A stretch of 64,000 bases of DNA from an uncultured Flavobacteriaceae bacterium (GTDB lineage: Bacteria > Bacteroidota > Bacteroidia > Flavobacteriales > Flavobacteriaceae), in the NCBI GenBank assembly GCA_938011315.1, contig CALLUG010000022.1, positions 1 to 64,000 of the forward strand, given 5' to 3'. This document shows, one piece after another, positions 1-64,000 of this stretch; within the stretch, counting starts at the first letter, position 1, and every line of letters starts with the position of its first letter. The position numbers and the translations under genes are program-made. The notes beneath the pieces were generated by a model, which did not search any database, was not told the origin of the DNA, and saw only the letters and a list, made by a program, of their open reading frames with translations.

Positions 1-2722
1 TATCTTGACACACATCGCCTATACCATTACCATCGGCATCTGCCTGATCTGCATTAGCGACATCGGGACAGTTATCAACGCCATTTAAAATACCATCGCC
101 ATCATCGTCTGCATTAGGGTCAAAATCTGTAAATTGTCCTATAAACATACCTCGTCCAAAAGTTGTTGCTAACACTTCGTTTGTTGAGGGACGTAAATCT
201 AAATCTCTTACAGGAACATTACTCATTCCATTAAAAGACTGTACCCAATTTGGGGAGGCATCCAAAAAGTTATCTGTTCTAAAGACACCAAACTGTGTTC
301 CTACAATAACTTCATTAGAATCAAAAGGACTCTCTAAAACAGCATATACAGGAATATCGACTAGATTTCCTTCTTTAGACACCCATGTTACACCAGCATC
401 CTCAGTATAGAAAATACTATCTACACCATAGTTAGACACTGTTACGATAATCGTGTTTTCATCAGTTACAAATTCTATATCGGAAATAGAACCTACAAAG
501 TTTGCACCTGTAATGTCTTCAAACACAGGGGTACCACTAGCACCATCGGCATTAGTAACTCTTAACAAATCACCTTGATCTGTACCAACTAATAACGTTG
601 TTGATGTGGTTGTAAATGGGGAGACTTGAAAAGCTGAAGGCTTATTCGTTAGTAAAGGATCCGTAATAAGTGTTTCTATTGGAGCTCTTAACTCAATATT
701 TGTGTAACGTCCTATCTGATCAGTCCCTCCCAAGGTCGCATTAATATACAAGATGTCTAGATTAGTATCCACATCAGCCTCATTTATAAAATTACCACCA
801 GCACGCTGTACAATATTAAATCCTGTTGCATTAACAGTAGGAACAGCAGAGGCGCCAAAAGCTGTAGTTGCTCCTGTTATAGGAGTATCTATAAAAAAGT
901 AATTTATGTTTTGTGTTGAAATAATCATATAATCTCCATCATCATCAAACTGACCATAAGTTCCATCGCCTCCTATTGGAGAGAAAAATGGCTCTACTCC
1001 TACACTAGCATCTCCTGTCAAATTAATAGGAGAAGCATTATCTTGCGTCCCACCTCCAACAGTACCATCGACATCATTGATATCTCCAGCATAAAATTGT
1101 GTTACATTATAATTATTATTACGTACTTGTATTGCTGTTGTAGAGTTTGGAGAGTTTAATAAATCTGAACCATAATATACTCCACCATCAGTTCCAAAAA
1201 CAGCTTGATTAGGGTTTGCAGGGTTGAATACTATTGAATGAATATCGGCATGCATTACAGAGATATTTAAAGATGGAACAAAACCTGTTCCTTGTCTCGA
1301 CATCTGTGCCCAATCTGTCGTGGTAATCGACCTTGTTCCATCGTTGGGGTCTACTGTTACCACTCCTCTAAATGAATTGATTCCACCTACATACAATATA
1401 GTATCATCTGTAGGATCTACTTCTATAGGTAAGTCGTAAAAGGCCTGACCTCTAGTATAATCTCCGGTTTGAACACTGGTATCTGCGTCATCAGGCTCAG
1501 TCAACGTTTGTATTGTAGCAAAAGCATCAGTAGTAACAAATAGGTTTGCAGTACTTTGTACGCCACCAGCAGGTTGACTTACTGCAATGTAAAACACGTT
1601 AGGGTCTTGAGAAGATGCTTCTATTTCTGTTCGTGCAGAATTTCCTGGAATAACATTTATTGATGTGAAATTAATTCCATCTGGAGACATAAATATTTCC
1701 CCTCCAGGAGATGATATTCCAAATCCATTGGTTGTAGCTACCCAAATATTATTATTTGCATCTAATTCTAAATCGTTAGGATTAATATTATTACCATTAT
1801 TTCCAGCTATAGGTATTTGAGTCCAACTATCACCATTATCTGTAGATCTGTATATGCCTCGCTCATTAGGACCAAGTATTCCTATTGGGTTTCCATCCGT
1901 ACTCCCCAAGCCTAATGTCGCTGCAAAATACACTTCTGTTCTACCCATTACATCTCTGGTTATAATGTCGTTAACATAAAATATACCATCAAGATCTAAG
2001 TTAGCTCCTCTAGGAGATGATGTTCCTGTTGGGCCACCAAAAATCATATCCCAATTCACACCACCGTCTGTAGAACGATATACTCCATTACCTATTGCGT
2101 CGCCTCCTGTGTAAGATTCTCCAGACCCTAAATATATAATATTAGAGTTATTAGGGTCTACGGCAAATTCACTTACCGCTATATTTTCCGGTACACCTGG
2201 TACTAATGTCCATACAGAGTTTGGATCAGTAATATCATTATTAACCCATAAACCACCACTTACTCCACCTGCAAACACACGTTGATTATTTGGATCATTT
2301 GGATCAAACAAAAGTCCTCTTGTCCTTCCTCCTATATTGGAAGGACCACGCTCCACCCAAGCATTTGTTGTACTCTGTCCAGGAACACCAAATTGTTCAA
2401 ATTTATTTTTATTTGCTTGAATTAAATCGTGCTGAATTTTTAAAGCCCCTTTAGTATTAGGGTAGCCTAAGTTAGGATCTAGTGTGCGTTCCCAAAGTTT
2501 TTCAAAATACCCATTAGGAGGTAAAGCTTTTGCTTTACGATCCTTTTTACTAAGATCCCTTGTGTCTTTGTAAGGACTGTTATCCAAGAAGTACTTGTGC
2601 CTTTCTCTTAGTTTCGTTATTTCTGAAACTTCTTCTGTTTCATTTTGTTCACCATTAAACTTTACAAAAATTACACCTAAAATAAATATAAAAGGTATAA
2701 TAAATAGTATTTTTCTTTTCAT
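1..2722 (-). CDS. Large secreted beta-propeller surface protein, 3' end outside window
   Basis: The frame is open from the ATG at 2722 to the window edge, giving 907 codons with no stop, so the gene is partial at its 3' end. Residues 1-20 form a lysine-led hydrophobic signal or anchor (MKRKILFIIPFIFILG). The body has repeated sortilin/BNR-like blade motifs (YRSTDGG, YRSTDNGDSW, FYTEDAGVTW), typical of secreted Vps10/sialidase-like propellers. The last visible residues form a calcium-binding thrombospondin type 3 repeat (DDDGDGILNGVDNCP). In Flavobacteriia this architecture normally ends in a type IX secretion sorting domain, which would lie off the window; that is inference. A surface or extracellular role is likely, but no catalytic residues are recognised. 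Confidence 0.85.
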   Translation of the reverse strand, partial: MKRKILFIIPFIFILGVIFVKFNGEQNETEEVSEITKLRERHKYFLDNSPYKDTRDLSKKDRKAKALPPNGYFEKLWERTLDPNLGYPNTKGALKIQHDLIQANKNKFEQFGVPGQSTTNAWVERGPSNIGGRTRGLLFDPNDPNNQRVFAGGVSGGLWVNNDITDPNSVWTLVPGVPENIAVSEFAVDPNNSNIIYLGSGESYTGGDAIGNGVYRSTDGGVNWDMIFGGPTGTSSPRGANLDLDGIFYVNDIITRDVMGRTEVYFAATLGLGSTDGNPIGILGPNERGIYRSTDNGDSWTQIPIAGNNGNNINPNDLELDANNNIWVATTNGFGISSPGGEIFMSPDGINFTSINVIPGNSARTEIEASSQDPNVFYIAVSQPAGGVQSTANLFVTTDAFATIQTLTEPDDADTSVQTGDYTRGQAFYDLPIEVDPTDDTILYVGGINSFRGVVTVDPNDGTRSITTTDWAQMSRQGTGFVPSLNISVMHADIHSIVFNPANPNQAVFGTDGGVYYGSDLLNSPNSTTAIQVRNNNYNVTQFYAGDINDVDGTVGGGTQDNASPINLTGDASVGVEPFFSPIGGDGTYGQFDDDGDYMIISTQNINYFFIDTPITGATTAFGASAVPTVNATGFNIVQRAGGNFINEADVDTNLDILYINATLGGTDQIGRYTNIELRAPIETLITDPLLTNKPSAFQVSPFTTTSTTLLVGTDQGDLLRVTNADGASGTPVFEDITGANFVGSISDIEFVTDENTIIVTVSNYGVDSIFYTEDAGVTWVSKEGNLVDIPVYAVLESPFDSNEVIVGTQFGVFRTDNFLDASPNWVQSFNGMSNVPVRDLDLRPSTNEVLATTFGRGMFIGQFTDFDPNADDDGDGILNGVDNCPDVANADQADADGNGIGDVCQD

Positions 2723-2987
2723 ACAATTATTTTTTAATACGTTTTAAATACTTTTCAAGGGACTAAAGTACATTTAATTTAATCTTTTTACAATGTATAG
2801 GGAAAACTTTAACAAAGTTATTACGATTTAATGTGCTTTTTTGTGTTTTTGATACAAAATGTCACTTTAAAATATAATTAATTCTGTAACTATCACTTAC
2901 ACTAAGTATTTCATGAAAAAGTGATACAACAGGTAAAAATTAAAACAATGCTACTCAAAAGCCTAGCAAATTATTTCAAAATTTAAA

Positions 2988-4445
2988 TTAAATTTTTTTT
3001 CTAAGCCTTCCAACAGGAATATCTAACTGCTCCCTATATTTTGCAACGGTACGTCTAGCAATAGGGTAGCCTTTTTCTTTTAGGAGTTTTGCTAATTTTT
3101 CGTCTGTTAGTGGTTTTTGTTTATTTTCTTCTTCAATAACGGTTTCTAAAATTTTTTTTATTTCTCGAGTTGAAACATCTTCGCCTTGATTATTTTTCAT
3201 AGATTCACTAAAGAAGTCTTTTATTAGTTTTGTGCCATAAGGTGTATCTACATACTTACTATTAGCTACGCGAGAAATAGTAGAAACATCCATATTAATT
3301 TTATCTGCTATATCCTTAAGAATCATTGGTTTTAGCTTACGCTCATCTCCAGACAAAAAATAATCTTTTTGATAGTTCATTATCGAATTCATGGTTGTAA
3401 ATAAGGTCTGCTGACGTTGTTTGATAGCTTCAATAAACCATTTTGCACCATCTAGTTTTTGTTTTATAAATAAAACAGCATCTTTTTGATCTTTTGATTT
3501 TTGTTTAGTGTCTTTGTATCCTTTTAGCATATTACTATAATCTCTAGAGACACGGAGTTCTGGAGCATTTCTACCATTTAGCGATAAGACTAATGCGCCT
3601 TCATTAATTCTTACTGTGAAATCTGGAACAATATGCTCTATCATTTTGGTATTTCCTGAATACGAACTTCCTGGCTTAGGGTTTAAACGTTCTATTTCTA
3701 GAATAGCATTTTTCAATTCAATTTCATTTATATTAAATTTTTTAAGTATTTTTTTGTAGTGTTTTTTCGTGAATTGTTCAAAGGTCTTGCTTAGTAATAA
3801 AATTGCTAATTCTACATTGGCATTTTTAGGTTTACGTAGTAACTGAATTAATAAGCATTCTTGCAAATCTCTAGCTCCAACTCCTGCTGGGTCTAACTGT
3901 TGCACTATTTTTAAGATGTCTTCAATTTTGGTTTCTGTAGTAAATACGTTTTGCGTAAAAGCCAAATCGTCTATAAGATCTACCAATGGCCGCCTTAAGT
4001 AACCACTTCCGTCAACGCTACCAACCAAAAATTCTGCAATTTTATAATCGTCTTCATCAAGCCTGTAAGTACTAAGTTGATTTATTAAATGCTGCGTAAA
4101 AGACATTCCTGAAGCATAAGGAATACTCTTTTCTTCATCATCGACACTATAATTGTTGGTCTGCATTCTGTAATCTGGAATCTCATCGTCGCTTAAATAA
4201 TCGTCTATATTAATGTCATCTGTACTTATGGATTCGCTATCATTAATGGTCTCGTCTGTATTATCAAAATCGCTATCAAAGTCGTCTGCACTATCCTTCT
4301 CGTTTTCTAGGGCAGGATTCTCTTCCAACTCTTGCTTAAGTCGTTGCTCAAATGCTTGTGTAGGCAACTGTATCAATTTCATTAATTGAATCTGTTGGGG
4401 AGATAACTTTTGAGATAATTTGAATTGTAAAGATTGCTTAAGCAT
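2988..4445 (-). CDS. rpoN: RNA polymerase sigma-54 factor
   Basis: Sigma-54 directs RNA polymerase to -24/-12 promoters and needs an AAA+ activator to open them. At 485 residues it has the normal family length. The N-terminus is the glutamine- and leucine-rich activator region I (SLQFKLSQKLSPQQIQLMKLIQL). Residues about 45-110 are a very acidic region II. The core-binding and HTH domains follow, and the RpoN box ARRTVAKYRE lies at residues 463-472, 13 residues from the end. It stands alone on the minus strand. No bacterial enhancer-binding protein is encoded in this window, so its regulon cannot be read here. Confidence 0.97.
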   Translation of the reverse strand: MLKQSLQFKLSQKLSPQQIQLMKLIQLPTQAFEQRLKQELEENPALENEKDSADDFDSDFDNTDETINDSESISTDDINIDDYLSDDEIPDYRMQTNNYSVDDEEKSIPYASGMSFTQHLINQLSTYRLDEDDYKIAEFLVGSVDGSGYLRRPLVDLIDDLAFTQNVFTTETKIEDILKIVQQLDPAGVGARDLQECLLIQLLRKPKNANVELAILLLSKTFEQFTKKHYKKILKKFNINEIELKNAILEIERLNPKPGSSYSGNTKMIEHIVPDFTVRINEGALVLSLNGRNAPELRVSRDYSNMLKGYKDTKQKSKDQKDAVLFIKQKLDGAKWFIEAIKQRQQTLFTTMNSIMNYQKDYFLSGDERKLKPMILKDIADKINMDVSTISRVANSKYVDTPYGTKLIKDFFSESMKNNQGEDVSTREIKKILETVIEEENKQKPLTDEKLAKLLKEKGYPIARRTVAKYREQLDIPVGRLRKKI

Positions 4446-4556
4446 AATTGTTATGAGGTCTATTCTTAATTTGATATAAAGATAACAAAAAAACCTAATG
4501 AATTTTAAAAACTTAATATTGGTTTATTGTTACGGTAAAAAATCTAGTGTTGCGTA

Positions 4557-4589
4557 TTGAGGTATCTTAGCTCGTTTAGGTTATATTTG
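4557..4589 (+). promoter_or_regulatory. Bacteroidota-type promoter for the GNAT-aspartate kinase pair
   Basis: TTG at 4557-4559, a 22-bp spacer, then TATATTTG at 4582-4589, which fits the flavobacterial TTG-N17-23-TAnnTTTG pattern. The start codon at 4607 lies 17 bases beyond the box, so the leader would be only about 10 bases long. Confidence 0.55.
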
Positions 4590-4606
4590 ATAATTATTTT
4601 ATTTTT

Positions 4607-5089
4607 ATGACTTTAATAATAAGAGAGGCTATAAAAACTGATATGCCTTGCGTATATCAGCTAATTAAGGCATTGGCAAGATTCGAAAAAGAACCAGAAG
4701 CCGTACAAATAACAGTCAATGATCTAAAAGACAAAGGTTTTGGCGAGTCTCCTGCTTTTAAGTGTTTTGTTGCCGAAGTGAACAAAAAAGTAGAAGGAAT
4801 AGCCTTGGTATATCCAAGATATTCTACATGGAAAGGTGTTGTATTGCATCTTGAAGATTTGATCGTAAGTCAGAACATGAGGGGTCTAGGAATTGGCACT
4901 GCCTTACTAGACAAAGTTATTGTTTATGGAAAACAACAAGGCGCAAAACGCATTAGTTGGGAAGTACTAGACTGGAACGACCCCGCAATTGGATTTTACA
5001 AACAAAAAGGAGCATGTATTATGGATGACTGGAAACTTGTACAGCTTGATGAACAGGGAATAAAGAATTATATATCTAAACTTAATTAA
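4607..5089 (+). CDS. GNAT family N-acetyltransferase, diamine/thialysine acetyltransferase-like
   Basis: A 160-residue single-domain GNAT protein that transfers acetyl from acetyl-CoA to an amine. The acetyl-CoA pyrophosphate-binding loop is RGLGIG at residues 92-97. The whole chain, with ARFEKEP near residue 25, HLEDLIV, and WNDPAIGFYKQKGA near the C-terminus, resembles the SSAT/thialysine acetyltransferase branch; this rests on memory of the family. The stop codon overlaps the next start by one base (TAATG), so it is translationally coupled to the downstream aspartate kinase. The linkage may mean the substrate is an aspartate-family or lysine-like amine, but that is inference. Confidence 0.85.
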   Translation: MTLIIREAIKTDMPCVYQLIKALARFEKEPEAVQITVNDLKDKGFGESPAFKCFVAEVNKKVEGIALVYPRYSTWKGVVLHLEDLIVSQNMRGLGIGTALLDKVIVYGKQQGAKRISWEVLDWNDPAIGFYKQKGACIMDDWKLVQLDEQGIKNYISKLN

Positions 5090-6339
5090 TGAAAATATTC
5101 AAATTTGGTGGTGCCTCTGTAAAAGACGCTAATGGTGTAAAAAATATAGCTAAAATTCTTAAAGAGTTTGGCTATAAAAACACCCTTGTTGTTGTTTCTG
5201 CAATGGGGAAAACAACTAATGCATTTGAAAATGTTATCGACAATTATATTAACACACCTGCACAATTACACTATGCTATTAATGATATTAAAGCATACCA
5301 CAACACTATTTTAGTAAATCTTTTTAAAAACAACCAGCATCCTGTATTTAATAATGTTGCAAAATTGTTTGAAGAATTATCGTTTTTTTTTAGCAGTAAT
5401 AAGTCGCCTAATTACAATTTTATTTACGACCAAGTTATTGGTTATGGAGAGTTAATCTCGACAACAATTATTAGTCATTATTTAAACGAAGTAGCTATAA
5501 AAAACACTTGGTTAGACGTTCGTAAATTAATAAAAACAGACACTTACTATCGTAATGCTAAGGTCGATTGGGAAGCAACTCAAAAGTGTATTTCAAACGG
5601 TATAGATCATTCTGTGCTACATATTACCCAAGGTTTTTTAGCTAGTGACGCCAACAACTTTACTACGACTTTGGGTCGAGAAGGTAGTGATTATAGTGCG
5701 GCAATTTTTGCATATTGCCTAAACGCAGAGAGTGTTACCATTTGGAAAGACGTTCCAGGGGTATTAAACGCAGATCCTAGAGTTTTTAGCAATACTCAGT
5801 TGCTCAATCAAATGTCTTACCGAGAGGCTATAGAGCTGTCTTTTTATGGCGCTTCTGTAATACATCCTAAAACCCTACAACCTTTGCAACGAAAAGAAAT
5901 TGTACTTTTTGTCAAATCTTTTTTAGACCCTAAACAAGATGGTACAAAAGTTTGTAAAGGCAATGATCTAGCCCCCAAAGTACCTTGTTTTATTCTCAAA
6001 AGTAATCAAGTTTTAATTTCACTATCTTCATTAGATTTTTCATTTATTGTAGAAGAAAATATTAGCGAAATCTTTAGGTTACTACATCAATTTAAGATGA
6101 AAGTGAATCTAATTCAAAATTCGGCAATAAGCTTCTCGGTGTGTGTCGAAAATAAATACAACCAGCTAGACGATTTGTTACAACACTTAAAAGCAAAATT
6201 TAAGGTTACACACACTCAAAATGTAGCTTTATTCACTATACGTCATTACAACCAAGACGCTATACAAACTTTAGAAAAAAACAAAACTATCTTACTAAAA
6301 CAACTCTATAAGGAAACAATGCAAATCGTTGTTAAGTAA
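5089..6339 (+). CDS. Aspartate kinase (aspartokinase)
   Basis: Phosphorylates L-aspartate, the first step to lysine, threonine, methionine and diaminopimelate. The amino acid kinase signature KFGGAS lies at residues 5-10. GREGSDYSAAIFAYCL and WKDVPGVLNADPR are the substrate and nucleotide elements of the kinase domain. After about residue 290 the chain carries the weakly conserved regulatory tail expected for ACT domains. At 416 residues it is slightly short for a LysC with two full ACT repeats, so feedback control may be altered (inference). The start overlaps the GNAT stop by one base, and both genes probably share one mRNA. Confidence 0.9.
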   Translation: MKIFKFGGASVKDANGVKNIAKILKEFGYKNTLVVVSAMGKTTNAFENVIDNYINTPAQLHYAINDIKAYHNTILVNLFKNNQHPVFNNVAKLFEELSFFFSSNKSPNYNFIYDQVIGYGELISTTIISHYLNEVAIKNTWLDVRKLIKTDTYYRNAKVDWEATQKCISNGIDHSVLHITQGFLASDANNFTTTLGREGSDYSAAIFAYCLNAESVTIWKDVPGVLNADPRVFSNTQLLNQMSYREAIELSFYGASVIHPKTLQPLQRKEIVLFVKSFLDPKQDGTKVCKGNDLAPKVPCFILKSNQVLISLSSLDFSFIVEENISEIFRLLHQFKMKVNLIQNSAISFSVCVENKYNQLDDLLQHLKAKFKVTHTQNVALFTIRHYNQDAIQTLEKNKTILLKQLYKETMQIVVK

Positions 6340-6384
6340 GCTGTTGTGCTTTACGTATATTTGTAATAAATCAAAAAAAAAATA

Positions 6385-8202
6385 ATGAGCTTAGTTAATG
6401 CCAAAGAAGTTTCGGTTGCCATAAAAACAGACAAATATGGTGTTTTAGGCACTGCACTAGGATGGTTACTTATGCGGGTTTTAAAAATTTCTAAACTCAA
6501 TAAATTTTATAATCGGCATAAAAACCTAAAAGACCTTGAGTTTTTAAATACTATTTTAGCCGAGTTTCAAATTAAATTTGAAATCCCTAAAGAGGATTTT
6601 AATCGTCTTCCCAAAAATGGGAACTATATTACAATCTCTAATCACCCGTTAGGGGGTATAGATGGCGTTTTGTTATTAAAACTAATGTTAGAGCAGCGTT
6701 CTGACTTTAAAATTATTGCCAATTTTTTACTCCATCGTATTACCCCACTAAAACCATATATTATGCCTGTAAATCCATTTGAGGATCGTAAGGATATAAA
6801 ATCTAATATTACAGGGTTTAAACAAGCCTTGCTACATATCAAAAATGGAGGCCCATTAGGTATTTTCCCTGCGGGAGAAGTATCCACCTATAGAGACGGA
6901 AAACTTGTTGTAGACAAACCCTGGGAACCTGCTGCAATGAAACTCATACAAAAAGCAGAAGTTCCTGTAATTCCTATTTACTTTCATGCAAAAAATAGTA
7001 AATTATTTTATAGGCTATCAAAAATTAGTGACACTTTTAGAACCGCTAAATTACCCTCTGAGGTGCTAACACAAAAGCGTCGAATTATAAAAGTTAGGAT
7101 AGGTCGTCCTATTTTAGTGAAAGATCAAAAGAACTATCCAAACTTAAACGATTTTACAGATTTTTTAAGAAAGAAAACCTATATGCTTTCTAATGCTTTT
7201 GAACAAAAAAAGCGTTTAGAAAATATTTCGTCTAGCCTAAAAACCCCCTTAATATCTAAAGTTCCTAAAAAAATTGTAACACCAATCAGTACCACTGTAA
7301 TGCTTAGAGACATCGAAGAGCTTAAAGATAGTGATTACCGCTTACTGAAAAGTAAAAATTATGAGGTTTACTTAGCACCAGCAAAAAAACTCCCCAATAT
7401 ATTACAAGAAATAGGACGTTTAAGAGAAATTACATTTAGAGAAGTTGGTGAAGGCACAAATCAATCCATTGATCTCGATAAGTATGATACTTACTACCAC
7501 CACATGTTTCTTTGGGACGAAAACAAGCAGGTTATAGCAGGGGCTTATCGTATGGGACTAGGAGCAAGAATTTATGAGAAATCTGGGATTAACGGGTTTT
7601 ATCTTCAAGATCTGTTTCGTTTTGAACCTGAATTACATAAAATGATGAGTGAATCGATAGAACTCGGTCGTGCATTTATTGTAAAATCATATCAACAAAA
7701 ACCAATGCCTTTATTTTTGCTTTGGAAAGGCATCGTACATAGCACTATACGATTCCCAGAACATAAATATTTAATTGGTGGTGTGAGTATTAGTAATCAA
7801 TTTTCAAACTTTTCAAAATCATTAATGATTGAGTTTATGAAATCACATTATTATGATCCTTACTTGGCACAATATATTCATCCCAAAAAAGAGTTTAAAG
7901 TCGTTTTAAAAGATGCAGATAAAGACTTTGTGTTTGATGCTACCGAGGCAGATTTAAATAAATTTGATCGTATTATTGACGAGATTGAACCAGGTAATTT
8001 GCGATTACCTGTACTACTCAAAAAATACATAAAACAAAACTGCAAACTCATAGGCTTCAATGTAGATCCTTTATTCAACAATGCAGTAGATGGTCTTATG
8101 TATATTAAAATTTCGGATTTACCAGACAGCACTGTTAGACCCGTTATAGAAGAGTTTGAGGCAGAGTTAGAACGTAAATTTATGGCAGGACAGGTAGAGT
8201 AA
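6385..8202 (+). CDS. Bifunctional aminolipid (ornithine/glycine lipid) synthase, OlsF-like
   Basis: A 605-residue two-domain acyltransferase. Residues about 20-280 are a PlsC/LPLAT-type O-acyltransferase with NHPLGGIDG (His87, Asp93) and FPAGEVS at 161-167. Residues about 320-605 are a GNAT-like OlsB/hemolysin-type N-acyltransferase (LREITFREVGEGTN, ELGRAFI, LIGGVSISN). OlsF proteins described from Serratia and Flavobacterium have the same order: the C-terminal domain N-acylates an amino acid and the N-terminal domain adds the second, ester-linked acyl chain. The product is a phosphorus-free membrane lipid. Whether the head group here is ornithine or glycine cannot be read from sequence. TATATTTG at 6356-6363, with a TTG 24 bases upstream of it, is a weak candidate promoter. 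Confidence 0.85.
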   Translation: MSLVNAKEVSVAIKTDKYGVLGTALGWLLMRVLKISKLNKFYNRHKNLKDLEFLNTILAEFQIKFEIPKEDFNRLPKNGNYITISNHPLGGIDGVLLLKLMLEQRSDFKIIANFLLHRITPLKPYIMPVNPFEDRKDIKSNITGFKQALLHIKNGGPLGIFPAGEVSTYRDGKLVVDKPWEPAAMKLIQKAEVPVIPIYFHAKNSKLFYRLSKISDTFRTAKLPSEVLTQKRRIIKVRIGRPILVKDQKNYPNLNDFTDFLRKKTYMLSNAFEQKKRLENISSSLKTPLISKVPKKIVTPISTTVMLRDIEELKDSDYRLLKSKNYEVYLAPAKKLPNILQEIGRLREITFREVGEGTNQSIDLDKYDTYYHHMFLWDENKQVIAGAYRMGLGARIYEKSGINGFYLQDLFRFEPELHKMMSESIELGRAFIVKSYQQKPMPLFLLWKGIVHSTIRFPEHKYLIGGVSISNQFSNFSKSLMIEFMKSHYYDPYLAQYIHPKKEFKVVLKDADKDFVFDATEADLNKFDRIIDEIEPGNLRLPVLLKKYIKQNCKLIGFNVDPLFNNAVDGLMYIKISDLPDSTVRPVIEEFEAELERKFMAGQVE

Positions 8203-8213
8203 AATTTGGGTTA

Positions 8214-8702
8214 TTAGTCGTCCAACTCCATAATAAAAGGAAATAAACTAAGTGCTAAAGACTTAACAGGGACGTAGAGTATAGATTGCTCCAGTTCCTC
8301 TTGTTTAGCAAAAGGAATTGTCGTATTCAGTTTATTAAACACAAGCAAAATAATACTCAAAATTAGGGCAATTTTTGCAGCACCAAAAACACCTCCCAAT
8401 AGCTTATTTACAATGCCTAATGAGGCAAAGTTAGCTAGTTTAGTTAAGATTTTTCCTGCCATTGCAATGGCAACTACGATACTAATAAAAGTAATAGCAA
8501 ACGCTACAATAGTTATGTAACGCTCCTCCCAAGTTACTTTACTTTGCAAAAAAGAAGCTGCAAAATTACTAAAGTGTATTGCGCCATAAATACCTAAAAT
8601 CAATGCTGCCAGCGAAGCTATTTCTACAAAAAGCCCTTTTATTAAACCTCTAACCAAGCCAAATAAAATTAAAGCTCCCAAAATAATATCGATAACATTC
8701 AT
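8214..8702 (-). CDS. cvpA: CvpA family membrane protein
   Basis: 162 residues with four predicted membrane helices: about 3-20, 27-45, 62-85 and 105-122. The opening (MNVIDIILGALILFGLVRGLIKGL) is diagnostic of the CvpA/colicin V production family. In other bacteria the family is linked to envelope homeostasis and colicin V export; the molecular role is unsettled. It is convergent with the aminolipid synthase, with only 11 bases between stops, and divergent from the 8808 gene. Confidence 0.85.
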   Translation of the reverse strand: MNVIDIILGALILFGLVRGLIKGLFVEIASLAALILGIYGAIHFSNFAASFLQSKVTWEERYITIVAFAITFISIVVAIAMAGKILTKLANFASLGIVNKLLGGVFGAAKIALILSIILLVFNKLNTTIPFAKQEELEQSILYVPVKSLALSLFPFIMELDD

Positions 8703-8807
8703 TAATGTAATAGTTTTAACAAATATATAAATTAAACTTGCTTTTTTCTATAAAGCATACAAAGAGATGTTTTTGCTTCACTAACTTTGTGTTTTACATA
8801 AAATCGT

Positions 8808-9164
8808 ATGGCAAGAGACGAACAATTAAAAAAACGCTGGGAACATGTGGTGTATAAATTATCGCAACAATTTGCAGATGGTGATCAACTAGATCTAGAC
8901 GCTATCATATACCTAATAGGCGTTCAAGAATTAGGGCAACTGAATCGAAAATTTAAAAAAGACGATAAAATTAGTCTTATGCATATTTCTATTTGCAAAT
9001 TACTAGAACCCTATGGCTATTATGAATTTGATTACTTTGATGACGATGGCTGGCCACATTACAAAATCCTTGCTCAATTACCCGCTTTAAAAGCTGGAGA
9101 ACAAAGTGTGTTAATGAAAGAAGCTATCGTAAATTACTTCCTAAGCGCAAGCTATATTGACTAG
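8808..9164 (+). CDS. Conserved hypothetical protein
   Basis: 118 residues, soluble and mostly helical, with no signal peptide. I recall proteins of this type in many Flavobacteriia but know no function. Visible features are a charged N-terminus (MARDEQLKKRWEHVVYKL), the segment AIIYLIGVQELGQ, and an acidic aromatic stretch (YYEFDYFDDDGWPHY) near residues 67-81. TAACTTTG at 8782-8789 resembles a -7 element, 18 bases before the ATG, but no TTG lies at the right distance. The gene stands between cvpA and der without close coupling to either. Confidence 0.7.
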   Translation: MARDEQLKKRWEHVVYKLSQQFADGDQLDLDAIIYLIGVQELGQLNRKFKKDDKISLMHISICKLLEPYGYYEFDYFDDDGWPHYKILAQLPALKAGEQSVLMKEAIVNYFLSASYID

Positions 9165-9286
9165 CCCCTTAATGTTATAAGGAGTGTTACAATACAATTT
9201 CTTTTTACCTAAAATTATAAATCTATTATTTTAGGGCGTTAGTCTTTTTAATTTAAATTACAAATTGGCCTTTAGTATCGATGACT

Positions 9287-9318
9287 TTGCAGTGATCTTA
9301 AATATAGTAGTATCTTTG
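9287..9318 (+). promoter_or_regulatory. Promoter of der
   Basis: TTG at 9287-9289, a 21-bp spacer and TATCTTTG at 9311-9318 match the flavobacterial consensus. The predicted leader to the ATG at 9361 is about 35 bases. Confidence 0.6.
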
Positions 9319-9360
9319 CAAGGCTTACAGGATATGTAATGCAGATTAAACCTTATACTT

Positions 9361-10668
9361 ATGAGTAATATAGTAGCCATAGTTGGTCGCCCCAATGTTG
9401 GGAAATCGACTTTTTTCAATCGTTTAATTCAAAGAAGAGAAGCCATAGTTGATGCCGTAAGCGGTGTAACCAGAGATCGCCATTATGGTAAAAGCGACTG
9501 GAATGGCAAAGAGTTTTCGCTTATTGATACAGGAGGCTATGTTGTAGGAAGCGATGATATTTTTGAATCTGAAATTGATAAACAAGTTGAACTGGCTATC
9601 GATGAAGCCGATGCCATTATTTTTATGGTCAATGTAGAAGATGGTGTGACAGGAATGGATGAAGATGTTGCCAAGCTACTTCGCAAAGTTAACAAACCCG
9701 TATTTCTTGCTGTTAATAAAGTTGATAACGGAAAACGTGCCCAAGATGCCGTAGAGTTTTACGCCTTAGGCTTGGACAATTACTACACCATAGCTAGCAT
9801 AAGTGGTAGTGGTACAGGCGACTTACTAGATGCTGTTGTCAATGCCTTACCTGATAAAGATGAGGACATTAAAACAGAACTTCCACGCTTTGCCGTTGTA
9901 GGACGTCCAAATGCAGGGAAATCGTCATTTATAAATGCTTTAATTGGAGAAGACAGATATATCGTTACCAATATTGCAGGTACAACTAGAGATGCTATAG
10001 ACACTAAGTACAAGCGGTTTGGTTTTGAGTTTAACTTAGTCGATACTGCTGGTATACGGCGTAAAGCTAAAGTAAAGGAAGATTTAGAGTTTTATTCCGT
10101 AATGCGAAGTGTTCGTGCTATAGAACATGCCGATGTGTGTATGCTAGTTGTTGATGCTACAAGGGATTTTGACGGTCAGGTACAAAATATATTTTGGTTG
10201 GCAGAGCGCAATCGTAAGGGAATTGTTATTTTAATAAATAAGTGGGACTTAGTAGAGCACAAAGAAAGCAATACTATGAAGGCGTTTGAAAAACACATTC
10301 GTAAGCAAATAGAGCCCTTTACAGATGTCCCTATCGTATTTATATCTACCTTAAACAAACAACGCATATTTAAGGCTATTGAAACCACTGTAGAGGTTTA
10401 TAAAAATCGTACAAAACGCATTAAAACCAGTGTTTTAAACGATGTGTTATTGCCTATTATAGAAAATTATCCTCCCCCAGCAACTAAAGGTAAATTTGTG
10501 AAAATTAAATATATTATGCAGTTACCAACGCCTCAACCACAATTTGCGTTTTTTTGTAACTTACCACAGTATGTTAAAGAACCCTATAAGCGTTTTTTAG
10601 AAAATAAACTCAGGGAGCATTTTAATTTCAACGGCGTTCCTGTAAGTGTATATATGCGTAAGAAATAA
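9361..10668 (+). CDS. der: Ribosome biogenesis GTPase Der (EngA)
   Basis: An essential tandem GTPase that acts in assembly of the 50S ribosomal subunit. Two G domains are visible, with P-loops GRPNVGKS at residues 9-16 and GRPNAGKS at 181-188. The G3 motif is DTGG or DTAG, and the G4 motif is NKVD in the first domain and NKWD in the second. The C-terminal KH-like domain occupies about residues 350-435. At 435 residues the length is typical. It is convergent with the glycosyltransferase operon, six bases apart. Confidence 0.98.
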
Positions 10669-10674
10669 AATTTT

Positions 10675-12051
10675 TTATTTTGAATTTAAGAAAAAAGGTT
10701 TTTTCTTAAAAAATACCTCCCAAATAAAAACGCTATATACAACCAAGTATTCTAGAGCTATAATCCATAAGTTTTCAGTATTATCTGTATTTGCATAAGC
10801 AAGGTAACTAATAATTACAATAAAACTCCAAACTAAAGGAAACTTATAATTAGTAAAGATAGAGAGTATTAATAAGGTAGCAACATACCAAGGATGTACA
10901 GTTGTTGCTGTAAAAAAGTAAAAACTTAGAGCAAACAACATTGTTGTTATAAGTTCGAGTAAGCTTTTATTTTTCTTTAAAAAACTTAAATACATTACGT
11001 ACAAAAACACTAACACAGGAAATATTTTGCCAATAGTAGCAATTTCATTGTAGCCTCTAAACAGGTATCCTATTGCCCTCACAAGATAATAAATACTCGC
11101 ATTAAACTCAAAATTTTGAAACCAAAGTCCAACCGTCTGGGCGTAGTTATTTACAAACTGTAAGGAGAAAAACGGCAAAAATAATAGTGCCACTGTAACA
11201 AGTAGTATACTGTAAAATACCGTTAGGTTTAAAACTCCTTTTACAGTACTAAGCCCTAGTTTTCGACTTACAAACCACTGATAAAATAAGGGTAAAAAAA
11301 TAAGTGGTATTAACTTTACCGATATTGATAAGGCAATAACAATTGCGGCAAGCTTCCATTTTTCAGAATATAACAGATATAAAGCCCATATGATAAAGAA
11401 AATCATAACACCTTCAAAATGAAGATTCCCCGTAAGTTCAATAATAATAAAAGGGTTTAAAATAAACCAAAAAATACCATGCGTAGGGCGATTGAGTTTT
11501 TGTAACAATTTTTTTCCAAAATACAGAGTTCCTACATCTGCTGCTATTATAATTAATCGCATCACTATTGCAGAGCCTACAATACTTTTGCTTGCAAATA
11601 GTGCTGCTATTGCAAAGCACAATTGATTAACGGGAGGGTAATTTGTATAGTGTCCAGCATTTAAGTTTCCCATTCCATCGTACAATTCTTTAGCCTGTGC
11701 TATTGGGTAGTTGCCCGAATTAATAAATGAAGTTACGGTATGTAAGTAAGGGTTTAAACCTTTAATAAGCATACGTCCGTCCCAAATAAAACGATAAAAA
11801 TCTTGAGATAAGTTGGGTATGGCAAACAAAAATAAGAGTCTAAACAAAATAGCCGAACCTATTAAAAAGTTAGTTTTATTTTTATAATGTGATATTAATT
11901 TATAAAATAAAACAAAAAGACCTGAGTATAACGTAACCAATTTGATATAATCTGTACGAACTAAATTATAAGAAAAAATTAAGTATAATAAAGCACAAAT
12001 TGCAGTATAGCATAAAGCTATTTTGTGTTCTTGAAGATAGTCTTTAATCAT
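10675..12051 (-). CDS. Polytopic membrane glycosyltransferase, GT-C/GT87-like (mannosyltransferase-type)
   Basis: 458 residues with about 11 hydrophobic segments. The periplasm-facing loop after the first helices carries FYRFIWDGRMLIKGLNPY, the acidic WDG...NPY signature of GT-C enzymes that use polyprenyl-phosphate sugars. It is the last gene of a six-gene minus-strand unit, 32 bases downstream of the cellulose-synthase-like GT2. With the upstream DPM1-like GT2 it forms a plausible pair, one enzyme loading a sugar onto polyprenyl phosphate and the other transferring it outside the membrane (inference). Donor and acceptor are unknown. Confidence 0.75.
   Translation of the reverse strand: MIKDYLQEHKIALCYTAICALLYLIFSYNLVRTDYIKLVTLYSGLFVLFYKLISHYKNKTNFLIGSAILFRLLFLFAIPNLSQDFYRFIWDGRMLIKGLNPYLHTVTSFINSGNYPIAQAKELYDGMGNLNAGHYTNYPPVNQLCFAIAALFASKSIVGSAIVMRLIIIAADVGTLYFGKKLLQKLNRPTHGIFWFILNPFIIIELTGNLHFEGVMIFFIIWALYLLYSEKWKLAAIVIALSISVKLIPLIFLPLFYQWFVSRKLGLSTVKGVLNLTVFYSILLVTVALLFLPFFSLQFVNNYAQTVGLWFQNFEFNASIYYLVRAIGYLFRGYNEIATIGKIFPVLVFLYVMYLSFLKKNKSLLELITTMLFALSFYFFTATTVHPWYVATLLILSIFTNYKFPLVWSFIVIISYLAYANTDNTENLWIIALEYLVVYSVFIWEVFFKKKPFFLNSK
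10685..10710. terminator. Bidirectional hairpin between der and the glycosyltransferase operon
   Basis: TTTAAGAAAAA pairs with TTTTTCTTAAA around a 4-base loop, giving A-rich and T-rich sides on both strands. It lies inside the last codons of the 10675 gene and 17 bases past the der stop, a position suited to ending both convergent transcripts. Confidence 0.4.
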
Positions 12052-12083
12052 TATACTAACTTTTTTTAAAAAGTATAAAAACC

Positions 12084-13577
12084 TTATTTTACTTTTGAGT
12101 TTAACGATTTAACAAATACAAATCCAAAACCTAAGAATAGCATAAGATGGAAAGGGAACAACCCAAAGTCGCCACCTTGATCACCTACAACAAATGCACT
12201 ATACATCCCAAATGCAAAATAAAGTGTTAGCACACCTTCAATAATAACATTAAACGAGATTTTGTTTTTAAGATAAATATTCCCTTTCCAACTATCTTTA
12301 AGAGTATTAATATTGAATTTTGGTGTGCGCACAAATTCGCTTCGTTTACCTAAATGCCCCTCCAATACTGCAATAGAGTTATGCAGTGAAAAGCCCATTG
12401 CTATTGAAAAAAATGTAAAAAACAAAGCTATATATTTTAGAAAACTTTTAATTCCTGCGCCATAAATGTTTTTATACATAACCCAATAACAAACAAAAAA
12501 TATAATTGTACTAATTACAAAAAAGCTCATTACAATAAAGTAGCTTTTTAGGTGTGCATATTCATTTTTTATGTAAAGCATAGGGATACTAAGAACGGCA
12601 ACAATAAATATGTTTAAAAACATCGTGCTATTTAGCAAATGTAAAATTCCATGAATTTTGGTCTTAGCAGAAATGTTTTTACTTACTAAAACTCGCTTAA
12701 GCATTTTTCTAAAGTTTTCTGCACCTCCTTTATTCCATCTAAACTGTTGTGACCTAGCAGCACTTATAACTACGGGTAGCTCTGCTGGAGTTTCTACATT
12801 TTCTAAGTATTTAAATTTCCATTTTCTTAACTGCGCTCTATAACTTAAATCTAAATCTTCCGTAAGTGTATCGCCTTCCCAGTTACCTGCATCAACAATG
12901 CACTCTTTACGCCAAACTCCAGCTGTTCCGTTAAAATTGATAAAATGATTTTTACTATTTCTTCCTACTTGCTCTAGGGTAAAATGGGCATCTAAGGCAA
13001 AGGCTTGTACTTTAGTTAATATAGAATAATTACGATTAATGTGCCCCCACCTTGTTTGCACTACACCAATGTGTTGATCTTTAAAGTAAGGTATGGTATG
13101 GTTTAGCCAATTTGGTTGTGGTAAAAAATCGGCATCAAAAATAGCGATAAACTCTCCTTTTGCAATTTCCAAACCTTCTTTTAGGGCTCCTGCCTTGTAG
13201 CCTGTTCGATTTTTTCGGCAAATATGTACGATATCCAATCCAGTAGCTTGTAATGTTTTAATCTTTGCTGCGGTTGTCGCTACAGTATTATCGGTAGAGT
13301 CGTCTAGTACCTGAATTTCTAGTTTATCTTTAGGATATTGTATTAAAGCAATATTATTTAATAAGCGCTCCATAACATATAATTCATTGTATACAGGTAA
13401 CTGTATGGTAACGTATGGTATTTCGCTGCTATTATTTAGGTTAAAAAGAGGGGCGTTAATTGTTGTTTTTTGAGCTGATATATAGTTAAACATTAAGTTT
13501 AATTGGGCTATAGCATACATAAGAATTAATATGAGCGCTACAGAATAGATTAACATCACAAGAGTTTCTATAATCAT
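12084..13577 (-). CDS. Cellulose-synthase-like family 2 processive glycosyltransferase
   Basis: 497 residues. There is an N-terminal membrane helix (about 3-25), then a cytoplasmic GT-A domain with DD at 92-93, DAD at 148-150, TED at 239-241 and the processivity motif QQFRW at 277-281. Four or five C-terminal membrane helices follow from residue 315. This is the layout of enzymes that polymerise and export beta-linked glucans or mannans, or that make glycosylated lipids. Its start overlaps the stop of the 13577 gene by one base. It belongs to the six-gene redox and glycosyltransferase unit. Confidence 0.85.
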   Translation of the reverse strand: MIIETLVMLIYSVALILILMYAIAQLNLMFNYISAQKTTINAPLFNLNNSSEIPYVTIQLPVYNELYVMERLLNNIALIQYPKDKLEIQVLDDSTDNTVATTAAKIKTLQATGLDIVHICRKNRTGYKAGALKEGLEIAKGEFIAIFDADFLPQPNWLNHTIPYFKDQHIGVVQTRWGHINRNYSILTKVQAFALDAHFTLEQVGRNSKNHFINFNGTAGVWRKECIVDAGNWEGDTLTEDLDLSYRAQLRKWKFKYLENVETPAELPVVISAARSQQFRWNKGGAENFRKMLKRVLVSKNISAKTKIHGILHLLNSTMFLNIFIVAVLSIPMLYIKNEYAHLKSYFIVMSFFVISTIIFFVCYWVMYKNIYGAGIKSFLKYIALFFTFFSIAMGFSLHNSIAVLEGHLGKRSEFVRTPKFNINTLKDSWKGNIYLKNKISFNVIIEGVLTLYFAFGMYSAFVVGDQGGDFGLFPFHLMLFLGFGFVFVKSLNSKVK

Positions 13578-14266
13578 TATTTAAAACTATATTTAAAAAT
13601 CCAACCTAAAATTTTTATCCCTGCAAATATAGAACCTTTTAGTGTTCCTGAAACTTTAGAGACTCCTATTCTTTTTTTATAGTTTACAGGAACTTCTTGG
13701 TAGCTTAATTTTTGTTTCAATGCTTTTAGTTGCATTTCTACGGTCCAACCGTAAGTTTTGTCTTGCATATTAAGTGCCAAAAGCTTAGTATATTTTATAG
13801 CTCTAAAGGGCCCCAGGTCTGTGAATTTGGCTCCAAAAAATAAAGTCATTAAAGATGTAGCCAACCAATTACCAAATATTTGTTGTGGCATCATTGCCCC
13901 TATTTCTCGCAAATGCTTTACTCTTGCTCCTATAACAAAATCAATATTATTATTTATGATAGGTGCCACAATTTGAGTTAATTGCTCTGGGTAGTCGCTA
14001 TAATCTCCGTCTAAAAACACAACAATATCTGGTTTTTCATCGGACTTATGGATGTATTCTAAACCCTTTAAACAAGCATTACCGTAGCCTTCTTTTGGCT
14101 CTCTCAAAACGGTAGCTCCTGCACTTAACGCTAAGTTTTCTGTATTATCTGTTGAGTTGTTATTAACTACAATAATTTCGTTTACAAGCTTTGGAATATC
14201 GTTTATTACGCTAACGATAGACGCTGCTTCATTAAAAGCAGGAATGATTACTTTGATAAGGCTCAT
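13577..14266 (-). CDS. DPM1-like family 2 glycosyltransferase (polyprenyl-phosphate sugar synthase type)
   Basis: 229 residues, a soluble GT-A fold without the membrane extension seen in GtrB-like proteins. VIIPAFNEAASI and VVNNNSTDNT bind the nucleotide. DGD at 86-88 is the metal site (FLDGDYSDYP, a variant of the DADLQHP motif). KKRIGVSKVSGT near the C-terminus is typical of dolichyl-phosphate mannose or glucose synthases. It overlaps both neighbours: four bases (ATGA) with the MORN-like gene and one base with the larger GT2. It probably supplies a polyprenyl-linked sugar to the membrane transferase at 10675 (inference). Confidence 0.82.
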   Translation of the reverse strand: MSLIKVIIPAFNEAASIVSVINDIPKLVNEIIVVNNNSTDNTENLALSAGATVLREPKEGYGNACLKGLEYIHKSDEKPDIVVFLDGDYSDYPEQLTQIVAPIINNNIDFVIGARVKHLREIGAMMPQQIFGNWLATSLMTLFFGAKFTDLGPFRAIKYTKLLALNMQDKTYGWTVEMQLKALKQKLSYQEVPVNYKKRIGVSKVSGTLKGSIFAGIKILGWIFKYSFK

Positions 14267-15027
14267 TTGAGGTCGGATAATTTATTGTCTCTTTTGAAGG
14301 ATTTTAAGTCTGTCCATTCATTTAGTTTTTTGTTATTTTCATATTTTTCTGCTTTAGTAAGCTTTGTGTTTTTATATCTCAAGCAGTAGCCGTTTTTTTT
14401 GTCGTTTTTTAATTGACACTTATGTTCAATTTGGTTCATTGTATTATAAGAAACCCACCAACTTTCTTTTAAACCAGAAGCGTAACGACCCTCGTTTTGT
14501 TTATGTCCATTCGTATGATAAAATTTCCAATATCCAGTTTCTAAGTTATTCTCGTAAAAACCATGTTTTTGTAACGTTCCATTGTAGTGATAAAACGTCC
14601 AATAATCTATTTTATCATCATTTAAAAAACGTCCTTTTTTTTGAATCGTATTGTTATTGAAATAAAACACCCAAAATCCTGTTTTTTTATGAGAGTCATA
14701 AAACCCTTTAGATTGCAGATTTCCATTTGCATGATAAGAGGTCCAGTACGCTGTTTTATGATTTGCTTTATACCGCCCTTGTTCTTTTAAGACACCGTTG
14801 TTATAATAAAATTTCCAAAAGTCTACTTTTTTATCATTATAATAAGTTCCCTCTTTTGCAAGTGCACCATTATTATGGTAAAATTTCCAGTAATTTATTT
14901 TCAGTGTACCGTTTAACCATCCTTCTGCTTCAAGTGTTCCATTATCAAAATAGGTTTTTTTATAGGTTATTTGTGCACAAGCAAAAGCAATGTTAAAGCT
15001 AAATAAGTATATTAAAACCGACTTCAA
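14263..15027 (-). CDS. Exported MORN-variant repeat protein (eight 24-residue repeats)
   Basis: 254 residues. Residues 1-19 are a signal peptide (MKSVLIYLFSFNIAFACAQ). Residues 27-218 are eight back-to-back repeats of exactly 24 residues, of the type xNNGxLxxxGxYxxxxKxxYWxFY. This matches the MORN-variant family that annotation pipelines often call YwqK-like antitoxin. The last repeat is degenerate (NTMNQIEHKCQ). A lysine-rich tail of 36 residues ends the protein. Nothing here supports a toxin-antitoxin role. Its position between redox genes and glycosyltransferases suggests an envelope role, such as binding a glycan or lipid product (inference). Confidence 0.8.
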   Translation of the reverse strand: MKSVLIYLFSFNIAFACAQITYKKTYFDNGTLEAEGWLNGTLKINYWKFYHNNGALAKEGTYYNDKKVDFWKFYYNNGVLKEQGRYKANHKTAYWTSYHANGNLQSKGFYDSHKKTGFWVFYFNNNTIQKKGRFLNDDKIDYWTFYHYNGTLQKHGFYENNLETGYWKFYHTNGHKQNEGRYASGLKESWWVSYNTMNQIEHKCQLKNDKKNGYCLRYKNTKLTKAEKYENNKKLNEWTDLKSFKRDNKLSDLK

Positions 15028-15029
15028 TA

Positions 15030-16646
15030 TTATTTCTTATTTACTAAATTCATTAAATCGACATCATTTCCTAATAAAACTTCGGTAGGATTAATACGTC
15101 CTTCTAATGCTCCATTTTCTAACTTTAAAACACCTCTTGGACAAACAGCAGAACAAACGCCACAACCAACACAGCTAGACCTTACAATATTTTCTCCTTT
15201 TTGGGCATAGGCACGTACATCGATACCCATTTCGCAACTATTAGAGCAATTACCACAAGAAATACACTGTCCGCCATTGGTTGTAATTCTAAACTTAGAT
15301 AGCATTCGTTGTTGGAAACCTAAAATTGCCGCCATAGGACAACCAAAACGACACCACGATCTATTTCCTAGTATAGGGTAAAAACCTGTACCAATAACTC
15401 CAGAAAATATAGATCCTATATAAAAGCCATAGGCCGATTTGAGCGTGCCAGAATTAATAAAAAATATATCCCCCCCATTAGTACCTGTAAAGTAAATAAT
15501 GAATAGCGATAGTATAACCAAGGCATACCCAATAGCACCATATCGTGCATCTTTTCCTAGTTCATTTTTTTTGAATAACATTACACCAACAAATATTAAG
15601 GTTAAAAACAGCCCAATACTAATAAGAAATGTTTTATTACTCAACCAATAAGTCGCTTCTACAAACGTGCCATCTTGCCAGCTTCCTTTTAAAAAAGTGC
15701 TAACAACTGCAACCGTCATGATTACAGAAAAAACTAATACGGTATGAATTAACCAACGCTCTAGTTTCCACGCAGACATTTTTTTTGAAGATAACTGCCT
15801 AAAGGCATCTCCTGCGGTTTCTGCCAATCCGCCACAACCACAAACCCACGAACAATACCAACGTTTTCCATACTTGTAGGTTAATATAGGGGTAATGACT
15901 AAAGTTGAAAGGATACCAAAAATTATTAATGCAATGCCTATATTTCCAGCGTTTAGAAATTCGCCCAAATGGTAGTCTTGAAAAAGGTAGTAATTAAGTG
16001 GCCATACGCTTTTTAAATCATAATAAGGGATATCGCTATTCATAACATACATAAACTCAGGAATTAGGTAAGCAAAACCTAGCTGAAAAAAGATAACTGA
16101 AATCGTACGTAATTGCTGATATCTATTATGTCTGTACTTTAAAATAAATTTATACCCAAATGCAGCTATTGCCACTGTATAAAGTGTGCCATAAACAAAC
16201 CACTGACTAGCGTTTCTGCCACTAAGCAATTGACTTAAAGGATCAAACAATGCTATAAGCCCTGTGTTTGTTCCGTCTACGCCTTGACCTAGCCCTAATA
16301 AATCTGAAAAAAAGTAAAGTACGATGTAAAATGCAGTTAAAACAACGCCTAATGTCCAACCCCAAAATCCACGAGATGAAATAGACTTAAACCAAACACC
16401 GTCATTTTTAATACCTTCTAATTTTGTTAAATAGGCGTCTCTTGAATACACAACAGTTCCTAAAGTAATTAAACTCAAAGACAGTGCTAAAAAGACAGTT
16501 GTATTTGGCAAATCAATATTTAGTAAAGCTAGAGTTAAAATAAATAATCCAACAATACCAGTAGCCAAGGCAATTTTTTGTTTTTTTGAAATATCTTGTG
16601 CATCTGGTTTTGCCAAAGACATACTATGGTTTAATTTATTACTCAT
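15030..16646 (-). CDS. Membrane-bound 4Fe-4S polyferredoxin, NapH/NosR-like
   Basis: 538 residues with about ten membrane helices. Two ferredoxin-type 4Fe-4S motifs sit at the C-terminus: CISCGNCSNSC at 461-471 and CVGCGVCSAVCP at 492-503. Two further cysteine motifs in membrane loops (CSWVCGCGG and WCRFGCPM) are typical of the NapH/NosR/CcoG group, which passes electrons across or along the membrane. The redox partner is probably the FAD protein encoded nine bases upstream. No nitrate or nitrous oxide reductase is near, so a canonical Nap or Nos role is not supported here. The physiological acceptor is unknown. Confidence 0.85.
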   Translation of the reverse strand: MSNKLNHSMSLAKPDAQDISKKQKIALATGIVGLFILTLALLNIDLPNTTVFLALSLSLITLGTVVYSRDAYLTKLEGIKNDGVWFKSISSRGFWGWTLGVVLTAFYIVLYFFSDLLGLGQGVDGTNTGLIALFDPLSQLLSGRNASQWFVYGTLYTVAIAAFGYKFILKYRHNRYQQLRTISVIFFQLGFAYLIPEFMYVMNSDIPYYDLKSVWPLNYYLFQDYHLGEFLNAGNIGIALIIFGILSTLVITPILTYKYGKRWYCSWVCGCGGLAETAGDAFRQLSSKKMSAWKLERWLIHTVLVFSVIMTVAVVSTFLKGSWQDGTFVEATYWLSNKTFLISIGLFLTLIFVGVMLFKKNELGKDARYGAIGYALVILSLFIIYFTGTNGGDIFFINSGTLKSAYGFYIGSIFSGVIGTGFYPILGNRSWCRFGCPMAAILGFQQRMLSKFRITTNGGQCISCGNCSNSCEMGIDVRAYAQKGENIVRSSCVGCGVCSAVCPRGVLKLENGALEGRINPTEVLLGNDVDLMNLVNKK

Positions 16647-16655
16647 ATTATTTTT

Positions 16656-17954
16656 TTATACAGTTTGTAATTGGTTTTTGTAGGCGGTTAAAATAGCTGC
16701 TTCATAAGTTTTATAGAATTCTGGATCGAAATTTGCTTCACTCAATTTATCCATTACAAAATCGACAGTCTTTTTTTCGGTTAACCAACGGTCAAAAACA
16801 TCGTGGCGCATTCGTATTCCAAAGGTATTAATACCTAAAAACAAATTGGTTGTGGTATCATAACATACTGTAATACATTTTGTGTCGTCTTCATGTTTCC
16901 AATGGAAGTGCGCCTCGTTCTCTCCGGGCTTAGTAAATACCCACCCATAAGTTTGATATTCGATATCCAAAAACTTAGCAGAATTAAACCAATGTCCAGG
17001 ATTGTATTGTGTTCGATTACCACAAATGGTCTGTGCTAGGGTTTCCCCCATCATCCTACCTGTGTACCAAACAGCTTCTATAGGACGACGTCCATTAATG
17101 CCTTCATGTTGTTCTGCACAATCTCCTACGGCATAAACATCCTCTACATTGGTTTCTAGATAGCGGTTTACTTTAACCCCTCTACTTATTTCTATGCCTG
17201 AGTCTTTTATAAAATCTATATTGGGCGATACTCCGGCAGTTAAGCCTACAATATCACAAGCTATTTCTTCGCCAGTTTCGGGAATAATAACTGATTTTAC
17301 TTTACCATTATCATCTGCTTTTATTTCCTGAAGGTTTACCCCCAAACGCAGGTCGATATGATGGTTTTTAATATGCCTATTTATCATTTCAGATTCTCCC
17401 TTTGGCAATACACTACCCCAAAAACTATGTTCACGAACCAAAAACGTAACAGGAATATTACGGCTATTAAGCATTTCTGCCAGCTCAATACCTATAAGTC
17501 CTCCGCCAACTATAACCGCACGCTTACAAACATTATTATTTGGTGCATACGCCTCTAGGGTTTCCAAATCTTGTTTGTGGTACATACCCATAACGCCCTT
17601 TAAGTCCTGCCCAGGCCAACCAAATTTATTGGGTTTACTGCCTGTAGCGATTACTAACTTATCGTAAGATAGTGTATCGTTGTTCTCAAAATATAGTTGC
17701 TTGTTTACACTATCTATTTTAGATACATAAGCGCGTTTAAGTTCAATATTATTTTTTTTCCAAAACCAATTTTCGTAAGGTTGTGTATGTTCAAATTTCA
17801 TATGCCCCATGTAGATATACATTAGTGCCGTTCTAGAAAAAAAATAGTCGGTTTCTGCAGAAATTATTGTGATTTTTTTATCGGAAAGCTTACGAATATG
17901 TCTAGCCGTGGTGACACCAGAAATACCATTTCCTATTATAACAATATGCTCCAT
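16656..17954 (-). CDS. FAD-dependent pyridine nucleotide-disulfide family oxidoreductase
   Basis: 432 residues. The FAD-binding Rossmann motif is GNGISG at 8-13, the NAD(P)-binding motif is GGGLIG at 150-155, and the second FAD contact is VYAVGDCAE around 273-281. There is no CxxxxC redox disulfide, so this is the rubredoxin-reductase or nitrite-reductase FAD-subunit type, not glutathione reductase. It is the first gene of the six-gene minus-strand unit. Together with the polyferredoxin it could move electrons from NAD(P)H into the membrane (inference). The substrate is unknown. Confidence 0.85.
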   Translation of the reverse strand: MEHIVIIGNGISGVTTARHIRKLSDKKITIISAETDYFFSRTALMYIYMGHMKFEHTQPYENWFWKKNNIELKRAYVSKIDSVNKQLYFENNDTLSYDKLVIATGSKPNKFGWPGQDLKGVMGMYHKQDLETLEAYAPNNNVCKRAVIVGGGLIGIELAEMLNSRNIPVTFLVREHSFWGSVLPKGESEMINRHIKNHHIDLRLGVNLQEIKADDNGKVKSVIIPETGEEIACDIVGLTAGVSPNIDFIKDSGIEISRGVKVNRYLETNVEDVYAVGDCAEQHEGINGRRPIEAVWYTGRMMGETLAQTICGNRTQYNPGHWFNSAKFLDIEYQTYGWVFTKPGENEAHFHWKHEDDTKCITVCYDTTTNLFLGINTFGIRMRHDVFDRWLTEKKTVDFVMDKLSEANFDPEFYKTYEAAILTAYKNQLQTV

Positions 17955-18269
17955 AAGTTTTGTATGTTTGAGTGACTACTATGTCGGATTTAAATATACA
18001 ACCTTAATTAATACTAGTTATTTATAATTTGTATAAATAATGTGAAAAAGCATTTTTTATAAGTGTGGTATTCAATACGTATAGCCATTAAAAGCGTTCT
18101 TTTTATTTATGCCTGAGTACTAAATAATACTAAAAAAACCTTTAAAAACATCCCGTTTTTGTTATAAAGCAAAAGTTTAAATAACTTCATACAAAAAAGA
18201 ATAACGAAATTGAATAATATTGCAAAGTAAAATAATTTTAAGTACATTCTGTAAAAACACATTTTTCTA
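17955..18269. other. Intergenic divergent region, 315 bp
   Basis: Very AT-rich region between the redox/glycosyltransferase operon (minus) and the pyrophosphohydrolase gene (plus). I see no gene, tRNA or convincing hairpin, and no clear TTG/TAnnTTTG pair on either strand. Both promoters should lie here. Confidence 0.5.
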
Positions 18270-18656
18270 ATGAAACATAATATCGATGCTGTAAAAGCAT
18301 TTCATACTGCATTTAAAATAGGTTACAGAGATAAGCCTAAAGCTAATCTAGGACTCGACAAAAACACACTTCGGTTTAATTTAATGAAAGAAGAAAATGA
18401 AGAATATCTAGAGGCAGCAAATGCCAATGACTTGGTTGAAGTCGCAGATGCTCTAGGCGATATGCTATACATATTGTGCGGTACGATTATAGAACACGGA
18501 ATGCAGCACAAAATAGAAGAGGTGTTTGATGAAATACAACGTAGTAATATGAGTAAATTAGGTAATGACGGAAATCCTATTTACAGAGATGACGGTAAAG
18601 TGCTTAAAGGCCCTAATTATTTTAAACCTGATATAAAACAAATATTAGAGTCTTAA
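18270..18656 (+). CDS. MazG-like nucleoside triphosphate pyrophosphohydrolase family protein
   Basis: 128 residues of the all-alpha NTP pyrophosphohydrolase fold. The metal-binding motifs are EENEEYLEA near residues 46-54 and EVADALGDMLY near 63-73, the EExxE...ExxD pattern of MazG and phosphoribosyl-ATP pyrophosphohydrolase-like proteins. It would hydrolyse non-canonical or excess NTPs to NMP and pyrophosphate. It is not HisE, because the C-terminal GPNYFKPD segment is characteristic of the housecleaning-type relatives. mnmD follows 12 bases downstream. Confidence 0.82.
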   Translation: MKHNIDAVKAFHTAFKIGYRDKPKANLGLDKNTLRFNLMKEENEEYLEAANANDLVEVADALGDMLYILCGTIIEHGMQHKIEEVFDEIQRSNMSKLGNDGNPIYRDDGKVLKGPNYFKPDIKQILES

Positions 18657-18668
18657 AATGCACAATAT

Positions 18669-19367
18669 ATGAGTTTAAAACGAGAAATTATTACAACATC
18701 CGATGGTTCTAAAACCATACAAATTAAAGATTGGGACGAACAATACCATTCCAAACACGGTGCCATTCAAGAAGCCAAGCATGTGTTTATTAAACAAGGG
18801 CTAACACACTATGTAAACAATCTTCCCTTAATCGAAAAAGAAACCAATAAAATTTCTATTTTAGAAATTGGTTTTGGCACAGGGCTTAACGCCTTTATAA
18901 CTCTTATAGAGTCGCTCTCTTATAAATTAAACATAAATTACGTTGGCATTGAAGCTTACCCTGTTTGTAAAGGCGAGTTAGAAGCCTTAAACTATTCCGA
19001 ATTAATTTCACCAAAGCACAGTCAATTATTTAAGCAATTACACACTTCAAATTGGAATGAACCAAGCATTATATCCTCAAACTTTAAGCTCACTAAGCAA
19101 AAACAATTATTTTTTGATATTAGTGCTAATAATGATTTTAATATAATTTACTTTGATGCTTTTGGCCCTAGAGTACAGCCCAAACTATGGACAGAAGTGA
19201 TGTTTAAAAAAATGTATAAAGCCTTAAAAAACAAAGGCGTATTAGTAACTTATTCTGCAAAGGGAAGCGTGCGTCGTGCGATGCAAAGTGTAGGTTTTGT
19301 TGTAGAACGGCTAGAAGGGCCACCGGGAAAACGTGAAATGCTTCGTGCCACTAAAATTGAACATTAA
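18669..19367 (+). CDS. mnmD: tRNA 5-methylaminomethyl-2-thiouridine methyltransferase, stand-alone MnmD
   Basis: 232 residues. Methylates the wobble uridine modification nm5s2U to mnm5s2U, using SAM. The SAM site is LEIGFGTGLNAF, followed by YVGIEAYP and the catalytic-face segment IIYFDAFGPRVQPKLWT, characteristic of the DUF752/MnmD domain. Enterobacteria fuse this domain to MnmC1; here it stands alone, as is usual in Bacteroidota. The last residues (GPPGKREMLRA) are the conserved C-terminal motif. It lies 3 bases upstream of the epimerase gene, so both are probably cotranscribed. Confidence 0.9.
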   Translation: MSLKREIITTSDGSKTIQIKDWDEQYHSKHGAIQEAKHVFIKQGLTHYVNNLPLIEKETNKISILEIGFGTGLNAFITLIESLSYKLNINYVGIEAYPVCKGELEALNYSELISPKHSQLFKQLHTSNWNEPSIISSNFKLTKQKQLFFDISANNDFNIIYFDAFGPRVQPKLWTEVMFKKMYKALKNKGVLVTYSAKGSVRRAMQSVGFVVERLEGPPGKREMLRATKIEH

Positions 19368-19370
19368 ATA

Positions 19371-20276
19371 ATGAAAATACTTATTACAGGAGCAACAGGT
19401 CTAGTAGGAAAAGCTATTGTAAAGCAATGTGAATCACAAGATATTTCTGTGCATTACCTAACAACAAGTAAGGCTAAAATTAAGACCGAAAAAAACTATA
19501 AAGGATTTTATTGGAATCCAACTATAGGTGAGATTGACCTTAATTGTTTTAAAGATGTTGATGGTATTATAAGTCTTGCAGGCGCTAGCATTGCAAAACG
19601 ATGGACTAAAGCCTACAAAAAAGAGCTTATTGATAGCAGAGTAAAAGGTCTAGAGTTGCTAAAAACAACTATTGAAAAACATAATATTGAGATACAGCAA
19701 TTAGTTTCTGCTAGTGCTATTGGTATTTACCCGCACTCTTTGTCTCAGCATTATTACGAAACAGAGCAAAATGTATCAAATAGTTTTTTAGGAAATGTGG
19801 TAAAAGAATGGGAAAAAGCAGCCGACTTGTTTACCACTCTACAAGTAAAAGTCACAAAAGTACGAGTGGGTCTAGTGCTAGACAATAACGAAGGCGCATT
19901 TCCTAAAATTGTAAATCCAACACGATATGGTTTAGGCGCTGCCTTTGGCAACGGTACGCAGTGGCAGTCTTGGATTCATATTAAAGATGTTGCTACACTA
20001 TTCTTACACTGTATTTCGCAACGCTTAGACGGCGTGTACAATGCCGTTTCTCCAAGTCCAATAACAAACAATGAGTTAACTAGCAGTGTTGCAAAACATT
20101 TAAAAAAATCGCTATTGCTACCCAATGTCCCTAAGGTAATAATGCGTATGCTACTAGGGGAAATGCACATACTCTTGTTTGAAAGCCAAAAAGTAAGCTC
20201 TAAAAAAATAGAAGCTACCAATTTTAAATTTGAATATGATACTATTGATAAAGCTATAAATGACTTGCTAAAATAA
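19371..20276 (+). CDS. TIGR01777-type SDR family NAD(P)-dependent epimerase
   Basis: 301 residues of an extended short-chain dehydrogenase. The NAD(P)-binding motif GATGLVG is at residues 7-13. GIISLAGASIAKRWT, SASAIGIYP and WQSWIHIKDVA are hallmarks of the TIGR01777/YfcH group. The C-terminal DUF1731-like segment includes LLGEMHILLFESQKV. The substrate of this family is not established. The TAA stop at 20274-20276 is the first three bases of an inverted-repeat element (see repeat at 20274). Confidence 0.88.
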   Translation: MKILITGATGLVGKAIVKQCESQDISVHYLTTSKAKIKTEKNYKGFYWNPTIGEIDLNCFKDVDGIISLAGASIAKRWTKAYKKELIDSRVKGLELLKTTIEKHNIEIQQLVSASAIGIYPHSLSQHYYETEQNVSNSFLGNVVKEWEKAADLFTTLQVKVTKVRVGLVLDNNEGAFPKIVNPTRYGLGAAFGNGTQWQSWIHIKDVATLFLHCISQRLDGVYNAVSPSPITNNELTSSVAKHLKKSLLLPNVPKVIMRMLLGEMHILLFESQKVSSKKIEATNFKFEYDTIDKAINDLLK

Positions 20277-20312
20277 CACCAATTATTACTCATATTAAAT
20301 AACAATTGGCAT
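20274..20312. repeat. Minimal copy of the TAACACCAATTAT / ATAACAATTGG inverted-repeat element
   Basis: TAACACCAATTATTA is joined almost directly to CTCATATTAAATAACAATTGGCAT. The right part matches the right ends of the longer copies at 53426-53532 and 54016-54179, and the left part matches the left end of the 54016 copy. It looks like an element that has lost its interior. Its first three bases are the stop codon of the epimerase gene. Confidence 0.65.
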
Positions 20313-20323
20313 AATCACTTAAT

Positions 20324-20360
20324 AAAAAAAGCTCCTAAAATTATTATAGAAGCTTTTTTT
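20324..20360. terminator. Bidirectional terminator between the epimerase gene and tRNA-Arg
   Basis: AAAAAAAGCT at 20324-20333 pairs with AGCTTTTTTT at 20351-20360. It can end the plus-strand mnmD-epimerase transcript and the minus-strand transcript leaving tRNA-Arg and the dcw cluster. Confidence 0.75.
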
Positions 20361-20368
20361 GTTTATCG

Positions 20369-20442
20369 TGACCTCGGAGGGATTCAAACCCCCAACCCTC
20401 AGAGCCGAAATCTGATGCGCTATTCAGTTGCGCCACGAGGCC
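20369..20442 (-). tRNA. tRNA-Arg, anticodon UCG
   Basis: 74 bases that fold as a full cloverleaf. The acceptor stem is GGCCTCG with CGAGGTC, including one G-U pair; the discriminator is A and the CCA is not encoded. The anticodon stem TCAGA/TCTGA encloses the loop TTTCGGC, giving anticodon TCG. The T arm is GGGGG TTTGAAT CCCTC. It begins 31 bases after the yqeY stop on the same strand, so it may be processed from the end of the dcw transcript or have its own promoter. Confidence 0.95.
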
Positions 20443-20473
20443 TGTTGTTGTTTTTATAAAAGAATACTACTAT

Positions 20474-20923
20474 TTAGCCTAGCTTTTCTTTTACTAATTT
20501 AGAAATTGTTTTTCCGTCTGTTTTTCCTGCCAATACTTTACTTACAATCCCCATAACTTTGCCCATATCCTTCATACTTTCTGCACCCGTGTCTGCTATT
20601 GTTTGGCTCACTACTTTGCCAACTTCTTCTTCGCTTAAAGCTTCTGGCAAAAACTGGCTTACAATTTTTGCTTCTGCTAGTTCTGGTTCTGCTAAATCTT
20701 GTCGTCCTTGTTCTATGTATATAGCGGCACTATCTTTACGTTGTTTTAATTGTTTTTGAAGAATTTTTAATTCTTGACTTTCTGTTAATTCGCCTGAAGT
20801 ACCGTTAGCTGTTTTTTCTAACAGAATTGCCGATTTTATAGACCTCAACGCCGTTAATGCTGTTTGATCTTTTGCTTTCATCGCAACTTTCATTGCTGTC
20901 ATTAAATCACTCTGTAAACTCAT
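20474..20923 (-). CDS. GatB/YqeY domain-containing protein
   Basis: 149 residues, matching the stand-alone YqeY family. LQSDLMTAMKVAMKAKD, LRSIKSAI and the C-terminal MGKVMGIVSKVLAGKTDGKTISKLVKE are its typical segments. The fold is the tail domain of GatB, which handles mischarged tRNA, but the free-standing protein has no proven amidotransferase role. It follows ftsZ by 49 bases as the last protein gene of the dcw cluster. Confidence 0.9.
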   Translation of the reverse strand: MSLQSDLMTAMKVAMKAKDQTALTALRSIKSAILLEKTANGTSGELTESQELKILQKQLKQRKDSAAIYIEQGRQDLAEPELAEAKIVSQFLPEALSEEEVGKVVSQTIADTGAESMKDMGKVMGIVSKVLAGKTDGKTISKLVKEKLG

Positions 20924-20972
20924 TTTGAAAATGCTTGGTTTAAACTACGAATATATTATATTAATTTTTAAA

Positions 20973-22898
20973 TTAATCTACATTATCATGCAAAAAAGAA
21001 TTGTTTTCTCTTAGCTGTACGTCGTCATTATCATCTGTTGTAACAGATAGTCTTGAAATTTCTGTTGCTTCTGAGGAGTGTTTAGCTTCGTTTAAGTCGA
21101 CACCTTGTCGCTTATATGCAGGTTCTTTTTCTATGTCGTCAATTTTTGCATTATTAAATTTATAATTAAATTCTTTCATGCGTAACCGCCTTTGGTCTGC
21201 TCTCTCTTTTAGCACTTTAGATATTGAGCTATTCATGGGGTCCAATTCTTGATCTTCTTTTTCAGTTTCTGTTTTAGGAGTGTCATCAACAGTTTTTCTT
21301 TCAAAAACCATATTTTCGTCAGCTTCGATTATAAGTTCTTGTGTGGCTAACTGTTCTTTGGGCTTATTGTGATCTGTTGTAGGGCAATCGTCATCTAAAC
21401 TGTATTTTTTTTCTCCTTGTTCGTTTATTTCTGTAATAGGGACAAGCTCTGTATAATCGTTAACAGGAAGGTTTTTAATATCATCATTTAGGTCAAACGA
21501 CACTTTTTCTTCCTCCTCTTCTATTTTTTTAGCAGGCGCTATTGGTAAATCAAAAGTTAAGGTTGTTTGCTCTTCTTTTGCTATAGGCTCGTCAGTTTCA
21601 GGGTTATTGGAAACGTCATTGATAATGAGATCGTTTGTTTTTGCATTGTTAAAGATAATGTCTTCGTATTGTATTTCAATATTTCTAATGGCTTCAGTCA
21701 TGCTAATTAAGTCCATTTCTGGAGTGTCATTATCATCATTTAATACATGAATAATCTTAGGGTCTTTTTTATCTACTATTGTTTTATCTGTTACCGTCCT
21801 TGGTGTCGTTGTAGTAATTTCTTGCTCTGGGCTTAAGGTTTGTTTTGCTAAGGAAGTATCGTCTGTAAGTGAGTGGATTACTTTTTTTGTTTCGGTATTA
21901 GTAATTTCGTCTTGTTGATCTACATCAAAGCCTGTAGCGATAATAGTTACTGATATGGATTCTTCTAGGCTATCATCTTCTCCTACGCCCATAATAATAT
22001 TTGCTCCGTATCCTGCTTCTGTTTGAATATGGTCATTAATTTCCCCTATCTCGTCGATAGTAATTTCTTGTGAACCAGAGACAATGAGCAATAGTACATT
22101 TTTGGCTCCTGTAATTTTATTATCATTTAGCAACGGAGAGTCTAAGGCTTTCATAATTGCATCTTGAGCACGGTTAGATCCTGAAGCTGTTGAGGCTCCC
22201 ATAATAGCGGTTCCGCTATTGCTGAGTACTGTTTTGGCGTCTCTTAAATCTATATTTTGTGTATAGTGATGCGTAATAACTTCTGCAATACCTTTTGAGG
22301 CTGTTGCAAGGACTTCGTCTGCCTTAGAGAATCCTGCTTTAAAGCCAAGATTACCATATACTTCTCTTAGTTTGTTATTGTTTATCACAACCAACGAATC
22401 TACGTGAGCGCGTAGCGTTTCTACACCTATTGCTGCTTGTTGGTTACGTATTTTCCCTTCAAACAAAAATGGCATGGTTACAATACCTACGGTTAGGATA
22501 TCCAATTCTTTTGCTATTCGTGCAATAACGGGGGCTGCGCCTGTGCCGGTCCCGCCACCCATTCCTGCGGTAATGAATATCATTTTTGTATTGGTATTTA
22601 ACAGTTGTTTTATTTCGTCTAGGCTCTCTACTGCGGCTTGTTCTCCAATTTCCGGATTTGCTCCTGCTCCTAATCCTTCGGTAAGGTTTACGCCTAGTTG
22701 TATTTTATTGGGTACACCGCTATTTTGTAGGGCTTGGGCATCGGTATTGCATATTACAAAATCTACACCTTTAATCCCTTGCCTAAACATATGGTTAATA
22801 GCATTACTCCCGCCACCGCCAACGCCAATCACTTTTATGACATTAGATTTGTTTTTAGGTAAATCGAAGGTAATTCCAAAATCGTTATTGCTGCTCAT
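20973..22898 (-). CDS. ftsZ: Cell division GTPase FtsZ with long C-terminal linker
   Basis: The tubulin homologue that forms the division ring. The GTP-binding signature GGGTGTG is at residues 114-120, and the T7-loop region is intact. The conserved core ends at about residue 330. The following 300 or so residues are a poorly conserved, acidic, threonine-rich linker ending in a short tail (NNSFLHDNVD), which is likely the FtsA-binding peptide. The total of 641 residues is nearly twice the E. coli protein, but long forms are normal in Flavobacteriia. It lies 44 bases after ftsA. Confidence 0.98.
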   Translation of the reverse strand: MSSNNDFGITFDLPKNKSNVIKVIGVGGGGSNAINHMFRQGIKGVDFVICNTDAQALQNSGVPNKIQLGVNLTEGLGAGANPEIGEQAAVESLDEIKQLLNTNTKMIFITAGMGGGTGTGAAPVIARIAKELDILTVGIVTMPFLFEGKIRNQQAAIGVETLRAHVDSLVVINNNKLREVYGNLGFKAGFSKADEVLATASKGIAEVITHHYTQNIDLRDAKTVLSNSGTAIMGASTASGSNRAQDAIMKALDSPLLNDNKITGAKNVLLLIVSGSQEITIDEIGEINDHIQTEAGYGANIIMGVGEDDSLEESISVTIIATGFDVDQQDEITNTETKKVIHSLTDDTSLAKQTLSPEQEITTTTPRTVTDKTIVDKKDPKIIHVLNDDNDTPEMDLISMTEAIRNIEIQYEDIIFNNAKTNDLIINDVSNNPETDEPIAKEEQTTLTFDLPIAPAKKIEEEEEKVSFDLNDDIKNLPVNDYTELVPITEINEQGEKKYSLDDDCPTTDHNKPKEQLATQELIIEADENMVFERKTVDDTPKTETEKEDQELDPMNSSISKVLKERADQRRLRMKEFNYKFNNAKIDDIEKEPAYKRQGVDLNEAKHSSEATEISRLSVTTDDNDDVQLRENNSFLHDNVD

Positions 22899-22942
22899 AA
22901 GATTTTTTACTTTTTAATCTGTTATGTGTTTTATAATGAAAC

Positions 22943-24265
22943 TTACTCTGCGTTATCTAAAAAATCCTTAACACGGTGGGTAAGTTTATCTAAAAATGAT
23001 TTTCTTTCTTTTGTTTGTTTAACAGGATTTTCCTGAGTAACATTAGTATCTGTTGTATTGTTTATTGTTGTTTCGCTAACTTGTTTTTCTTGCGTATTTT
23101 TCTCTTTGGTTGCAATATCATCCATAACTAAACCAACGGCAGTAGCGTATAGTGGGCTTGTGATTTCTTGATCGCTATCACCTGCTAAATGCTCGTTAGG
23201 GTAGCCTACCCTTGTATCCATGCCTGTAATGTACTCTACTAATTGTTTTAAATGCTTTAATTGGCTACCGCCTCCAGTAAGTACAATTCCTGCAATTAGT
23301 TTTTTCTTTTGTTCTTCGTGACCGTAATTTTTAATTTCTACATATACCTGCTCTATAATTTCTACAATACGCGCATGTATAATTTTTGATAAATTTTTTA
23401 AGGTAATTTCCTTTGGTTCTCGGCCTCTTAAGCCTGGAATAGAAACAATTTCGTTATCTTTATTTTCTCCTGGCCATGCCGAGCCAAATTTGATTTTTAA
23501 CAACTCGGCTTGTTTTTCTATAATGGAGCAACCTTCCTTAATATCTTCGGTAATAACATTACCCCCAAAAGGGATAACGGCGGTATGTCTAATAATATCG
23601 TCTCTAAATATGGCTAAATCTGTTGTTCCGCCACCTATGTCTATTAGGGCTACTCCTGCTTCTTTCTCTTCTTGGCTTAGTACAGCGTTTGCAGAGGCTA
23701 AGGGTTCTAGGGTAATTCCTTCTAAATCTAACCCTGCACTTTTTACGCAGCGACCAATATTTCTAATTGATGGAACTTGCCCGACCACCACATGGAAATT
23801 GGCTTCTAACCTGCCACCGTACATCCCAATGGGTTCTTTAATTTCTGCTTGACCATCTACTTTGTATTCTTGTGGGAGTACATGAATAATTTCTTCTCCT
23901 GGAAGCATCACTAATTTATGAACTTGATTAATTAATCGTTCTATATCGTCTTCATCAATTACTAAGTCTGAGTTAGGTCGGGTAATGTAATCGCTGTGTT
24001 GTAAGCTTCTTATGTGTTGTCCTGCAATTCCTACAGTAACCCTTTCAATTTTTTGTCCTGAGGTCGTTTCTGCTTCTTGAACGGCTTGTTGTATCGATTG
24101 GATTGTTTGTGTAATATTATTAACCACACCTCGGTGTACACCAAGGCTTTTGGATTTACCAATACCAAGAATTTCTGCTTTAGCATATTCATTTTTTCGT
24201 CCAATCATTGCCACTATTTTTGTGGTGCCTATGTCCAATCCTACCGAAATATTGTTACTCTCCAT
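22943..24265 (-). CDS. ftsA: Cell division protein FtsA
   Basis: An actin-like ATPase that anchors FtsZ to the membrane. VGLDIGTTKIVAMIGR is the phosphate-1 loop, and ALIDIGGGTTDLAIF is phosphate 2. The SHS2/1C domain lies between, and the C-terminal KERKSFLDKLTHRVKDFLDN is the amphipathic membrane helix. I use the ATG at 24265 (440 residues, MESNNISVGLD), four bases after the ftsQ stop. An upstream in-frame ATG at 24301 would add 12 unconserved residues inside ftsQ. Confidence 0.96.
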   Translation of the reverse strand: MESNNISVGLDIGTTKIVAMIGRKNEYAKAEILGIGKSKSLGVHRGVVNNITQTIQSIQQAVQEAETTSGQKIERVTVGIAGQHIRSLQHSDYITRPNSDLVIDEDDIERLINQVHKLVMLPGEEIIHVLPQEYKVDGQAEIKEPIGMYGGRLEANFHVVVGQVPSIRNIGRCVKSAGLDLEGITLEPLASANAVLSQEEKEAGVALIDIGGGTTDLAIFRDDIIRHTAVIPFGGNVITEDIKEGCSIIEKQAELLKIKFGSAWPGENKDNEIVSIPGLRGREPKEITLKNLSKIIHARIVEIIEQVYVEIKNYGHEEQKKKLIAGIVLTGGGSQLKHLKQLVEYITGMDTRVGYPNEHLAGDSDQEITSPLYATAVGLVMDDIATKEKNTQEKQVSETTINNTTDTNVTQENPVKQTKERKSFLDKLTHRVKDFLDNAE

Positions 24266-24269
24266 TAGT

Positions 24270-24995
24270 TTACTTTTTTGTACACACAACTTGATTTTCA
24301 AATTGTAAATTCACTTTACTATAGCTATTTAACGACTTATCTTTTTTTGCTTTTTGATAAAACGCTTTTAGGTTATTTATTTTTTTATCTAAGGTTTCTA
24401 AATTTCCTATTAAAATTTCAAAATCGTATAATCTAGGTTTTAAAATAATCGTTTTATTTTTTTCTTGACGAATTTCAATAATATGTGTTTTTAAAAACGC
24501 ATCGTTATAAATTTTGTTTGCAATTACTGTTATATTTTTTAAATTATTTTTATCTATAATCCCTGTTGCTAAAGGAACTCTAGCGCTGTGGTTTTTAGAC
24601 AAAGGCATTTGCAAGCCATCTTCATCTATGTAATAAGACGTTGTACCGCTTACTCTTACTATTGGTTTTTTTTGAACGATATCTGCTTTAATTTCCCCAT
24701 TAATACTAAGGGAAACGTTTGCTGTTTTTATCATTGGATTAGATTTTAACCGCTGTTCTAATCTATTCAAATCTAAAGTTTCTTTAGCCACTCTCGGAGT
24801 ATCGTTCTTATTTTGTATTAACAATTTATTAACCGTTGTTTGACTAATAAATAAGTTTTCTTGACCATAAAAATTAACTACAATATCTGGTGATATTATC
24901 CTAGAGTTATTTCGGTTTGATGAAAACGAAAACAAGCCTCCTACCAGTAGTAGCAAACTTCCTGCTTTTATGTAATTCCAATTAATCTGCCGCAT
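24270..24995 (-). CDS. ftsQ: Cell division protein FtsQ
   Basis: 241 residues. A short cytoplasmic N-terminus, one membrane helix at about 10-25, then the periplasmic part with a POTRA-like beta domain (residues about 35-110) and the FtsQ domain (SARVPLATGII, VIANKIYND, RLYDFEILIGN). It links early and late divisome proteins. Its start lies inside the 3' end of murC (14-base overlap). The identification rests on both the sequence pattern and its place between murC and ftsA. Confidence 0.93.
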   Translation of the reverse strand: MRQINWNYIKAGSLLLLVGGLFSFSSNRNNSRIISPDIVVNFYGQENLFISQTTVNKLLIQNKNDTPRVAKETLDLNRLEQRLKSNPMIKTANVSLSINGEIKADIVQKKPIVRVSGTTSYYIDEDGLQMPLSKNHSARVPLATGIIDKNNLKNITVIANKIYNDAFLKTHIIEIRQEKNKTIILKPRLYDFEILIGNLETLDKKINNLKAFYQKAKKDKSLNSYSKVNLQFENQVVCTKK

Positions 24996-26334
24996 TTAAT
25001 TGTTCTTTAATTGAGCTTACCAATTCTCCTATATCACCTGCACCAAGAGTGATAATTACCTTGGCTTTACTTTTTTGTATTTCTGAAACAATGTTTGTTT
25101 TAGAAATTAATTTTTTATTTACGCTATGTATTTTATCTAACAACCACTGCGATGTAATGCCCTTGATAGGAGCCTCCCTTGCAGGGTAGATGTCTAACAA
25201 TAAAACGGTATCAAATTTAGATAGGCTTTCAGCAAATTGTTCTGCAAAATCTTTGGTACGACTATATAAGTGTGGTTGAAAAACAACTAACACTTCTGTA
25301 TTGGGATACATTTCTGATACAGCTTGGTGTACGGCATTAATTTCTTCTGGGTGGTGTGCATAATCGTCTATAAACACTAGCTCATCTGTTTTAATTTGAT
25401 AGGTGAATCGCCGTTTAACGCCCCTATATGATGCTAATGCTTTAGCAAGGGCATTGGGTAAGCAGCCAAACTCTATTGCCATCGCTATCGCAATTAACGC
25501 GTTTGATAAGTTGTGCCGACCAGGCAGACTAAACATAAAATCTTTATGGTATGTTGTAGGGGTTTTTATATCAAATAGGTAGCTCCCATTTTGTATTCTA
25601 ATGTTTGTTGCTGAGTAATCGGCATCGGCATCTACAGCATAAGTAATTCCAGAGAGAGGTAAGCCTTTTTTTATAAACAATTTGCCTTTAGGCTTTAGTT
25701 GTTTAGAAAAGGTTATGAATGATTTTTGTAATGTTTCGGCTGTTTTGTAGATGTCTAAATGATCGGCATCCATAGACGTAATGCAAGCATAGTCTGGCGA
25801 TAAGGCTAAAAACGATCTGTCAAACTCATCGGCTTCTACTACAGAAACTTTAGAGCCTTGAAGGATGAGGTTTGAATTGTAATTTTCTGAAATCCCCCCC
25901 AAAAAAGCAGTCATCTCCACTGCACATTCTTTAAGTAAATGACCCAAAATACTTGTTGTGGTTGTTTTGCCATGCGTTCCTGCTACAGCTAGACAAATTG
26001 TATGTTTTGTAATTATTCCTAATACCTCCGAGCGTTTTAAAACAGTAAAGTTTTTTTCTTGAAAATACAATAGCTCATTGTGAGTTCTAGGCACTGCAGG
26101 GGTATATACAATTAAGGTTGTTTTTGGATTTAAAAAACAAGATGCAATTTGCTTAACATCGTCGTTAAAGTGAATTGAAATCCCTAAAGTTTCTAAATCG
26201 TTGGTTATAGCCGTTTTGGTTTTATCATAACCAGCCACTTGTTTATTATTGGCTACAAAATAACGTGCTAATGCACTCATGCCGATACCGCCAATACCTA
26301 CAAAATAAACGTTATGAATGTTGCTTAAAGTCAT
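24982..26334 (-). CDS. murC: UDP-N-acetylmuramate--L-alanine ligase
   Basis: Adds L-alanine to UDP-MurNAc in the cytoplasm, using ATP. VGIGGIGMSALARYF at residues about 11-25 is the N-terminal UDP-binding motif, GTHGKTTTTSILG the ATP loop, and DDYAHHPEEI the conserved Mur ligase motif. At 450 residues it is of normal length. It sits 25 bases after murG and overlaps ftsQ by 14 bases. Confidence 0.98.
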   Translation of the reverse strand: MTLSNIHNVYFVGIGGIGMSALARYFVANNKQVAGYDKTKTAITNDLETLGISIHFNDDVKQIASCFLNPKTTLIVYTPAVPRTHNELLYFQEKNFTVLKRSEVLGIITKHTICLAVAGTHGKTTTTSILGHLLKECAVEMTAFLGGISENYNSNLILQGSKVSVVEADEFDRSFLALSPDYACITSMDADHLDIYKTAETLQKSFITFSKQLKPKGKLFIKKGLPLSGITYAVDADADYSATNIRIQNGSYLFDIKTPTTYHKDFMFSLPGRHNLSNALIAIAMAIEFGCLPNALAKALASYRGVKRRFTYQIKTDELVFIDDYAHHPEEINAVHQAVSEMYPNTEVLVVFQPHLYSRTKDFAEQFAESLSKFDTVLLLDIYPAREAPIKGITSQWLLDKIHSVNKKLISKTNIVSEIQKSKAKVIITLGAGDIGELVSSIKEQLNAAD

Positions 26335-26359
26335 AATAAAATTCTTGACACTATAATTA

Positions 26360-27454
26360 TTAATGTTTTAGAAGCTTTTCAACCTCATCAACAATATCTT
26401 TTGTAGCATTAACTAATGCTAATTTTTTAATGTTAACTCCTAACTGTTTTTGCTTTTCTTTTGAATTGATTAGTTCTGAAAATTTATTTTTAAAATCGGT
26501 TTCTAAATCGGTTTCTTTGATTAAAATTGCTGCATTTTTACTAACTATAGCATTAGCATTTTTGGTTTGATGATCTTCTGCAACATTAGGTGATGGGATA
26601 AACAATACAGGCTTACCAACAACACATAGCTCTGAAACTGAACTTGCCCCTGCCCTAGAGATAATAATGTCTGCCGCAGCATAGGCGGTGTCCATAGTGT
26701 CTAAAAATGAATGGACTTGAATATGATCTAAACTACTATATGTTTTGTACTCGTTGTAATAAAGTTTACCGCATTGCCAAATTAACTCTAGGTTTTGAGC
26801 CTCAAAAAAGGCGATGTTATCTTCAATTAATTGATTAATGCGTCTTGCGCCCAAACTACCCCCTAGTATTAATAATGTTTGTTTACTATGCTTTAGATTA
26901 AAATAATCTTTAGCACTAATTGTATTTTTGTTTACTGACAAAAAATCTTTACGCACTGGATTTCCTGTTTTTATTATTTTTTCTTTAGGAAAAAATTGTT
27001 CTAAACCATCGTAGGCTACGCAAATTGTGTTGGCAGTTTTAGAAAGAATTTTGTTGGTTATCCCAGGATAGGAATTTTGTTCTTGTATTAAACTAGGAAT
27101 TTTTTTTAAGGCTGCCATTTGTAGCAAAGGTCCGCTAGCAAATCCTCCTGTGCCAATAACAAGATTTGGAGTAAATTGCTTTAATAATCGTCTAGACTTA
27201 ATTAAGCTACTTAGCAGCTTAAAGGGAAAAATTATATTTTTTAGGCTAAGTTTTCGTTGAATTCCAGAGATCCACAGCCCTTCTATATTGTAACCTGCTT
27301 GTGGCACCTTTTCCATTTCCATCTTATTAAGCGCTCCAACAAATAAAAATTTTGTGTTTGGATAGCGCAATTTTATCTCGTTTGCAATAGCAATGGCAGG
27401 ATAAATATGCCCCCCTGTACCGCCTCCAGATAATATGATTTTGTAGTTGCTCAT
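26360..27454 (-). CDS. murG: Undecaprenyldiphospho-muramoylpentapeptide beta-N-acetylglucosaminyltransferase
   Basis: Converts lipid I to lipid II at the inner face of the membrane. The N-terminal glycine-rich loop [16 protein letters not shown] lies at residues about 9-24. The second conserved loop [11 protein letters not shown] and the UDP-GlcNAc site ([12 protein letters not shown]) are present. 364 residues. The start overlaps the ftsW stop by one base (TGATG), which implies translational coupling. Confidence 0.98.
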
Positions 27455-28647
27455 CAGATTGTTTTTCTTAATATATCAAGGGGATCAGTAGCCTTATTTT
27501 CTTTTGTTATTTTTTGATGTTTTACACTTACACTTAGCACAATACCTATAGATAGGCAAGTCATCCAAATAGACGTTCCTCCGCTACTAATAAGAGGGAG
27601 TGTTTGCCCTGTTACAGGAAATATTTCTACAGCAACCCCCATGTTAACTAAGGCTTGAAAAATAATTGGTAAGCCTACTCCAACAGCCAAAAGTTTTCCA
27701 AAAAAAGTATTTGATTTTTGTGAAACGATTAGAATTCTAAATAGCAGCCATAGATATAATGAGATTAATACGACTGCACCTAACAAGCCATACTCCTCAA
27801 TAATAATAGCAAAAATAAAATCGGAAGAGGATTGTGGCAAAAAGTTTTTTTGTTTACTTTTTCCAGGGCCTAAACCTCGTATGCCTCCAGAGGCTATTGC
27901 AATTTTTGCTTTTTCTATTTGGTAATTTGCTTTTGTGTCCTTACCGTTCATAAAACTTTCTATCCTGCTAGTCCAAGTATCAATTCTGTTAGGCATAGCC
28001 TTAGGATATGCCTTGGCTAGTAAGATAAATAGCGCTAATGTTAATGCTCCTGTTAGTAAAATTAAGCCTATATACCGTTTTGGATAGCCTCCCAAAAAGA
28101 CTAATACAATAACCATAAAAAAGATAAGTGCTGCTGTAGAGAAGTTTGCAGGCAAAATACACCCTAAAACCAAAAATACAGGAGTCCATAACGGAAAAAT
28201 ACTTTCTCGAAACGTAATTTTCTTTGCCTTAATTTTTGATAAGTATCGCGCTACATACACCATTAATACAACCGAGGCTAAGGTAGAAGGCTGAAATGTA
28301 AACCCAATAAAAGGGATGCGAATCCAACGCCTTGCATTGGTTAAACTTTCTGAGTTATCGCCCTGAAACATCGTTAAAGCTAAAAGCAATAAGACTACAG
28401 GAATCATAATTATCGATAAGCCCCTAAAATAACGATACGGAATTTTATGGACACTATACATAATTATAAATCCTAAAAGTAGGTGAACAAAGTGTTTTAT
28501 AAAAAATGCAAAGGTATTACTACCACCACCAATATAAGCTAAGTTACTGGCAGCACTATACACAGGCAAAAAAGACACTATAGCTAACAAAGTTGCTATT
28601 GCCCATATTAATTTATCGCCTTTAATTTTTTTTAATACTATCGTCAT
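27454..28647 (-). CDS. ftsW: Lipid II polymerase FtsW (SEDS family)
   Basis: The septal peptidoglycan glycosyltransferase of the SEDS family, partner of FtsI. About ten membrane helices are visible, with the SEDS motif PLISSGGTS near the C-terminus and the conserved [23 protein letters not shown] loop in the middle third. I use the ATG at 28647 (397 residues, [15 protein letters not shown]). An upstream in-frame ATG at 28680 would add 11 unconserved residues. Confidence 0.96.
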
Positions 28648-28689
28648 ATTACAAAAACTAGATCTTAGCTCTAGATACACTATTATTTT

Positions 28690-30030
28690 TTACAACTGTC
28701 GTATGGCAGCCTTAAATTGGTTTCCTCTATCTTCATAATTTTTAAATAAATCAAAACTTGCACATGCAGGCGATAGCAATACGTTGTCGCCTGCCTTAGC
28801 TATATTATAAGCAATTTTAATAGCCTCACTCATGTATTCGGTTTCTACAATAACATCGACCATATTTGCAAAATTTGCAAATAGCTTTTCATTATTGACT
28901 CCTAAGCATATAATTGCTTTTACTTTTTCGTTTACAAAAGGAAATAATTCGGTATAATCATTGCCTTTGTCTTCGCCGCCAACAATCCAAACTGTAGGAG
29001 CGTCCATACTCTCTAAAGCAAAATATGTTGCGTTTACATTTGTTGCCTTAGAGTCGTTGATGTACTGTACTTTATTAATACGAAGCACATGTTCTAAACG
29101 ATGTTCAACACCTTCAAAATTTTCTAAGCTTTCTCTTATCGTATTTTTTCTTATTTTAAGTAAGTGTGACACGGTTGAGGCTGCCATGGCGTTTTTAACA
29201 TTGTGTTGTCCTCTTAAAGCAATTGTATTGGTAGGCATAATGATTTGAGTATTATCTATAGTTATTTGTATGTTTTTATGTTTTAAGCAAGCTCCATTTT
29301 CAATATGTTTTGTTACAGAAAATGGGAGTAATCTTGATTTTATGGGATGAGACTTTAAGTAGTTTTCTATCACGCTATCATCGGCATCATAAATTAAATA
29401 GTCGTCTTGTGTTTGGTTTTTTGTTATTCTAAACTTTGAAGCAATATAGTTTTCAAAATTATAATCGTATCGGTCTAGATGGTCTGGAGTTATATTGGTA
29501 ATAACAGCAATATGTGGTGCAAATGTTTGTATGCCATCCAGCTGAAAGCTGCTAAGTTCTAGCACATAGTGATCAAAATGATGATTTGCAACGCTCCTAG
29601 CAAAACTGTCGCCAATATTACCTGCTTTTTCTACATTTAATCCTGCTTTCTTTAAAATATGGTGCGTTAGTGCGGTGGTCGTGGTTTTTCCGTTACTTCC
29701 TGTAATTCCTATAGTGTTAGCATCGGTATATTTTGATGCAAATTCTATTTCTGAAATTACTGGAATTCCTTTTTTTATAAGCTTTTGTACTAGGGGTGCT
29801 TGGTCAGGTATTCCGGGGCTTTTCACAACAGTAGTTGCTGTTGTAATTTGGGATTCTGTATGTTGTCCTTCCTCCCATTTAATAGTGTTATTTATGAGGC
29901 TTTTTTTGTAATTATAACTAATCTTTCCTTGGTCAGAAACAAAAACTTCAAATCCCTTTTGTTTAGCCAAAAGCGCTGCACCTACACCACTCTCACCTGC
30001 ACCTAGTATTGTTAGTTTTTGTTTTTTCAT
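28690..30030 (-). CDS. murD: UDP-N-acetylmuramoyl-L-alanine--D-glutamate ligase
   Basis: Adds D-glutamate to UDP-MurNAc-L-Ala. LGAGESGVGAALLA at the N-terminus binds the UDP part, GITGSNGKTTTTALTHH is the ATP loop, and INDSKATNVNATYFAL is the conserved C-terminal region. At 446 residues it is full length. It starts 30 bases after the mraY stop and ends 42 bases before the chosen ftsW start. Confidence 0.98.
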   Translation of the reverse strand: MKKQKLTILGAGESGVGAALLAKQKGFEVFVSDQGKISYNYKKSLINNTIKWEEGQHTESQITTATTVVKSPGIPDQAPLVQKLIKKGIPVISEIEFASKYTDANTIGITGSNGKTTTTALTHHILKKAGLNVEKAGNIGDSFARSVANHHFDHYVLELSSFQLDGIQTFAPHIAVITNITPDHLDRYDYNFENYIASKFRITKNQTQDDYLIYDADDSVIENYLKSHPIKSRLLPFSVTKHIENGACLKHKNIQITIDNTQIIMPTNTIALRGQHNVKNAMAASTVSHLLKIRKNTIRESLENFEGVEHRLEHVLRINKVQYINDSKATNVNATYFALESMDAPTVWIVGGEDKGNDYTELFPFVNEKVKAIICLGVNNEKLFANFANMVDVIVETEYMSEAIKIAYNIAKAGDNVLLSPACASFDLFKNYEDRGNQFKAAIRQL

Positions 30031-30060
30031 TTGTAGTTTAAATTGGTGTACTTGTTTTGT

Positions 30061-31299
30061 TTATCGTATTTTTAGTGTTACCACAGATAGTATTGCTAAT
30101 AATATTCCTACAATCCAAAAACGTGTTACTATTTTACTTTCATGGTACCCAGATTTTTGATAATGGTGGTGTAAGGGCGACATTTTAAAAATACGTCGTC
30201 CCACACCAAATTTTTTGCGCGTGTACTTGAAGTAGCCTACCTGTAATACTACGGATAAGTTTTCTGCTAAAAATATACCGCACAGTAAAGGGATTAGCCA
30301 CTCCTTACGTATTGCAATTGCAATTACGGCAATAATACCTCCTATCGTTAGGCTACCGGTATCTCCCATAAACACTTGAGCAGGGTAAGTATTGTACCAC
30401 AAAAACCCTATTAATGCACCTACAAAAGCTGCAATGTAGATGGTAATTTCTCCAGCTCTAGGGATGTACATAATGCTTAGGTAATCTGAAAAAATAATAT
30501 TACTCGACACATAAGCAAATATGCCGAGGGTTAATACAATTATAGCCGAAGAACCAGCTGCCAAACCATCAATACCATCTGTAAGATTGGCGCCGTTAGA
30601 AACGGCAGTAATAATAAAGATAACAACGAGTATAAAAATAACCCAAGTGTACTTGGATAAACTAGGGTGAATCCAAGTTATTAAATCGGCATAGTCAAAC
30701 TCATTTGCTTTAATAAATGGGAGTGTTGTTTTTGTAGACTTTATTTCTGATTGATGCTTAAAAGCGTCTACTTTAGATACACTAGAGCTTAGGTTTTCTT
30801 GCTGAACTATTGAAGGCTGTTCTTTTATGGTAATTTCGCTGTGTAAAAATAATGTTGCCCCAACAATAATACCTAAGCCTACTTGCCCTAAAACTTTAAA
30901 CTTTCCTTTTAAACCTTCTTTATTATTTTTAAACTTCTTAATATAGTCATCAATAAAACCAATAAACCCCATCCATATGGTTGTAATTATAAGTAAAAGG
31001 ATATAAATATTTTCTAGCTTAGCAAAAAGCAACACAGGGATTAAAGTTGCTATAATAATAATAATCCCTCCCATTGTAGGCGTTCCTGCTTTTTCGGTTT
31101 GACCCTCTAGACCTAAATCTCTTATGGTTTCGCCTACTTGTTTTTTTGTTAAAAACGAAATGATACGTTTTCCGTAAATTGTAGAAATTAACAACGAAAA
31201 CATCATAGCCATCGCAACCCTAAAGGAGATATAACCAAACAAGGATGCTCCAGGTAGCTGGAATTGATTTTCTAAATATTCAAACAAATAGTATAGCAT
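30061..31299 (-). CDS. mraY: Phospho-N-acetylmuramoyl-pentapeptide transferase
   Basis: An integral membrane enzyme making lipid I from UDP-MurNAc-pentapeptide and undecaprenyl phosphate. [34 protein letters not shown] and the C-terminal [14 protein letters not shown] are the classic MraY motifs, including the catalytic aspartates and the His triad. At 412 residues it is longer than the 360 of E. coli, because of a poorly conserved loop of about 45 residues at 168-212. Bacteroidota MraY proteins generally have this loop. One base separates it from murE. Confidence 0.98.
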
Positions 31300-31300
31300 A

Positions 31301-32761
31301 TTATGAGTGTCGTTGTTTTAGGAATTCTTTTACTATTTTGTAATCATCAAAGTCATTGCGTACACCATTGATTTCTTGGTAAGTTTCATGCCCTTTACCC
31401 GCAATGAGTATAATGTCTTTCGGTTTTGCTAATTGACAGGCTGTTTTTATGGCTTGTTTTCGATCTAGAATACTTATTGTTTTTTTGTAATATTGAGGTT
31501 CTACTCCAGCTTCCATTTGTTCTATAATTGTATTGGGATTTTCTGTTCTAGGATTATCGCTAGTAAAAACTACTTTAGAGCTTAAATGAGATGCAATATT
31601 TGCCATTACAGGACGCTTTGTTTTATCACGGTCTCCCCCACAACCTACTACAGTAATTAAAGTTTCGTTTTTTGTACGAATGGTATTTATGGTTTGCAGT
31701 ACATTTTTTAGAGCATCGGGGGTATGTGCATAATCTACAATAGCTGTAATTTGGTTTTCAATGACGTACTGAAATCTTCCGCTAACGTTTTGTAAATCAC
31801 TAATTAATCGTAATATTTCTACAGTTTCTAAACCTAATAAGTTTGCCGTAGCATAAATTGCTAATAAATTATAGGCATTAAAATTGCCTATTAACTTGGT
31901 CCAAACGTCATGGTTATTTATGTTTAATAAGAGCCCACTAAACTGGTTTTCTAAAATTTTGGCTCTGTAATCGGCATAGGTTTTTAGGGCATAAGTATAG
32001 GGCTTTGAAACTGTATTTTGCAGCATATACGCCCCATTTTTATCATCGATATTTGCTAAAGAAAATGCTGTTTTGGGCAGCTGGTCAAAAAACTGTTTTT
32101 TTACATCTCTATATTCTGCAAATGTGCTATGATAGTCTAAATGATCTTGCGAGAGGTTAGTAAAAATTCCTCCTGCAAACTGCAATCCCTCTGTTCGGTT
32201 TTGATGAATCCCATGAGAGCTTACTTCCATAAAGCAAAACGTAACCCCTTCGCTTAGCATTTGGTTTAGATAGTTATTTATACTAACAGAATTTGGGGTG
32301 GTGTGTGTGGCTTTATAAATTTTATTATGAACTGCAATTTTAACGGTTGAAAGCAAACCGACCTTATGTCCTGCGTTTTTAAATAATTGATACAATAAAC
32401 TCGCTACTGTCGTTTTGCCATTAGTACCAGTAACCCCAACTAATTTTAATTTTTCTGAAGGATTATCGTAATAATTTGCCGCCATTATAGCCAGGGCTTT
32501 GCTAGAACTTTCTACGGCGATATAGCTTATACCATCTATTTTTTGCTCCGGAATAGTTTCGCAAACTATAGCGGTTGCTCCTTGCTGTATTGCAGTGGTT
32601 ATATAATTATGCCCATCTACTTCCGTGCCTTTAATGGCTATAAAAACATCATTTTTTTGCACATTTCTAGAATCAAAATGCAAACGGTTAACGCTTATAG
32701 TTGTATGCCCTACAACAGCGTTAAGAGTTACCTTATACAATATGTTTTTTAAGAGCATCAT
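31301..32761 (-). CDS. murE: UDP-MurNAc-tripeptide synthetase
   Basis: Adds the third stem-peptide residue. [17 protein letters not shown] is the ATP loop. The segment SDNPRTENP is the DNPR motif that marks meso-diaminopimelate as substrate, in agreement with a Gram-negative wall. 486 residues. The start overlaps the ftsI stop by four bases (ATGA). Two adjacent ATG codons (MM) are possible starts and differ by one residue. Confidence 0.97.
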
Positions 32762-34761
32762 GACAACTCCAATACAATTAGCTGATTTTTATTTAGTTTA
32801 ATTCCTTTTGCAACAGATTGTGTTTTTACGTTTCCACGACCTATTAGTTTTACTGTTACTCCCATATTTTCTAGTAGGGCAACAGCGTCCATAGCTGGCA
32901 TCCCTTTTAGGTTGGGCATAATGGTTTTGTATGTTTGTGCTACGTTATAGTACTTATCGTAGTTTTCTAGAGCGGCAGTGTTTTTCGTTTCTAGGTTTTC
33001 TATAGTGTCAACTACGGGAGTATCTGAATATATTTTTTGTGCTATTTTTTTAAATACAGGTGCTGCAACAACGCTGCCGTAATATCCAATATTTTTGTCT
33101 GGTTTATGAATTACTACAATACAGGAGTATTCAGGGTTTTTTGCAGGAAAATATCCAGCAAAGGATGCAATATACAGACCGGGTTGTTTCCAGTATTCTG
33201 TTTGGCAAGTTCCTGTTTTGCCCGCCATTGAAAAACTAGGAGTGTATATGTTATGTGCTGTTCCATGCTTTTTTTCTACAACATTTTCCATCATTTTTTG
33301 GACTTTTTTTGCTGTTTCTACACTGCAAATAGAGGGGTTAATAATTTCTTTTTTGAAAGGAATTATAGTGTTATCAAATTCTTTTACTTCTTTTAAAAAT
33401 CGTGGCTTTACCATTTCGCCATTATTAGCAATAGCATTGTAAAAGGTTAGGGTTTGCAGTGGGGTTAATGCTACACCGTAACCAAAAGCCATCCACGGTA
33501 GGTCTAGACCGTCCCAGTTTTTACTATCGGAAGGGTGTGTAATTAAAGGAGTGCCTTCGCCTATAATAGGGAGTTGCAATGAGTTGTTTAAACCCATTTT
33601 GTAAAGTCTATCTACAAATTTTGAAGGGTTATTTTTATAATTATTAGTTATTAACTTTACTAAACCTGTATTTGAAGACACCTCAAAAGCTTCCGATGCC
33701 GATAGTTTCCCATAACCGCCTTTTTGGGAATCTCTTACGTTTCTTCCGTAAAATGTAAGCACTCCTTTTTCTGTATCTACAACATCGCTAGTATCAATTA
33801 CCTTATCTTCTAGAGCCGCTACCATAGCCATTAGCTTAAAGGTGGATCCTGGTTCGTGGCTTTCGCCTACGGCGTAATTAAGTTTTTCGTAATATGTTCC
33901 TTTTGATGTGCGCCCAAGATTAGAAATTGCCTTAATCTCTCCTGTTTTAGTTTCCATAACAACAACACTACCATGGTCTGCTTTAAATTTTTCTAGTTGC
34001 CATAATAAAGCGTGGTGTGCAATATCTTGTATATTTACATCAATGGTCGTATATACATCGTAGCCATCTTTGGGTTCTATTTGATTATTATCATTAATGG
34101 GTTTCCATTGTCCTTTTCCTATTTTTTGTTTTAACCGCCTGCCGTTTCTACCTCTTAAATATTCTTCACCAAAAGCGCCATCAATGCCGGGACGTGTAAG
34201 ATTTCCATTTTTATCTTTACGTTCATACCCAATAGTACGCTCTGCAATGCCGCCCATAGGGTGTTCTCGTTTGGTATTTTGCTCTACAATTAGACCGCCC
34301 TTAAAAGGGCCTAACTTTAGGAGTGGAAATTTTTTAAATCTTAGATAATCGGAATACCCTAAATTTCTTGCTAACAAAAGGTATCTATTTCTATTAACTC
34401 TTGCTTTTCGTATAGCGCGCTGGTAGTGTCCTTTGGGTTTATTATGGTAACGTGCTAAAGAGTCGTCTAGTGCACTAATATATTTTTCGAAATGGCGTTC
34501 TGAAATGGTCAAAGCATCAATTCTGATATCATACTTAGGCACTGAAGTGGCTAATAAGCTACCATCTGCAGAGTACACATTACCTCTGTTGGCGGGAATG
34601 GTAACGTTTTCTATAGTTCGTTTGTTTGCAAGATTACGGTATTTATCTCCTTCAATAAATTGAATTTTTGTGAGTTTAAAAATTACCAAAAACGCAAATA
34701 CAAATAGACATGCTACTACAAAATATAAACGATTTAATATGTTTTTTTCTTTAGCTGACAA
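32758..34761 (-). CDS. ftsI: Septal penicillin-binding protein FtsI (PBP3) with one PASTA domain
   Basis: The septal transpeptidase. Residues 12-30 form the single membrane anchor. The dimerisation/pedestal domain follows, then the transpeptidase domain with the active-site SxxK (STFK, 306-309), SSN and KTG (MAGKTGTCQTEY). The last 60 residues form a PASTA domain (MPNLKGMPAMDAVALLENMG). At 667 residues it is a typical flavobacterial FtsI. It is flanked by ftsL (4 bases) and murE (4-base overlap). Confidence 0.97.
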   Translation of the reverse strand: MSAKEKNILNRLYFVVACLFVFAFLVIFKLTKIQFIEGDKYRNLANKRTIENVTIPANRGNVYSADGSLLATSVPKYDIRIDALTISERHFEKYISALDDSLARYHNKPKGHYQRAIRKARVNRNRYLLLARNLGYSDYLRFKKFPLLKLGPFKGGLIVEQNTKREHPMGGIAERTIGYERKDKNGNLTRPGIDGAFGEEYLRGRNGRRLKQKIGKGQWKPINDNNQIEPKDGYDVYTTIDVNIQDIAHHALLWQLEKFKADHGSVVVMETKTGEIKAISNLGRTSKGTYYEKLNYAVGESHEPGSTFKLMAMVAALEDKVIDTSDVVDTEKGVLTFYGRNVRDSQKGGYGKLSASEAFEVSSNTGLVKLITNNYKNNPSKFVDRLYKMGLNNSLQLPIIGEGTPLITHPSDSKNWDGLDLPWMAFGYGVALTPLQTLTFYNAIANNGEMVKPRFLKEVKEFDNTIIPFKKEIINPSICSVETAKKVQKMMENVVEKKHGTAHNIYTPSFSMAGKTGTCQTEYWKQPGLYIASFAGYFPAKNPEYSCIVVIHKPDKNIGYYGSVVAAPVFKKIAQKIYSDTPVVDTIENLETKNTAALENYDKYYNVAQTYKTIMPNLKGMPAMDAVALLENMGVTVKLIGRGNVKTQSVAKGIKLNKNQLIVLELS

Positions 34762-34765
34762 GGGT

Positions 34766-35083
34766 CTAGTTTTGTGATTTTACCTTAATTTTTTTTGGGG
34801 GTATGCTAGAGGGTTTTAATCCTTTTTGCGCCATTTTTTTCATAATTGCTGTTTCCATTTTTAATTTCATCAAAATGGTTCTGCCATCTATCATTTCTGA
34901 TCTTAATGCCTTTACTTGCTCATTAAGTCTTGCAATATCATACACTTTTTTATCTGCACTATGAGAGCTCGCAATCATTATAATAGCTAAAAACAAAACA
35001 AACAGAATGCTTTTCCAGTACTTAAACGAATCGTCGTTTATTAAAAACGACCCTCTTAGTATGTTATACAATCTTTCTTTCAT
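34766..35083 (-). CDS. ftsL: FtsL-like cell division protein
   Basis: 105 residues: a basic cytoplasmic N-terminus of about 25, one membrane helix at about 26-43 (ILFVLFLAIIMIASSHS), and a short coiled coil rich in leucine and charged residues (NEQVKALRSEMIDGRTILMKL). The sequence is weakly conserved. The call depends on topology and on its place between rsmH and ftsI, where the FtsL of this phylum is always found. Confidence 0.85.
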   Translation of the reverse strand: MKERLYNILRGSFLINDDSFKYWKSILFVLFLAIIMIASSHSADKKVYDIARLNEQVKALRSEMIDGRTILMKLKMETAIMKKMAQKGLKPSSIPPKKIKVKSQN

Positions 35084-35087
35084 AGTG

Positions 35088-35993
35088 TTAAATACGTTCT
35101 GCTATCCTTAATTTTGCGCTTCTAGCTCTGTTGTTTATACTAATTTCTTCTTGTGTTGGAACAATTAGTTTTCCTACATTCTTAAAAGGCACAGTTACGT
35201 TACCATAAATATCTTTTTCTGGCTCACCTTCAAACAAGCCACTTCGCATATAACGTTTTACCAACCTATCTTCTAAGGAATGATAAGAAATTACACTTAA
35301 TCTTCCTTTGGGTTTTAATAGTGCTTCGCTTTGTTGCAAAAAACTTTTTAGCACTTCTATTTCTTGATTTACCTCTATCCTAATAGCCTGATATATTTGG
35401 GCTAGTAGCTTGTTTTCTTTTCTTGGGGGAAGAAATTTTTTGACTATTTCTTTCAGTTCGTTGGTTGTTTTTACGGGCTTATGTTTTCTTTCTTCTACAA
35501 TAGTTCGTGCCAGTAAAGGTGCCTGTCTTAGCTCGCCATATTCCCAAAACATTTGTCGCAAATCAGCTTCTTTGTATTGGTTGATGATATGAAAAGCCGA
35601 AGACGCTTCATTTTGATTCATTCGCATATCCAAATTTGCATCAAAACGAATTGAAAAACCTCGCTCCGGAACATCAAATTGGTGAGATGAAACACCAAAG
35701 TCTGCTAAAATACCATCTACAGTTACTACACCATGGAATCGCAAAAATCGTTTTGTATGTCTAAAATTTTCTTGTATTAAAACAAATCTATTGTCGTCAA
35801 TCTTGTTTAAAGCAGCGTCTTTATCTTGATCAAAGGCAAATAACTTGCCTTTACTTCCTAAACGTTTTAAAATTTCTTTGCTATGTCCGCCACCGCCAAA
35901 AGTTACATCAACATATACGCCATTTGGGTTAATATTTAACCCATCTACGGTTTCTTTTAACAATACAGGGTTATGATATTCCATCACTTTCAT
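35088..35993 (-). CDS. rsmH: 16S rRNA (cytosine-1402-N4)-methyltransferase
   Basis: SAM-dependent methyltransferase for C1402 of 16S rRNA. YHNPVLLKETVDGL is the conserved N-terminus, VDVTFGGGGHSKEIL the SAM-binding loop, and SYHSLEDRLVKRYM the C-terminal catalytic motif. The start at 35993 lies inside mraZ (23-base overlap). An ATG three codons downstream (35984) gives the more usual N-terminus MEYHNPVLL and is equally possible. Confidence 0.96.
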   Translation of the reverse strand: MKVMEYHNPVLLKETVDGLNINPNGVYVDVTFGGGGHSKEILKRLGSKGKLFAFDQDKDAALNKIDDNRFVLIQENFRHTKRFLRFHGVVTVDGILADFGVSSHQFDVPERGFSIRFDANLDMRMNQNEASSAFHIINQYKEADLRQMFWEYGELRQAPLLARTIVEERKHKPVKTTNELKEIVKKFLPPRKENKLLAQIYQAIRIEVNQEIEVLKSFLQQSEALLKPKGRLSVISYHSLEDRLVKRYMRSGLFEGEPEKDIYGNVTVPFKNVGKLIVPTQEEISINNRARSAKLRIAERI

Positions 35994-36441
35994 CGTCTTG
36001 TCCCATTACGTCCTCGGCTAAATCGGCAAAATCTAGAGTAGCGTCGTCAATGGCTTGTTCGTACTTATTTTTGTCCCATATTTCTAAAATGTCGATAGAT
36101 GAGGACACTACAACATCTTTAGAAATTCCAGAAAACACAATCAAATCTTTAGGAACTAATAGCCGTCCGGAAGCATCTACTTCTACAATTTTTAATCCCG
36201 CCGTAAAACGTCTAATGAAGTCATTATTCTTTTTTTTAAATCGGTTTAGCTTGTTTACTTTTTGCATTAATTTTTCCCACTCTTGCATAGGATAAAGTTC
36301 TAAGCAAGGTTGAAAAACAGCACGTTTTAATACAAAGCCATTTTGCAGTATTGGTGCTAACTGTTTTTTTAGGGCAGCGGGGAGCATTAGCCGTCCTTTA
36401 GCATCTGCCTTGCATTCGTATGTTCCAATGAGTGCGTTCAA
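35971..36441 (-). CDS. mraZ: Transcriptional regulator/division protein MraZ, TTG start
   Basis: 156 residues with two SpoVT-AbrB-like halves; GTYECKADAKGRLMLPAALKKQL and VEVDASGRLLVPKDL are the two DxxGR motifs. MraZ binds DNA repeats upstream of its own gene and controls the dcw operon. The only plausible start is TTG at 36441: reading upstream in frame, no ATG or GTG occurs before a stop codon. Upstream lie a TAATTTTG promoter element and three AAAGTG boxes (separate entries). Confidence 0.95.
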   Translation of the reverse strand: MNALIGTYECKADAKGRLMLPAALKKQLAPILQNGFVLKRAVFQPCLELYPMQEWEKLMQKVNKLNRFKKKNNDFIRRFTAGLKIVEVDASGRLLVPKDLIVFSGISKDVVVSSSIDILEIWDKNKYEQAIDDATLDFADLAEDVMGQDDESDGIS

Positions 36442-36455
36442 TGTTTTGTAACCAT
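36438..36455 (-). other. Five-codon upstream ORF overlapping the mraZ start
   Basis: ATG at 36455 opens the mini-ORF M-V-T-K-H, and its TGA stop at 36440-36438 shares two bases with the TTG start of mraZ. It would lie within the first ten or so bases of the predicted transcript. It may be chance, or it may load ribosomes for restart at the weak TTG. Confidence 0.35.
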
Positions 36456-36469
36456 CTGTTTATACAATT

Positions 36470-36477
36470 CAAAATTA
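36470..36477 (-). promoter_or_regulatory. Promoter -7 element of the dcw cluster
   Basis: On the minus strand TAATTTTG fits TAnnTTTG, 28 bases upstream of the mraZ start. No TTG lies 17-23 bases further upstream; that zone is occupied by the AAAGTG boxes. Confidence 0.5.
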
Positions 36478-36489
36478 ATTAAATTATTG

Positions 36490-36515
36490 CACTTTTTACC
36501 ACTTTATGACACTTT
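36490..36515 (-). promoter_or_regulatory. Three AAAGTG direct repeats, candidate MraZ operator
   Basis: Minus-strand AAAGTG occurs at 36515-36510, 36505-36500 and 36495-36490, each separated by exactly four bases. Mollicute MraZ is reported to bind AAAGTG[T/G] boxes with short spacers, and E. coli MraZ binds TGGGN repeats with the same 10-bp period. Here the boxes abut the TAATTTTG element, as expected for an operator covering the promoter. Confidence 0.7.
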
Positions 36516-36702
36516 GTTGATAAGTTTATTGAAAATCTCTGTCCTAAAACAAGTCTAAGCAATCTGCTAATTTTTATTAGGTTAGGTTAAAAACAACTTT
36601 AACTCACGATTATTTTGCAGCTTGTTTTGTGCTTTTAGCTTATTTAAAAAGCTAGATAATCTTCATTATTTACGAAAAACTGTTTTTATGAAAAAGCAAA
36701 TA

Positions 36703-36731
36703 TTGTAACTTAAATAAATTATGTAGATTTG
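36703..36731 (+). promoter_or_regulatory. Promoter of the alpha/beta hydrolase-engB pair
   Basis: TTG at 36703-36705, an 18-bp spacer and TAGATTTG at 36724-36731, a full match to the flavobacterial consensus. The ATG at 36760 is 28 bases beyond the box. Confidence 0.65.
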
Positions 36732-36759
36732 CTTCGACTGAAAAACCACTAGTCTAGAT

Positions 36760-37524
36760 ATGGCATATATTTTAAAAAAAGAGGGCGAGTATAATTATAT
36801 AGAAGTTGGGGAGGGCAGACCAATAATAGTATTGCATGGCCTAATGGGTGGTCTTAGTAACTTTAATTCTGTTACAGATTTTTTTAGTACTCACGGGTAT
36901 AAAGTCATCATTCCAGAACTACCAATCTACACATTACCTTTACTAAAAACTAATGTTAAAAGTTTTGCTAATTACTTAAACGAATTTATTGAGTATAAGC
37001 AATTACGAGACGTTATTTTGTTAGGAAACTCCTTAGGAGGACACATAGGATTGTACCACACTAAGCACTATAGTGATAAAGTAAAAGCACTGGTTATAAC
37101 AGGAAGCTCTGGTTTGTACGAGAACGCAATGGGTGGAAGTTACCCTAAACGAAGTGACTATGAGCTTATTAAAAAGAAATCTCAAGATGTTTTTTACGAC
37201 CCTAAAATTGCTACAAAAGAAATTGTTGATGAGGTTTATGACACGGTAAATGACAGAAACAAACTGATTAGAACGCTTACAATTGCAAAGAGTGCTATAC
37301 GACACAATATGTCTAAAGATTTGCCCAACATGACAACACCAACCTGTATTATTTGGGGGGAAAACGATACCGTAACACCACCGGAAGTTGCAGAAGAGTT
37401 TAATAAATTACTTCCAGATTCCGATTTGTTTTGGATTGAAAAATGCGGCCATGCTGCAATGATGGAACACCCAGAAACCTTTAATGAAATTTTGTATAAG
37501 TGGTTAACCGATAGGGCGTTTTAA
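36760..37524 (+). CDS. Alpha/beta hydrolase
   Basis: 254 residues of the alpha/beta hydrolase fold. HGLMGG near residue 26 is the oxyanion loop, the nucleophile elbow is GNSLGG at 89-94 with Ser91, the acid is in WGENDTVTPP and the base is the histidine of KCGHAAMMEHP. No signal peptide is present. The substrate is not predictable. It lies 47 bases upstream of engB and is probably cotranscribed with it, an arrangement I recall from many Flavobacteriia. Confidence 0.9.
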   Translation: MAYILKKEGEYNYIEVGEGRPIIVLHGLMGGLSNFNSVTDFFSTHGYKVIIPELPIYTLPLLKTNVKSFANYLNEFIEYKQLRDVILLGNSLGGHIGLYHTKHYSDKVKALVITGSSGLYENAMGGSYPKRSDYELIKKKSQDVFYDPKIATKEIVDEVYDTVNDRNKLIRTLTIAKSAIRHNMSKDLPNMTTPTCIIWGENDTVTPPEVAEEFNKLLPDSDLFWIEKCGHAAMMEHPETFNEILYKWLTDRAF

Positions 37525-37571
37525 AATAATACTCTTAAGACTCTATTCTTTATTTTTTGATATAAATAACT

Positions 37572-38168
37572 ATGCAAATCAAACACGCAGCGTTTGTTGT
37601 TAGCAACCAAGATGTGCTAAAATGTCCAAAACACAACTTGCCAGAATATGCGTTTATAGGAAGGAGTAATGTTGGTAAGTCTTCGCTTATTAACATGCTA
37701 ACTAGCCGTAAAAGTTTAGCAAAAACCTCGGGAAGACCGGGCAAAACACAGCTCATTAATCACTTTATAATTAATAAAAATTGGTATTTAGTAGATTTGC
37801 CAGGCTATGGCTATGCACGAGTATCAAAATCGTCAAAAAAAACCTTTCAAAAATTTATTACTGAATATTTTAAAAATCGTGAACAACTTATTTCTGCCTT
37901 TGTGCTTGTCGATATCAGACATAAACCACAGCCTATAGACTTAGAGTTTATGCAATGGATGGGAGAAAATACGATTCCATTTTCAATTGTTTTTACAAAA
38001 GCAGACAAATTAAAACCACAGGCTATACTAAATCATGTTGACGATTATAAAGCTGTACTTCTACAAACTTGGGAAACCATGCCTAATTACTTTGTAACCT
38101 CCTCCTCAACAACTATGGGTAAGGAAGCACTACTATCTTATATTGGCAGCATCAATACATCGCTTTAG
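37572..38168 (+). CDS. engB: Ribosome biogenesis GTPase EngB (YsxC/YihA)
   Basis: 198 residues. A TRAFAC-class GTPase needed for late 50S ribosomal subunit assembly. The P-loop GRSNVGKSS lies at residues 30-38, the G2 region at SGRPGKTQLIN, the G3 motif at VDLPGYGYA, and the G4 motif at FTKADKLK. The length and all G motifs are typical. Confidence 0.96.
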   Translation: MQIKHAAFVVSNQDVLKCPKHNLPEYAFIGRSNVGKSSLINMLTSRKSLAKTSGRPGKTQLINHFIINKNWYLVDLPGYGYARVSKSSKKTFQKFITEYFKNREQLISAFVLVDIRHKPQPIDLEFMQWMGENTIPFSIVFTKADKLKPQAILNHVDDYKAVLLQTWETMPNYFVTSSSTTMGKEALLSYIGSINTSL

Positions 38169-38341
38169 TGGTACTTGCTACAGTTTAAGCCTACTTACAT
38201 TTATGCAGTGTTTGTAAAGTAAATTTTATATAGTGTGTGTTTTAGTATAGATAGAGTATTACTGCCTAATTAATCTTATTTTTAAATAATCGCTATAATA
38301 CTGCGACTAATTTCATAATTTAGCCATAACTTAATTTACTT

Positions 38342-39079
38342 ATGACTTATTTACACAACATTGGTCTTTATTTTTTAATGATAAAACAAATTTTCAGAAA
38401 ACCTGTAAAGTGGTCTATTATGAAGCCACTAATTTTTAAGGATATCGATGATTTGGTCATTAGTTCTATAGGCATTGTTGCCTTTATTTCCTTTTTTGTA
38501 GGAGGTGTTATTGCTATACAAACCGCGCTAAATATGTCTAGCCCTGTAATTCCAGATAATCTAGTGGGCTTTGCAACAAGGCAGTCTATTATTTTGGAGT
38601 TCGCTCCCACATTTGTATCTATTGTTATGGCAGGAAAAGTAGGCTCTTTCATTACCTCAAGTATAGGTACTATGCGTGTTACAGAGCAGATTGATGTTCT
38701 CGATGTTATGGGGGTTAACTCTATAAACTACTTGGTATTTCCAAAACTTATCTCGTTAATGCTGTATCCGTTTTTAATTTCTATAGGAATGTTTTTAGGC
38801 ATTATTGGAGGTTTTACAGCTTGTTATTTTGGAGGTTTTGTATCAATACAAGACTATATTATTGGTGTTCAGTTAGATTTTATCCCATTTCATATTGCTT
38901 ACGCCTTTATAAAAACATTTATTTTTGCGTTTATTCTAGCAACAATTCCGTCGTTTCATGGGTATTATATGAAAGGGGGCGCATTAGAAGTGGGTAAGGC
39001 AAGTACCACAGCATTTGTATGGACTAGCGTTGTTATTATTTTATTAAACTATGTACTAACCCAAATGTTATTAAGCTAA
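38342..39079 (+). CDS. MlaE family lipid ABC transporter permease
   Basis: 245 residues with five or six membrane helices and the MlaE-family segment FAPTFVSIVMAGKVGSFITSSIGTMRVTEQIDVLDVMG, which contains the EQxxAL-like coupling helix. With the ATPase encoded next (one-base overlap, TAATG) it forms the core of an Mla-type phospholipid transporter in the inner membrane, maintaining outer-membrane lipid asymmetry. The usual MCE protein (MlaD) is not adjacent. Confidence 0.92.
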   Translation: MTYLHNIGLYFLMIKQIFRKPVKWSIMKPLIFKDIDDLVISSIGIVAFISFFVGGVIAIQTALNMSSPVIPDNLVGFATRQSIILEFAPTFVSIVMAGKVGSFITSSIGTMRVTEQIDVLDVMGVNSINYLVFPKLISLMLYPFLISIGMFLGIIGGFTACYFGGFVSIQDYIIGVQLDFIPFHIAYAFIKTFIFAFILATIPSFHGYYMKGGALEVGKASTTAFVWTSVVIILLNYVLTQMLLS

Positions 39080-39846
39080 TGATTACTGTTAAGGATTTAA
39101 AAAAATCGTTTGGAAACACCCATATCCTAAAAGGAATTGACGCGTCTTTTGAAATAGGAAAAACAAATCTCATTATAGGGCAAAGCGGTTCTGGTAAAAC
39201 AGTGTTTTTAAAATGCCTACTTGGTCTTTTTGAGTATGAGGAGGGTTATATTTCTTACAACGGAAAAGTTTTTTCTCAATTATCGACCGATGAAAAACGC
39301 GCCTTACGTGCCGAAATAGGTATGGTATTTCAAGGCAGTGCCTTGTTTGACTCTATGACGATAGCCAAAAATGTGATGTTTCCCCTACAGATGTACACAA
39401 AACAAAGTAAAAGCGAAATGGAAGACCGTGTTAACGTAGTTTTAAAACGTGTTAACCTTGGCGATGCTCACTACAAATACCCCTCTGAAGCCTCTGGAGG
39501 AATGCAAAAACGTGCCGCTATTGCAAGAGCCATTGTTAATAATCCAAAATACCTGTTTTGTGATGAACCTAATTCTGGTCTAGACCCAAAAACCGCTATT
39601 GTTATCGATAAGCTAATACAAGAAATTACAGACGAGTACCAAATAACAACCGTTATAAATACACACGACATGAACTCTGTAATGGAAATTGGAGAAAAAA
39701 TACTTTTTTTAAAAGATGGCTTAAAAGCTTGGGAAGGCTCTAATAAAACCATTTTTAAAACCGATAACGAAGCTGTTACCAATTTTGTATACTCATCTGA
39801 ATTGTTTAAAAAAGTTAGAAAAATGTATATTGATGAAAATCAATAA
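39079..39846 (+). CDS. MlaF family ABC transporter ATP-binding protein
   Basis: 255 residues. Walker A is GQSGSGKT at 34-41, the signature is ASGGMQKRAAIARAI, Walker B is YLFCDEPNSGLDP, and the H-loop is INTHDMNSV. The NSGLDP form and the C-terminal extension after FVYSSELFKK are typical of MlaF. It overlaps the permease gene by one base and powers the transporter. Confidence 0.93.
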   Translation: MITVKDLKKSFGNTHILKGIDASFEIGKTNLIIGQSGSGKTVFLKCLLGLFEYEEGYISYNGKVFSQLSTDEKRALRAEIGMVFQGSALFDSMTIAKNVMFPLQMYTKQSKSEMEDRVNVVLKRVNLGDAHYKYPSEASGGMQKRAAIARAIVNNPKYLFCDEPNSGLDPKTAIVIDKLIQEITDEYQITTVINTHDMNSVMEIGEKILFLKDGLKAWEGSNKTIFKTDNEAVTNFVYSSELFKKVRKMYIDENQ

Positions 39847-40027
39847 TTTGACATCTAATAGTAAGAGTTAGCCTAAATGCTCAAAAATAGATGTTCCCAA
39901 TTGGTAAATCCCTTATAAAAGAAATATAATACTATAAACTATTAAAAAAACTAAGCATTAGAATTTAATAGTTACAGTAGATTTTATATCAAATTACAAA
40001 CCAAAGAATACTCTTATACAAACAAAA

Positions 40028-40057
40028 AAAAAGATGAACTTTCGTTCACCTTTTTTG
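40028..40057 (+). terminator. Rho-independent terminator downstream of mlaEF
   Basis: AAAAAAGATGAAC pairs with GTTCACCTTTTTT with one mismatch and a TTTC loop, ending in a T run. It lies about 180 bases after the MlaF stop. Confidence 0.65.
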
Positions 40058-40068
40058 CCCCAAATTTA

Positions 40069-40098
40069 CCATAAACTTAACCTACTTAGGTTTATGGT
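40069..40098. repeat. Perfect 9-bp inverted repeat
   Basis: ACCATAAAC at 40069-40077 and GTTTATGGT at 40090-40098 flank a 12-base centre. It follows the terminator directly. It may be a second hairpin of the same termination region or an operator; nothing else supports a function. Confidence 0.4.
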
Positions 40099-40296
40099 AT
40101 AGCAAATATAAAGTTTATTTTAATAACAAATCTCATTAACACGACAAAATGTATTATTTTTTAGTTTAAAAACAATGATACTATAATAAACATATGGTCT
40201 TAATACGACAAAAAGTCTCTCAACTACATAATATGCGATTTATTTCGTGATTTTGGCACATATAGAATGTAAGTGAGACAAAATGCACCATAAAAA

Positions 40297-40791
40297 AACC
40301 TTGATAAATTACCTCCAAAAAGAGAGAAAGTAGAAACTTTAGAAATACTAAGACAATTAAGTAAATCATCCAAAGCCTTAGGAAAATTAAAAAGGTATTA
40401 CCCAAACAATGCCCAATTAAGAAATGCTAATTAATGCAATAGTTTTTCAAGAAGCTAAAGATAGCTCTGAAATTGAGAATATTATTAGCACTCAAGACGA
40501 ATTATATAAAGCATTAGTTACCAAAACAAGGAACTCAGACAAAAGAAGTTATAAACTATAGAAAGGCAATTTTTTTAGGTAATAACCTATTAAAAATACA
40601 AGGCTTTCTAAGATTAAAAGATATTGAATTTTTAAAAAAAACAATTATCAAAAATAATGTTGGAATAAGAAGTGCTCTAGAGCTGTTTTAAAAAATCATA
40701 AAACAGGAGAAGTGGTATATACTCCACCACAAGAAAAAAACTAATCCTAGACTTATTAAACAGTCACTCCTTAACCCCGCACTACTCATAG
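40297..40791 (+). pseudogene. Decayed Fic/DOC family gene (Fic_N remnant)
   Basis: Translating across frames gives a Fic N-terminal domain: LDKLPPKREKVETLEILRQL, then SKALGKLKGITQTMPN, INAIVFQEAKDSSEIENI and STQDELYKALV, followed by TKEVINYRKAIFLGNN and KNHKTGEVVYTPPQE. It is broken by a one-base A-run insertion near 40390, a TAA at 40418-40420, a frame change between 40517 and 40539, and another near 40682. Homology stops after the TPPQ motif near 40740, and the catalytic HPFxxGNGR motif is absent. Fic proteins AMPylate target proteins; this copy cannot. No toxin partner, transposase or flanking repeats are visible. The rest of the 39847-40868 gap holds no gene. Confidence 0.85.
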
Positions 40792-40868
40792 TCAAGACCA
40801 TTGTATAGTGCTTATTACTAGGGTTGTTCATTAAATTATAGTGTTATTACGCAAGCACTTTTCTCTCT

Positions 40869-41342
40869 TTATTTAATAAGTTCATTAACTTTTTGGTACA
40901 CCAAATGCGATTCCCAGCCATGGTACAATAAATAGTCTGCCAGTTTTTTTCGTTTTTTTAAAGTAGTTGTATGTTGTAATGTTAGTGCCTTTTTTTGGGC
41001 TAGAGTGTTAAAGGTTTCTAAGTAATCTAAATCATCAATTTCTTTAAGAGCTGTATTAATGTTTGTCGGGCTAATGTCTTTTCGTTTAAGCTCTAAACGA
41101 ATTTTATTTTTGCCCCACTTTTTTATTCTAAATTTTCCTCTAGCAAAGCTTTTCGCAAAACGCTCTTCATTTAAGAAATTGTGTTTTATTAAGTGTACTA
41201 TAATAACATCTATAGCTTCCGGAATCATGCGCATATCTTTTAGTTTTTGCTGCACTTCTTTATGGCAGCGTTCTTGATATGCACAGTAGCTTTCGAGTTT
41301 TTTTTTGGCGTCTTCTAAAGTAAATACGGCTAGTTTATTCAA
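40869..41342 (-). CDS. recX: Regulatory protein RecX
   Basis: 157 residues of three-helix RecX repeats. YCAYQERCHKEVQQKL is the N-terminal motif, FLNEERFAKSFARGKFRIKKWGKNKIRLELKRKDI the conserved centre. RecX binds RecA filaments and limits recombination. It lies 3 bases downstream of gpsA on the same strand. recA is not in the window. Confidence 0.93.
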   Translation of the reverse strand: MNKLAVFTLEDAKKKLESYCAYQERCHKEVQQKLKDMRMIPEAIDVIIVHLIKHNFLNEERFAKSFARGKFRIKKWGKNKIRLELKRKDISPTNINTALKEIDDLDYLETFNTLAQKKALTLQHTTTLKKRKKLADYLLYHGWESHLVYQKVNELIK

Positions 41343-41345
41343 TTT

Positions 41346-42347
41346 TTAGTCTAGCTTATCTGTTAATTTTTTGAATGCTTTTTTTGCATCTTTCCCTTGG
41401 TATAAAATATCGTAAACGGTATTAATAATAGGTAGTCGTGTTTTCTTGGCATTTTGTTTGTTTAACAAAAAAGCACTATTAGTTGCGTAGTAACCCTCCG
41501 CAACCATATTCATCTCCAGCATAGCAGACTTTACAGTATAGCCCTTGCCAATCATATTACCAAACATACGATTTCTTGAAAACACAGAGTATCCTGTTAC
41601 AAGCAAATCGCCTAAGTAAGCAGAGTTATTAATATTTCGTTTCATTTTGTGCATTTTTTTTATAAACCGTTTCATTTCGCGTATAGCGTTACTCATTAAT
41701 ACACTTTGAAAATTATCGCCATACCCCAAACCATGTGCAATACCGGCAGCAATAGCATAAATATTTTTTAGCATAACGGCATACTCTGTACCAATAATAT
41801 CATCGCTAATTTTGGTTTTAATATAATTGCTAGAAAAGGTATTGGCTATGTCTTGCGCTTTTAGGGCATCGGCACAAGAAATGGTGAGATACGACAAACG
41901 CTCTAGGGCTACTTCTTCTGCGTGGCAAGGCCCTGCAATAATTCCTATATTTTGAAAAGAAATATTATATTTATTCTGAAAATGTTCGCCTACTAATAAA
42001 CCGCTTTCTGGGATAATTCCTTTTACGGCAGACACAACGGTTTTATTCGTAATATCGACACTCAATTTTTGTAATTCGGCGTGTATAAATGCCGAGGGGA
42101 TTACAAAAATTAAAACATCGGCATAGGCTGCAGTCTCATTTATATCGTTACTTAGCTTTAACTGCTCTAACCGAAACTCAACAGAACTTAAGTAACTAGG
42201 ATTATGTTGTTCTTTTAACAGGTGTGCTTTAGTTTGTGAGCTACGCATATACCAGCCTACTTCTTCTAGGTTTTCACAAAGCATTTTTACAATTGCAGTT
42301 GCCCAACTTCCACTTCCAAAAACAGCATATTTTAATTTTGAAGCCAT
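41346..42347 (-). CDS. gpsA: NAD(P)H-dependent glycerol-3-phosphate dehydrogenase
   Basis: 333 residues. Reduces dihydroxyacetone phosphate to sn-glycerol-3-phosphate for phospholipid synthesis. The Rossmann loop is GSGSWA at 11-16. VSAVKGI and GPCHAEEVALERLS are the substrate-side motifs, and LKNIYAIAAGIAHGLGYGDN holds the catalytic lysine region. The cluster with recX is tight (3 bases). Confidence 0.94.
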   Translation of the reverse strand: MASKLKYAVFGSGSWATAIVKMLCENLEEVGWYMRSSQTKAHLLKEQHNPSYLSSVEFRLEQLKLSNDINETAAYADVLIFVIPSAFIHAELQKLSVDITNKTVVSAVKGIIPESGLLVGEHFQNKYNISFQNIGIIAGPCHAEEVALERLSYLTISCADALKAQDIANTFSSNYIKTKISDDIIGTEYAVMLKNIYAIAAGIAHGLGYGDNFQSVLMSNAIREMKRFIKKMHKMKRNINNSAYLGDLLVTGYSVFSRNRMFGNMIGKGYTVKSAMLEMNMVAEGYYATNSAFLLNKQNAKKTRLPIINTVYDILYQGKDAKKAFKKLTDKLD

Positions 42348-42395
42348 AAACGGTTACGATTTTTTCGTTTTCAAAAGTACATAAAATATTAGTGC

Positions 42396-43427
42396 TTATT
42401 TTTCGAAAACTATTGTGGTTTGTGTCGTGCCAACTGTTAGGTTAATTTGTCGTCCCAGAATTAGAGCTCTATTATCTTTATCATGACCAGAGGGCATATG
42501 AAATGCTATCGGAAAATTATAATCTGTTAATGCGTCTAAAACTAATTGTTCGATGGGACTGCCCCAAGACGTTGTGTTTTTTTTAAGCTTTGTCATACCA
42601 CCAACAATAAGAGCTTTACAGTTAGTAAAATACCCAGCGCGCTTTAGACTTTGTAGCATTCGGTCTATATGGTATTTATATTCCCCGATATCTTCAATAA
42701 ATAAAATTTTTTCGGAAGTATCTATACTTGTTTTAGAGCCAAGCATACTGTGAAGCATTGTTAAGTTTCCACCAACTAAGGGGCCTGTGGCAGTACCTGT
42801 TTTATTGTATTTAGAACTCTCAATAGTATAAACTAGAGGATTACCAAAAAGAGCTGTTTTAAAACTAGCAATGGTTTTTTGTATTTCAGAGGTATCCTTG
42901 GTTAGACTTGTAGGCATCATAGCATGCAAAGATTCAAACCCCTTATTATGTAGTTGATTGTGTAAGGCTGTAATATCGGAATACCCAATAAGCCATTTTG
43001 GGTTGTCCTTAAATTTGGAGTAATCTAGCTTGTCTAAAATTCTAACGGTACCATAACCGCCACGAGCTGCCCAAATGGCTTTAATTTTTGGGTTGTCCAT
43101 TGCGTTTTGTAGGTCTTCAGCGCGTTGCTTATCTGTTCCGGCAAAGTGATTATCTTTACTAAATACATGTGCACCTAAAACAACATTTAAACCCCATTGC
43201 TCTAACAACGCTTTAGCCTGATTGATTTCTCTCTCCCTATGGTTCAAAACCCCAGACGGCGCAACAATAGCCACAGTATCTCCCTTAGCTAGGTGGGAAG
43301 GACGTATGTATTGCTTTTTCATAGTTGTCGTTGGATTGAAATTTGTCGATGGTGATGGCGAAAAAAAAGCGCATTTACTTACAACCATAAAAAAACATAA
43401 GGAGTAATGTATTTGCTTTAAAAACAT
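42396..43427 (-). CDS. S66 family LD-carboxypeptidase
   Basis: 343 residues. Peptidase family S66 cleaves the L,D bond of muramoyl tetrapeptides during murein recycling. VAIVAPSG and ARGGYGTVRILDKLD are family signatures; the nucleophile Ser150 lies in GYSDIT, and the C-terminal GHDKDNRALILG region carries the histidine. The N-terminal 35 residues before MKKQYIRP are hydrophobic and serine/proline rich, possibly an export signal. An alternative start at 43322 would give a cytoplasmic enzyme. The export question cannot be settled from sequence. Confidence 0.88.
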   Translation of the reverse strand: MFLKQIHYSLCFFMVVSKCAFFSPSPSTNFNPTTTMKKQYIRPSHLAKGDTVAIVAPSGVLNHREREINQAKALLEQWGLNVVLGAHVFSKDNHFAGTDKQRAEDLQNAMDNPKIKAIWAARGGYGTVRILDKLDYSKFKDNPKWLIGYSDITALHNQLHNKGFESLHAMMPTSLTKDTSEIQKTIASFKTALFGNPLVYTIESSKYNKTGTATGPLVGGNLTMLHSMLGSKTSIDTSEKILFIEDIGEYKYHIDRMLQSLKRAGYFTNCKALIVGGMTKLKKNTTSWGSPIEQLVLDALTDYNFPIAFHMPSGHDKDNRALILGRQINLTVGTTQTTIVFEK

Positions 43428-43604
43428 AATATAAGGTTTTTGTAAAAATACATTTTTTTTAAATACAGGGGCTAAAATGTGTATTTTTGCGTACTTTAAG
43501 TATAATGTTGTTTACAATAACATAGAATTACTTAAGTTTAAAATAATATCTAACTAAAATAGTTATATTCTTTTTTTTTAACGCATTATAATTTAAACCT
43601 TAGT

Positions 43605-45725
43605 ATGGACGCCCCTAAAACTTATACAATTACTGCAGCACTCCCTTATACTAATGGTCCTATACATATTGGGCACTTAGCAGGAGTATATGTTCCTGCC
43701 GATATTTATGCACGTTACTTAAGGTTGCAAGGTAACGATGTATTGTTTGTTTGTGGTAGTGATGAGCATGGAGTACCAATTACCATAAAAGCAAAAAAAG
43801 AAGGTATATCGCCACAAGCTGTAGTCGATAAATATAACGCAATTATAAAACAATCGTTCAGTGATTTTGGAATTTCATTCGATAACTACTCTAGGACGTC
43901 TAGTAAAATACATCATGAAACGGCTTCAGATTTTTTTAAAAATTTGCACGATAAAGGCGCATTTACAGAGCAAGTTACAGAGCAGTTTTATGATGCCGAC
44001 GCCAAACAATTTTTGGCAGATCGCTTTATTATAGGAACTTGCCCCAAATGTGGCAATGAAGAGAGCTATGCAGACCAATGTGAAACCTGTGGTACTAGCC
44101 ATAATGCAACAGATCTAATTAATCCAAAATCGGCAATTACAGGAGCAACACCAAGTTTAAAAAAAACAAAACATTGGTTTTTACCCTTAAATAAACATGA
44201 AGATTTTTTAAAAACATGGATTTTAGAAGGTCACAAAAAAGATTGGAAGCCTAACGTATATGGGCAAGTAAAATCTTGGTTAGATGACGGCTTACGACCA
44301 AGGGCAGTAACACGAGACCTAGACTGGGGGATTCCTGTACCTGTTTTGGGCGCCGATGGAAAAGTGCTATACGTTTGGTTTGATGCTCCTATTGGGTATA
44401 TCTCCGCAACAAAAGAGTGGGCAACACACCAAAATAAAGATTGGCAACCGTATTGGAAAGACAAAAACACAACGTTGGTACACTTTATAGGAAAAGACAA
44501 TATTGTATTTCATTGCATTATTTTTCCTGCAATGCTAAAAGCAGAAGGAAGTTATATTTTACCAAAAAATGTTCCTGCCAATGAGTTTTTAAATTTAGAA
44601 GGACGTAAATTATCTACATCCAAAAATTGGGCTGTTTGGTTACACGAGTATCTAAAGGAATTTCCCGATAAGCAAGATGTACTGCGATACGTGCTAACAG
44701 CAAATGCTCCAGAAACTAAAGATAATGATTTTACTTGGAGCGACTTTCAAGCACGCAACAACAATGAGTTAGTGGCTATTTTTGGCAATTTTATTAATAG
44801 AGTTGTGGTTTTAACACACAAATATTATAATGGTACCGTACCTATCCCAAACGAGTTTAGCTCCATAGATCAACAGGTTTTTACGGCACTAAAAACCTAT
44901 CCTAATACGATCGCAAAAGCTATTGAGCGTTACCGTTTTAGAGAGGCGCAAAGCGAACTGATAAATATTGCACGACTAGGAAATAAATATCTTGCTGATG
45001 AGGAACCTTGGAAACAGATTAAAACGTCTCCAGAACGCGTAAAAACCATTATGTATGTGTCACTCCAAATTGCATCGGCGTTAGCAACATTAAGTGAACC
45101 TTTTTTACCATTTACTGCTACCAAATTAAAGCAAATACTTGCATTAAATACCAACAAATTGCAAAGTGGTACTCCTAAAAATGAAACGAAGCAAAATATA
45201 AAAAATAACCCCACAGCATTAGGCTGGACTGACATTATTACCAACGATGTCCTTCTGCCTTCAAACCATAACATTGGAGAGGCAAAATTATTATTTAATA
45301 AAATTGAAGATAGCGACATACAGTTTCAGCTAGACAAACTAGACGCTATTAAAAAAGCGAGTCAATCATCCAATAAAATAATACCTTCTCAAAAAGAAGA
45401 AATTACTTTTGAGGATTTCACAAAGTTAGATCTAAGAGTGGGTACAATTACAGCAGCAGAAAAAATACCAAAAACCAAAAAATTAATGAAACTTACAGTA
45501 AATACTGGCATAGATACCCGAACTATAGTGTCTGGTATTGCTGAGAGTTTTTCTACTCAAGAGGTTATAGGAGAACAGGTTACGGTATTGGTTAATTTAG
45601 CACCTAGATCGCTACGTGGCGTCGACAGTCAAGGCATGATTTTAATGACTGAAAATGAAGAGGGTAAATTAATATTTGTAAACCCAGACCGTACTGGGGT
45701 TAAAAATGGTTTGCACATAAGCTAG
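43605..45725 (+). CDS. metG: Methionine--tRNA ligase
   Basis: 706 residues. The class I motif HIGH lies at 21-24, the KMSKS-equivalent is KLSTSK near residue 336, and the zinc knuckle is [17 protein letters not shown] near 146. The C-terminal 110 residues are an EMAP/Trbp111-type tRNA-binding domain ([22 protein letters not shown]). TATTTTTG at 43482-43489 is a possible -7 element, which implies a leader of roughly 115 bases with a foldable segment (see findings). Confidence 0.98.
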
Positions 45726-45815
45726 TAGCGTTACTACCTAAGTTACATTTATTTTTAGCTCTATGTTTTTTGGTTTAGCACAGCAGTTATATCAATATTA
45801 TACAAAGAATAAAAG

Positions 45816-46841
45816 TTAATCTCTATACAAAGCTTTAGACGCTTTTTCATACTTATCTCCAGCAATCCAAGTTGGGGTTTTAGGGTCATTAGCAATTTTT
45901 CTACCCGATAATACATAAGCTTGAAAAAATTTCAATAAATAATCGTAATCTAAAGAATCTGCCTCATCAATAGGTTGATGGTAATACTTAGTTACATCGC
46001 CTGTAAAAGATGTAAATCCTAACGAAAAGGTAGGCGCAGGAATTCCTTTTTTTGCAAAATTGACATTATCGCTCCTGTCAAATAAACCTTGTTCTCCTGC
46101 GGGATCATCAATAGCCTTGAGTCCAAAAGCAGAAGTAGCATCTTTAATATGCTGTCCTACAGTAGTACGAGACAAACCTATTATAGTAGCAACGGAAGTA
46201 TCGTTGTAACCTGCATTATCGCTATTAAAACAATATACCATTTGTTCTAATGGCAATACAGGGTGATTTACATAGTAACGGCTGCCAAGCAAACCTTTTT
46301 CTTCTCCTGTAAATAAAATAAATAGTGCAGAACGTTTCGTAGGGTGTTTCGCTAAGTTCTCGGCCATACTTAGCACGGTTGTTGTTCCTACCGCATTATC
46401 TCTAGCGCCGTTAAAAATAGAATCTCCAGGAACTTTTGAAGGATGGACTCCAACATGATCATAATGTGCAGAATAGATAATATATTCTTCTTTAAGTTTT
46501 GGATCTGTTCCCTCTACAATACCAACTACATTTTGAGACATTACTGTACTTGTACCACGGCCTCTAGTATTAACTTTAAGGCTTACAGGCTGGTAATAAG
46601 TTCCTGTTTTAGGGTTAGGTTTTACGCCATAACTACGCAAAGTATTTGCTAAGTAGGACGCAGCAATTTTATTTTCTGGAGTTCCTGTTTCTCGTCCTTT
46701 AAGCAAATCGTCTGCTAGAAAATAAATATGTCCTTTTATCTTATCTTTACTAACTGTTTCTAGTACGATTTGTTGATCCGTTTGTGAGTAACAAGATATT
46801 GTTGTCAAAACTAAAACGACTACTTGTATAAAATGCTTCAT
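45816..46841 (-). CDS. Secreted M28 family metallopeptidase
   Basis: 341 residues with an N-terminal signal sequence (MKHFIQVVVLVLTTISCYSQ). The di-zinc ligands of M28 aminopeptidases are visible: HYDH, GARDNAVG, GEEKGLLGS, NSDNAG and YYHQPID. The last glutamate in GEEKG is the general base. The start is the ATG at 46841. An in-frame ATG at 46907 would place a hydrophilic segment in front of the signal peptide and is less likely. The substrate range (peptides or amino acid conjugates) is unknown. Confidence 0.9.
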   Translation of the reverse strand: MKHFIQVVVLVLTTISCYSQTDQQIVLETVSKDKIKGHIYFLADDLLKGRETGTPENKIAASYLANTLRSYGVKPNPKTGTYYQPVSLKVNTRGRGTSTVMSQNVVGIVEGTDPKLKEEYIIYSAHYDHVGVHPSKVPGDSIFNGARDNAVGTTTVLSMAENLAKHPTKRSALFILFTGEEKGLLGSRYYVNHPVLPLEQMVYCFNSDNAGYNDTSVATIIGLSRTTVGQHIKDATSAFGLKAIDDPAGEQGLFDRSDNVNFAKKGIPAPTFSLGFTSFTGDVTKYYHQPIDEADSLDYDYLLKFFQAYVLSGRKIANDPKTPTWIAGDKYEKASKALYRD

Positions 46842-47266
46842 AATGTTGCTATTGTTTTTGTAATGTGGTAAAGATATTCGTTCTATATTAAAAAACATAC
46901 AACTCAACTTATTTTTTAAACTTTAGGCTGTATAAAGTTTCAATACTAAAAAACTAATTACTCTAGTACTTAAAAAAAAATGACCTTGCAAATAACACAA
47001 ATCCTGTTTGTAACAGTAACTCTATTACAATTTTTGATGCCATGAGTTTCTGTACAAAGGGTATAAGAATTTGTTTGCTTATTATCTTTTATTAACAACC
47101 TGTTTATTATACCCTTAGCACTGGTCATAATACACCTACTTAATTGTTATATCATAACTTTTTTATCTAAATTGTCTGTATAAATAAATATCTAGCCTTT
47201 AAAGAAAAATGTCCATTAGATTAAAATACATTAAAAAATATATTTGCCTTATAATATATAATAAAT
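46842..47266. other. Intergenic region upstream of the M28 and AraC genes
   Basis: 425 bp between divergent genes. It holds a perfect 10-bp inverted repeat, AAGGGTATAA at 47057-47066 and TTATACCCTT at 47107-47116, 40 bases apart. TATATTTG at 47239-47246 resembles a -7 element for the AraC gene, about 20 bases before its ATG, although no TTG is at the right distance. No gene is seen. Confidence 0.5.
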
Positions 47267-48070
47267 ATGTTTTCCAACTTAATTAATATTGAATCCAAAG
47301 ATTTAGACAAGGTTACGGTAGAACTGTACACAACACCTTCTGTTATGATATCTCATCTAGATAGATTTACAATGGTTATTTTTAAACATCAAAAAACTGT
47401 TGAAATTAATTTTGATGATGCAAAAGGGTTTGACTATAACATTGTTTTTCTTTGTCCGGGAGAAATTTTTAAAATTAGCAACCAAAACCAAGGCATAAAA
47501 GTAGTGTCCTTTGATGAAGTATCTACCCTTAATAATGTTTTAGGTTTTAATCATGCTTACGGAAATATTCATAAATTATTTTCATTAACACAATCAAATT
47601 TTAAAAAAATAAACATTATCATTGATGATATAAAAATGTTAATTTCAAAAAAACAGTTAAACTGGAATAGAAAAGTATTTTCTCTCCTAGAAAACATATT
47701 CAAAATAAGCCCGACATACCTAAACATTGATAATAGTCAAGGACTATCCTTTGTGCATTCGTTCGTACAATTAGTACACAAACATTACACGATGCATCAT
47801 CAAATTTCATATTATGCTAATCTTTTGGGGGTAAAATCTAAAAAACTAACTGAAAATTTTAACAAACAAGGCTTATTAAATCCACATTCCTTTATTAAAA
47901 ACAGAATACTGATTGAGGTTAAAAGGCAATTACTATACACTGATAATAGTGTTAAAATAATTTGTTTTGATGTAGGGTTTAATGACCCAGCATACTTTTC
48001 TAGATTTTTTAAAAAAAATGTAGGAATAACTATGAAACAATTTAGGATGAAGTACTCTGAAACTATTTAA
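47267..48070 (+). CDS. AraC family transcriptional regulator
   Basis: 267 residues. The C-terminal 90 residues hold two helix-turn-helix units: ISYYANLLGVKSKKLTENFNK and VKIICFDVGFNDPAYFSRFFKKNVG, with the AraC/XylS signature. The N-terminal half is a putative effector domain of the cupin-like kind (FKHQKTVEINFDDAKGFDYNIVFLCPGEIF). The 3' end overlaps the convergent haem-binding gene by 8 bases. It may control the neighbouring haem protein genes (inference from position). Confidence 0.9.
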   Translation: MFSNLINIESKDLDKVTVELYTTPSVMISHLDRFTMVIFKHQKTVEINFDDAKGFDYNIVFLCPGEIFKISNQNQGIKVVSFDEVSTLNNVLGFNHAYGNIHKLFSLTQSNFKKINIIIDDIKMLISKKQLNWNRKVFSLLENIFKISPTYLNIDNSQGLSFVHSFVQLVHKHYTMHHQISYYANLLGVKSKKLTENFNKQGLLNPHSFIKNRILIEVKRQLLYTDNSVKIICFDVGFNDPAYFSRFFKKNVGITMKQFRMKYSETI

Positions 48071-48533
48071 CTTCAATAGTGCTAACCCATGCCAATATTT
48101 GCTCTATTTGTTTGTCAGACAGTTTAGTTTTAGGATGCATAAATGTATATGACGAAAGAGGCATTTTACCTTCAGTAATATTAGTTATAATATTAGACAA
48201 GTGTACCCGTTTTGTTCTGTAGTCAGTCGTTCTCCATACAGAAAAATTAAGTTCATTTTTACCGTCCATAACATGAGTGTCAACATACCATGATATAGGG
48301 CTAATATGGTCATACCAATAATATTCTGTTTTGTTGGAATGGCAATCGTAACATGAGTTCTTAAATAGAGTTGCAACAGCTTCTGGAGCAGCTTCAGTCG
48401 TTAAAAAATCGCTATAAGTAGCCTCTTTTTGGCTATTTTTATTTGGCCTATAAAACTGAATTGCAATAAAAGCAGTGATAAAGACAATAAAAACACCTTT
48501 CACGTACCCTATCTTATTTCCTTGTTTATTCAT
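48063..48533 (-). CDS. Membrane-anchored haem-binding domain protein
   Basis: 156 residues. Residues 10-27 form a single membrane helix. CYDCH at 61-65 is a c-type haem site, followed by YYWYDHISPISWYVDTHVMDGKNELNFSVW. This matches the Haem_bd domain (PF14376), in which the W-x-x-x-x-I-x-P-x-S-W region packs on the haem. Periplasmic electron transfer or haem sensing is likely, but the function is not established. It is adjacent to the AraC gene and to the two P460 genes. Confidence 0.85.
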   Translation of the reverse strand: MNKQGNKIGYVKGVFIVFITAFIAIQFYRPNKNSQKEATYSDFLTTEAAPEAVATLFKNSCYDCHSNKTEYYWYDHISPISWYVDTHVMDGKNELNFSVWRTTDYRTKRVHLSNIITNITEGKMPLSSYTFMHPKTKLSDKQIEQILAWVSTIEVK

Positions 48534-48917
48534 TTTTCCTTATGATCTAAAGTTGATTTACAATTCGACCCCAAATTATTAAAATAATTTCAAAAAAAAA
48601 TGGATTTTTATCTTTCATTTACCATAAAACCACAAACAACTAACAATCAAAATAATTTGACACTAATATACCGTGACTTTCACAAAATAAGTTGTACAAA
48701 AAATTTGAATTTAACTTTTTATTAAAAAAAAAGAAAAAAGTCCTCTTTAGGGTGGTTTTACTCACATATATTTATAACTTGAAAAACGCACTACTATTTT
48801 AGTATTTTATATTCAAAATAGATCGTTTCATTTTTAATAATTTTTAGATAAGAAGTTACAAACAAAAATATATATATTTAAAACAAACTCATAAAACCAT
48901 AATTACGCAAAAAATCT
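48534..48917. other. Intergenic divergent region, 384 bp
   Basis: Very AT-rich region between the haem-binding gene (minus) and the first P460 gene (plus). No ORF, tRNA or full TTG/TAnnTTTG promoter was found. Regulation of both neighbours must start here, so it is the natural place to look for the AraC regulator's site. Confidence 0.5.
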
Positions 48918-50012
48918 ATGAAAAAAACAAGTCTTTTTATATTAACGATATCTTTAGCATTATTAACATCTTGTAATAATACTAAGTCCAGTTATGAAGC
49001 TATAACATACTTCAAAATGGAGGGCGATAAACTGCTTCGTCCAACAGATTACAGAAAATGGGTTTACGTGGGTACTCCAACAACTCCTAATGATATGAAC
49101 AATGGAAAAGCAGCGTTTCCAGAATTTCACAATGTATATATAGACCCCGACAGTTACAAACACTGGAAGTCTACAGGAGAGTGGAGAGAAGGCACTATTT
49201 TGGTTAAAGAGCTAGTAAGTGTAGGAACAAAAGCAGCTGTAAGTGGAAATGGTTACTTTATGGGGGACTTTATTGGACTAGAAGCAACCATAAAAAGTAA
49301 AGAACTTTTCCCTAACGAACCAGGCAATTGGTCATACTTTAGCTTTACAAATCCAGGATCTAAAAACTTAAAAGATACCGCTACAGCATTTAAAACTAAC
49401 CAATGTAACAGTTGTCATGCTGGTAACGCACAAGACGATTTTGTATTTACACAACATTATCCAATACTTAGGTCTGCAAAAAATGCAGGAGAAAACACAA
49501 CCCCAGAAAACAGTTCAAGTCGACCAAAAACAATGGTTATTGGAGAGTGGGATCCAGCAGCACCTACACCAGAAAATTTAGATTTAGAAATACCTCTTGA
49601 AAAAGAAGCTCTATTTGCTTATTTGAAATCAGGAGCATATAAAAAATTTAAAACTCAAGAAAAAGAAAAACATCCATCTACTGGACCACACACACAAGTA
49701 GGATTACCAGTACAAGTATTTATGAACGACATTATAGCAAGTTCCTTAGCAGAAAATAGAGATGAGCATCCTATGGGAGCAAGTATTGTAAAAGAAATGT
49801 TTAATAAAAATGGAGAGCTTGCTGGTTGGGCCGTTATGGTAAAAACACAAGACAAGTCCGACGATGGGCTAGGATGGTTCTGGTATGAAGTTACTAGTTC
49901 TGAAGACTCTGATGCTATAGCAGCCATAGGCAATGGCGTAAACGGCTGTATTAGTTGTCATCAAATCGGAAATAGAGATATGGTAAGAACCGCTTTCCCT
50001 TTTCAAAAATAA
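48918..50012 (+). CDS. Cytochrome P460 family lipoprotein with extra C-terminal CxxCH domain
   Basis: 364 residues. The signal ends in a lipobox (LTSC, Cys19). Residues about 30-190 are a P460-type domain: RPTDYRKWVYVGTP, FPEFHNVYIDP, GTILVKELVSVG, NGYFMGDFIGLEA, and the c-haem site CNSCH at 163-167 followed by DDFVFTQHYPILR. The C-terminal half holds a second haem site, CISCH at 344-348. Cytochrome P460 of ammonia oxidisers converts hydroxylamine to N2O, and relatives bind NO; which ligand this protein handles is unknown. A paralogue with only the first domain follows after 30 bases. Confidence 0.85.
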   Translation: MKKTSLFILTISLALLTSCNNTKSSYEAITYFKMEGDKLLRPTDYRKWVYVGTPTTPNDMNNGKAAFPEFHNVYIDPDSYKHWKSTGEWREGTILVKELVSVGTKAAVSGNGYFMGDFIGLEATIKSKELFPNEPGNWSYFSFTNPGSKNLKDTATAFKTNQCNSCHAGNAQDDFVFTQHYPILRSAKNAGENTTPENSSSRPKTMVIGEWDPAAPTPENLDLEIPLEKEALFAYLKSGAYKKFKTQEKEKHPSTGPHTQVGLPVQVFMNDIIASSLAENRDEHPMGASIVKEMFNKNGELAGWAVMVKTQDKSDDGLGWFWYEVTSSEDSDAIAAIGNGVNGCISCHQIGNRDMVRTAFPFQK

Positions 50013-50042
50013 TAATATCAAATTCTTAAAATAACCATTAAA

Positions 50043-50660
50043 ATGAAAAAATTAACAGTAAAAATTTTAGCACTTGTACTTATTACATTTAGCTTTACGT
50101 CTTGTAATAATACTTCAAATCAATCTTATGAGGAAGTAGCTTACTTTACAATGGAAGGAAACCAACTAAAACGCCCAGTAGATTACAGAAGTTGGGTATA
50201 TGTAGGTACACCTTTGACCCCTAATGATATGAATAATGGAAAAGCAGCGTTTCCAGAGTTTCATAATGTGTATATAGACCCTGTAAGTTATGATCAATAC
50301 AAAGCTACAGGAAAATGGAGAGATGGCACTATTTTAGTTAAAGAATTAGTGAGCGTAGGGACAAAAGCTGCTGTAAGTGGTAATGGCTACTTTATGGGTG
50401 AGTTTATTGGATTAGAAGCTACGATCAAAAGTAGTAAGCATTTTGCAAACGAACCAGGAAATTGGGCTTACTTTAGCTTTACAACACCTCCTAATCAAGA
50501 TTTAAAATCTTCTGCAGCACCATTTGCTACAAAAATGTGTAATTCTTGTCATGCAAACAGTGCGAAAGATGATTTTGTATTTACACAACATTATCCAGTA
50601 TTACGTGCTGCAAAAGGCGTTGGTTTAGATATTACTCCTGAAAATACATCGGCAAGATAA
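50043..50660 (+). CDS. Cytochrome P460 family lipoprotein
   Basis: 205 residues, nearly the whole length being one P460 domain. A lipoprotein-like signal ends at Cys21 (FTSC). The motif order copies the upstream paralogue (RPVDYRSWVYVGTP, FPEFHNVYIDP, ELVSVGTKAAVSGNGYFMG), with the haem site CNSCH at 166-170. It stops soon after the HYPVLRAAK segment, without the second haem domain. It probably arose by tandem duplication of a P460 unit. Cotranscription with the upstream gene is likely, and a strong terminator follows. Confidence 0.87.
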   Translation: MKKLTVKILALVLITFSFTSCNNTSNQSYEEVAYFTMEGNQLKRPVDYRSWVYVGTPLTPNDMNNGKAAFPEFHNVYIDPVSYDQYKATGKWRDGTILVKELVSVGTKAAVSGNGYFMGEFIGLEATIKSSKHFANEPGNWAYFSFTTPPNQDLKSSAAPFATKMCNSCHANSAKDDFVFTQHYPVLRAAKGVGLDITPENTSAR

Positions 50661-50681
50661 CACTATCTTATCGCACATATT

Positions 50682-50721
50682 AAGGCTGTTTGAAAATTGA
50701 TTTTTTCAAACAGCCTTTTTT
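50682..50721 (+). terminator. Strong terminator of the P460 operon
   Basis: AAGGCTGTTTGAAAA pairs perfectly with TTTTCAAACAGCCTT around a short loop, followed by a T run. It lies 22 bases after the stop of the second P460 gene. Confidence 0.9.
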
Positions 50722-50852
50722 AATTCTACTAAAAAAATAATTATCTAAAAAAAATAATTTAACTAACTATAATTTAAAATTATAAATAAAACAGTTACTT
50801 TGCATTTAATTTGTCCTTAATCTGGATATCTATGATACTTTTTTGATTAGTT

Positions 50853-51116
50853 ATGGGAGAACAAAAACGAAAACAACAAGCAAAAAATTATTTTGTCTTT
50901 GGCAAAAAAAATTATAAATGGATGTTTATAGGCTTAGCTTTTATTGCGATTGGTTTTATATTAATGTCCGGAGGAGGCAGCGACGACCCTAATGTTTTTA
51001 ACGAATCTATTTTTAGTTGGAGACGCATTCGTTTAGCACCAACTTTAGTTTTGGCAGGCCTTGGAATACAAATTTATGCAATACTATTGAATCCTAATAA
51101 GGATACAAGAAAATAA
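50853..51116 (+). CDS. DUF3098 family small membrane protein
   Basis: 87 residues with two membrane helices at about 23-41 and 63-80. YFVFGKKNYKWMFIGLAFIAIGF and WRRIRLAPTLVLAGLGIQIYAIL are typical of DUF3098, a family restricted to Bacteroidota. It precedes uppP by 14 bases. In many relatives ftsX lies upstream; here it is absent and the P460 terminator takes that place. Confidence 0.85.
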   Translation: MGEQKRKQQAKNYFVFGKKNYKWMFIGLAFIAIGFILMSGGGSDDPNVFNESIFSWRRIRLAPTLVLAGLGIQIYAILLNPNKDTRK

Positions 51117-51130
51117 ATATATTTACTATA

Positions 51131-51925
51131 ATGGATATTATAGATGCTATAATCCTCGGAGTTATTCAGGGATTAACCGAATTTCTTCCAGTATCGTCCA
51201 GTGGTCATCTTGAACTTGGCAAAGCGCTTCTTAACGATGCATCTATACCGCAAGAACGTTTATTATTTACCGTCGTCTTACATTTTGCAACTGCACTTAG
51301 TACCATTGTTATTTTCAGAAAAGATATTGCAGAAATTCTTAAAAGTGTTTTGCGCTTTAAATGGAATCAAGATTTACAATTTATAAGTAAAATTGCACTA
51401 TCTATGCTACCAGCCGTAATTATAGGTTTACTTTTTGAAGCGCAATTAGAGGCACTCTTTGGCAATCATATTTTACTTGTTGGCTGTATGCTTATTGTCA
51501 CAGCCGTTTTGCTATTTTTAGCAGACAAGTCAAAAAACACGAATAAAGATGTGTCGTACAAAAATGCGTTTATTATTGGAATTGCACAAGCTATTGCTAT
51601 TCTCCCGGGAGTTTCACGCTCTGGAGCTACAATATCGACATCTGTCCTTTTAGGGAATGACAAAAGTAAAGCTGCTCGTTTTTCATTTTTAATGGTAATT
51701 CCTCTTATTTTTGGCAAAATAGCGAAAGACTTTCTTGGTGGTGAATTGACTTATAGTGTTGATCACTTAACAAGCCTATCAGTAGGCTTTATAACAGCAT
51801 TTATTACAGGCTTATTTGCTTGTACGTGGATGATTGCTTTGGTAAAAAAAAGTAAACTTTTTTATTTTGCCATTTATTGCATTATTATAGGAGTTATAGC
51901 AATTCTGTTTTCATTGAGGAACTAA
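51131..51925 (+). CDS. uppP: Undecaprenyl-diphosphatase (BacA type)
   Basis: 264 residues, about eight membrane helices. Dephosphorylates undecaprenyl pyrophosphate so that the carrier can be reused in wall synthesis; overproduction gives bacitracin resistance. The active-site motifs are GLTEFLPVSSSGHLEL near residue 14 and ILPGVSRSGATIS near residue 158. truB begins two bases after the stop. Confidence 0.96.
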   Translation: MDIIDAIILGVIQGLTEFLPVSSSGHLELGKALLNDASIPQERLLFTVVLHFATALSTIVIFRKDIAEILKSVLRFKWNQDLQFISKIALSMLPAVIIGLLFEAQLEALFGNHILLVGCMLIVTAVLLFLADKSKNTNKDVSYKNAFIIGIAQAIAILPGVSRSGATISTSVLLGNDKSKAARFSFLMVIPLIFGKIAKDFLGGELTYSVDHLTSLSVGFITAFITGLFACTWMIALVKKSKLFYFAIYCIIIGVIAILFSLRN

Positions 51926-51927
51926 GT

Positions 51928-52638
51928 ATGATTACCGAAAACGATTACATATCTGGAAAAGTTTTGCTAATTGATAAGCCATTACATTGGACGTCTTTTC
52001 AAGTTGTAAATAAACTTCGCTGGGAAATTAAAAATGCCCTCAATATAAAAAAAATAAAAGTTGGTCATGCAGGGACTCTAGACCCCCTAGCCTCTGGATT
52101 GCTTATTATTTGTACAGGAAAAATGACGAAACAAATAGATCATTTTCAAGGACAACTAAAGGAGTATACTGGGACGTTTATTTTAGGAAGCACGACACCC
52201 TCTTACGATTTAGAAACCGAAATTGACGCAACCTACGCTACAGCACATATTACAAAAGATAACATTAACAGCACAACACAACAATTTGTAGGACAATTGC
52301 AACAATATCCTCCTATATTTTCAGCACTAAAAAAGGATGGAAAACGCCTGTACGAATACGCTAGAGCTGGGGCTAATGTAGATATTAAACCTCGTACAAT
52401 ACACATTTCAGAATTTGAAATCACGCAAATTAAAGGAGTCGAAGTATGTTTTAGAGTAGTCTGCAGTAAAGGAACCTATATCCGATCTTTGGCAAACGAC
52501 TTTGGTAAAGCACTACAGTCTGGAGCTCATCTATCGGCACTACGCCGAACAAGAATTGGCGAATTTAACGTTTGTAATGCTCTATCTGTTAATCGTTTTA
52601 TATCCAAGTTATCAGCGGTAAAATCTAACGCTACATAA
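51928..52638 (+). CDS. truB: tRNA pseudouridine-55 synthase
   Basis: 236 residues from the ATG at 51928, two bases after the uppP stop. Isomerises U55 in the T loop of tRNAs. The catalytic aspartate is Asp52 in GHAGTLDPLASGLL, followed by KEYTGTFILGSTTPSYDLE and YIRSLANDFGKAL. An in-frame ATG at 51877 would begin inside uppP and add 17 unrelated residues, so I reject it. Confidence 0.95.
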   Translation: MITENDYISGKVLLIDKPLHWTSFQVVNKLRWEIKNALNIKKIKVGHAGTLDPLASGLLIICTGKMTKQIDHFQGQLKEYTGTFILGSTTPSYDLETEIDATYATAHITKDNINSTTQQFVGQLQQYPPIFSALKKDGKRLYEYARAGANVDIKPRTIHISEFEITQIKGVEVCFRVVCSKGTYIRSLANDFGKALQSGAHLSALRRTRIGEFNVCNALSVNRFISKLSAVKSNAT

Positions 52639-52656
52639 TTTTTAGAGTTTTACAAA

Positions 52657-53379
52657 ATGGCCTTTCATCGTAATACCTACAGCGCTTTAATTGTTACCAC
52701 AATTGTAGTATCATTAATCGTTTTTTTAGGTTTCACAATACATATTAATAAAAAAAGAGCGCTTATTGCAGAAACCTTCTATGAGTTAACCCCAGAAGCT
52801 TTAGATAAACAAGATGCTAAAAAAGAGCTAAAAGACATTATTAAAAGTCTCGATAAGTTACTAAGTTCTAGTACTAATAAAGCTTATAATACTTCTAAAC
52901 CATCTAGCGCTATAAACAGTAAGAAAGTTAATGAAACATTTGAAAATCTTGAAAACTCAACCCAAGAACAAGCAAAAAACACAGAAAATAATACAATTAG
53001 TCCTTCAAATCAAAATAGTGTTAGCACACAAGAGAACAGCACTTTTAACGCCATTAATAATCTTATTAGTAAAAAAAAACGTACAACAGAAACTAACACA
53101 AACAGCAATAGCTCCGTAAGTTATTCTTTAACAAATCGTAGTAAAATAAGCATTTCACCACCCGTTTATTTATGCGAAAAAGAAGGTGAAATTATTGTAA
53201 ATATTGTCGTAAACAATAATGGCATCGTTACCGATGCTTCTTACAATACTGCCTCAACCTCAACAGATGGCTGCATGATTGATCACGCTTTAGAGTACGC
53301 CAAAACAGCAACCTTTAGCATAGACACATCAAGAAAATCACAGCTCGGTTCCATTACGTTCTATTTTAAAGGGAAATAA
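52657..53379 (+). CDS. Membrane-anchored protein with TonB-like C-terminal domain
   Basis: 240 residues. The N-terminal helix at about 8-28 is a single anchor. A long low-complexity, serine/asparagine-rich linker covers about 70-165. The C-terminal 70 residues (EGEIIVNIVVNNNGIVTDASYN) resemble a TonB-like energy-transducer or DUF fold. It follows truB by 18 bases, so it is probably part of the same transcript. No partner receptor is nearby. Function is not established. Confidence 0.65.
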   Translation: MAFHRNTYSALIVTTIVVSLIVFLGFTIHINKKRALIAETFYELTPEALDKQDAKKELKDIIKSLDKLLSSSTNKAYNTSKPSSAINSKKVNETFENLENSTQEQAKNTENNTISPSNQNSVSTQENSTFNAINNLISKKKRTTETNTNSNSSVSYSLTNRSKISISPPVYLCEKEGEIIVNIVVNNNGIVTDASYNTASTSTDGCMIDHALEYAKTATFSIDTSRKSQLGSITFYFKGK

Positions 53380-53425
53380 TTTTTTTGTAGAAACCTCATA
53401 ATTAAGGTTAAAAAGAAATTTATAT

Positions 53426-53532
53426 TATACCAACTATGACTCAAAATGAGCTGTACAATCCGTTTCTGTTGCGCCTATACAAAATATATTCCAAATTAGT
53501 TATAGCTCATTTTAAATAACAATTGGTATTAA
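53426..53532. repeat. Long copy of the short inverted-repeat element
   Basis: About 107 bases with imperfect terminal inverted repeats of some 30 bases. The left end begins TTATACCAACTATGACTC, and the right end ends AAATAACAATTGGTATTAA. The interior includes GTACAATCCGTTTCTGTTGC, which recurs in the 54016 copy with two changes. It lies between two plus-strand genes and encodes nothing. Confidence 0.75.
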
Positions 53533-53586
53533 TTTTAAAAAAATAGAAGTTTATCTATATTTGCAATTCCAAAATATACATACCAT

Positions 53587-54018
53587 ATGTCCATTTCAGA
53601 TTTATTTGATAGTGCGTTTAAAAAACGTAATGAAGATCATTTTGCATCAATTGTTAGAGTTGCAATGCAAGACTGTGTAATTACAGATGAGGAAAAAGCG
53701 TTTTTAGATCGCTTGGCTAGAAACTTAGGTATTAGCGAAGCAGATTATGAGCAAATTTTAAAAGATTATAATTCTCACAGCATTAATCCACCTACCTCTT
53801 ACAATCGTCGTTTAGAGCGTTTATACGACCTTGTACGTATGGTTTATGCAGACCATATTAGAGATGAAGAGCAGGTTTTGCTATTACAAAAAATAGGAAT
53901 AGGCTTAGGTTTTAATCCAGAAAACGTAAAGCATATTGTAAATAAAGCGCTCGATTTAGTAAATGAAGGGGTAGATATAGATGACTTTTTGATGGAAATA
54001 AAAAGCATGAATAGATAA
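53587..54018 (+). CDS. TerB-like protein
   Basis: 143 residues, all helical, of the TerB/DjlA-N fold. RVAMQDCVITDEEKAFLDRLARNLGIS and RMVYADHIRDEEQVLLLQKIGIGLGF are the two copies of the conserved acidic D-x-x-x-x-x-EE segment that binds metal in TerB. No other ter gene is close, so tellurite resistance is not implied. A TATATTTG element at 53556-53563 precedes it. Its TAA stop is the left end of a repeat copy. The gene is bracketed by two copies of that element. Confidence 0.8.
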   Translation: MSISDLFDSAFKKRNEDHFASIVRVAMQDCVITDEEKAFLDRLARNLGISEADYEQILKDYNSHSINPPTSYNRRLERLYDLVRMVYADHIRDEEQVLLLQKIGIGLGFNPENVKHIVNKALDLVNEGVDIDDFLMEIKSMNR

Positions 54019-54179
54019 CACCAATTATCACTTAAAATAAGCCGTATAATTCGTTTCTATTGCTCTATATATCACTATAACCTAAACGTAATTAAGGCTA
54101 TGCTTAGGTTCTCTATGTCATCTAAACACACTGTATTAAAAATTATTTATAGCGCATTTTATATAACAATTGGTATTAA
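54016..54179. repeat. Longest copy of the short inverted-repeat element
   Basis: About 164 bases. It begins TAACACCAATTATCACTT, supplying the TAA stop of the TerB-like gene, and ends ATATAACAATTGGTATTAA. Its left interior (GTATAATTCGTTTCTATTGC) matches the 53426 copy, while the centre carries about 55 extra bases. The 17 bases at the right end are identical to those of that copy. Confidence 0.75.
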
Positions 54180-54278
54180 CAACCATAATTATTTGTTTTT
54201 AAATTAAATTTTCATTAAATTTCATTTTCAAGGGTAAGATTATTATTTTTATATATCATAATATAAAAACTATGATTT

Positions 54279-56615
54279 ATGACTTTAAAGTTTTTCTTTT
54301 CTTTTCTTTTATATAGTAGCTTAGTCACAATTTCTTTTGCATTTCAATCTAAAGACTACTCCTTAGAGTCAAAGCCCAGCAAATTTACAGTATCAAACAA
54401 ATCTATACATTTGCACTTAAATAAGACAACTTATATTACCGGTGAAAATATTTGGTTTAGAGCTTATATTTATGATAGAAATAAAAATATTATATCGACT
54501 AGCAATCATCACCTAAACGTTGAATTATTTAACCAAGAAAGAAAAAAGATTGGTAATAAGGTAATTCCATTTATACAAGGTAAGTCTCACGGTCATTTTA
54601 AACTTAACGACACTATTCGTTCTGGTAATTATTATATACGCGCATTTATTCCGGAAATGAATACACATCGCTTTGACGAATCATTTAATAAAGAAATACA
54701 AATTTTAAACCTATCCGAAACCGTATTTAATAAAAATACCGTATTTAAAAATGTAAAGTACGACATTCAAGTACTTCCCGAAGGAGGACATTTAGTTAAT
54801 GGAATTTTGAATACTTGTGGCGTAAAGACACTCGATCAAAATGGTTTTTCTGTAATACCCCATACTATGGTATTGGTTGATGAAGAGAATAAAGTTATTA
54901 CTAATATTCATAATAATGATTTTGGTCATGGCAAATTTTCCTTTGTTCCTAACGCAAACAAAAGCTACTTTGTGAAAATTCAAATAAACGAAAAGTCTTT
55001 TAAACAAAAATTGCCAAAAGCTAAAGACAAAGGTATTGTTATGAATATTAATCATAATTACAAAAAAAATCAGGTTCTATTAACGATAAACACAAATTTA
55101 GACAGCTCTGTATTGGCTCTTAAAGAAAAATGGAATTTAGTTATCAGAAAAGATAATCAACTAAGAGAAATTGCTATAGAACCAAAAGAGAACACTTTTC
55201 AATATAATATAGCGCTCCCTTATAATGTACTTTTTCCTGGGGTTAATACTGTAACACTGCTAAATCATCAAATCCCGACAATAGAAAGGCAATTGTTTGT
55301 TTATAAGAATCTTAATAATATTCAATTTGCTAACTCAAATCTTTTAAAAACAGAAGATTCAATTGAATTTAATCTTTCCTTAAAAAACAACAAAACCCTT
55401 AAAGGGAATTATAGCATCTCTATTTTACCCAAGCAAACCATTGCAAATAACAATAGAGAAACAATTTATAATTCATTTTTACTAAAACCTTATATTAAAG
55501 GACATATTGAAAATTCAAACTACTACTTTCAAAACATAAGCCCAAAGGTAAAATATGATATGGATTTACTTATGCTTACTCAAGGATGGAGTAAATATAA
55601 ATGGGAATTTTTAATAAAGGATGATACCAATCAAGACAATATTTATGGTTATAGTATTTCTGGAAAAATAGTGCACAACCAACCAAAAAATAAAAATCTT
55701 AAAGTTTTATTTTTTTCTAATGAAAATAATTTAAAACTAGTAGATGCCGACCAAAACAACGAATTTATTTTTGATAATTTAAAACTTACAACAGGAAATG
55801 AATTTGGTTTAACACTTATCAATAAAAAAGGGAAAGCGGTATCTGCTGGATTTCAATACAGAATTAAAACTAAAAATCAAAGATTTGTATTTCCCCTTAT
55901 AGCAACTATTAATGATACGCACATTAACAATAACATAATTGATTTTTACGAAAAAATAGATGAAACTGCTACTCCCGAAAAATTAGATCAAGTTGTGATA
56001 ACAGCAAAAAAATTAAAAAGAGAAAAATTATTCCCTAATTTTCTTTCAGCAAAAATAGACTCTAGTTACTATGGTTACGATACAATAAGAAATTTTATTC
56101 AATCGGTTGCTCAAGGTCTTGATATCGAAGATGATAATAGTTTTCGGAGTAGCACTGTAAATGGACAACCATACTATCCCTCAGCACATCATGCAATACC
56201 TATGAAATATATTGATGAAATATATTACACACCGGGAAAGCCACCCACTAGAAGATTGCCTGAAGGCAAACCTCCTGTAGTCGCTATATTTCTAAAGGAC
56301 AAACTTCCTGTTGCTAAATCTTTACAAAACACAAAACGCTTTAGCATTCTTAATGCTTTCAATAAAACTAAAGCTTTTTATCAGCCTCTATATAATTCCT
56401 ACATTAGTAGAGATTATAATCATTTTGGAACCGTTTGGTGGTTTCCTGAAATACAATCGAACGATAAAGGAAATATTAACTTTAAAATTCCTAATAAAGA
56501 CTATTCTAATGTTAAGCTATTTATTGAGGGTTATACCGAAAAAGGAAACTTAATTTCAGAAATTATTGATGTTAATTTAAAGTCTAACAAAGTAAATTCT
56601 AAATTAGAACAATAA
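54279..56615 (+). CDS. Large exported MG2-domain protein with plug-like C-terminal segment
   Basis: 778 residues. A signal peptide occupies about 1-22 (MTLKFFFSFLLYSSLVTISFAFQ). Residues 40-130 form an MG2/alpha-2-macroglobulin-type domain (HLHLNKTTYITGENIWFRAYIYD, IRSGNYYIRAFIPE). More beta-rich domains follow. Near residue 570 is VVITAKK, and the sequence to about 660 resembles a TonB-receptor plug without a barrel. The family is widespread and uncharacterised in Flavobacteriia. It probably sits at the cell surface or in the periplasm. No transporter gene is adjacent. Confidence 0.75.
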   Translation: MTLKFFFSFLLYSSLVTISFAFQSKDYSLESKPSKFTVSNKSIHLHLNKTTYITGENIWFRAYIYDRNKNIISTSNHHLNVELFNQERKKIGNKVIPFIQGKSHGHFKLNDTIRSGNYYIRAFIPEMNTHRFDESFNKEIQILNLSETVFNKNTVFKNVKYDIQVLPEGGHLVNGILNTCGVKTLDQNGFSVIPHTMVLVDEENKVITNIHNNDFGHGKFSFVPNANKSYFVKIQINEKSFKQKLPKAKDKGIVMNINHNYKKNQVLLTINTNLDSSVLALKEKWNLVIRKDNQLREIAIEPKENTFQYNIALPYNVLFPGVNTVTLLNHQIPTIERQLFVYKNLNNIQFANSNLLKTEDSIEFNLSLKNNKTLKGNYSISILPKQTIANNNRETIYNSFLLKPYIKGHIENSNYYFQNISPKVKYDMDLLMLTQGWSKYKWEFLIKDDTNQDNIYGYSISGKIVHNQPKNKNLKVLFFSNENNLKLVDADQNNEFIFDNLKLTTGNEFGLTLINKKGKAVSAGFQYRIKTKNQRFVFPLIATINDTHINNNIIDFYEKIDETATPEKLDQVVITAKKLKREKLFPNFLSAKIDSSYYGYDTIRNFIQSVAQGLDIEDDNSFRSSTVNGQPYYPSAHHAIPMKYIDEIYYTPGKPPTRRLPEGKPPVVAIFLKDKLPVAKSLQNTKRFSILNAFNKTKAFYQPLYNSYISRDYNHFGTVWWFPEIQSNDKGNINFKIPNKDYSNVKLFIEGYTEKGNLISEIIDVNLKSNKVNSKLEQ

Positions 56616-56630
56616 ATACAACCTTGAGGC

Positions 56631-56654
56631 TTAAAAAAGCATTACGCTTTTTAA
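56631..56654. terminator. Bidirectional terminator between convergent genes
   Basis: TTAAAAAGC at about 56631-56640 pairs with GCTTTTTAA at 56646-56654 around ATTAC. It lies between the MG2-protein stop (56615) and the stop of the DAHP synthase gene (56666). Confidence 0.65.
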
Positions 56655-56665
56655 TAAATTGACAA

Positions 56666-57748
56666 TCAGTTTCTTATGATTTTTTCTTGATGACTTATAG
56701 ACTCTTGATGTATAGCTTTAAAAACACGAAGAATAAACTCTTCGCTCAGGTTTTTGCTTTCACCTTGAAGGATCATTTTTCCTAAAATCTCGTTCCAACG
56801 CTTAGCCTGTAAAACAGCAACATTTTTAGTCTTTTTTAGGCTTCCTATATGATCTGCAATTTCCATACGTTTACCCAAAACCTCTATTAGCTGGTGGTCT
56901 ATAACGTCTATTTGTGTTCGAAGTGTATTTAGTTTATTTTTAAAGTCTATTTCGTGGTCAGTTTGCTTTCTAATCTTTAAATCTTCCATAAACTTAATTA
57001 GAGTTTTTGGTTTGATTTGCTGTGCTGCATCACTCCAGGCGTTGTCGGGGTCGTGGTGAGTTTCTATCATTAGGCCATCGTAATTTAAATCTAATGCGGT
57101 TTGGCAAAGATCAAAAATAATATCACGTCGTCCTGCAATGTGTGAGGGGTCTAAAATGAGAGGTAAATCTGGGAAACGATTTTGCAAATCGATAGCAATT
57201 TGCCATTCTGGGTTGTTACGATATCTTGTTTTTTCGTAAGTTGAAAACCCTCTATGTATCACCCCTATTTTTTTTATATCTGCGGTATAAAAACGTTCTA
57301 CTGCTCCTAGCCATAAAGCCAAATCTGGATTGACAGGGTTTTTTATTAACACTATTTTATCGGTTCCTTTAAGTGCGTTTGCAATATCTTGAACAATAAA
57401 AGGGCTTACTGTGGTTCTTGCACCAATCCATAAAACATCAATATCATGCTGTAAGGCTAAGTCTACGTGGTTGGGGCTTGCAACTTCTGTTGCCGTTAGC
57501 ATTCCTGTTTCTTGTTTTGCTTTTTGCAACCATTTTAAACCTAAGGCTCCTACGCCTTCAAAGTTACCTGGGCGTGTTCGTGGTTTCCATATTCCTGCAC
57601 GTAATACGGTGGCATCAGTATTTTTAAGTTGATGTGCTATTTGTAATACTTGTGCTTCTGTTTCGGCACTACAGGGCCCTGCAATAACTAATGGGTGATC
57701 TAGCTTAAAGTTAGTTAACCAAGTTCCTAATTGTTTGTCGTTTTTCAT
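56666..57748 (-). CDS. Bifunctional DAHP synthase / chorismate mutase (type II)
   Basis: 360 residues. Residues about 1-260 are DAHP synthase of the KDPG-aldolase-like class (PLVIAGPCSAET, LRAGIWKPRTRPGNFEGVG, LILDPSHIAGRRD), which joins PEP and erythrose 4-phosphate. Residues about 275-355 are an AroQ-type chorismate mutase (LRTQIDVIDHQLIEVLGKRMEIADHIG). The fusion provides both the entry step and the branch-point step to phenylalanine and tyrosine. It follows the aminotransferase by 79 bases on the minus strand. Confidence 0.93.
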   Translation of the reverse strand: MKNDKQLGTWLTNFKLDHPLVIAGPCSAETEAQVLQIAHQLKNTDATVLRAGIWKPRTRPGNFEGVGALGLKWLQKAKQETGMLTATEVASPNHVDLALQHDIDVLWIGARTTVSPFIVQDIANALKGTDKIVLIKNPVNPDLALWLGAVERFYTADIKKIGVIHRGFSTYEKTRYRNNPEWQIAIDLQNRFPDLPLILDPSHIAGRRDIIFDLCQTALDLNYDGLMIETHHDPDNAWSDAAQQIKPKTLIKFMEDLKIRKQTDHEIDFKNKLNTLRTQIDVIDHQLIEVLGKRMEIADHIGSLKKTKNVAVLQAKRWNEILGKMILQGESKNLSEEFILRVFKAIHQESISHQEKIIRN

Positions 57749-57827
57749 TTCAATAGTTTATTACTCTTTTTTAAGGAGCAAGGTTTTTGTAGTCGTTACT
57801 TTACATTATAAATAACTTATACAGGTT

Positions 57828-58985
57828 TTATTCTTTTTTTGTTATTCGCAGTATCGCTGCTTTTATATCTTCTGTGCTAGCACATAGAGACACTCTTATA
57901 TAGCCTTCGCCATTAGTTCCAAAAATTTCGCCTGGTGCAATAAAGATATTATAATCTCTAAGAATAGTGTTTACAAATTTTTTGGACGACTCCATTGCAT
58001 TAGGTAATTTTGCCCAAACAAATAAGCCTACTGTATTTGTATTATAAGTGCATTTTAGAGTATCTAATAACTGCCACACGAGTTGTTTTCTTTGTTTATA
58101 TATGTCGTTTAGATTTAAGTACCATTGTGAGGAACATTCCAAAGCTTTAATGGCCCCTTCTTGAATGCTATAAAACATTCCTGAGTCGATATTACTTTTT
58201 ACGTTTAGGATGTTAGCAATATAGTCTTGATTACCTAAAAGCATTCCTACGCGCCAGCCTGCCATATTAAAGGTTTTGCTTAACGAATTTAGTTCTAAAC
58301 ATAACTCTTTTGCACCGCGTACTTTTAAAATACTTAATGGAGAATTATTTAATATCAAACCATAAGGGTTATCATTTACGATTAAAATACCGTACTGCTT
58401 AGCAAAAGCAATTAAAGTTTCAAAAAACTGCTGTGTTGCTGTTGCTCCTGTTGGCATATGAGGATAATTAACCCACATTAGCTTTACCTTGCTTAAGTCT
58501 GTAGCTTCTAGTCGTTTTAAATTTGGCAACCAATTATTGTGCTTATCTAGGTTATAATAGCGTGGGGTAGCCCCTACCAATTTACTAATGGCGGTGTATG
58601 TAGGGTATCCAGGGTTAGGAATAAGTACCTCATCGCCCTGGTTAAGATACGTCATAGAAATGTGCATAACCCCTTCTTTACTGCCCATTAAGGGTAATAT
58701 TTCTGTCTCGGGGTTTAAGCTAACCCCAAATTTAGTTTTATAAAACTTCGCCATTGCTTCCCTAAGCTCTAAGCGACCTTGATAAGGTTGATATTTGTGA
58801 GCATTTGTATGGCTTAAACTTTGTGTAAGTGCTGTAACGACCTCTTGAGGGGGTTGTAAATCTGGACTCCCAATGGCTAGATTAATAATAGGCTTACCTT
58901 GAGTTTTTAATAGGTTAACTTCTTTTAGCTTTTTAGAAAAATAATATTCATCAATAGTAAGTAACCTATCTGCTGTTGGTATCAT
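57828..58985 (-). CDS. PLP-dependent class I/II aminotransferase (aromatic pathway)
   Basis: 385 residues of fold-type I aminotransferase. The PLP lysine is in SLSKTFNMAGWRVG (around residue 240), and the PLP aspartate lies in the NDNPYGLIL segment. In Flavobacteriia this gene usually sits between the prephenate dehydratase and prephenate dehydrogenase genes and makes phenylalanine or tyrosine from the keto acids. Here both of those genes are missing from the locus. A leader ORF and terminator hairpin lie upstream (separate entries). Confidence 0.87.
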   Translation of the reverse strand: MIPTADRLLTIDEYYFSKKLKEVNLLKTQGKPIINLAIGSPDLQPPQEVVTALTQSLSHTNAHKYQPYQGRLELREAMAKFYKTKFGVSLNPETEILPLMGSKEGVMHISMTYLNQGDEVLIPNPGYPTYTAISKLVGATPRYYNLDKHNNWLPNLKRLEATDLSKVKLMWVNYPHMPTGATATQQFFETLIAFAKQYGILIVNDNPYGLILNNSPLSILKVRGAKELCLELNSLSKTFNMAGWRVGMLLGNQDYIANILNVKSNIDSGMFYSIQEGAIKALECSSQWYLNLNDIYKQRKQLVWQLLDTLKCTYNTNTVGLFVWAKLPNAMESSKKFVNTILRDYNIFIAPGEIFGTNGEGYIRVSLCASTEDIKAAILRITKKE

Positions 58986-59022
58986 ATTTTTAATTCTGCT
59001 AATTGTAATTTGTACATAATGT

Positions 59023-59055
59023 AAAAAAGTCTCGACAAGATTACCGAGACTTTTT
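59023..59055 (-). terminator. Terminator-type hairpin in the leader of the aromatic operon
   Basis: On the minus strand AAAAAGTCTCG pairs perfectly with CGAGACTTTTT around ten bases and continues into a T run. It ends 37 bases before the aminotransferase ATG. No gene upstream on either strand needs it as an ordinary terminator, so a role in attenuation is likely. Confidence 0.7.
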
Positions 59056-59092
59056 GTAAATTAATAACTTAAAAAATTAATACCACAGCATC

Positions 59093-59155
59093 TCATACTC
59101 TTTTTAGCAAAAAGAGCATAAGCCATTTATGGTACATCATTTGCATGTTTTGCAT
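59093..59155 (-). CDS. Putative 20-codon leader peptide of the aromatic operon
   Basis: ATG at 59155 to TGA at 59093 encodes 20 residues: five methionines, single Tyr, Trp and Phe, and several leucines, ending LLKRV. The terminator hairpin starts 37 bases after its stop. An additional hairpin (CTCTTTTT-AGC-AAAAAGAG in plus-strand sense, 59098-59116) overlaps its last codons. This layout (leader ORF, alternative stem, terminator, structural genes) is the general plan of ribosome-mediated attenuation. The weak run of aromatic codons keeps confidence moderate. Confidence 0.45.
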   Translation of the reverse strand: MQNMQMMYHKWLMLFLLKRV

Positions 59156-59260
59156 AGTGTTGCTAAGGTAATTAATAAATTGAAAAAATAAAATATTACA
59201 GCCTTTTTTTTAGTTATATACAAATTTTAAATTCTTATTTTTACCAAAACAAGCATAAAT

Positions 59261-60157
59261 ATGTCTATTAATGTAGAAAATATTAGTAAAACTTACGACA
59301 CCCAAAAAGCACTTAATAAGGTATCTTTTAAGATTGAAACACCAGAGGTCGTTGGGTTTTTAGGCCCTAATGGTGCTGGGAAATCTACAATGATGAAAAT
59401 TTTAACAACTTATGTTAGTGCTAATGAGGGCCATGCAGAGGTAAACGGCTTTAATATCCTAACCCAAGCCAAAGCGGTTCAAAAAAGCGTTGGGTATTTG
59501 CCAGAGCACAACCCTTTATATCCAGAAATGTATGTTAGAGAGTATCTGCAATTTAATGCAAACATTTATGGCGTAGAAAAACAACGCATAGAGGAGGTTA
59601 TTACGCTTACAGGTTTAGCCCCAGAGGCTCATAAAAAAATTGATCAACTCTCTAAAGGCTATCGTCAGCGAGTAGGCTTGGCTAATGCCTTACTGCACAA
59701 TCCTGATGTTTTAATTTTGGACGAACCTACAACAGGCTTAGATCCTAACCAGTTGGTAGATATTAGAGCACTTATAAAAACTATAGGTAAAGAAAAAACG
59801 GTACTCCTATCAACACATATTATGCAAGAGGTTGAAGCAGTGTGCGATCGTGTAATTATTATTAATAAAGGTGAAATTGTTGCCGATAAAAACCTACAAA
59901 AATTACGTGAAGGTAATGCCCAAACAGTTATTGTAGAGTTTGATTACCGCGTAGAGGAAGCTTTTTTAAGACGGTTACCCAAGGCTACAGCGGTAAAAAA
60001 CACTTATGGTTTTGTTTATGAAATTACTTTCTCCGCAACTAAGGATATGCGCTCTTATGTTTTTGATTTTGCCCACGATAATCAATTAAAAATACTACAA
60101 CTTAACCAAAAAAACACGAGTTTAGAAACCTTATTTAGGGAATTAACTACAGAGTGA
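59261..60157 (+). CDS. gldA: Gliding motility ABC transporter ATP-binding subunit GldA
   Basis: 298 residues. Walker A is GPNGAGKS near residue 34, the signature is LSKGYRQRVGLANALL, Walker B is VLILDEPTTGLDPNQL, and the H-loop is LSTHIMQEV. The chain agrees throughout with my memory of F. johnsoniae GldA, including PEHNPLYPEMYVREYLQFNA. GldA works with the membrane proteins GldF and GldG in gliding-associated export; those genes are not adjacent here. The stop lies two bases from the convergent GIN-domain gene. Confidence 0.9.
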   Translation: MSINVENISKTYDTQKALNKVSFKIETPEVVGFLGPNGAGKSTMMKILTTYVSANEGHAEVNGFNILTQAKAVQKSVGYLPEHNPLYPEMYVREYLQFNANIYGVEKQRIEEVITLTGLAPEAHKKIDQLSKGYRQRVGLANALLHNPDVLILDEPTTGLDPNQLVDIRALIKTIGKEKTVLLSTHIMQEVEAVCDRVIIINKGEIVADKNLQKLREGNAQTVIVEFDYRVEEAFLRRLPKATAVKNTYGFVYEITFSATKDMRSYVFDFAHDNQLKILQLNQKNTSLETLFRELTTE

Positions 60158-60159
60158 GC

Positions 60160-60906
60160 TTATTCAAAAATTAATCGCCCTCTAAAACGCTCTTCTACTT
60201 CAACAAAAGGTGGAGTGTTAACTAATATAACATCGCCTACGTTTACAATACTACCTGTTACAGAGGCTTGAGGGTTTATAACAATATCATTACTAGCACG
60301 ATGAAATACACTTACATCCTCTGCTACTAAGTTTCGCCCTTCAAACCTGCTTGACCCGCCTACAAAGTTAACATTAAGCGCATTTACCATTCCTTCAATA
60401 AAGAAAAAGGAACTTCCATTAGAAACTACTATTAGATTACTTGAATTAATTTGAAGTCTAAAATCGCCTACTGTAAAACTCCCTGGAGCGTTAAAATCTT
60501 CTGATAATAAGCTTATGTTTTCATAATTTAAAATTCCATTCGATGAAATATCAAACTGTGTTGAGCTTCGTATTTCTGTAATATTTGGTGCTGTTACAAA
60601 AGCTCTAGTTAATCCAAAATCTCTCACAAAGTTACAGGTATTATTATCTGTAAGCTGTAGTTGATTATCCTGTACAGTAACCTCAACATCGTTTAGTAAG
60701 TTTTCTCCTGTCTCTATTAGCACCTCAAAGTTTGGACCTTCTGTTAAGACAAGTTCTACATCGCGATTAACCAAAATTCTACTAAAAGGAATTACATCAA
60801 AGCGTTGCTGTATTATCGTTCCAGAAGTTTGAAAACAGTCGTTAGCATCTTCGCTATTACAAGCAAAACTTAGCAGTATTAAAATGCTGTATTGTATTTT
60901 TTTCAT
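60160..60906 (-). CDS. GIN domain (DUF2807) lipoprotein
   Basis: 248 residues. The signal MKKIQYSILILLSFAC ends at Cys16, a lipoprotein-type site. The mature part is a right-handed beta-helix-like GIN domain (VNRDVELVLTEGPNFEVLIE, LQLTDNNTCN, ISSNGILNYENISL). The domain occurs in many putative auto-transporter adhesins and head-domain proteins of Bacteroidota; function is undefined. It lies 5 bases after the acyloxyacyl hydrolase gene and is probably cotranscribed. Confidence 0.88.
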   Translation of the reverse strand: MKKIQYSILILLSFACNSEDANDCFQTSGTIIQQRFDVIPFSRILVNRDVELVLTEGPNFEVLIETGENLLNDVEVTVQDNQLQLTDNNTCNFVRDFGLTRAFVTAPNITEIRSSTQFDISSNGILNYENISLLSEDFNAPGSFTVGDFRLQINSSNLIVVSNGSSFFFIEGMVNALNVNFVGGSSRFEGRNLVAEDVSVFHRASNDIVINPQASVTGSIVNVGDVILVNTPPFVEVEERFRGRLIFE

Positions 60907-60911
60907 TGTAT

Positions 60912-62033
60912 TTATAATCTAATTCCAACGCCAAACTCAACAGCCTCTGCTCTTGCACCGTGGGCTTTTAAGGTTACTGCGCCAAATATTTTTTTTCCAA
61001 AGTAATGTTTAAAGCCTACTCGTATGTAAGTTCGACTTTCAAAATCGAATGGGTAATATACATAATATCCTAATTGTGTTACAATGGATAGTTTGTTTAT
61101 AAATAATTCGTGACCTACAAATAAGCCAACGCGTTTATAATCGGCATTAGGATCTTGATTTCTTTCTGGAAAGGCTGTGCCTTCAAACAAAATAAGTTCT
61201 TCCAAAAATTTGGAAAAAAAGGCATCAACTCCAAATTGAACTGCGCTTTTATGCGAAAGTCGTTTGTCTGCATACGCCGATAAAATATAAAATGGAAATT
61301 GACCACTACCTATAATATCACTTTCATTAACGCCGCTTCTAAATGCAAAATTATATTTTATGGGCTCTCTATACTTTTCTTTAGCCTTATCATCTTTTAT
61401 ATATTCTTTGTCTTGGCTATCTAAGTTATACGTAAGACCAACATTAAGTGCTAGGGTGTTTGTACTCCCATTAGGGGCTCTTACATTAGCATTGGAATAG
61501 TGAATTAAAGAAAGTCCTGCTTGTATTCCAAATACATTAAAAATACGTTCTTTTTTGTAATTTAATAAAATATAAGTGCTGCTTAAAATATCGGAACCAA
61601 ATGCTACATTGTTCGGGTTGTTTATTTTATTAAATGGATTGGTAGTATAGGCTAACCCTTGCCCTATCCTAAAGAGTAAGTGACGTTTAAAAAAATAAAA
61701 GTTATAATGTGCATATAGTGCATAGTTGTTTCCGAGTGTTGGATTTTTTAAATTTTGAAAGCTAAAGGAAACACCATAATCTGGATAGTTGTAACGTTGT
61801 TGCCAAAGTTTTTCTCCAAAAGTCTTTTTGTTCCACCCAATAATTGTGCCTTCTGGCTGACCAGTAATTAGGCGTAAAATACTATCGTCGTGCAACGCTA
61901 TAGTACCCTTAAAGTAATTAACGTCTATAAAGGATGATTTTTGTTTTTCTTGAGAAAAACTAAAACCAAAAACTATTAAAACGCTATAGCAGATGTACTT
62001 TTTGATAAACTTAGGGAGTAAACAACAAAACAT
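60912..62033 (-). CDS. Outer-membrane acyloxyacyl hydrolase, PagL-like
   Basis: 373 residues. A signal peptide occupies about 10-27 (KKYICYSVLIVFGFSFSQ). The rest is a beta barrel with alternating aromatic strands. The active-site motif HYSNANVRAPN, near residue 180, matches the H-x-S-N-x-N/G site of the PagL lipid A 3-O-deacylase family. It would remove an ester-linked acyl chain from lipid A. At 373 residues it is twice the size of PagL because of extra strands, as is usual for the Bacteroidota branch. The last residues form a typical barrel strand. Confidence 0.8.
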   Translation of the reverse strand: MFCCLLPKFIKKYICYSVLIVFGFSFSQEKQKSSFIDVNYFKGTIALHDDSILRLITGQPEGTIIGWNKKTFGEKLWQQRYNYPDYGVSFSFQNLKNPTLGNNYALYAHYNFYFFKRHLLFRIGQGLAYTTNPFNKINNPNNVAFGSDILSSTYILLNYKKERIFNVFGIQAGLSLIHYSNANVRAPNGSTNTLALNVGLTYNLDSQDKEYIKDDKAKEKYREPIKYNFAFRSGVNESDIIGSGQFPFYILSAYADKRLSHKSAVQFGVDAFFSKFLEELILFEGTAFPERNQDPNADYKRVGLFVGHELFINKLSIVTQLGYYVYYPFDFESRTYIRVGFKHYFGKKIFGAVTLKAHGARAEAVEFGVGIRL

Positions 62034-62126
62034 GGGCGCAAAAATAGAAGAATATTTATGATTGCGGTTAAACCGATAATAAGTTTTGCTTAGAGTGCTA
62101 TTAATCTAAAAAAAACATGCTTTTAA

Positions 62127-62456
62127 CTACACTTCTGGTGCAATTTTTAGTTCTAATCCTTCTAGGTCTGCTGTGATTGGTATTTGGCAACTCAATCTAC
62201 TCTTTTCTTTAACATTAAATGCTTCAGATAGCATAGCCTCTTCTTCATCGTCCATTGGCTCAAGTTTGTGATTGGATATAATATAGCATTGACAAGATGC
62301 ACACATTACCATCCCTCCACACACTCCAATAGTGCCCTCTGGAGCTAGCTCAAACGATCGGATTACCTCCATAAGGTTCATCCCCATATCTGTTGGTGCA
62401 TTTATACTATGGGTCTTTCCGTTTCGGTCGGTTATTTTTATTTTTACATCACTCAT
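62127..62456 (-). CDS. 2Fe-2S ferredoxin, adrenodoxin type
   Basis: 109 residues. The cysteine pattern C-x5-C-x2-C in GVCGGMVMCASC, with the fourth cysteine in RLSCQIPI, is that of vertebrate-like adrenodoxins. It is encoded 16 bases downstream of its likely reductase on the same strand. It would take electrons from that flavoprotein and pass them to an oxygenase or other acceptor not present in this window. Confidence 0.92.
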   Translation of the reverse strand: MSDVKIKITDRNGKTHSINAPTDMGMNLMEVIRSFELAPEGTIGVCGGMVMCASCQCYIISNHKLEPMDDEEEAMLSEAFNVKEKSRLSCQIPITADLEGLELKIAPEV

Positions 62457-62472
62457 TTTTAACTTAGTTTTC

Positions 62473-63525
62473 CTATTCGATTGCTTTTACAACAGCTTTA
62501 GGTGCTTGTTTACGTGTGCCATCAAAACCATCAACTCCGCTAACTGTGGTATATTTTAAAACATATTTTTTTCCTGGGTTAATAATTTTATAAGCGGCTT
62601 GACACATTAAAGTAGCTTCGTGAAATCCACAAAGAATAAGTTTTAATTTTCCTGGATATGTATTTACATCACCGATGGCAAAAACTCCTGGAATATTAGT
62701 TTGGTAGTCTAGTGTATTGTCTACCTTAATAGCGTTTTTTTCTATATCTAACCCCCAATTAGCAATTGGACCTAATTTTGGAGATAATCCAAACAGTGGC
62801 AAAAAGTTGTCAACTTGCAGCAACGATGTTTCGTTATTTTTTTCTATAATAATACCCTCTAAGCTTTGTTTGCCTTTAAGGCCTACAACCTCAGCAGGCG
62901 TAATAAGGTTAATTTTACCTTGTGTTTTTAATTCTTGTACTTTTTCTACAGAGTCTAAAGCACCTCTAAACTCATGTCTTCGATGTATTAAGGTTACTTG
63001 GGAAGCAATATTTGTTAAAAAAATAGCCCAGTCTAAAGCAGAATCTCCACCACCAGCAATGGCTACTTTTTTGTTTTTATAAATTTCTGGATTTTTTATA
63101 AAATACGCCACCCCATTATCCTCATACTTTTGCAAGTCATTTAACTGAGGTTTCCGAGGTTCAAAGCTACCTAATCCACCTGCTATTGCAACTACAGGTG
63201 CATGATGCTTTGTTCCTTTATTGGTGGTAACAATAAAAGTACCGTCGTTTTGTTTTTGTATCGTTTCGGCACGTTCGCCAAGTGTAAATCCTGGTTCAAA
63301 CTGTTTGCCTTGCTCTAACAAATTGCGCGTTAAGTCTCCTGCTAAAATTTCTGGAAATCCTGGGATATCATAAATAGGCTTTTTAGGGTATATCTCAGAA
63401 CATTGGCCGCCAGCTTGGGGTAGGGCATCAATTAAATGACATTTTAGTTTTAATAAGCCTGCTTCAAAAACAGTAAATAATCCTGTTGGGCCTGCTCCAA
63501 TTATTAATATATCGGTTTTTATCAT
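62473..63525 (-). CDS. Ferredoxin--NADP reductase, thioredoxin-reductase-like
   Basis: 350 residues from the ATG at 63525. The FAD motif is ILIIGAGPTGLFTVFEAG, the NADPH motif is VAIAGGGDSALDWA, and the C-terminal FAD contact is GVFAIGDVNTYPGK. It lacks the CxxC of thioredoxin reductases, so it belongs to the FNR branch typical of Firmicutes and Bacteroidota. An in-frame ATG at 63558 would add 11 residues. The promoter at 63594-63623 fits either start. The ferredoxin gene follows directly. Confidence 0.92.
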   Translation of the reverse strand: MIKTDILIIGAGPTGLFTVFEAGLLKLKCHLIDALPQAGGQCSEIYPKKPIYDIPGFPEILAGDLTRNLLEQGKQFEPGFTLGERAETIQKQNDGTFIVTTNKGTKHHAPVVAIAGGLGSFEPRKPQLNDLQKYEDNGVAYFIKNPEIYKNKKVAIAGGGDSALDWAIFLTNIASQVTLIHRRHEFRGALDSVEKVQELKTQGKINLITPAEVVGLKGKQSLEGIIIEKNNETSLLQVDNFLPLFGLSPKLGPIANWGLDIEKNAIKVDNTLDYQTNIPGVFAIGDVNTYPGKLKLILCGFHEATLMCQAAYKIINPGKKYVLKYTTVSGVDGFDGTRKQAPKAVVKAIE

Positions 63526-63593
63526 TTTACTTTCTTTAGCAACTAAGTTTAACAACATATAGCTTTTTTGTTAAGACTATACTTGCAATAAGG

Positions 63594-63623
63594 CAAATTT
63601 ACGCTTATAAGCGCATCATACAA
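63594..63623 (-). promoter_or_regulatory. Promoter of the ferredoxin reductase-ferredoxin operon
   Basis: On the minus strand TTG at 63623-63621, a 19-bp spacer and TAAATTTG at 63601-63594, a full match to the flavobacterial consensus. The ATG at 63525 lies about 68 bases beyond the box. Confidence 0.65.
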
Positions 63624-63757
63624 AATAACAGATATACATTATGTCATTTTCGTAACTTATTCAAAAAAAACAAATGTGTTAATTACCGTTTATTTAACGT
63701 TATTTTTGAAGTGTATGTTATATATTTAATATTTTAATAATTTTAACAACTATAATT

Positions 63758-64000
63758 ATGAACCTAAACGATATTTTACTTCCTGAGTTTGAACAAGAAA
63801 TGACTACAACAAGGCATATCTTAAATAACTTATCGGATGATTTTTTTGCCTTCAAGCCCCACGAAAAATCTATGAGTACTCAAGATCTTGCTAATCATAT
63901 TGCTGATATTCCAAAATGGGTTAATGTTACTTTAGAACAAGAGGAGCTAGATTTTGCAACAGAAGGTTTCAGCCCTTCAAATTTAAGTTCTAAACAAGAC
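63758..64000 (+). CDS. DinB family protein, 3' end outside window
   Basis: 81 codons are visible from the ATG at 63758 to the window edge. The N-terminus (LLPEFEQEMTTTRHILNNLSDDFFAFKPHEKSMSTQDLANHIADIP) follows the four-helix DinB pattern, with the first metal-ligand histidine in the LANHI segment. DinB-like proteins are metal-dependent thiol S-transferases or damage-induced hydrolases; the specific role is unknown. TATTTTTG at 63701-63708 is a weak -7 candidate. Confidence 0.8.
   Translation, partial: MNLNDILLPEFEQEMTTTRHILNNLSDDFFAFKPHEKSMSTQDLANHIADIPKWVNVTLEQEELDFATEGFSPSNLSSKQD

What the first reader, a model, noticed from the sequence alone, without database searches (positions are those of the whole stretch)
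36470..36515. AAAGTG triplet upstream of mraZ: MraZ operator shared with Mollicutes
Three AAAGTG boxes at exact 10-bp period sit directly upstream of the TAATTTTG promoter element of mraZ. The Mollicute MraZ box was described as AAAGTG[T/G] with short spacers. The same sequence in a Bacteroidota dcw cluster points to a very old, conserved autoregulation that covers all 14 downstream protein genes.
Basis: partly seen in the sequence, partly recalled or inferred. Interest (0 to 1): 0.55.

Follow-up and report, generated by a model that had tools for sequence, protein, structure and literature searches.

The report
MraZ operator with DnaA-box-like neighbour
The three AAAGTG repeats are the switch through which the MraZ protein probably controls its own cell-division operon, and beside them sits a conserved DNA word that resembles the binding site of the replication starter DnaA, hinting that replication and division genes may be wired together in this group of bacteria.

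Summary
Observation confirmed: AAAGTG at 36510-36515, 36500-36505 and 36490-36495 (minus strand), exact 10-bp period, 48 bp before the mraZ TTG start, the only 0-mismatch triple in its genome. It is an MraZ operator; such arrays recur across the class, and E. coli mraZ has the same GTGG core at 10 bp, so it is no special Mollicutes link. Directly 5' of box 1, sharing one base, is TTATCAACA (36515-36523). TTWTYMACA/TTWTNCACA occurs upstream of mraZ in 153 of 171 class genomes (shuffles 20) and 71 of 74 hold-out loci (shuffles 8); forward copies keep the MraZ register (120 of 128 within one base modulo 10), and the -7 element starts 18-19 bp after the last box in 101 of 165. It persists in 15 of 39 rsmH loci without mraZ, where MraZ arrays are gone (0 of 39). 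The same A/C-tolerant 9-mer is enriched upstream of dnaA in one family. Best reading: composite MraZ plus DnaA-like control element of the dcw operon. MraZ part near certain; DnaA identity likely, unproven: the window's 9-mer misses the strict DnaA consensus by one base.

The parts
36515..36523 (-). TTATCAACA, DnaA-box-like 9-mer; its last A is the first A of MraZ box 1
   Evidence: conserved across the class and in register with the boxes; misses TTWTNCACA at position 6 (A for C)
36506..36515 (-). MraZ box 1, AAAGTGTCAT
36496..36505 (-). MraZ box 2, AAAGTGGTAA (like the class matrix)
36486..36495 (-). MraZ box 3, AAAGTGCAAT (departs from AAAGTG[T/G])
36470..36477 (-). TAATTTTG, -7 promoter element of Bacteroidota type (TAnnTTTG, recalled consensus), 18 bp after first A of box 3
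   Evidence: in relatives 18-19 in 101 of 165 genomes
35971..36441 (-). mraZ, TTG start, 156 aa, with DAKGR and DASGR motifs
20474..35993 (-). rest of dcw cluster: rsmH, ftsL, ftsI, murE, mraY, murD, ftsW, murG, murC, an ORF in the ftsQ place, ftsA, ftsZ, yqeY-like
   Evidence: the ORF at 24270-24995 has no Pfam match and is called ftsQ by synteny only; which Mur ligase is which (31301-32761, 28690-30030, 24982-26334) is assigned by gene order

Best explanation
The AAAGTG triplet is the MraZ operator of the dcw operon, embedded in a composite element: [DnaA-box-like 9-mer][three MraZ boxes at 10 bp][-7 promoter element]. MraZ, a ring-shaped oligomer (recalled), binds the three boxes on one face of the helix just upstream of the -7 element and represses its own operon by excluding RNA polymerase. 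A second factor, most likely DnaA, binds the abutting 9-mer on a fixed helical face next to MraZ box 1 and competes or cooperates with MraZ, making dcw transcription sensitive to replication-initiator level or state. Shown: sequence anatomy, conservation, phasing, retention of the 9-mer after loss of mraZ. Inferred: MraZ binding, DnaA identity, direction of regulation.
For: One 0-mismatch triple in the genome. MraZ arrays: 73 of 74 protein-selected hold-out loci have at least 2 boxes in register; arrays are gone where mraZ is gone (0 of 39 against 31 of 36). 9-mer: 153 of 171 genomes, shuffles 20.4 sd 4.5, max 32; without the 18 genomes that entered through the box pattern 138 of 153; TTWTYMACA alone 149 of 171, none of 500 column-permuted motifs reaches it (mean 7.7, max 108); hold-out 71 of 74 (shuffles 8.1, max 17) and strict TTWTNCACA 39 of 74 (shuffles 4.1, max 10). 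Abutting position in 74 of 162 anchored genomes, 26 of 55 families. Register 120 of 128 within one base modulo 10, per-family Rayleigh p 4e-13 over 41 families. 9-mer kept in 15 of 39 mraZ-less loci (shuffles 3.8, max 9). Upstream of dnaA in 30 genomes of one family, position 6 = A 46 (shuffle 8.0), C 18 (3.1), G 2 (2.2), T 6 (5.0), the same A/C preference as at mraZ (A 157, C 48, T 15, G 12). Literature: DnaA binds the ftsL promoter region in B. subtilis (PMC8203912, passages); E. coli MraZ binds a site overlapping the mioC DnaA box (PMC4446571, passages).
Against: No binding data. The window's 9-mer fails the strict DnaA consensus at position 6. Of the 6 dnaA promoters read in the window's family f1, 5 (and G199 of f68) show TTRTTCACA, with C at 6 (by eye). 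The dnaA-side enrichment comes from one family, f41; in the 30-genome survey the other families show no such cluster, and 6 of the 30 f41 loci have no 9-mer. No oriC was located in the window's family; the three-direct-box search hit 1 of 18 genomes. 18 of 171 genomes lack the 9-mer, including G134 of the window's own family. Reverse-orientation copies show no common phase (20 families, p 0.39). 24 of 39 mraZ-less and 14 of 36 mraZ+ rsmH loci lack it. In E. coli the DnaA boxes in ftsQA play no role in ftsZ transcription; in B. subtilis RsmH and PbpB of the ftsL operon did not change on initiation arrest, FtsL itself not being detected.
Confidence: 0.65

Rival explanations
1. Plain MraZ autoregulation: the 9-mer is only an extension of the MraZ operator (flanking contact or bend) and DnaA plays no part.
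For: The 9-mer abuts box 1 in a fixed phase; the DnaA box read on its other strand (TGTGGATAA) shares GTGG with the MraZ box, and E. coli MraZ binds over a DnaA box.
Against: 9-mer kept in 15 of 39 mraZ-less loci with no array left; 40 MraZ loci of other Bacteroidota classes have the 9-mer in only 6, in none forward and abutting box 1; many hold-out loci carry strict copies in reverse orientation some distance away.
Confidence: 0.17
2. The 9-mer is the site of another, unknown conserved regulator or nucleoid protein, not DnaA.
For: Position 6 is usually A, outside the DnaA consensus TTWTNCACA (quoted); dnaA promoters of the window's family carry the C form.
Against: Variable positions 3 and 5 and fixed positions 1, 2, 4, 7-9 match the DnaA box; strict boxes in 39 of 74 hold-out loci; A and C forms both enriched upstream of dnaA in one family; DnaA residue 435 differs with the form used.
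Confidence: 0.15
3. The 9-mer binds DnaA but as a titration or reservoir site; it does not regulate the operon.
For: DnaA boxes away from oriC can act as titration sites (general knowledge).
Against: Fixed phase to the MraZ boxes and fixed distance from these to the -7 element point to a promoter function.
Confidence: 0.1
4. Chance AT-rich repeats.
For: Single AAAGTG is not enriched.
Against: Conservation and phase tests.
Confidence: 0.01

Closest known systems
MraZ boxes of Mollicutes (Fisunov et al. 2016; paper not held, quoted in PMC8475190)
   Same: AAAGTG direct repeats upstream of mraZ; single site in the genome (said of M. genitalium)
   Different: Third box here is AAAGTGC; a DnaA-box-like 9-mer abuts the array and the promoter is of the Bacteroidota -7 type
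MraZ boxes of E. coli mraZ (Eraso et al. 2014; paper not held, cited; sequence L094)
   Same: GTGG core repeats at 10 bp upstream of mraZ and the dcw cluster
   Different: In E. coli, and by eye in many of 40 non-Bacteroidia Bacteroidota loci, the boxes follow a -35/-10 pair; here they lie upstream of the -7 element. No abutting DnaA-like box in the E. coli stretch printed (by eye)
DnaA-bound ftsL promoter region of B. subtilis (Goranov et al. 2005, quoted in PMC8203912)
   Same: DnaA linked to the promoter region of the operon that carries mraZ (that this operon begins with mraZ/yllB is recalled)
   Different: Different phylum; a fixed composite with MraZ boxes is not mentioned in the passages I saw
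mioC promoter of E. coli (PMC4446571 passages)
   Same: MraZ site overlapping a DnaA box
   Different: Not the dcw operon

Membership tests
MraZ operator | Direct repeats with GTG core at 10 bp upstream of mraZ | tested here: met
   exact 10-bp triple; 48 bp between box 3 and the TTG start
MraZ operator | Mollicute heptamer AAAGTG[T/G] in every box | tested here: inconclusive
   Boxes 1 and 2 fit, box 3 is AAAGTGC
MraZ operator | Cognate MraZ with both domains | tested here: met
   PF02381 2.3e-27, two stretches
MraZ operator | Site depends on presence of MraZ in evolution | tested here: met
   Array in 0 of 39 rsmH loci without mraZ upstream and 31 of 36 with it
MraZ operator | Physical binding of MraZ | not testable with these tools
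   No binding data
DnaA box | Strict consensus TTWTNCACA | tested here: not met
   Window has TTATCAACA, one mismatch. Some relatives meet it: 41 of 171 (shuffles 9.5), 39 of 74. Hence called DnaA-box-like, not filed as a DnaA box
DnaA box | Same word used near dnaA in the class | tested here: inconclusive
   Enriched in family f41 (30 of 61 genomes read), but not in the other families; family f1 dnaA promoters show TTRTTCACA
DnaA box | DnaA binding | not testable with these tools
   No binding data
Bacteroidota promoter | -7 TAnnTTTG (recalled) | tested here: met
   TAATTTTG 36477-36470
Bacteroidota promoter | -33 TTG (recalled) | tested here: not met
   No TTG about 19-21 nt before TAATTTTG in the stretch printed (by eye); MraZ boxes occupy it

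The most novel reading that the evidence does not exclude
In this class the replication initiator DnaA and the division regulator MraZ share one phase-locked composite operator on the whole dcw operon, a direct replication-to-division switch; when mraZ is lost the DnaA arm often stays. DnaA's own box has drifted from C to A at position 6 together with residue 435 of its recognition helix (T to A/S), so the class has a relaxed DnaA code: taking the 9-mer nearest the MraZ array, A435 goes with A6 in 18 and C6 in 2 genomes, S/T435 with C6 in 5 and A6 in 2, while 3 S/T435 genomes have none near the array (Fisher 0.0047 by genome, 0.006 by family; found after looking at the data and not corrected for phylogeny).
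Probability: 0.4. Interest if true: 0.8.

Novelty: new variant of a known kind. Interest (0 to 1): 0.6.

Why it matters
How bacteria couple replication initiation to division-gene expression is open; [quoted passage not shown] A class-wide composite of a DnaA-like box and MraZ boxes in fixed register on the dcw promoter makes that coupling directly testable in Bacteroidota, and could add a DnaA box with an altered code.

Tried and rejected
Single AAAGTG hexamer count: not enriched, so only the periodic triple is evidence. Composite 15-mer TTWTYMACAAWGTGG as a genome-wide marker: 172 of 395 genomes match, but the reversed-pattern control also matches in many, so it is not specific; in the window's own genome its one forward hit (C13:4880) is not at mraZ, whose box 1 reads GTGT. 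Three direct 9-mers in a row as oriC marker: 1 of 18 genomes. Sigma-70 promoter scan of the cluster: 64 found against 62 in shuffles, uninformative. Nine literature searches: among the listed titles and abstract beginnings I saw none that describes an MraZ operator in Bacteroidota or this composite; the library holds only open-licence papers, and the two founding MraZ papers are not in it. Of the papers used I saw passages only; one search found none of four gene names in PMC4447404.

Dropped rows and bias: 3 loci of 2 genomes (L025 and L054 for G057, L069 for G233) were dropped as partial before the 171-genome count; G057 was read later for only. 18 of the 171 genomes entered through the three-box pattern search (4 of them, G135, G195, G041 and G101, were also fetched independently); without the 18 the 9-mer count is 138 of 153. 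The hold-out had 76 loci, 2 dropped for short upstream. One search used only arrays with two or more GTGG-like cores, so the window's own array (GTGT, GTGG, GTGC) is not in its counts; its value of 18 comes. The -7 search there spanned 37 bp, its background 24-bp windows. In 'mraZ-less' means no mraZ within about 1.5 kb upstream of rsmH; the genomes had no PF02381 match at all; of its 19 loci the partial L243 was left out. One of 31 dnaA loci was too short. Of 81 non-class genomes with mraZ, 40 were read. Genomes are related, so p-values are optimistic. Names: families f1, f33, f41 and so on are unnamed in the tool; that the class is Bacteroidia is inferred (FtsL_2 match; titles of the hold-out; GTDB placement recalled).

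Full report
1. The observation. AAAGTG stands three times on the minus strand at 36515-36510, 36505-36500 and 36495-36490, exact 10-bp period, followed by TAATTTTG at 36477-36470 and the TTG start of mraZ at 36441. AAAGTG alone is not over-represented (37 against 56 in shuffles); the periodic triple is, and it occurs once at 0 mismatches in the 2.25-Mb genome. The gene is MraZ (PF02381, 2.3e-27, two stretches), first of a 14-gene dcw cluster running to 20474 with gaps of at most 49 bp.

2. MraZ boxes across the class. In 198 genomes of the class mraZ is found in 180 and the three-box pattern with up to 2 mismatches in 106. Of the 20 genomes with a listed 0-mismatch match (the list was cut), 17 have it next to mraZ (positions compared by eye, and locus L035); for 3 (G161, G044, G143) no mraZ position was listed. 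In a hold-out of 74 named Bacteroidota loci selected by protein, 73 have at least two boxes in register. The class unit resembles AAAGTGGTAA (matrix). E. coli mraZ has the same core at 10 bp (L094).

3. The overlooked neighbour. Reading the upstream regions side by side showed a 9-mer directly 5' of box 1: TTATCAACA in the window, TTATTAACA, TTTTCAACA, TTATCCACA or TTTTCCACA elsewhere. Within 180 bp upstream of mraZ, TTWTYMACA or TTWTNCACA on either strand occurs in 153 of 171 genomes (shuffles 20.4, sd 4.5, max 32), and the strict E. coli-type box TTWTNCACA in 41 (shuffles 9.5, sd 3.0, max 16). Without the 18 genomes that came in through the box pattern it is 138 of 153. Against 500 column permutations of TTWTYMACA, searched in the real sequences, none reaches the real 149 (mean 7.7; the best, 108, look like pieces of the MraZ box or of the 9-mer's flank). 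Hold-out: 71 of 74, and strict 39 of 74 (shuffles 8.1 and 4.1). With arrays anchored without use of the 9-mer, it sits with its last A as the first A of box 1 in 74 of 162 genomes, 26 of 55 families.

4. Phase and promoter. 95 of 128 forward 9-mers lie at phase 0 of the MraZ register (modulo 10) and 120 within one base of it; one value per family gives Rayleigh p 4e-13 over 41 families. Reverse-oriented copies show no common phase (20 families, p 0.39). The -7 element TAnnTTT[GA] begins 18-19 bp after the first A of the last box in 101 of 165 genomes, at other distances in 37, none in 27; 1.8% of 24-bp windows further upstream hold one. The window has 18 (its own array was not among the 165). 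In 40 loci from other Bacteroidota classes (40 of 81 such genomes with mraZ) MraZ boxes can be seen, by eye in many of them after a sigma-70 -35/-10 pair, as in E. coli; the 9-mer occurs in 6 of 40, in none forward and abutting box 1. Thus boxes upstream of the -7 element plus an abutting 9-mer look like an arrangement of this class.

5. Does the 9-mer belong to MraZ? In 75 rsmH loci, 36 have mraZ upstream (array of at least 2 boxes in 31, 9-mer in 22) and 39 do not (array in 0, 9-mer in 15; shuffles 3.8, sd 1.8, max 9). MraZ boxes go with mraZ; the 9-mer can stay. Against this, 24 of the 39 lack it (among them genomes of 0.3-0.6 Mb and loci where another gene abuts), and so do 14 of the 36 mraZ+ loci, 11 of these from one family (f33).

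6. Is it a DnaA box? For: degenerate positions 3 and 5 and the fixed positions agree with TTWTNCACA; upstream of dnaA in 30 genomes of family f41 (30 of the 61) the same word is enriched with A (46 against 8.0) and C (18 against 3.1) at position 6 but not G (2 against 2.2) or T (6 against 5.0); 24 of the 30 have at least one. At mraZ position 6 is A 157, C 48, T 15, G 12. DnaA domain IV has A or S where E. coli has T435 in all but 2 of the genomes aligned (G035 and G110 keep T; P423 is changed in all); helix 434-451 reads the TnCACA half and T435M is defective in box binding (PMC5742627, passage). Taking the 9-mer nearest the array, A435 goes with A6 in 18 and C6 in 2 genomes, S/T435 with C6 in 5 and A6 in 2; G188, G014 and G110 (S, S, T) have none near the array (Fisher 0.0047, by family 0.006). 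In the window's family four A435 genomes besides the window's own (G263, G194, G255, G350) use A6 and the one S435 genome, G165, uses C6. This was noticed after the fact and is not corrected for phylogeny. Against: the strict consensus is missed in this window; 5 of 6 dnaA promoters read in family f1 show TTRTTCACA (by eye); families other than f41 show no cluster at dnaA; no oriC was located in the window's family; no binding data.

7. Mechanism. MraZ on the three boxes would cover the region just upstream of the -7 element and repress its operon, as in E. coli and M. genitalium where MraZ is reported as a repressor (PMC8475190, passages). A protein on the 9-mer would sit on a fixed face next to box 1, so competition or cooperation with MraZ is expected. 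DnaA binding at the B. subtilis ftsL promoter region and MraZ over the mioC DnaA box in E. coli are precedents for both links; in B. subtilis, however, RsmH and PbpB of that operon did not change on initiation arrest. The direction of a DnaA effect cannot be inferred from sequence.

8. Verdict. MraZ operator: known kind, new member (about 0.95). Conserved composite element: shown by sequence. DnaA as its second partner: about 0.7 as a binding site, less as a regulator.

Noticed in passing
window 36724-36731 (+): TAGATTTG, a -7-type element about 30 bp before the ATG of the divergent alpha/beta-hydrolase gene (36760), over 200 bp from the MraZ boxes; the divergent gene probably has its own promoter.
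   Followed up: no
L322-L361 (other Bacteroidota classes): By eye, MraZ boxes often placed after the -35/-10 elements, unlike the window's class: the operator seems to have moved relative to the promoter between classes.
   Followed up: partly
L362-L389 (dnaA upstream, family f41): Conserved 7-mers ACATCGA/GAACATC, ACTTGTA, ATATTCG upstream of dnaA, top of the k-mer enrichment list, unexplained.
   Followed up: no
L211, L216, L217, L219, L220, L222: dnaA promoters of the window's family (and G199) share TTRTTCACA a few bases before a TTTG motif (by eye), suggesting DnaA autoregulation with a C6 box; L221 (G194) does not show it.
   Followed up: no
G157:C119:6048, 8102, 10132: AAAGTATAGAAAAGTGTAGAAAAGTC-like triple recurring about every 2 kb on a contig other than the one with mraZ.
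   Followed up: no
L037 (G064:C4:12876): A second three-box array (AAAGGG, AAAGTG, AAAGTG at 10 bp) in a genome that also has one elsewhere (C59:183228).
   Followed up: no
family f33 loci: mraZ present in some and missing in other members of one family; several mraZ+ members lack the 9-mer while several mraZ-less ones keep it.
   Followed up: partly
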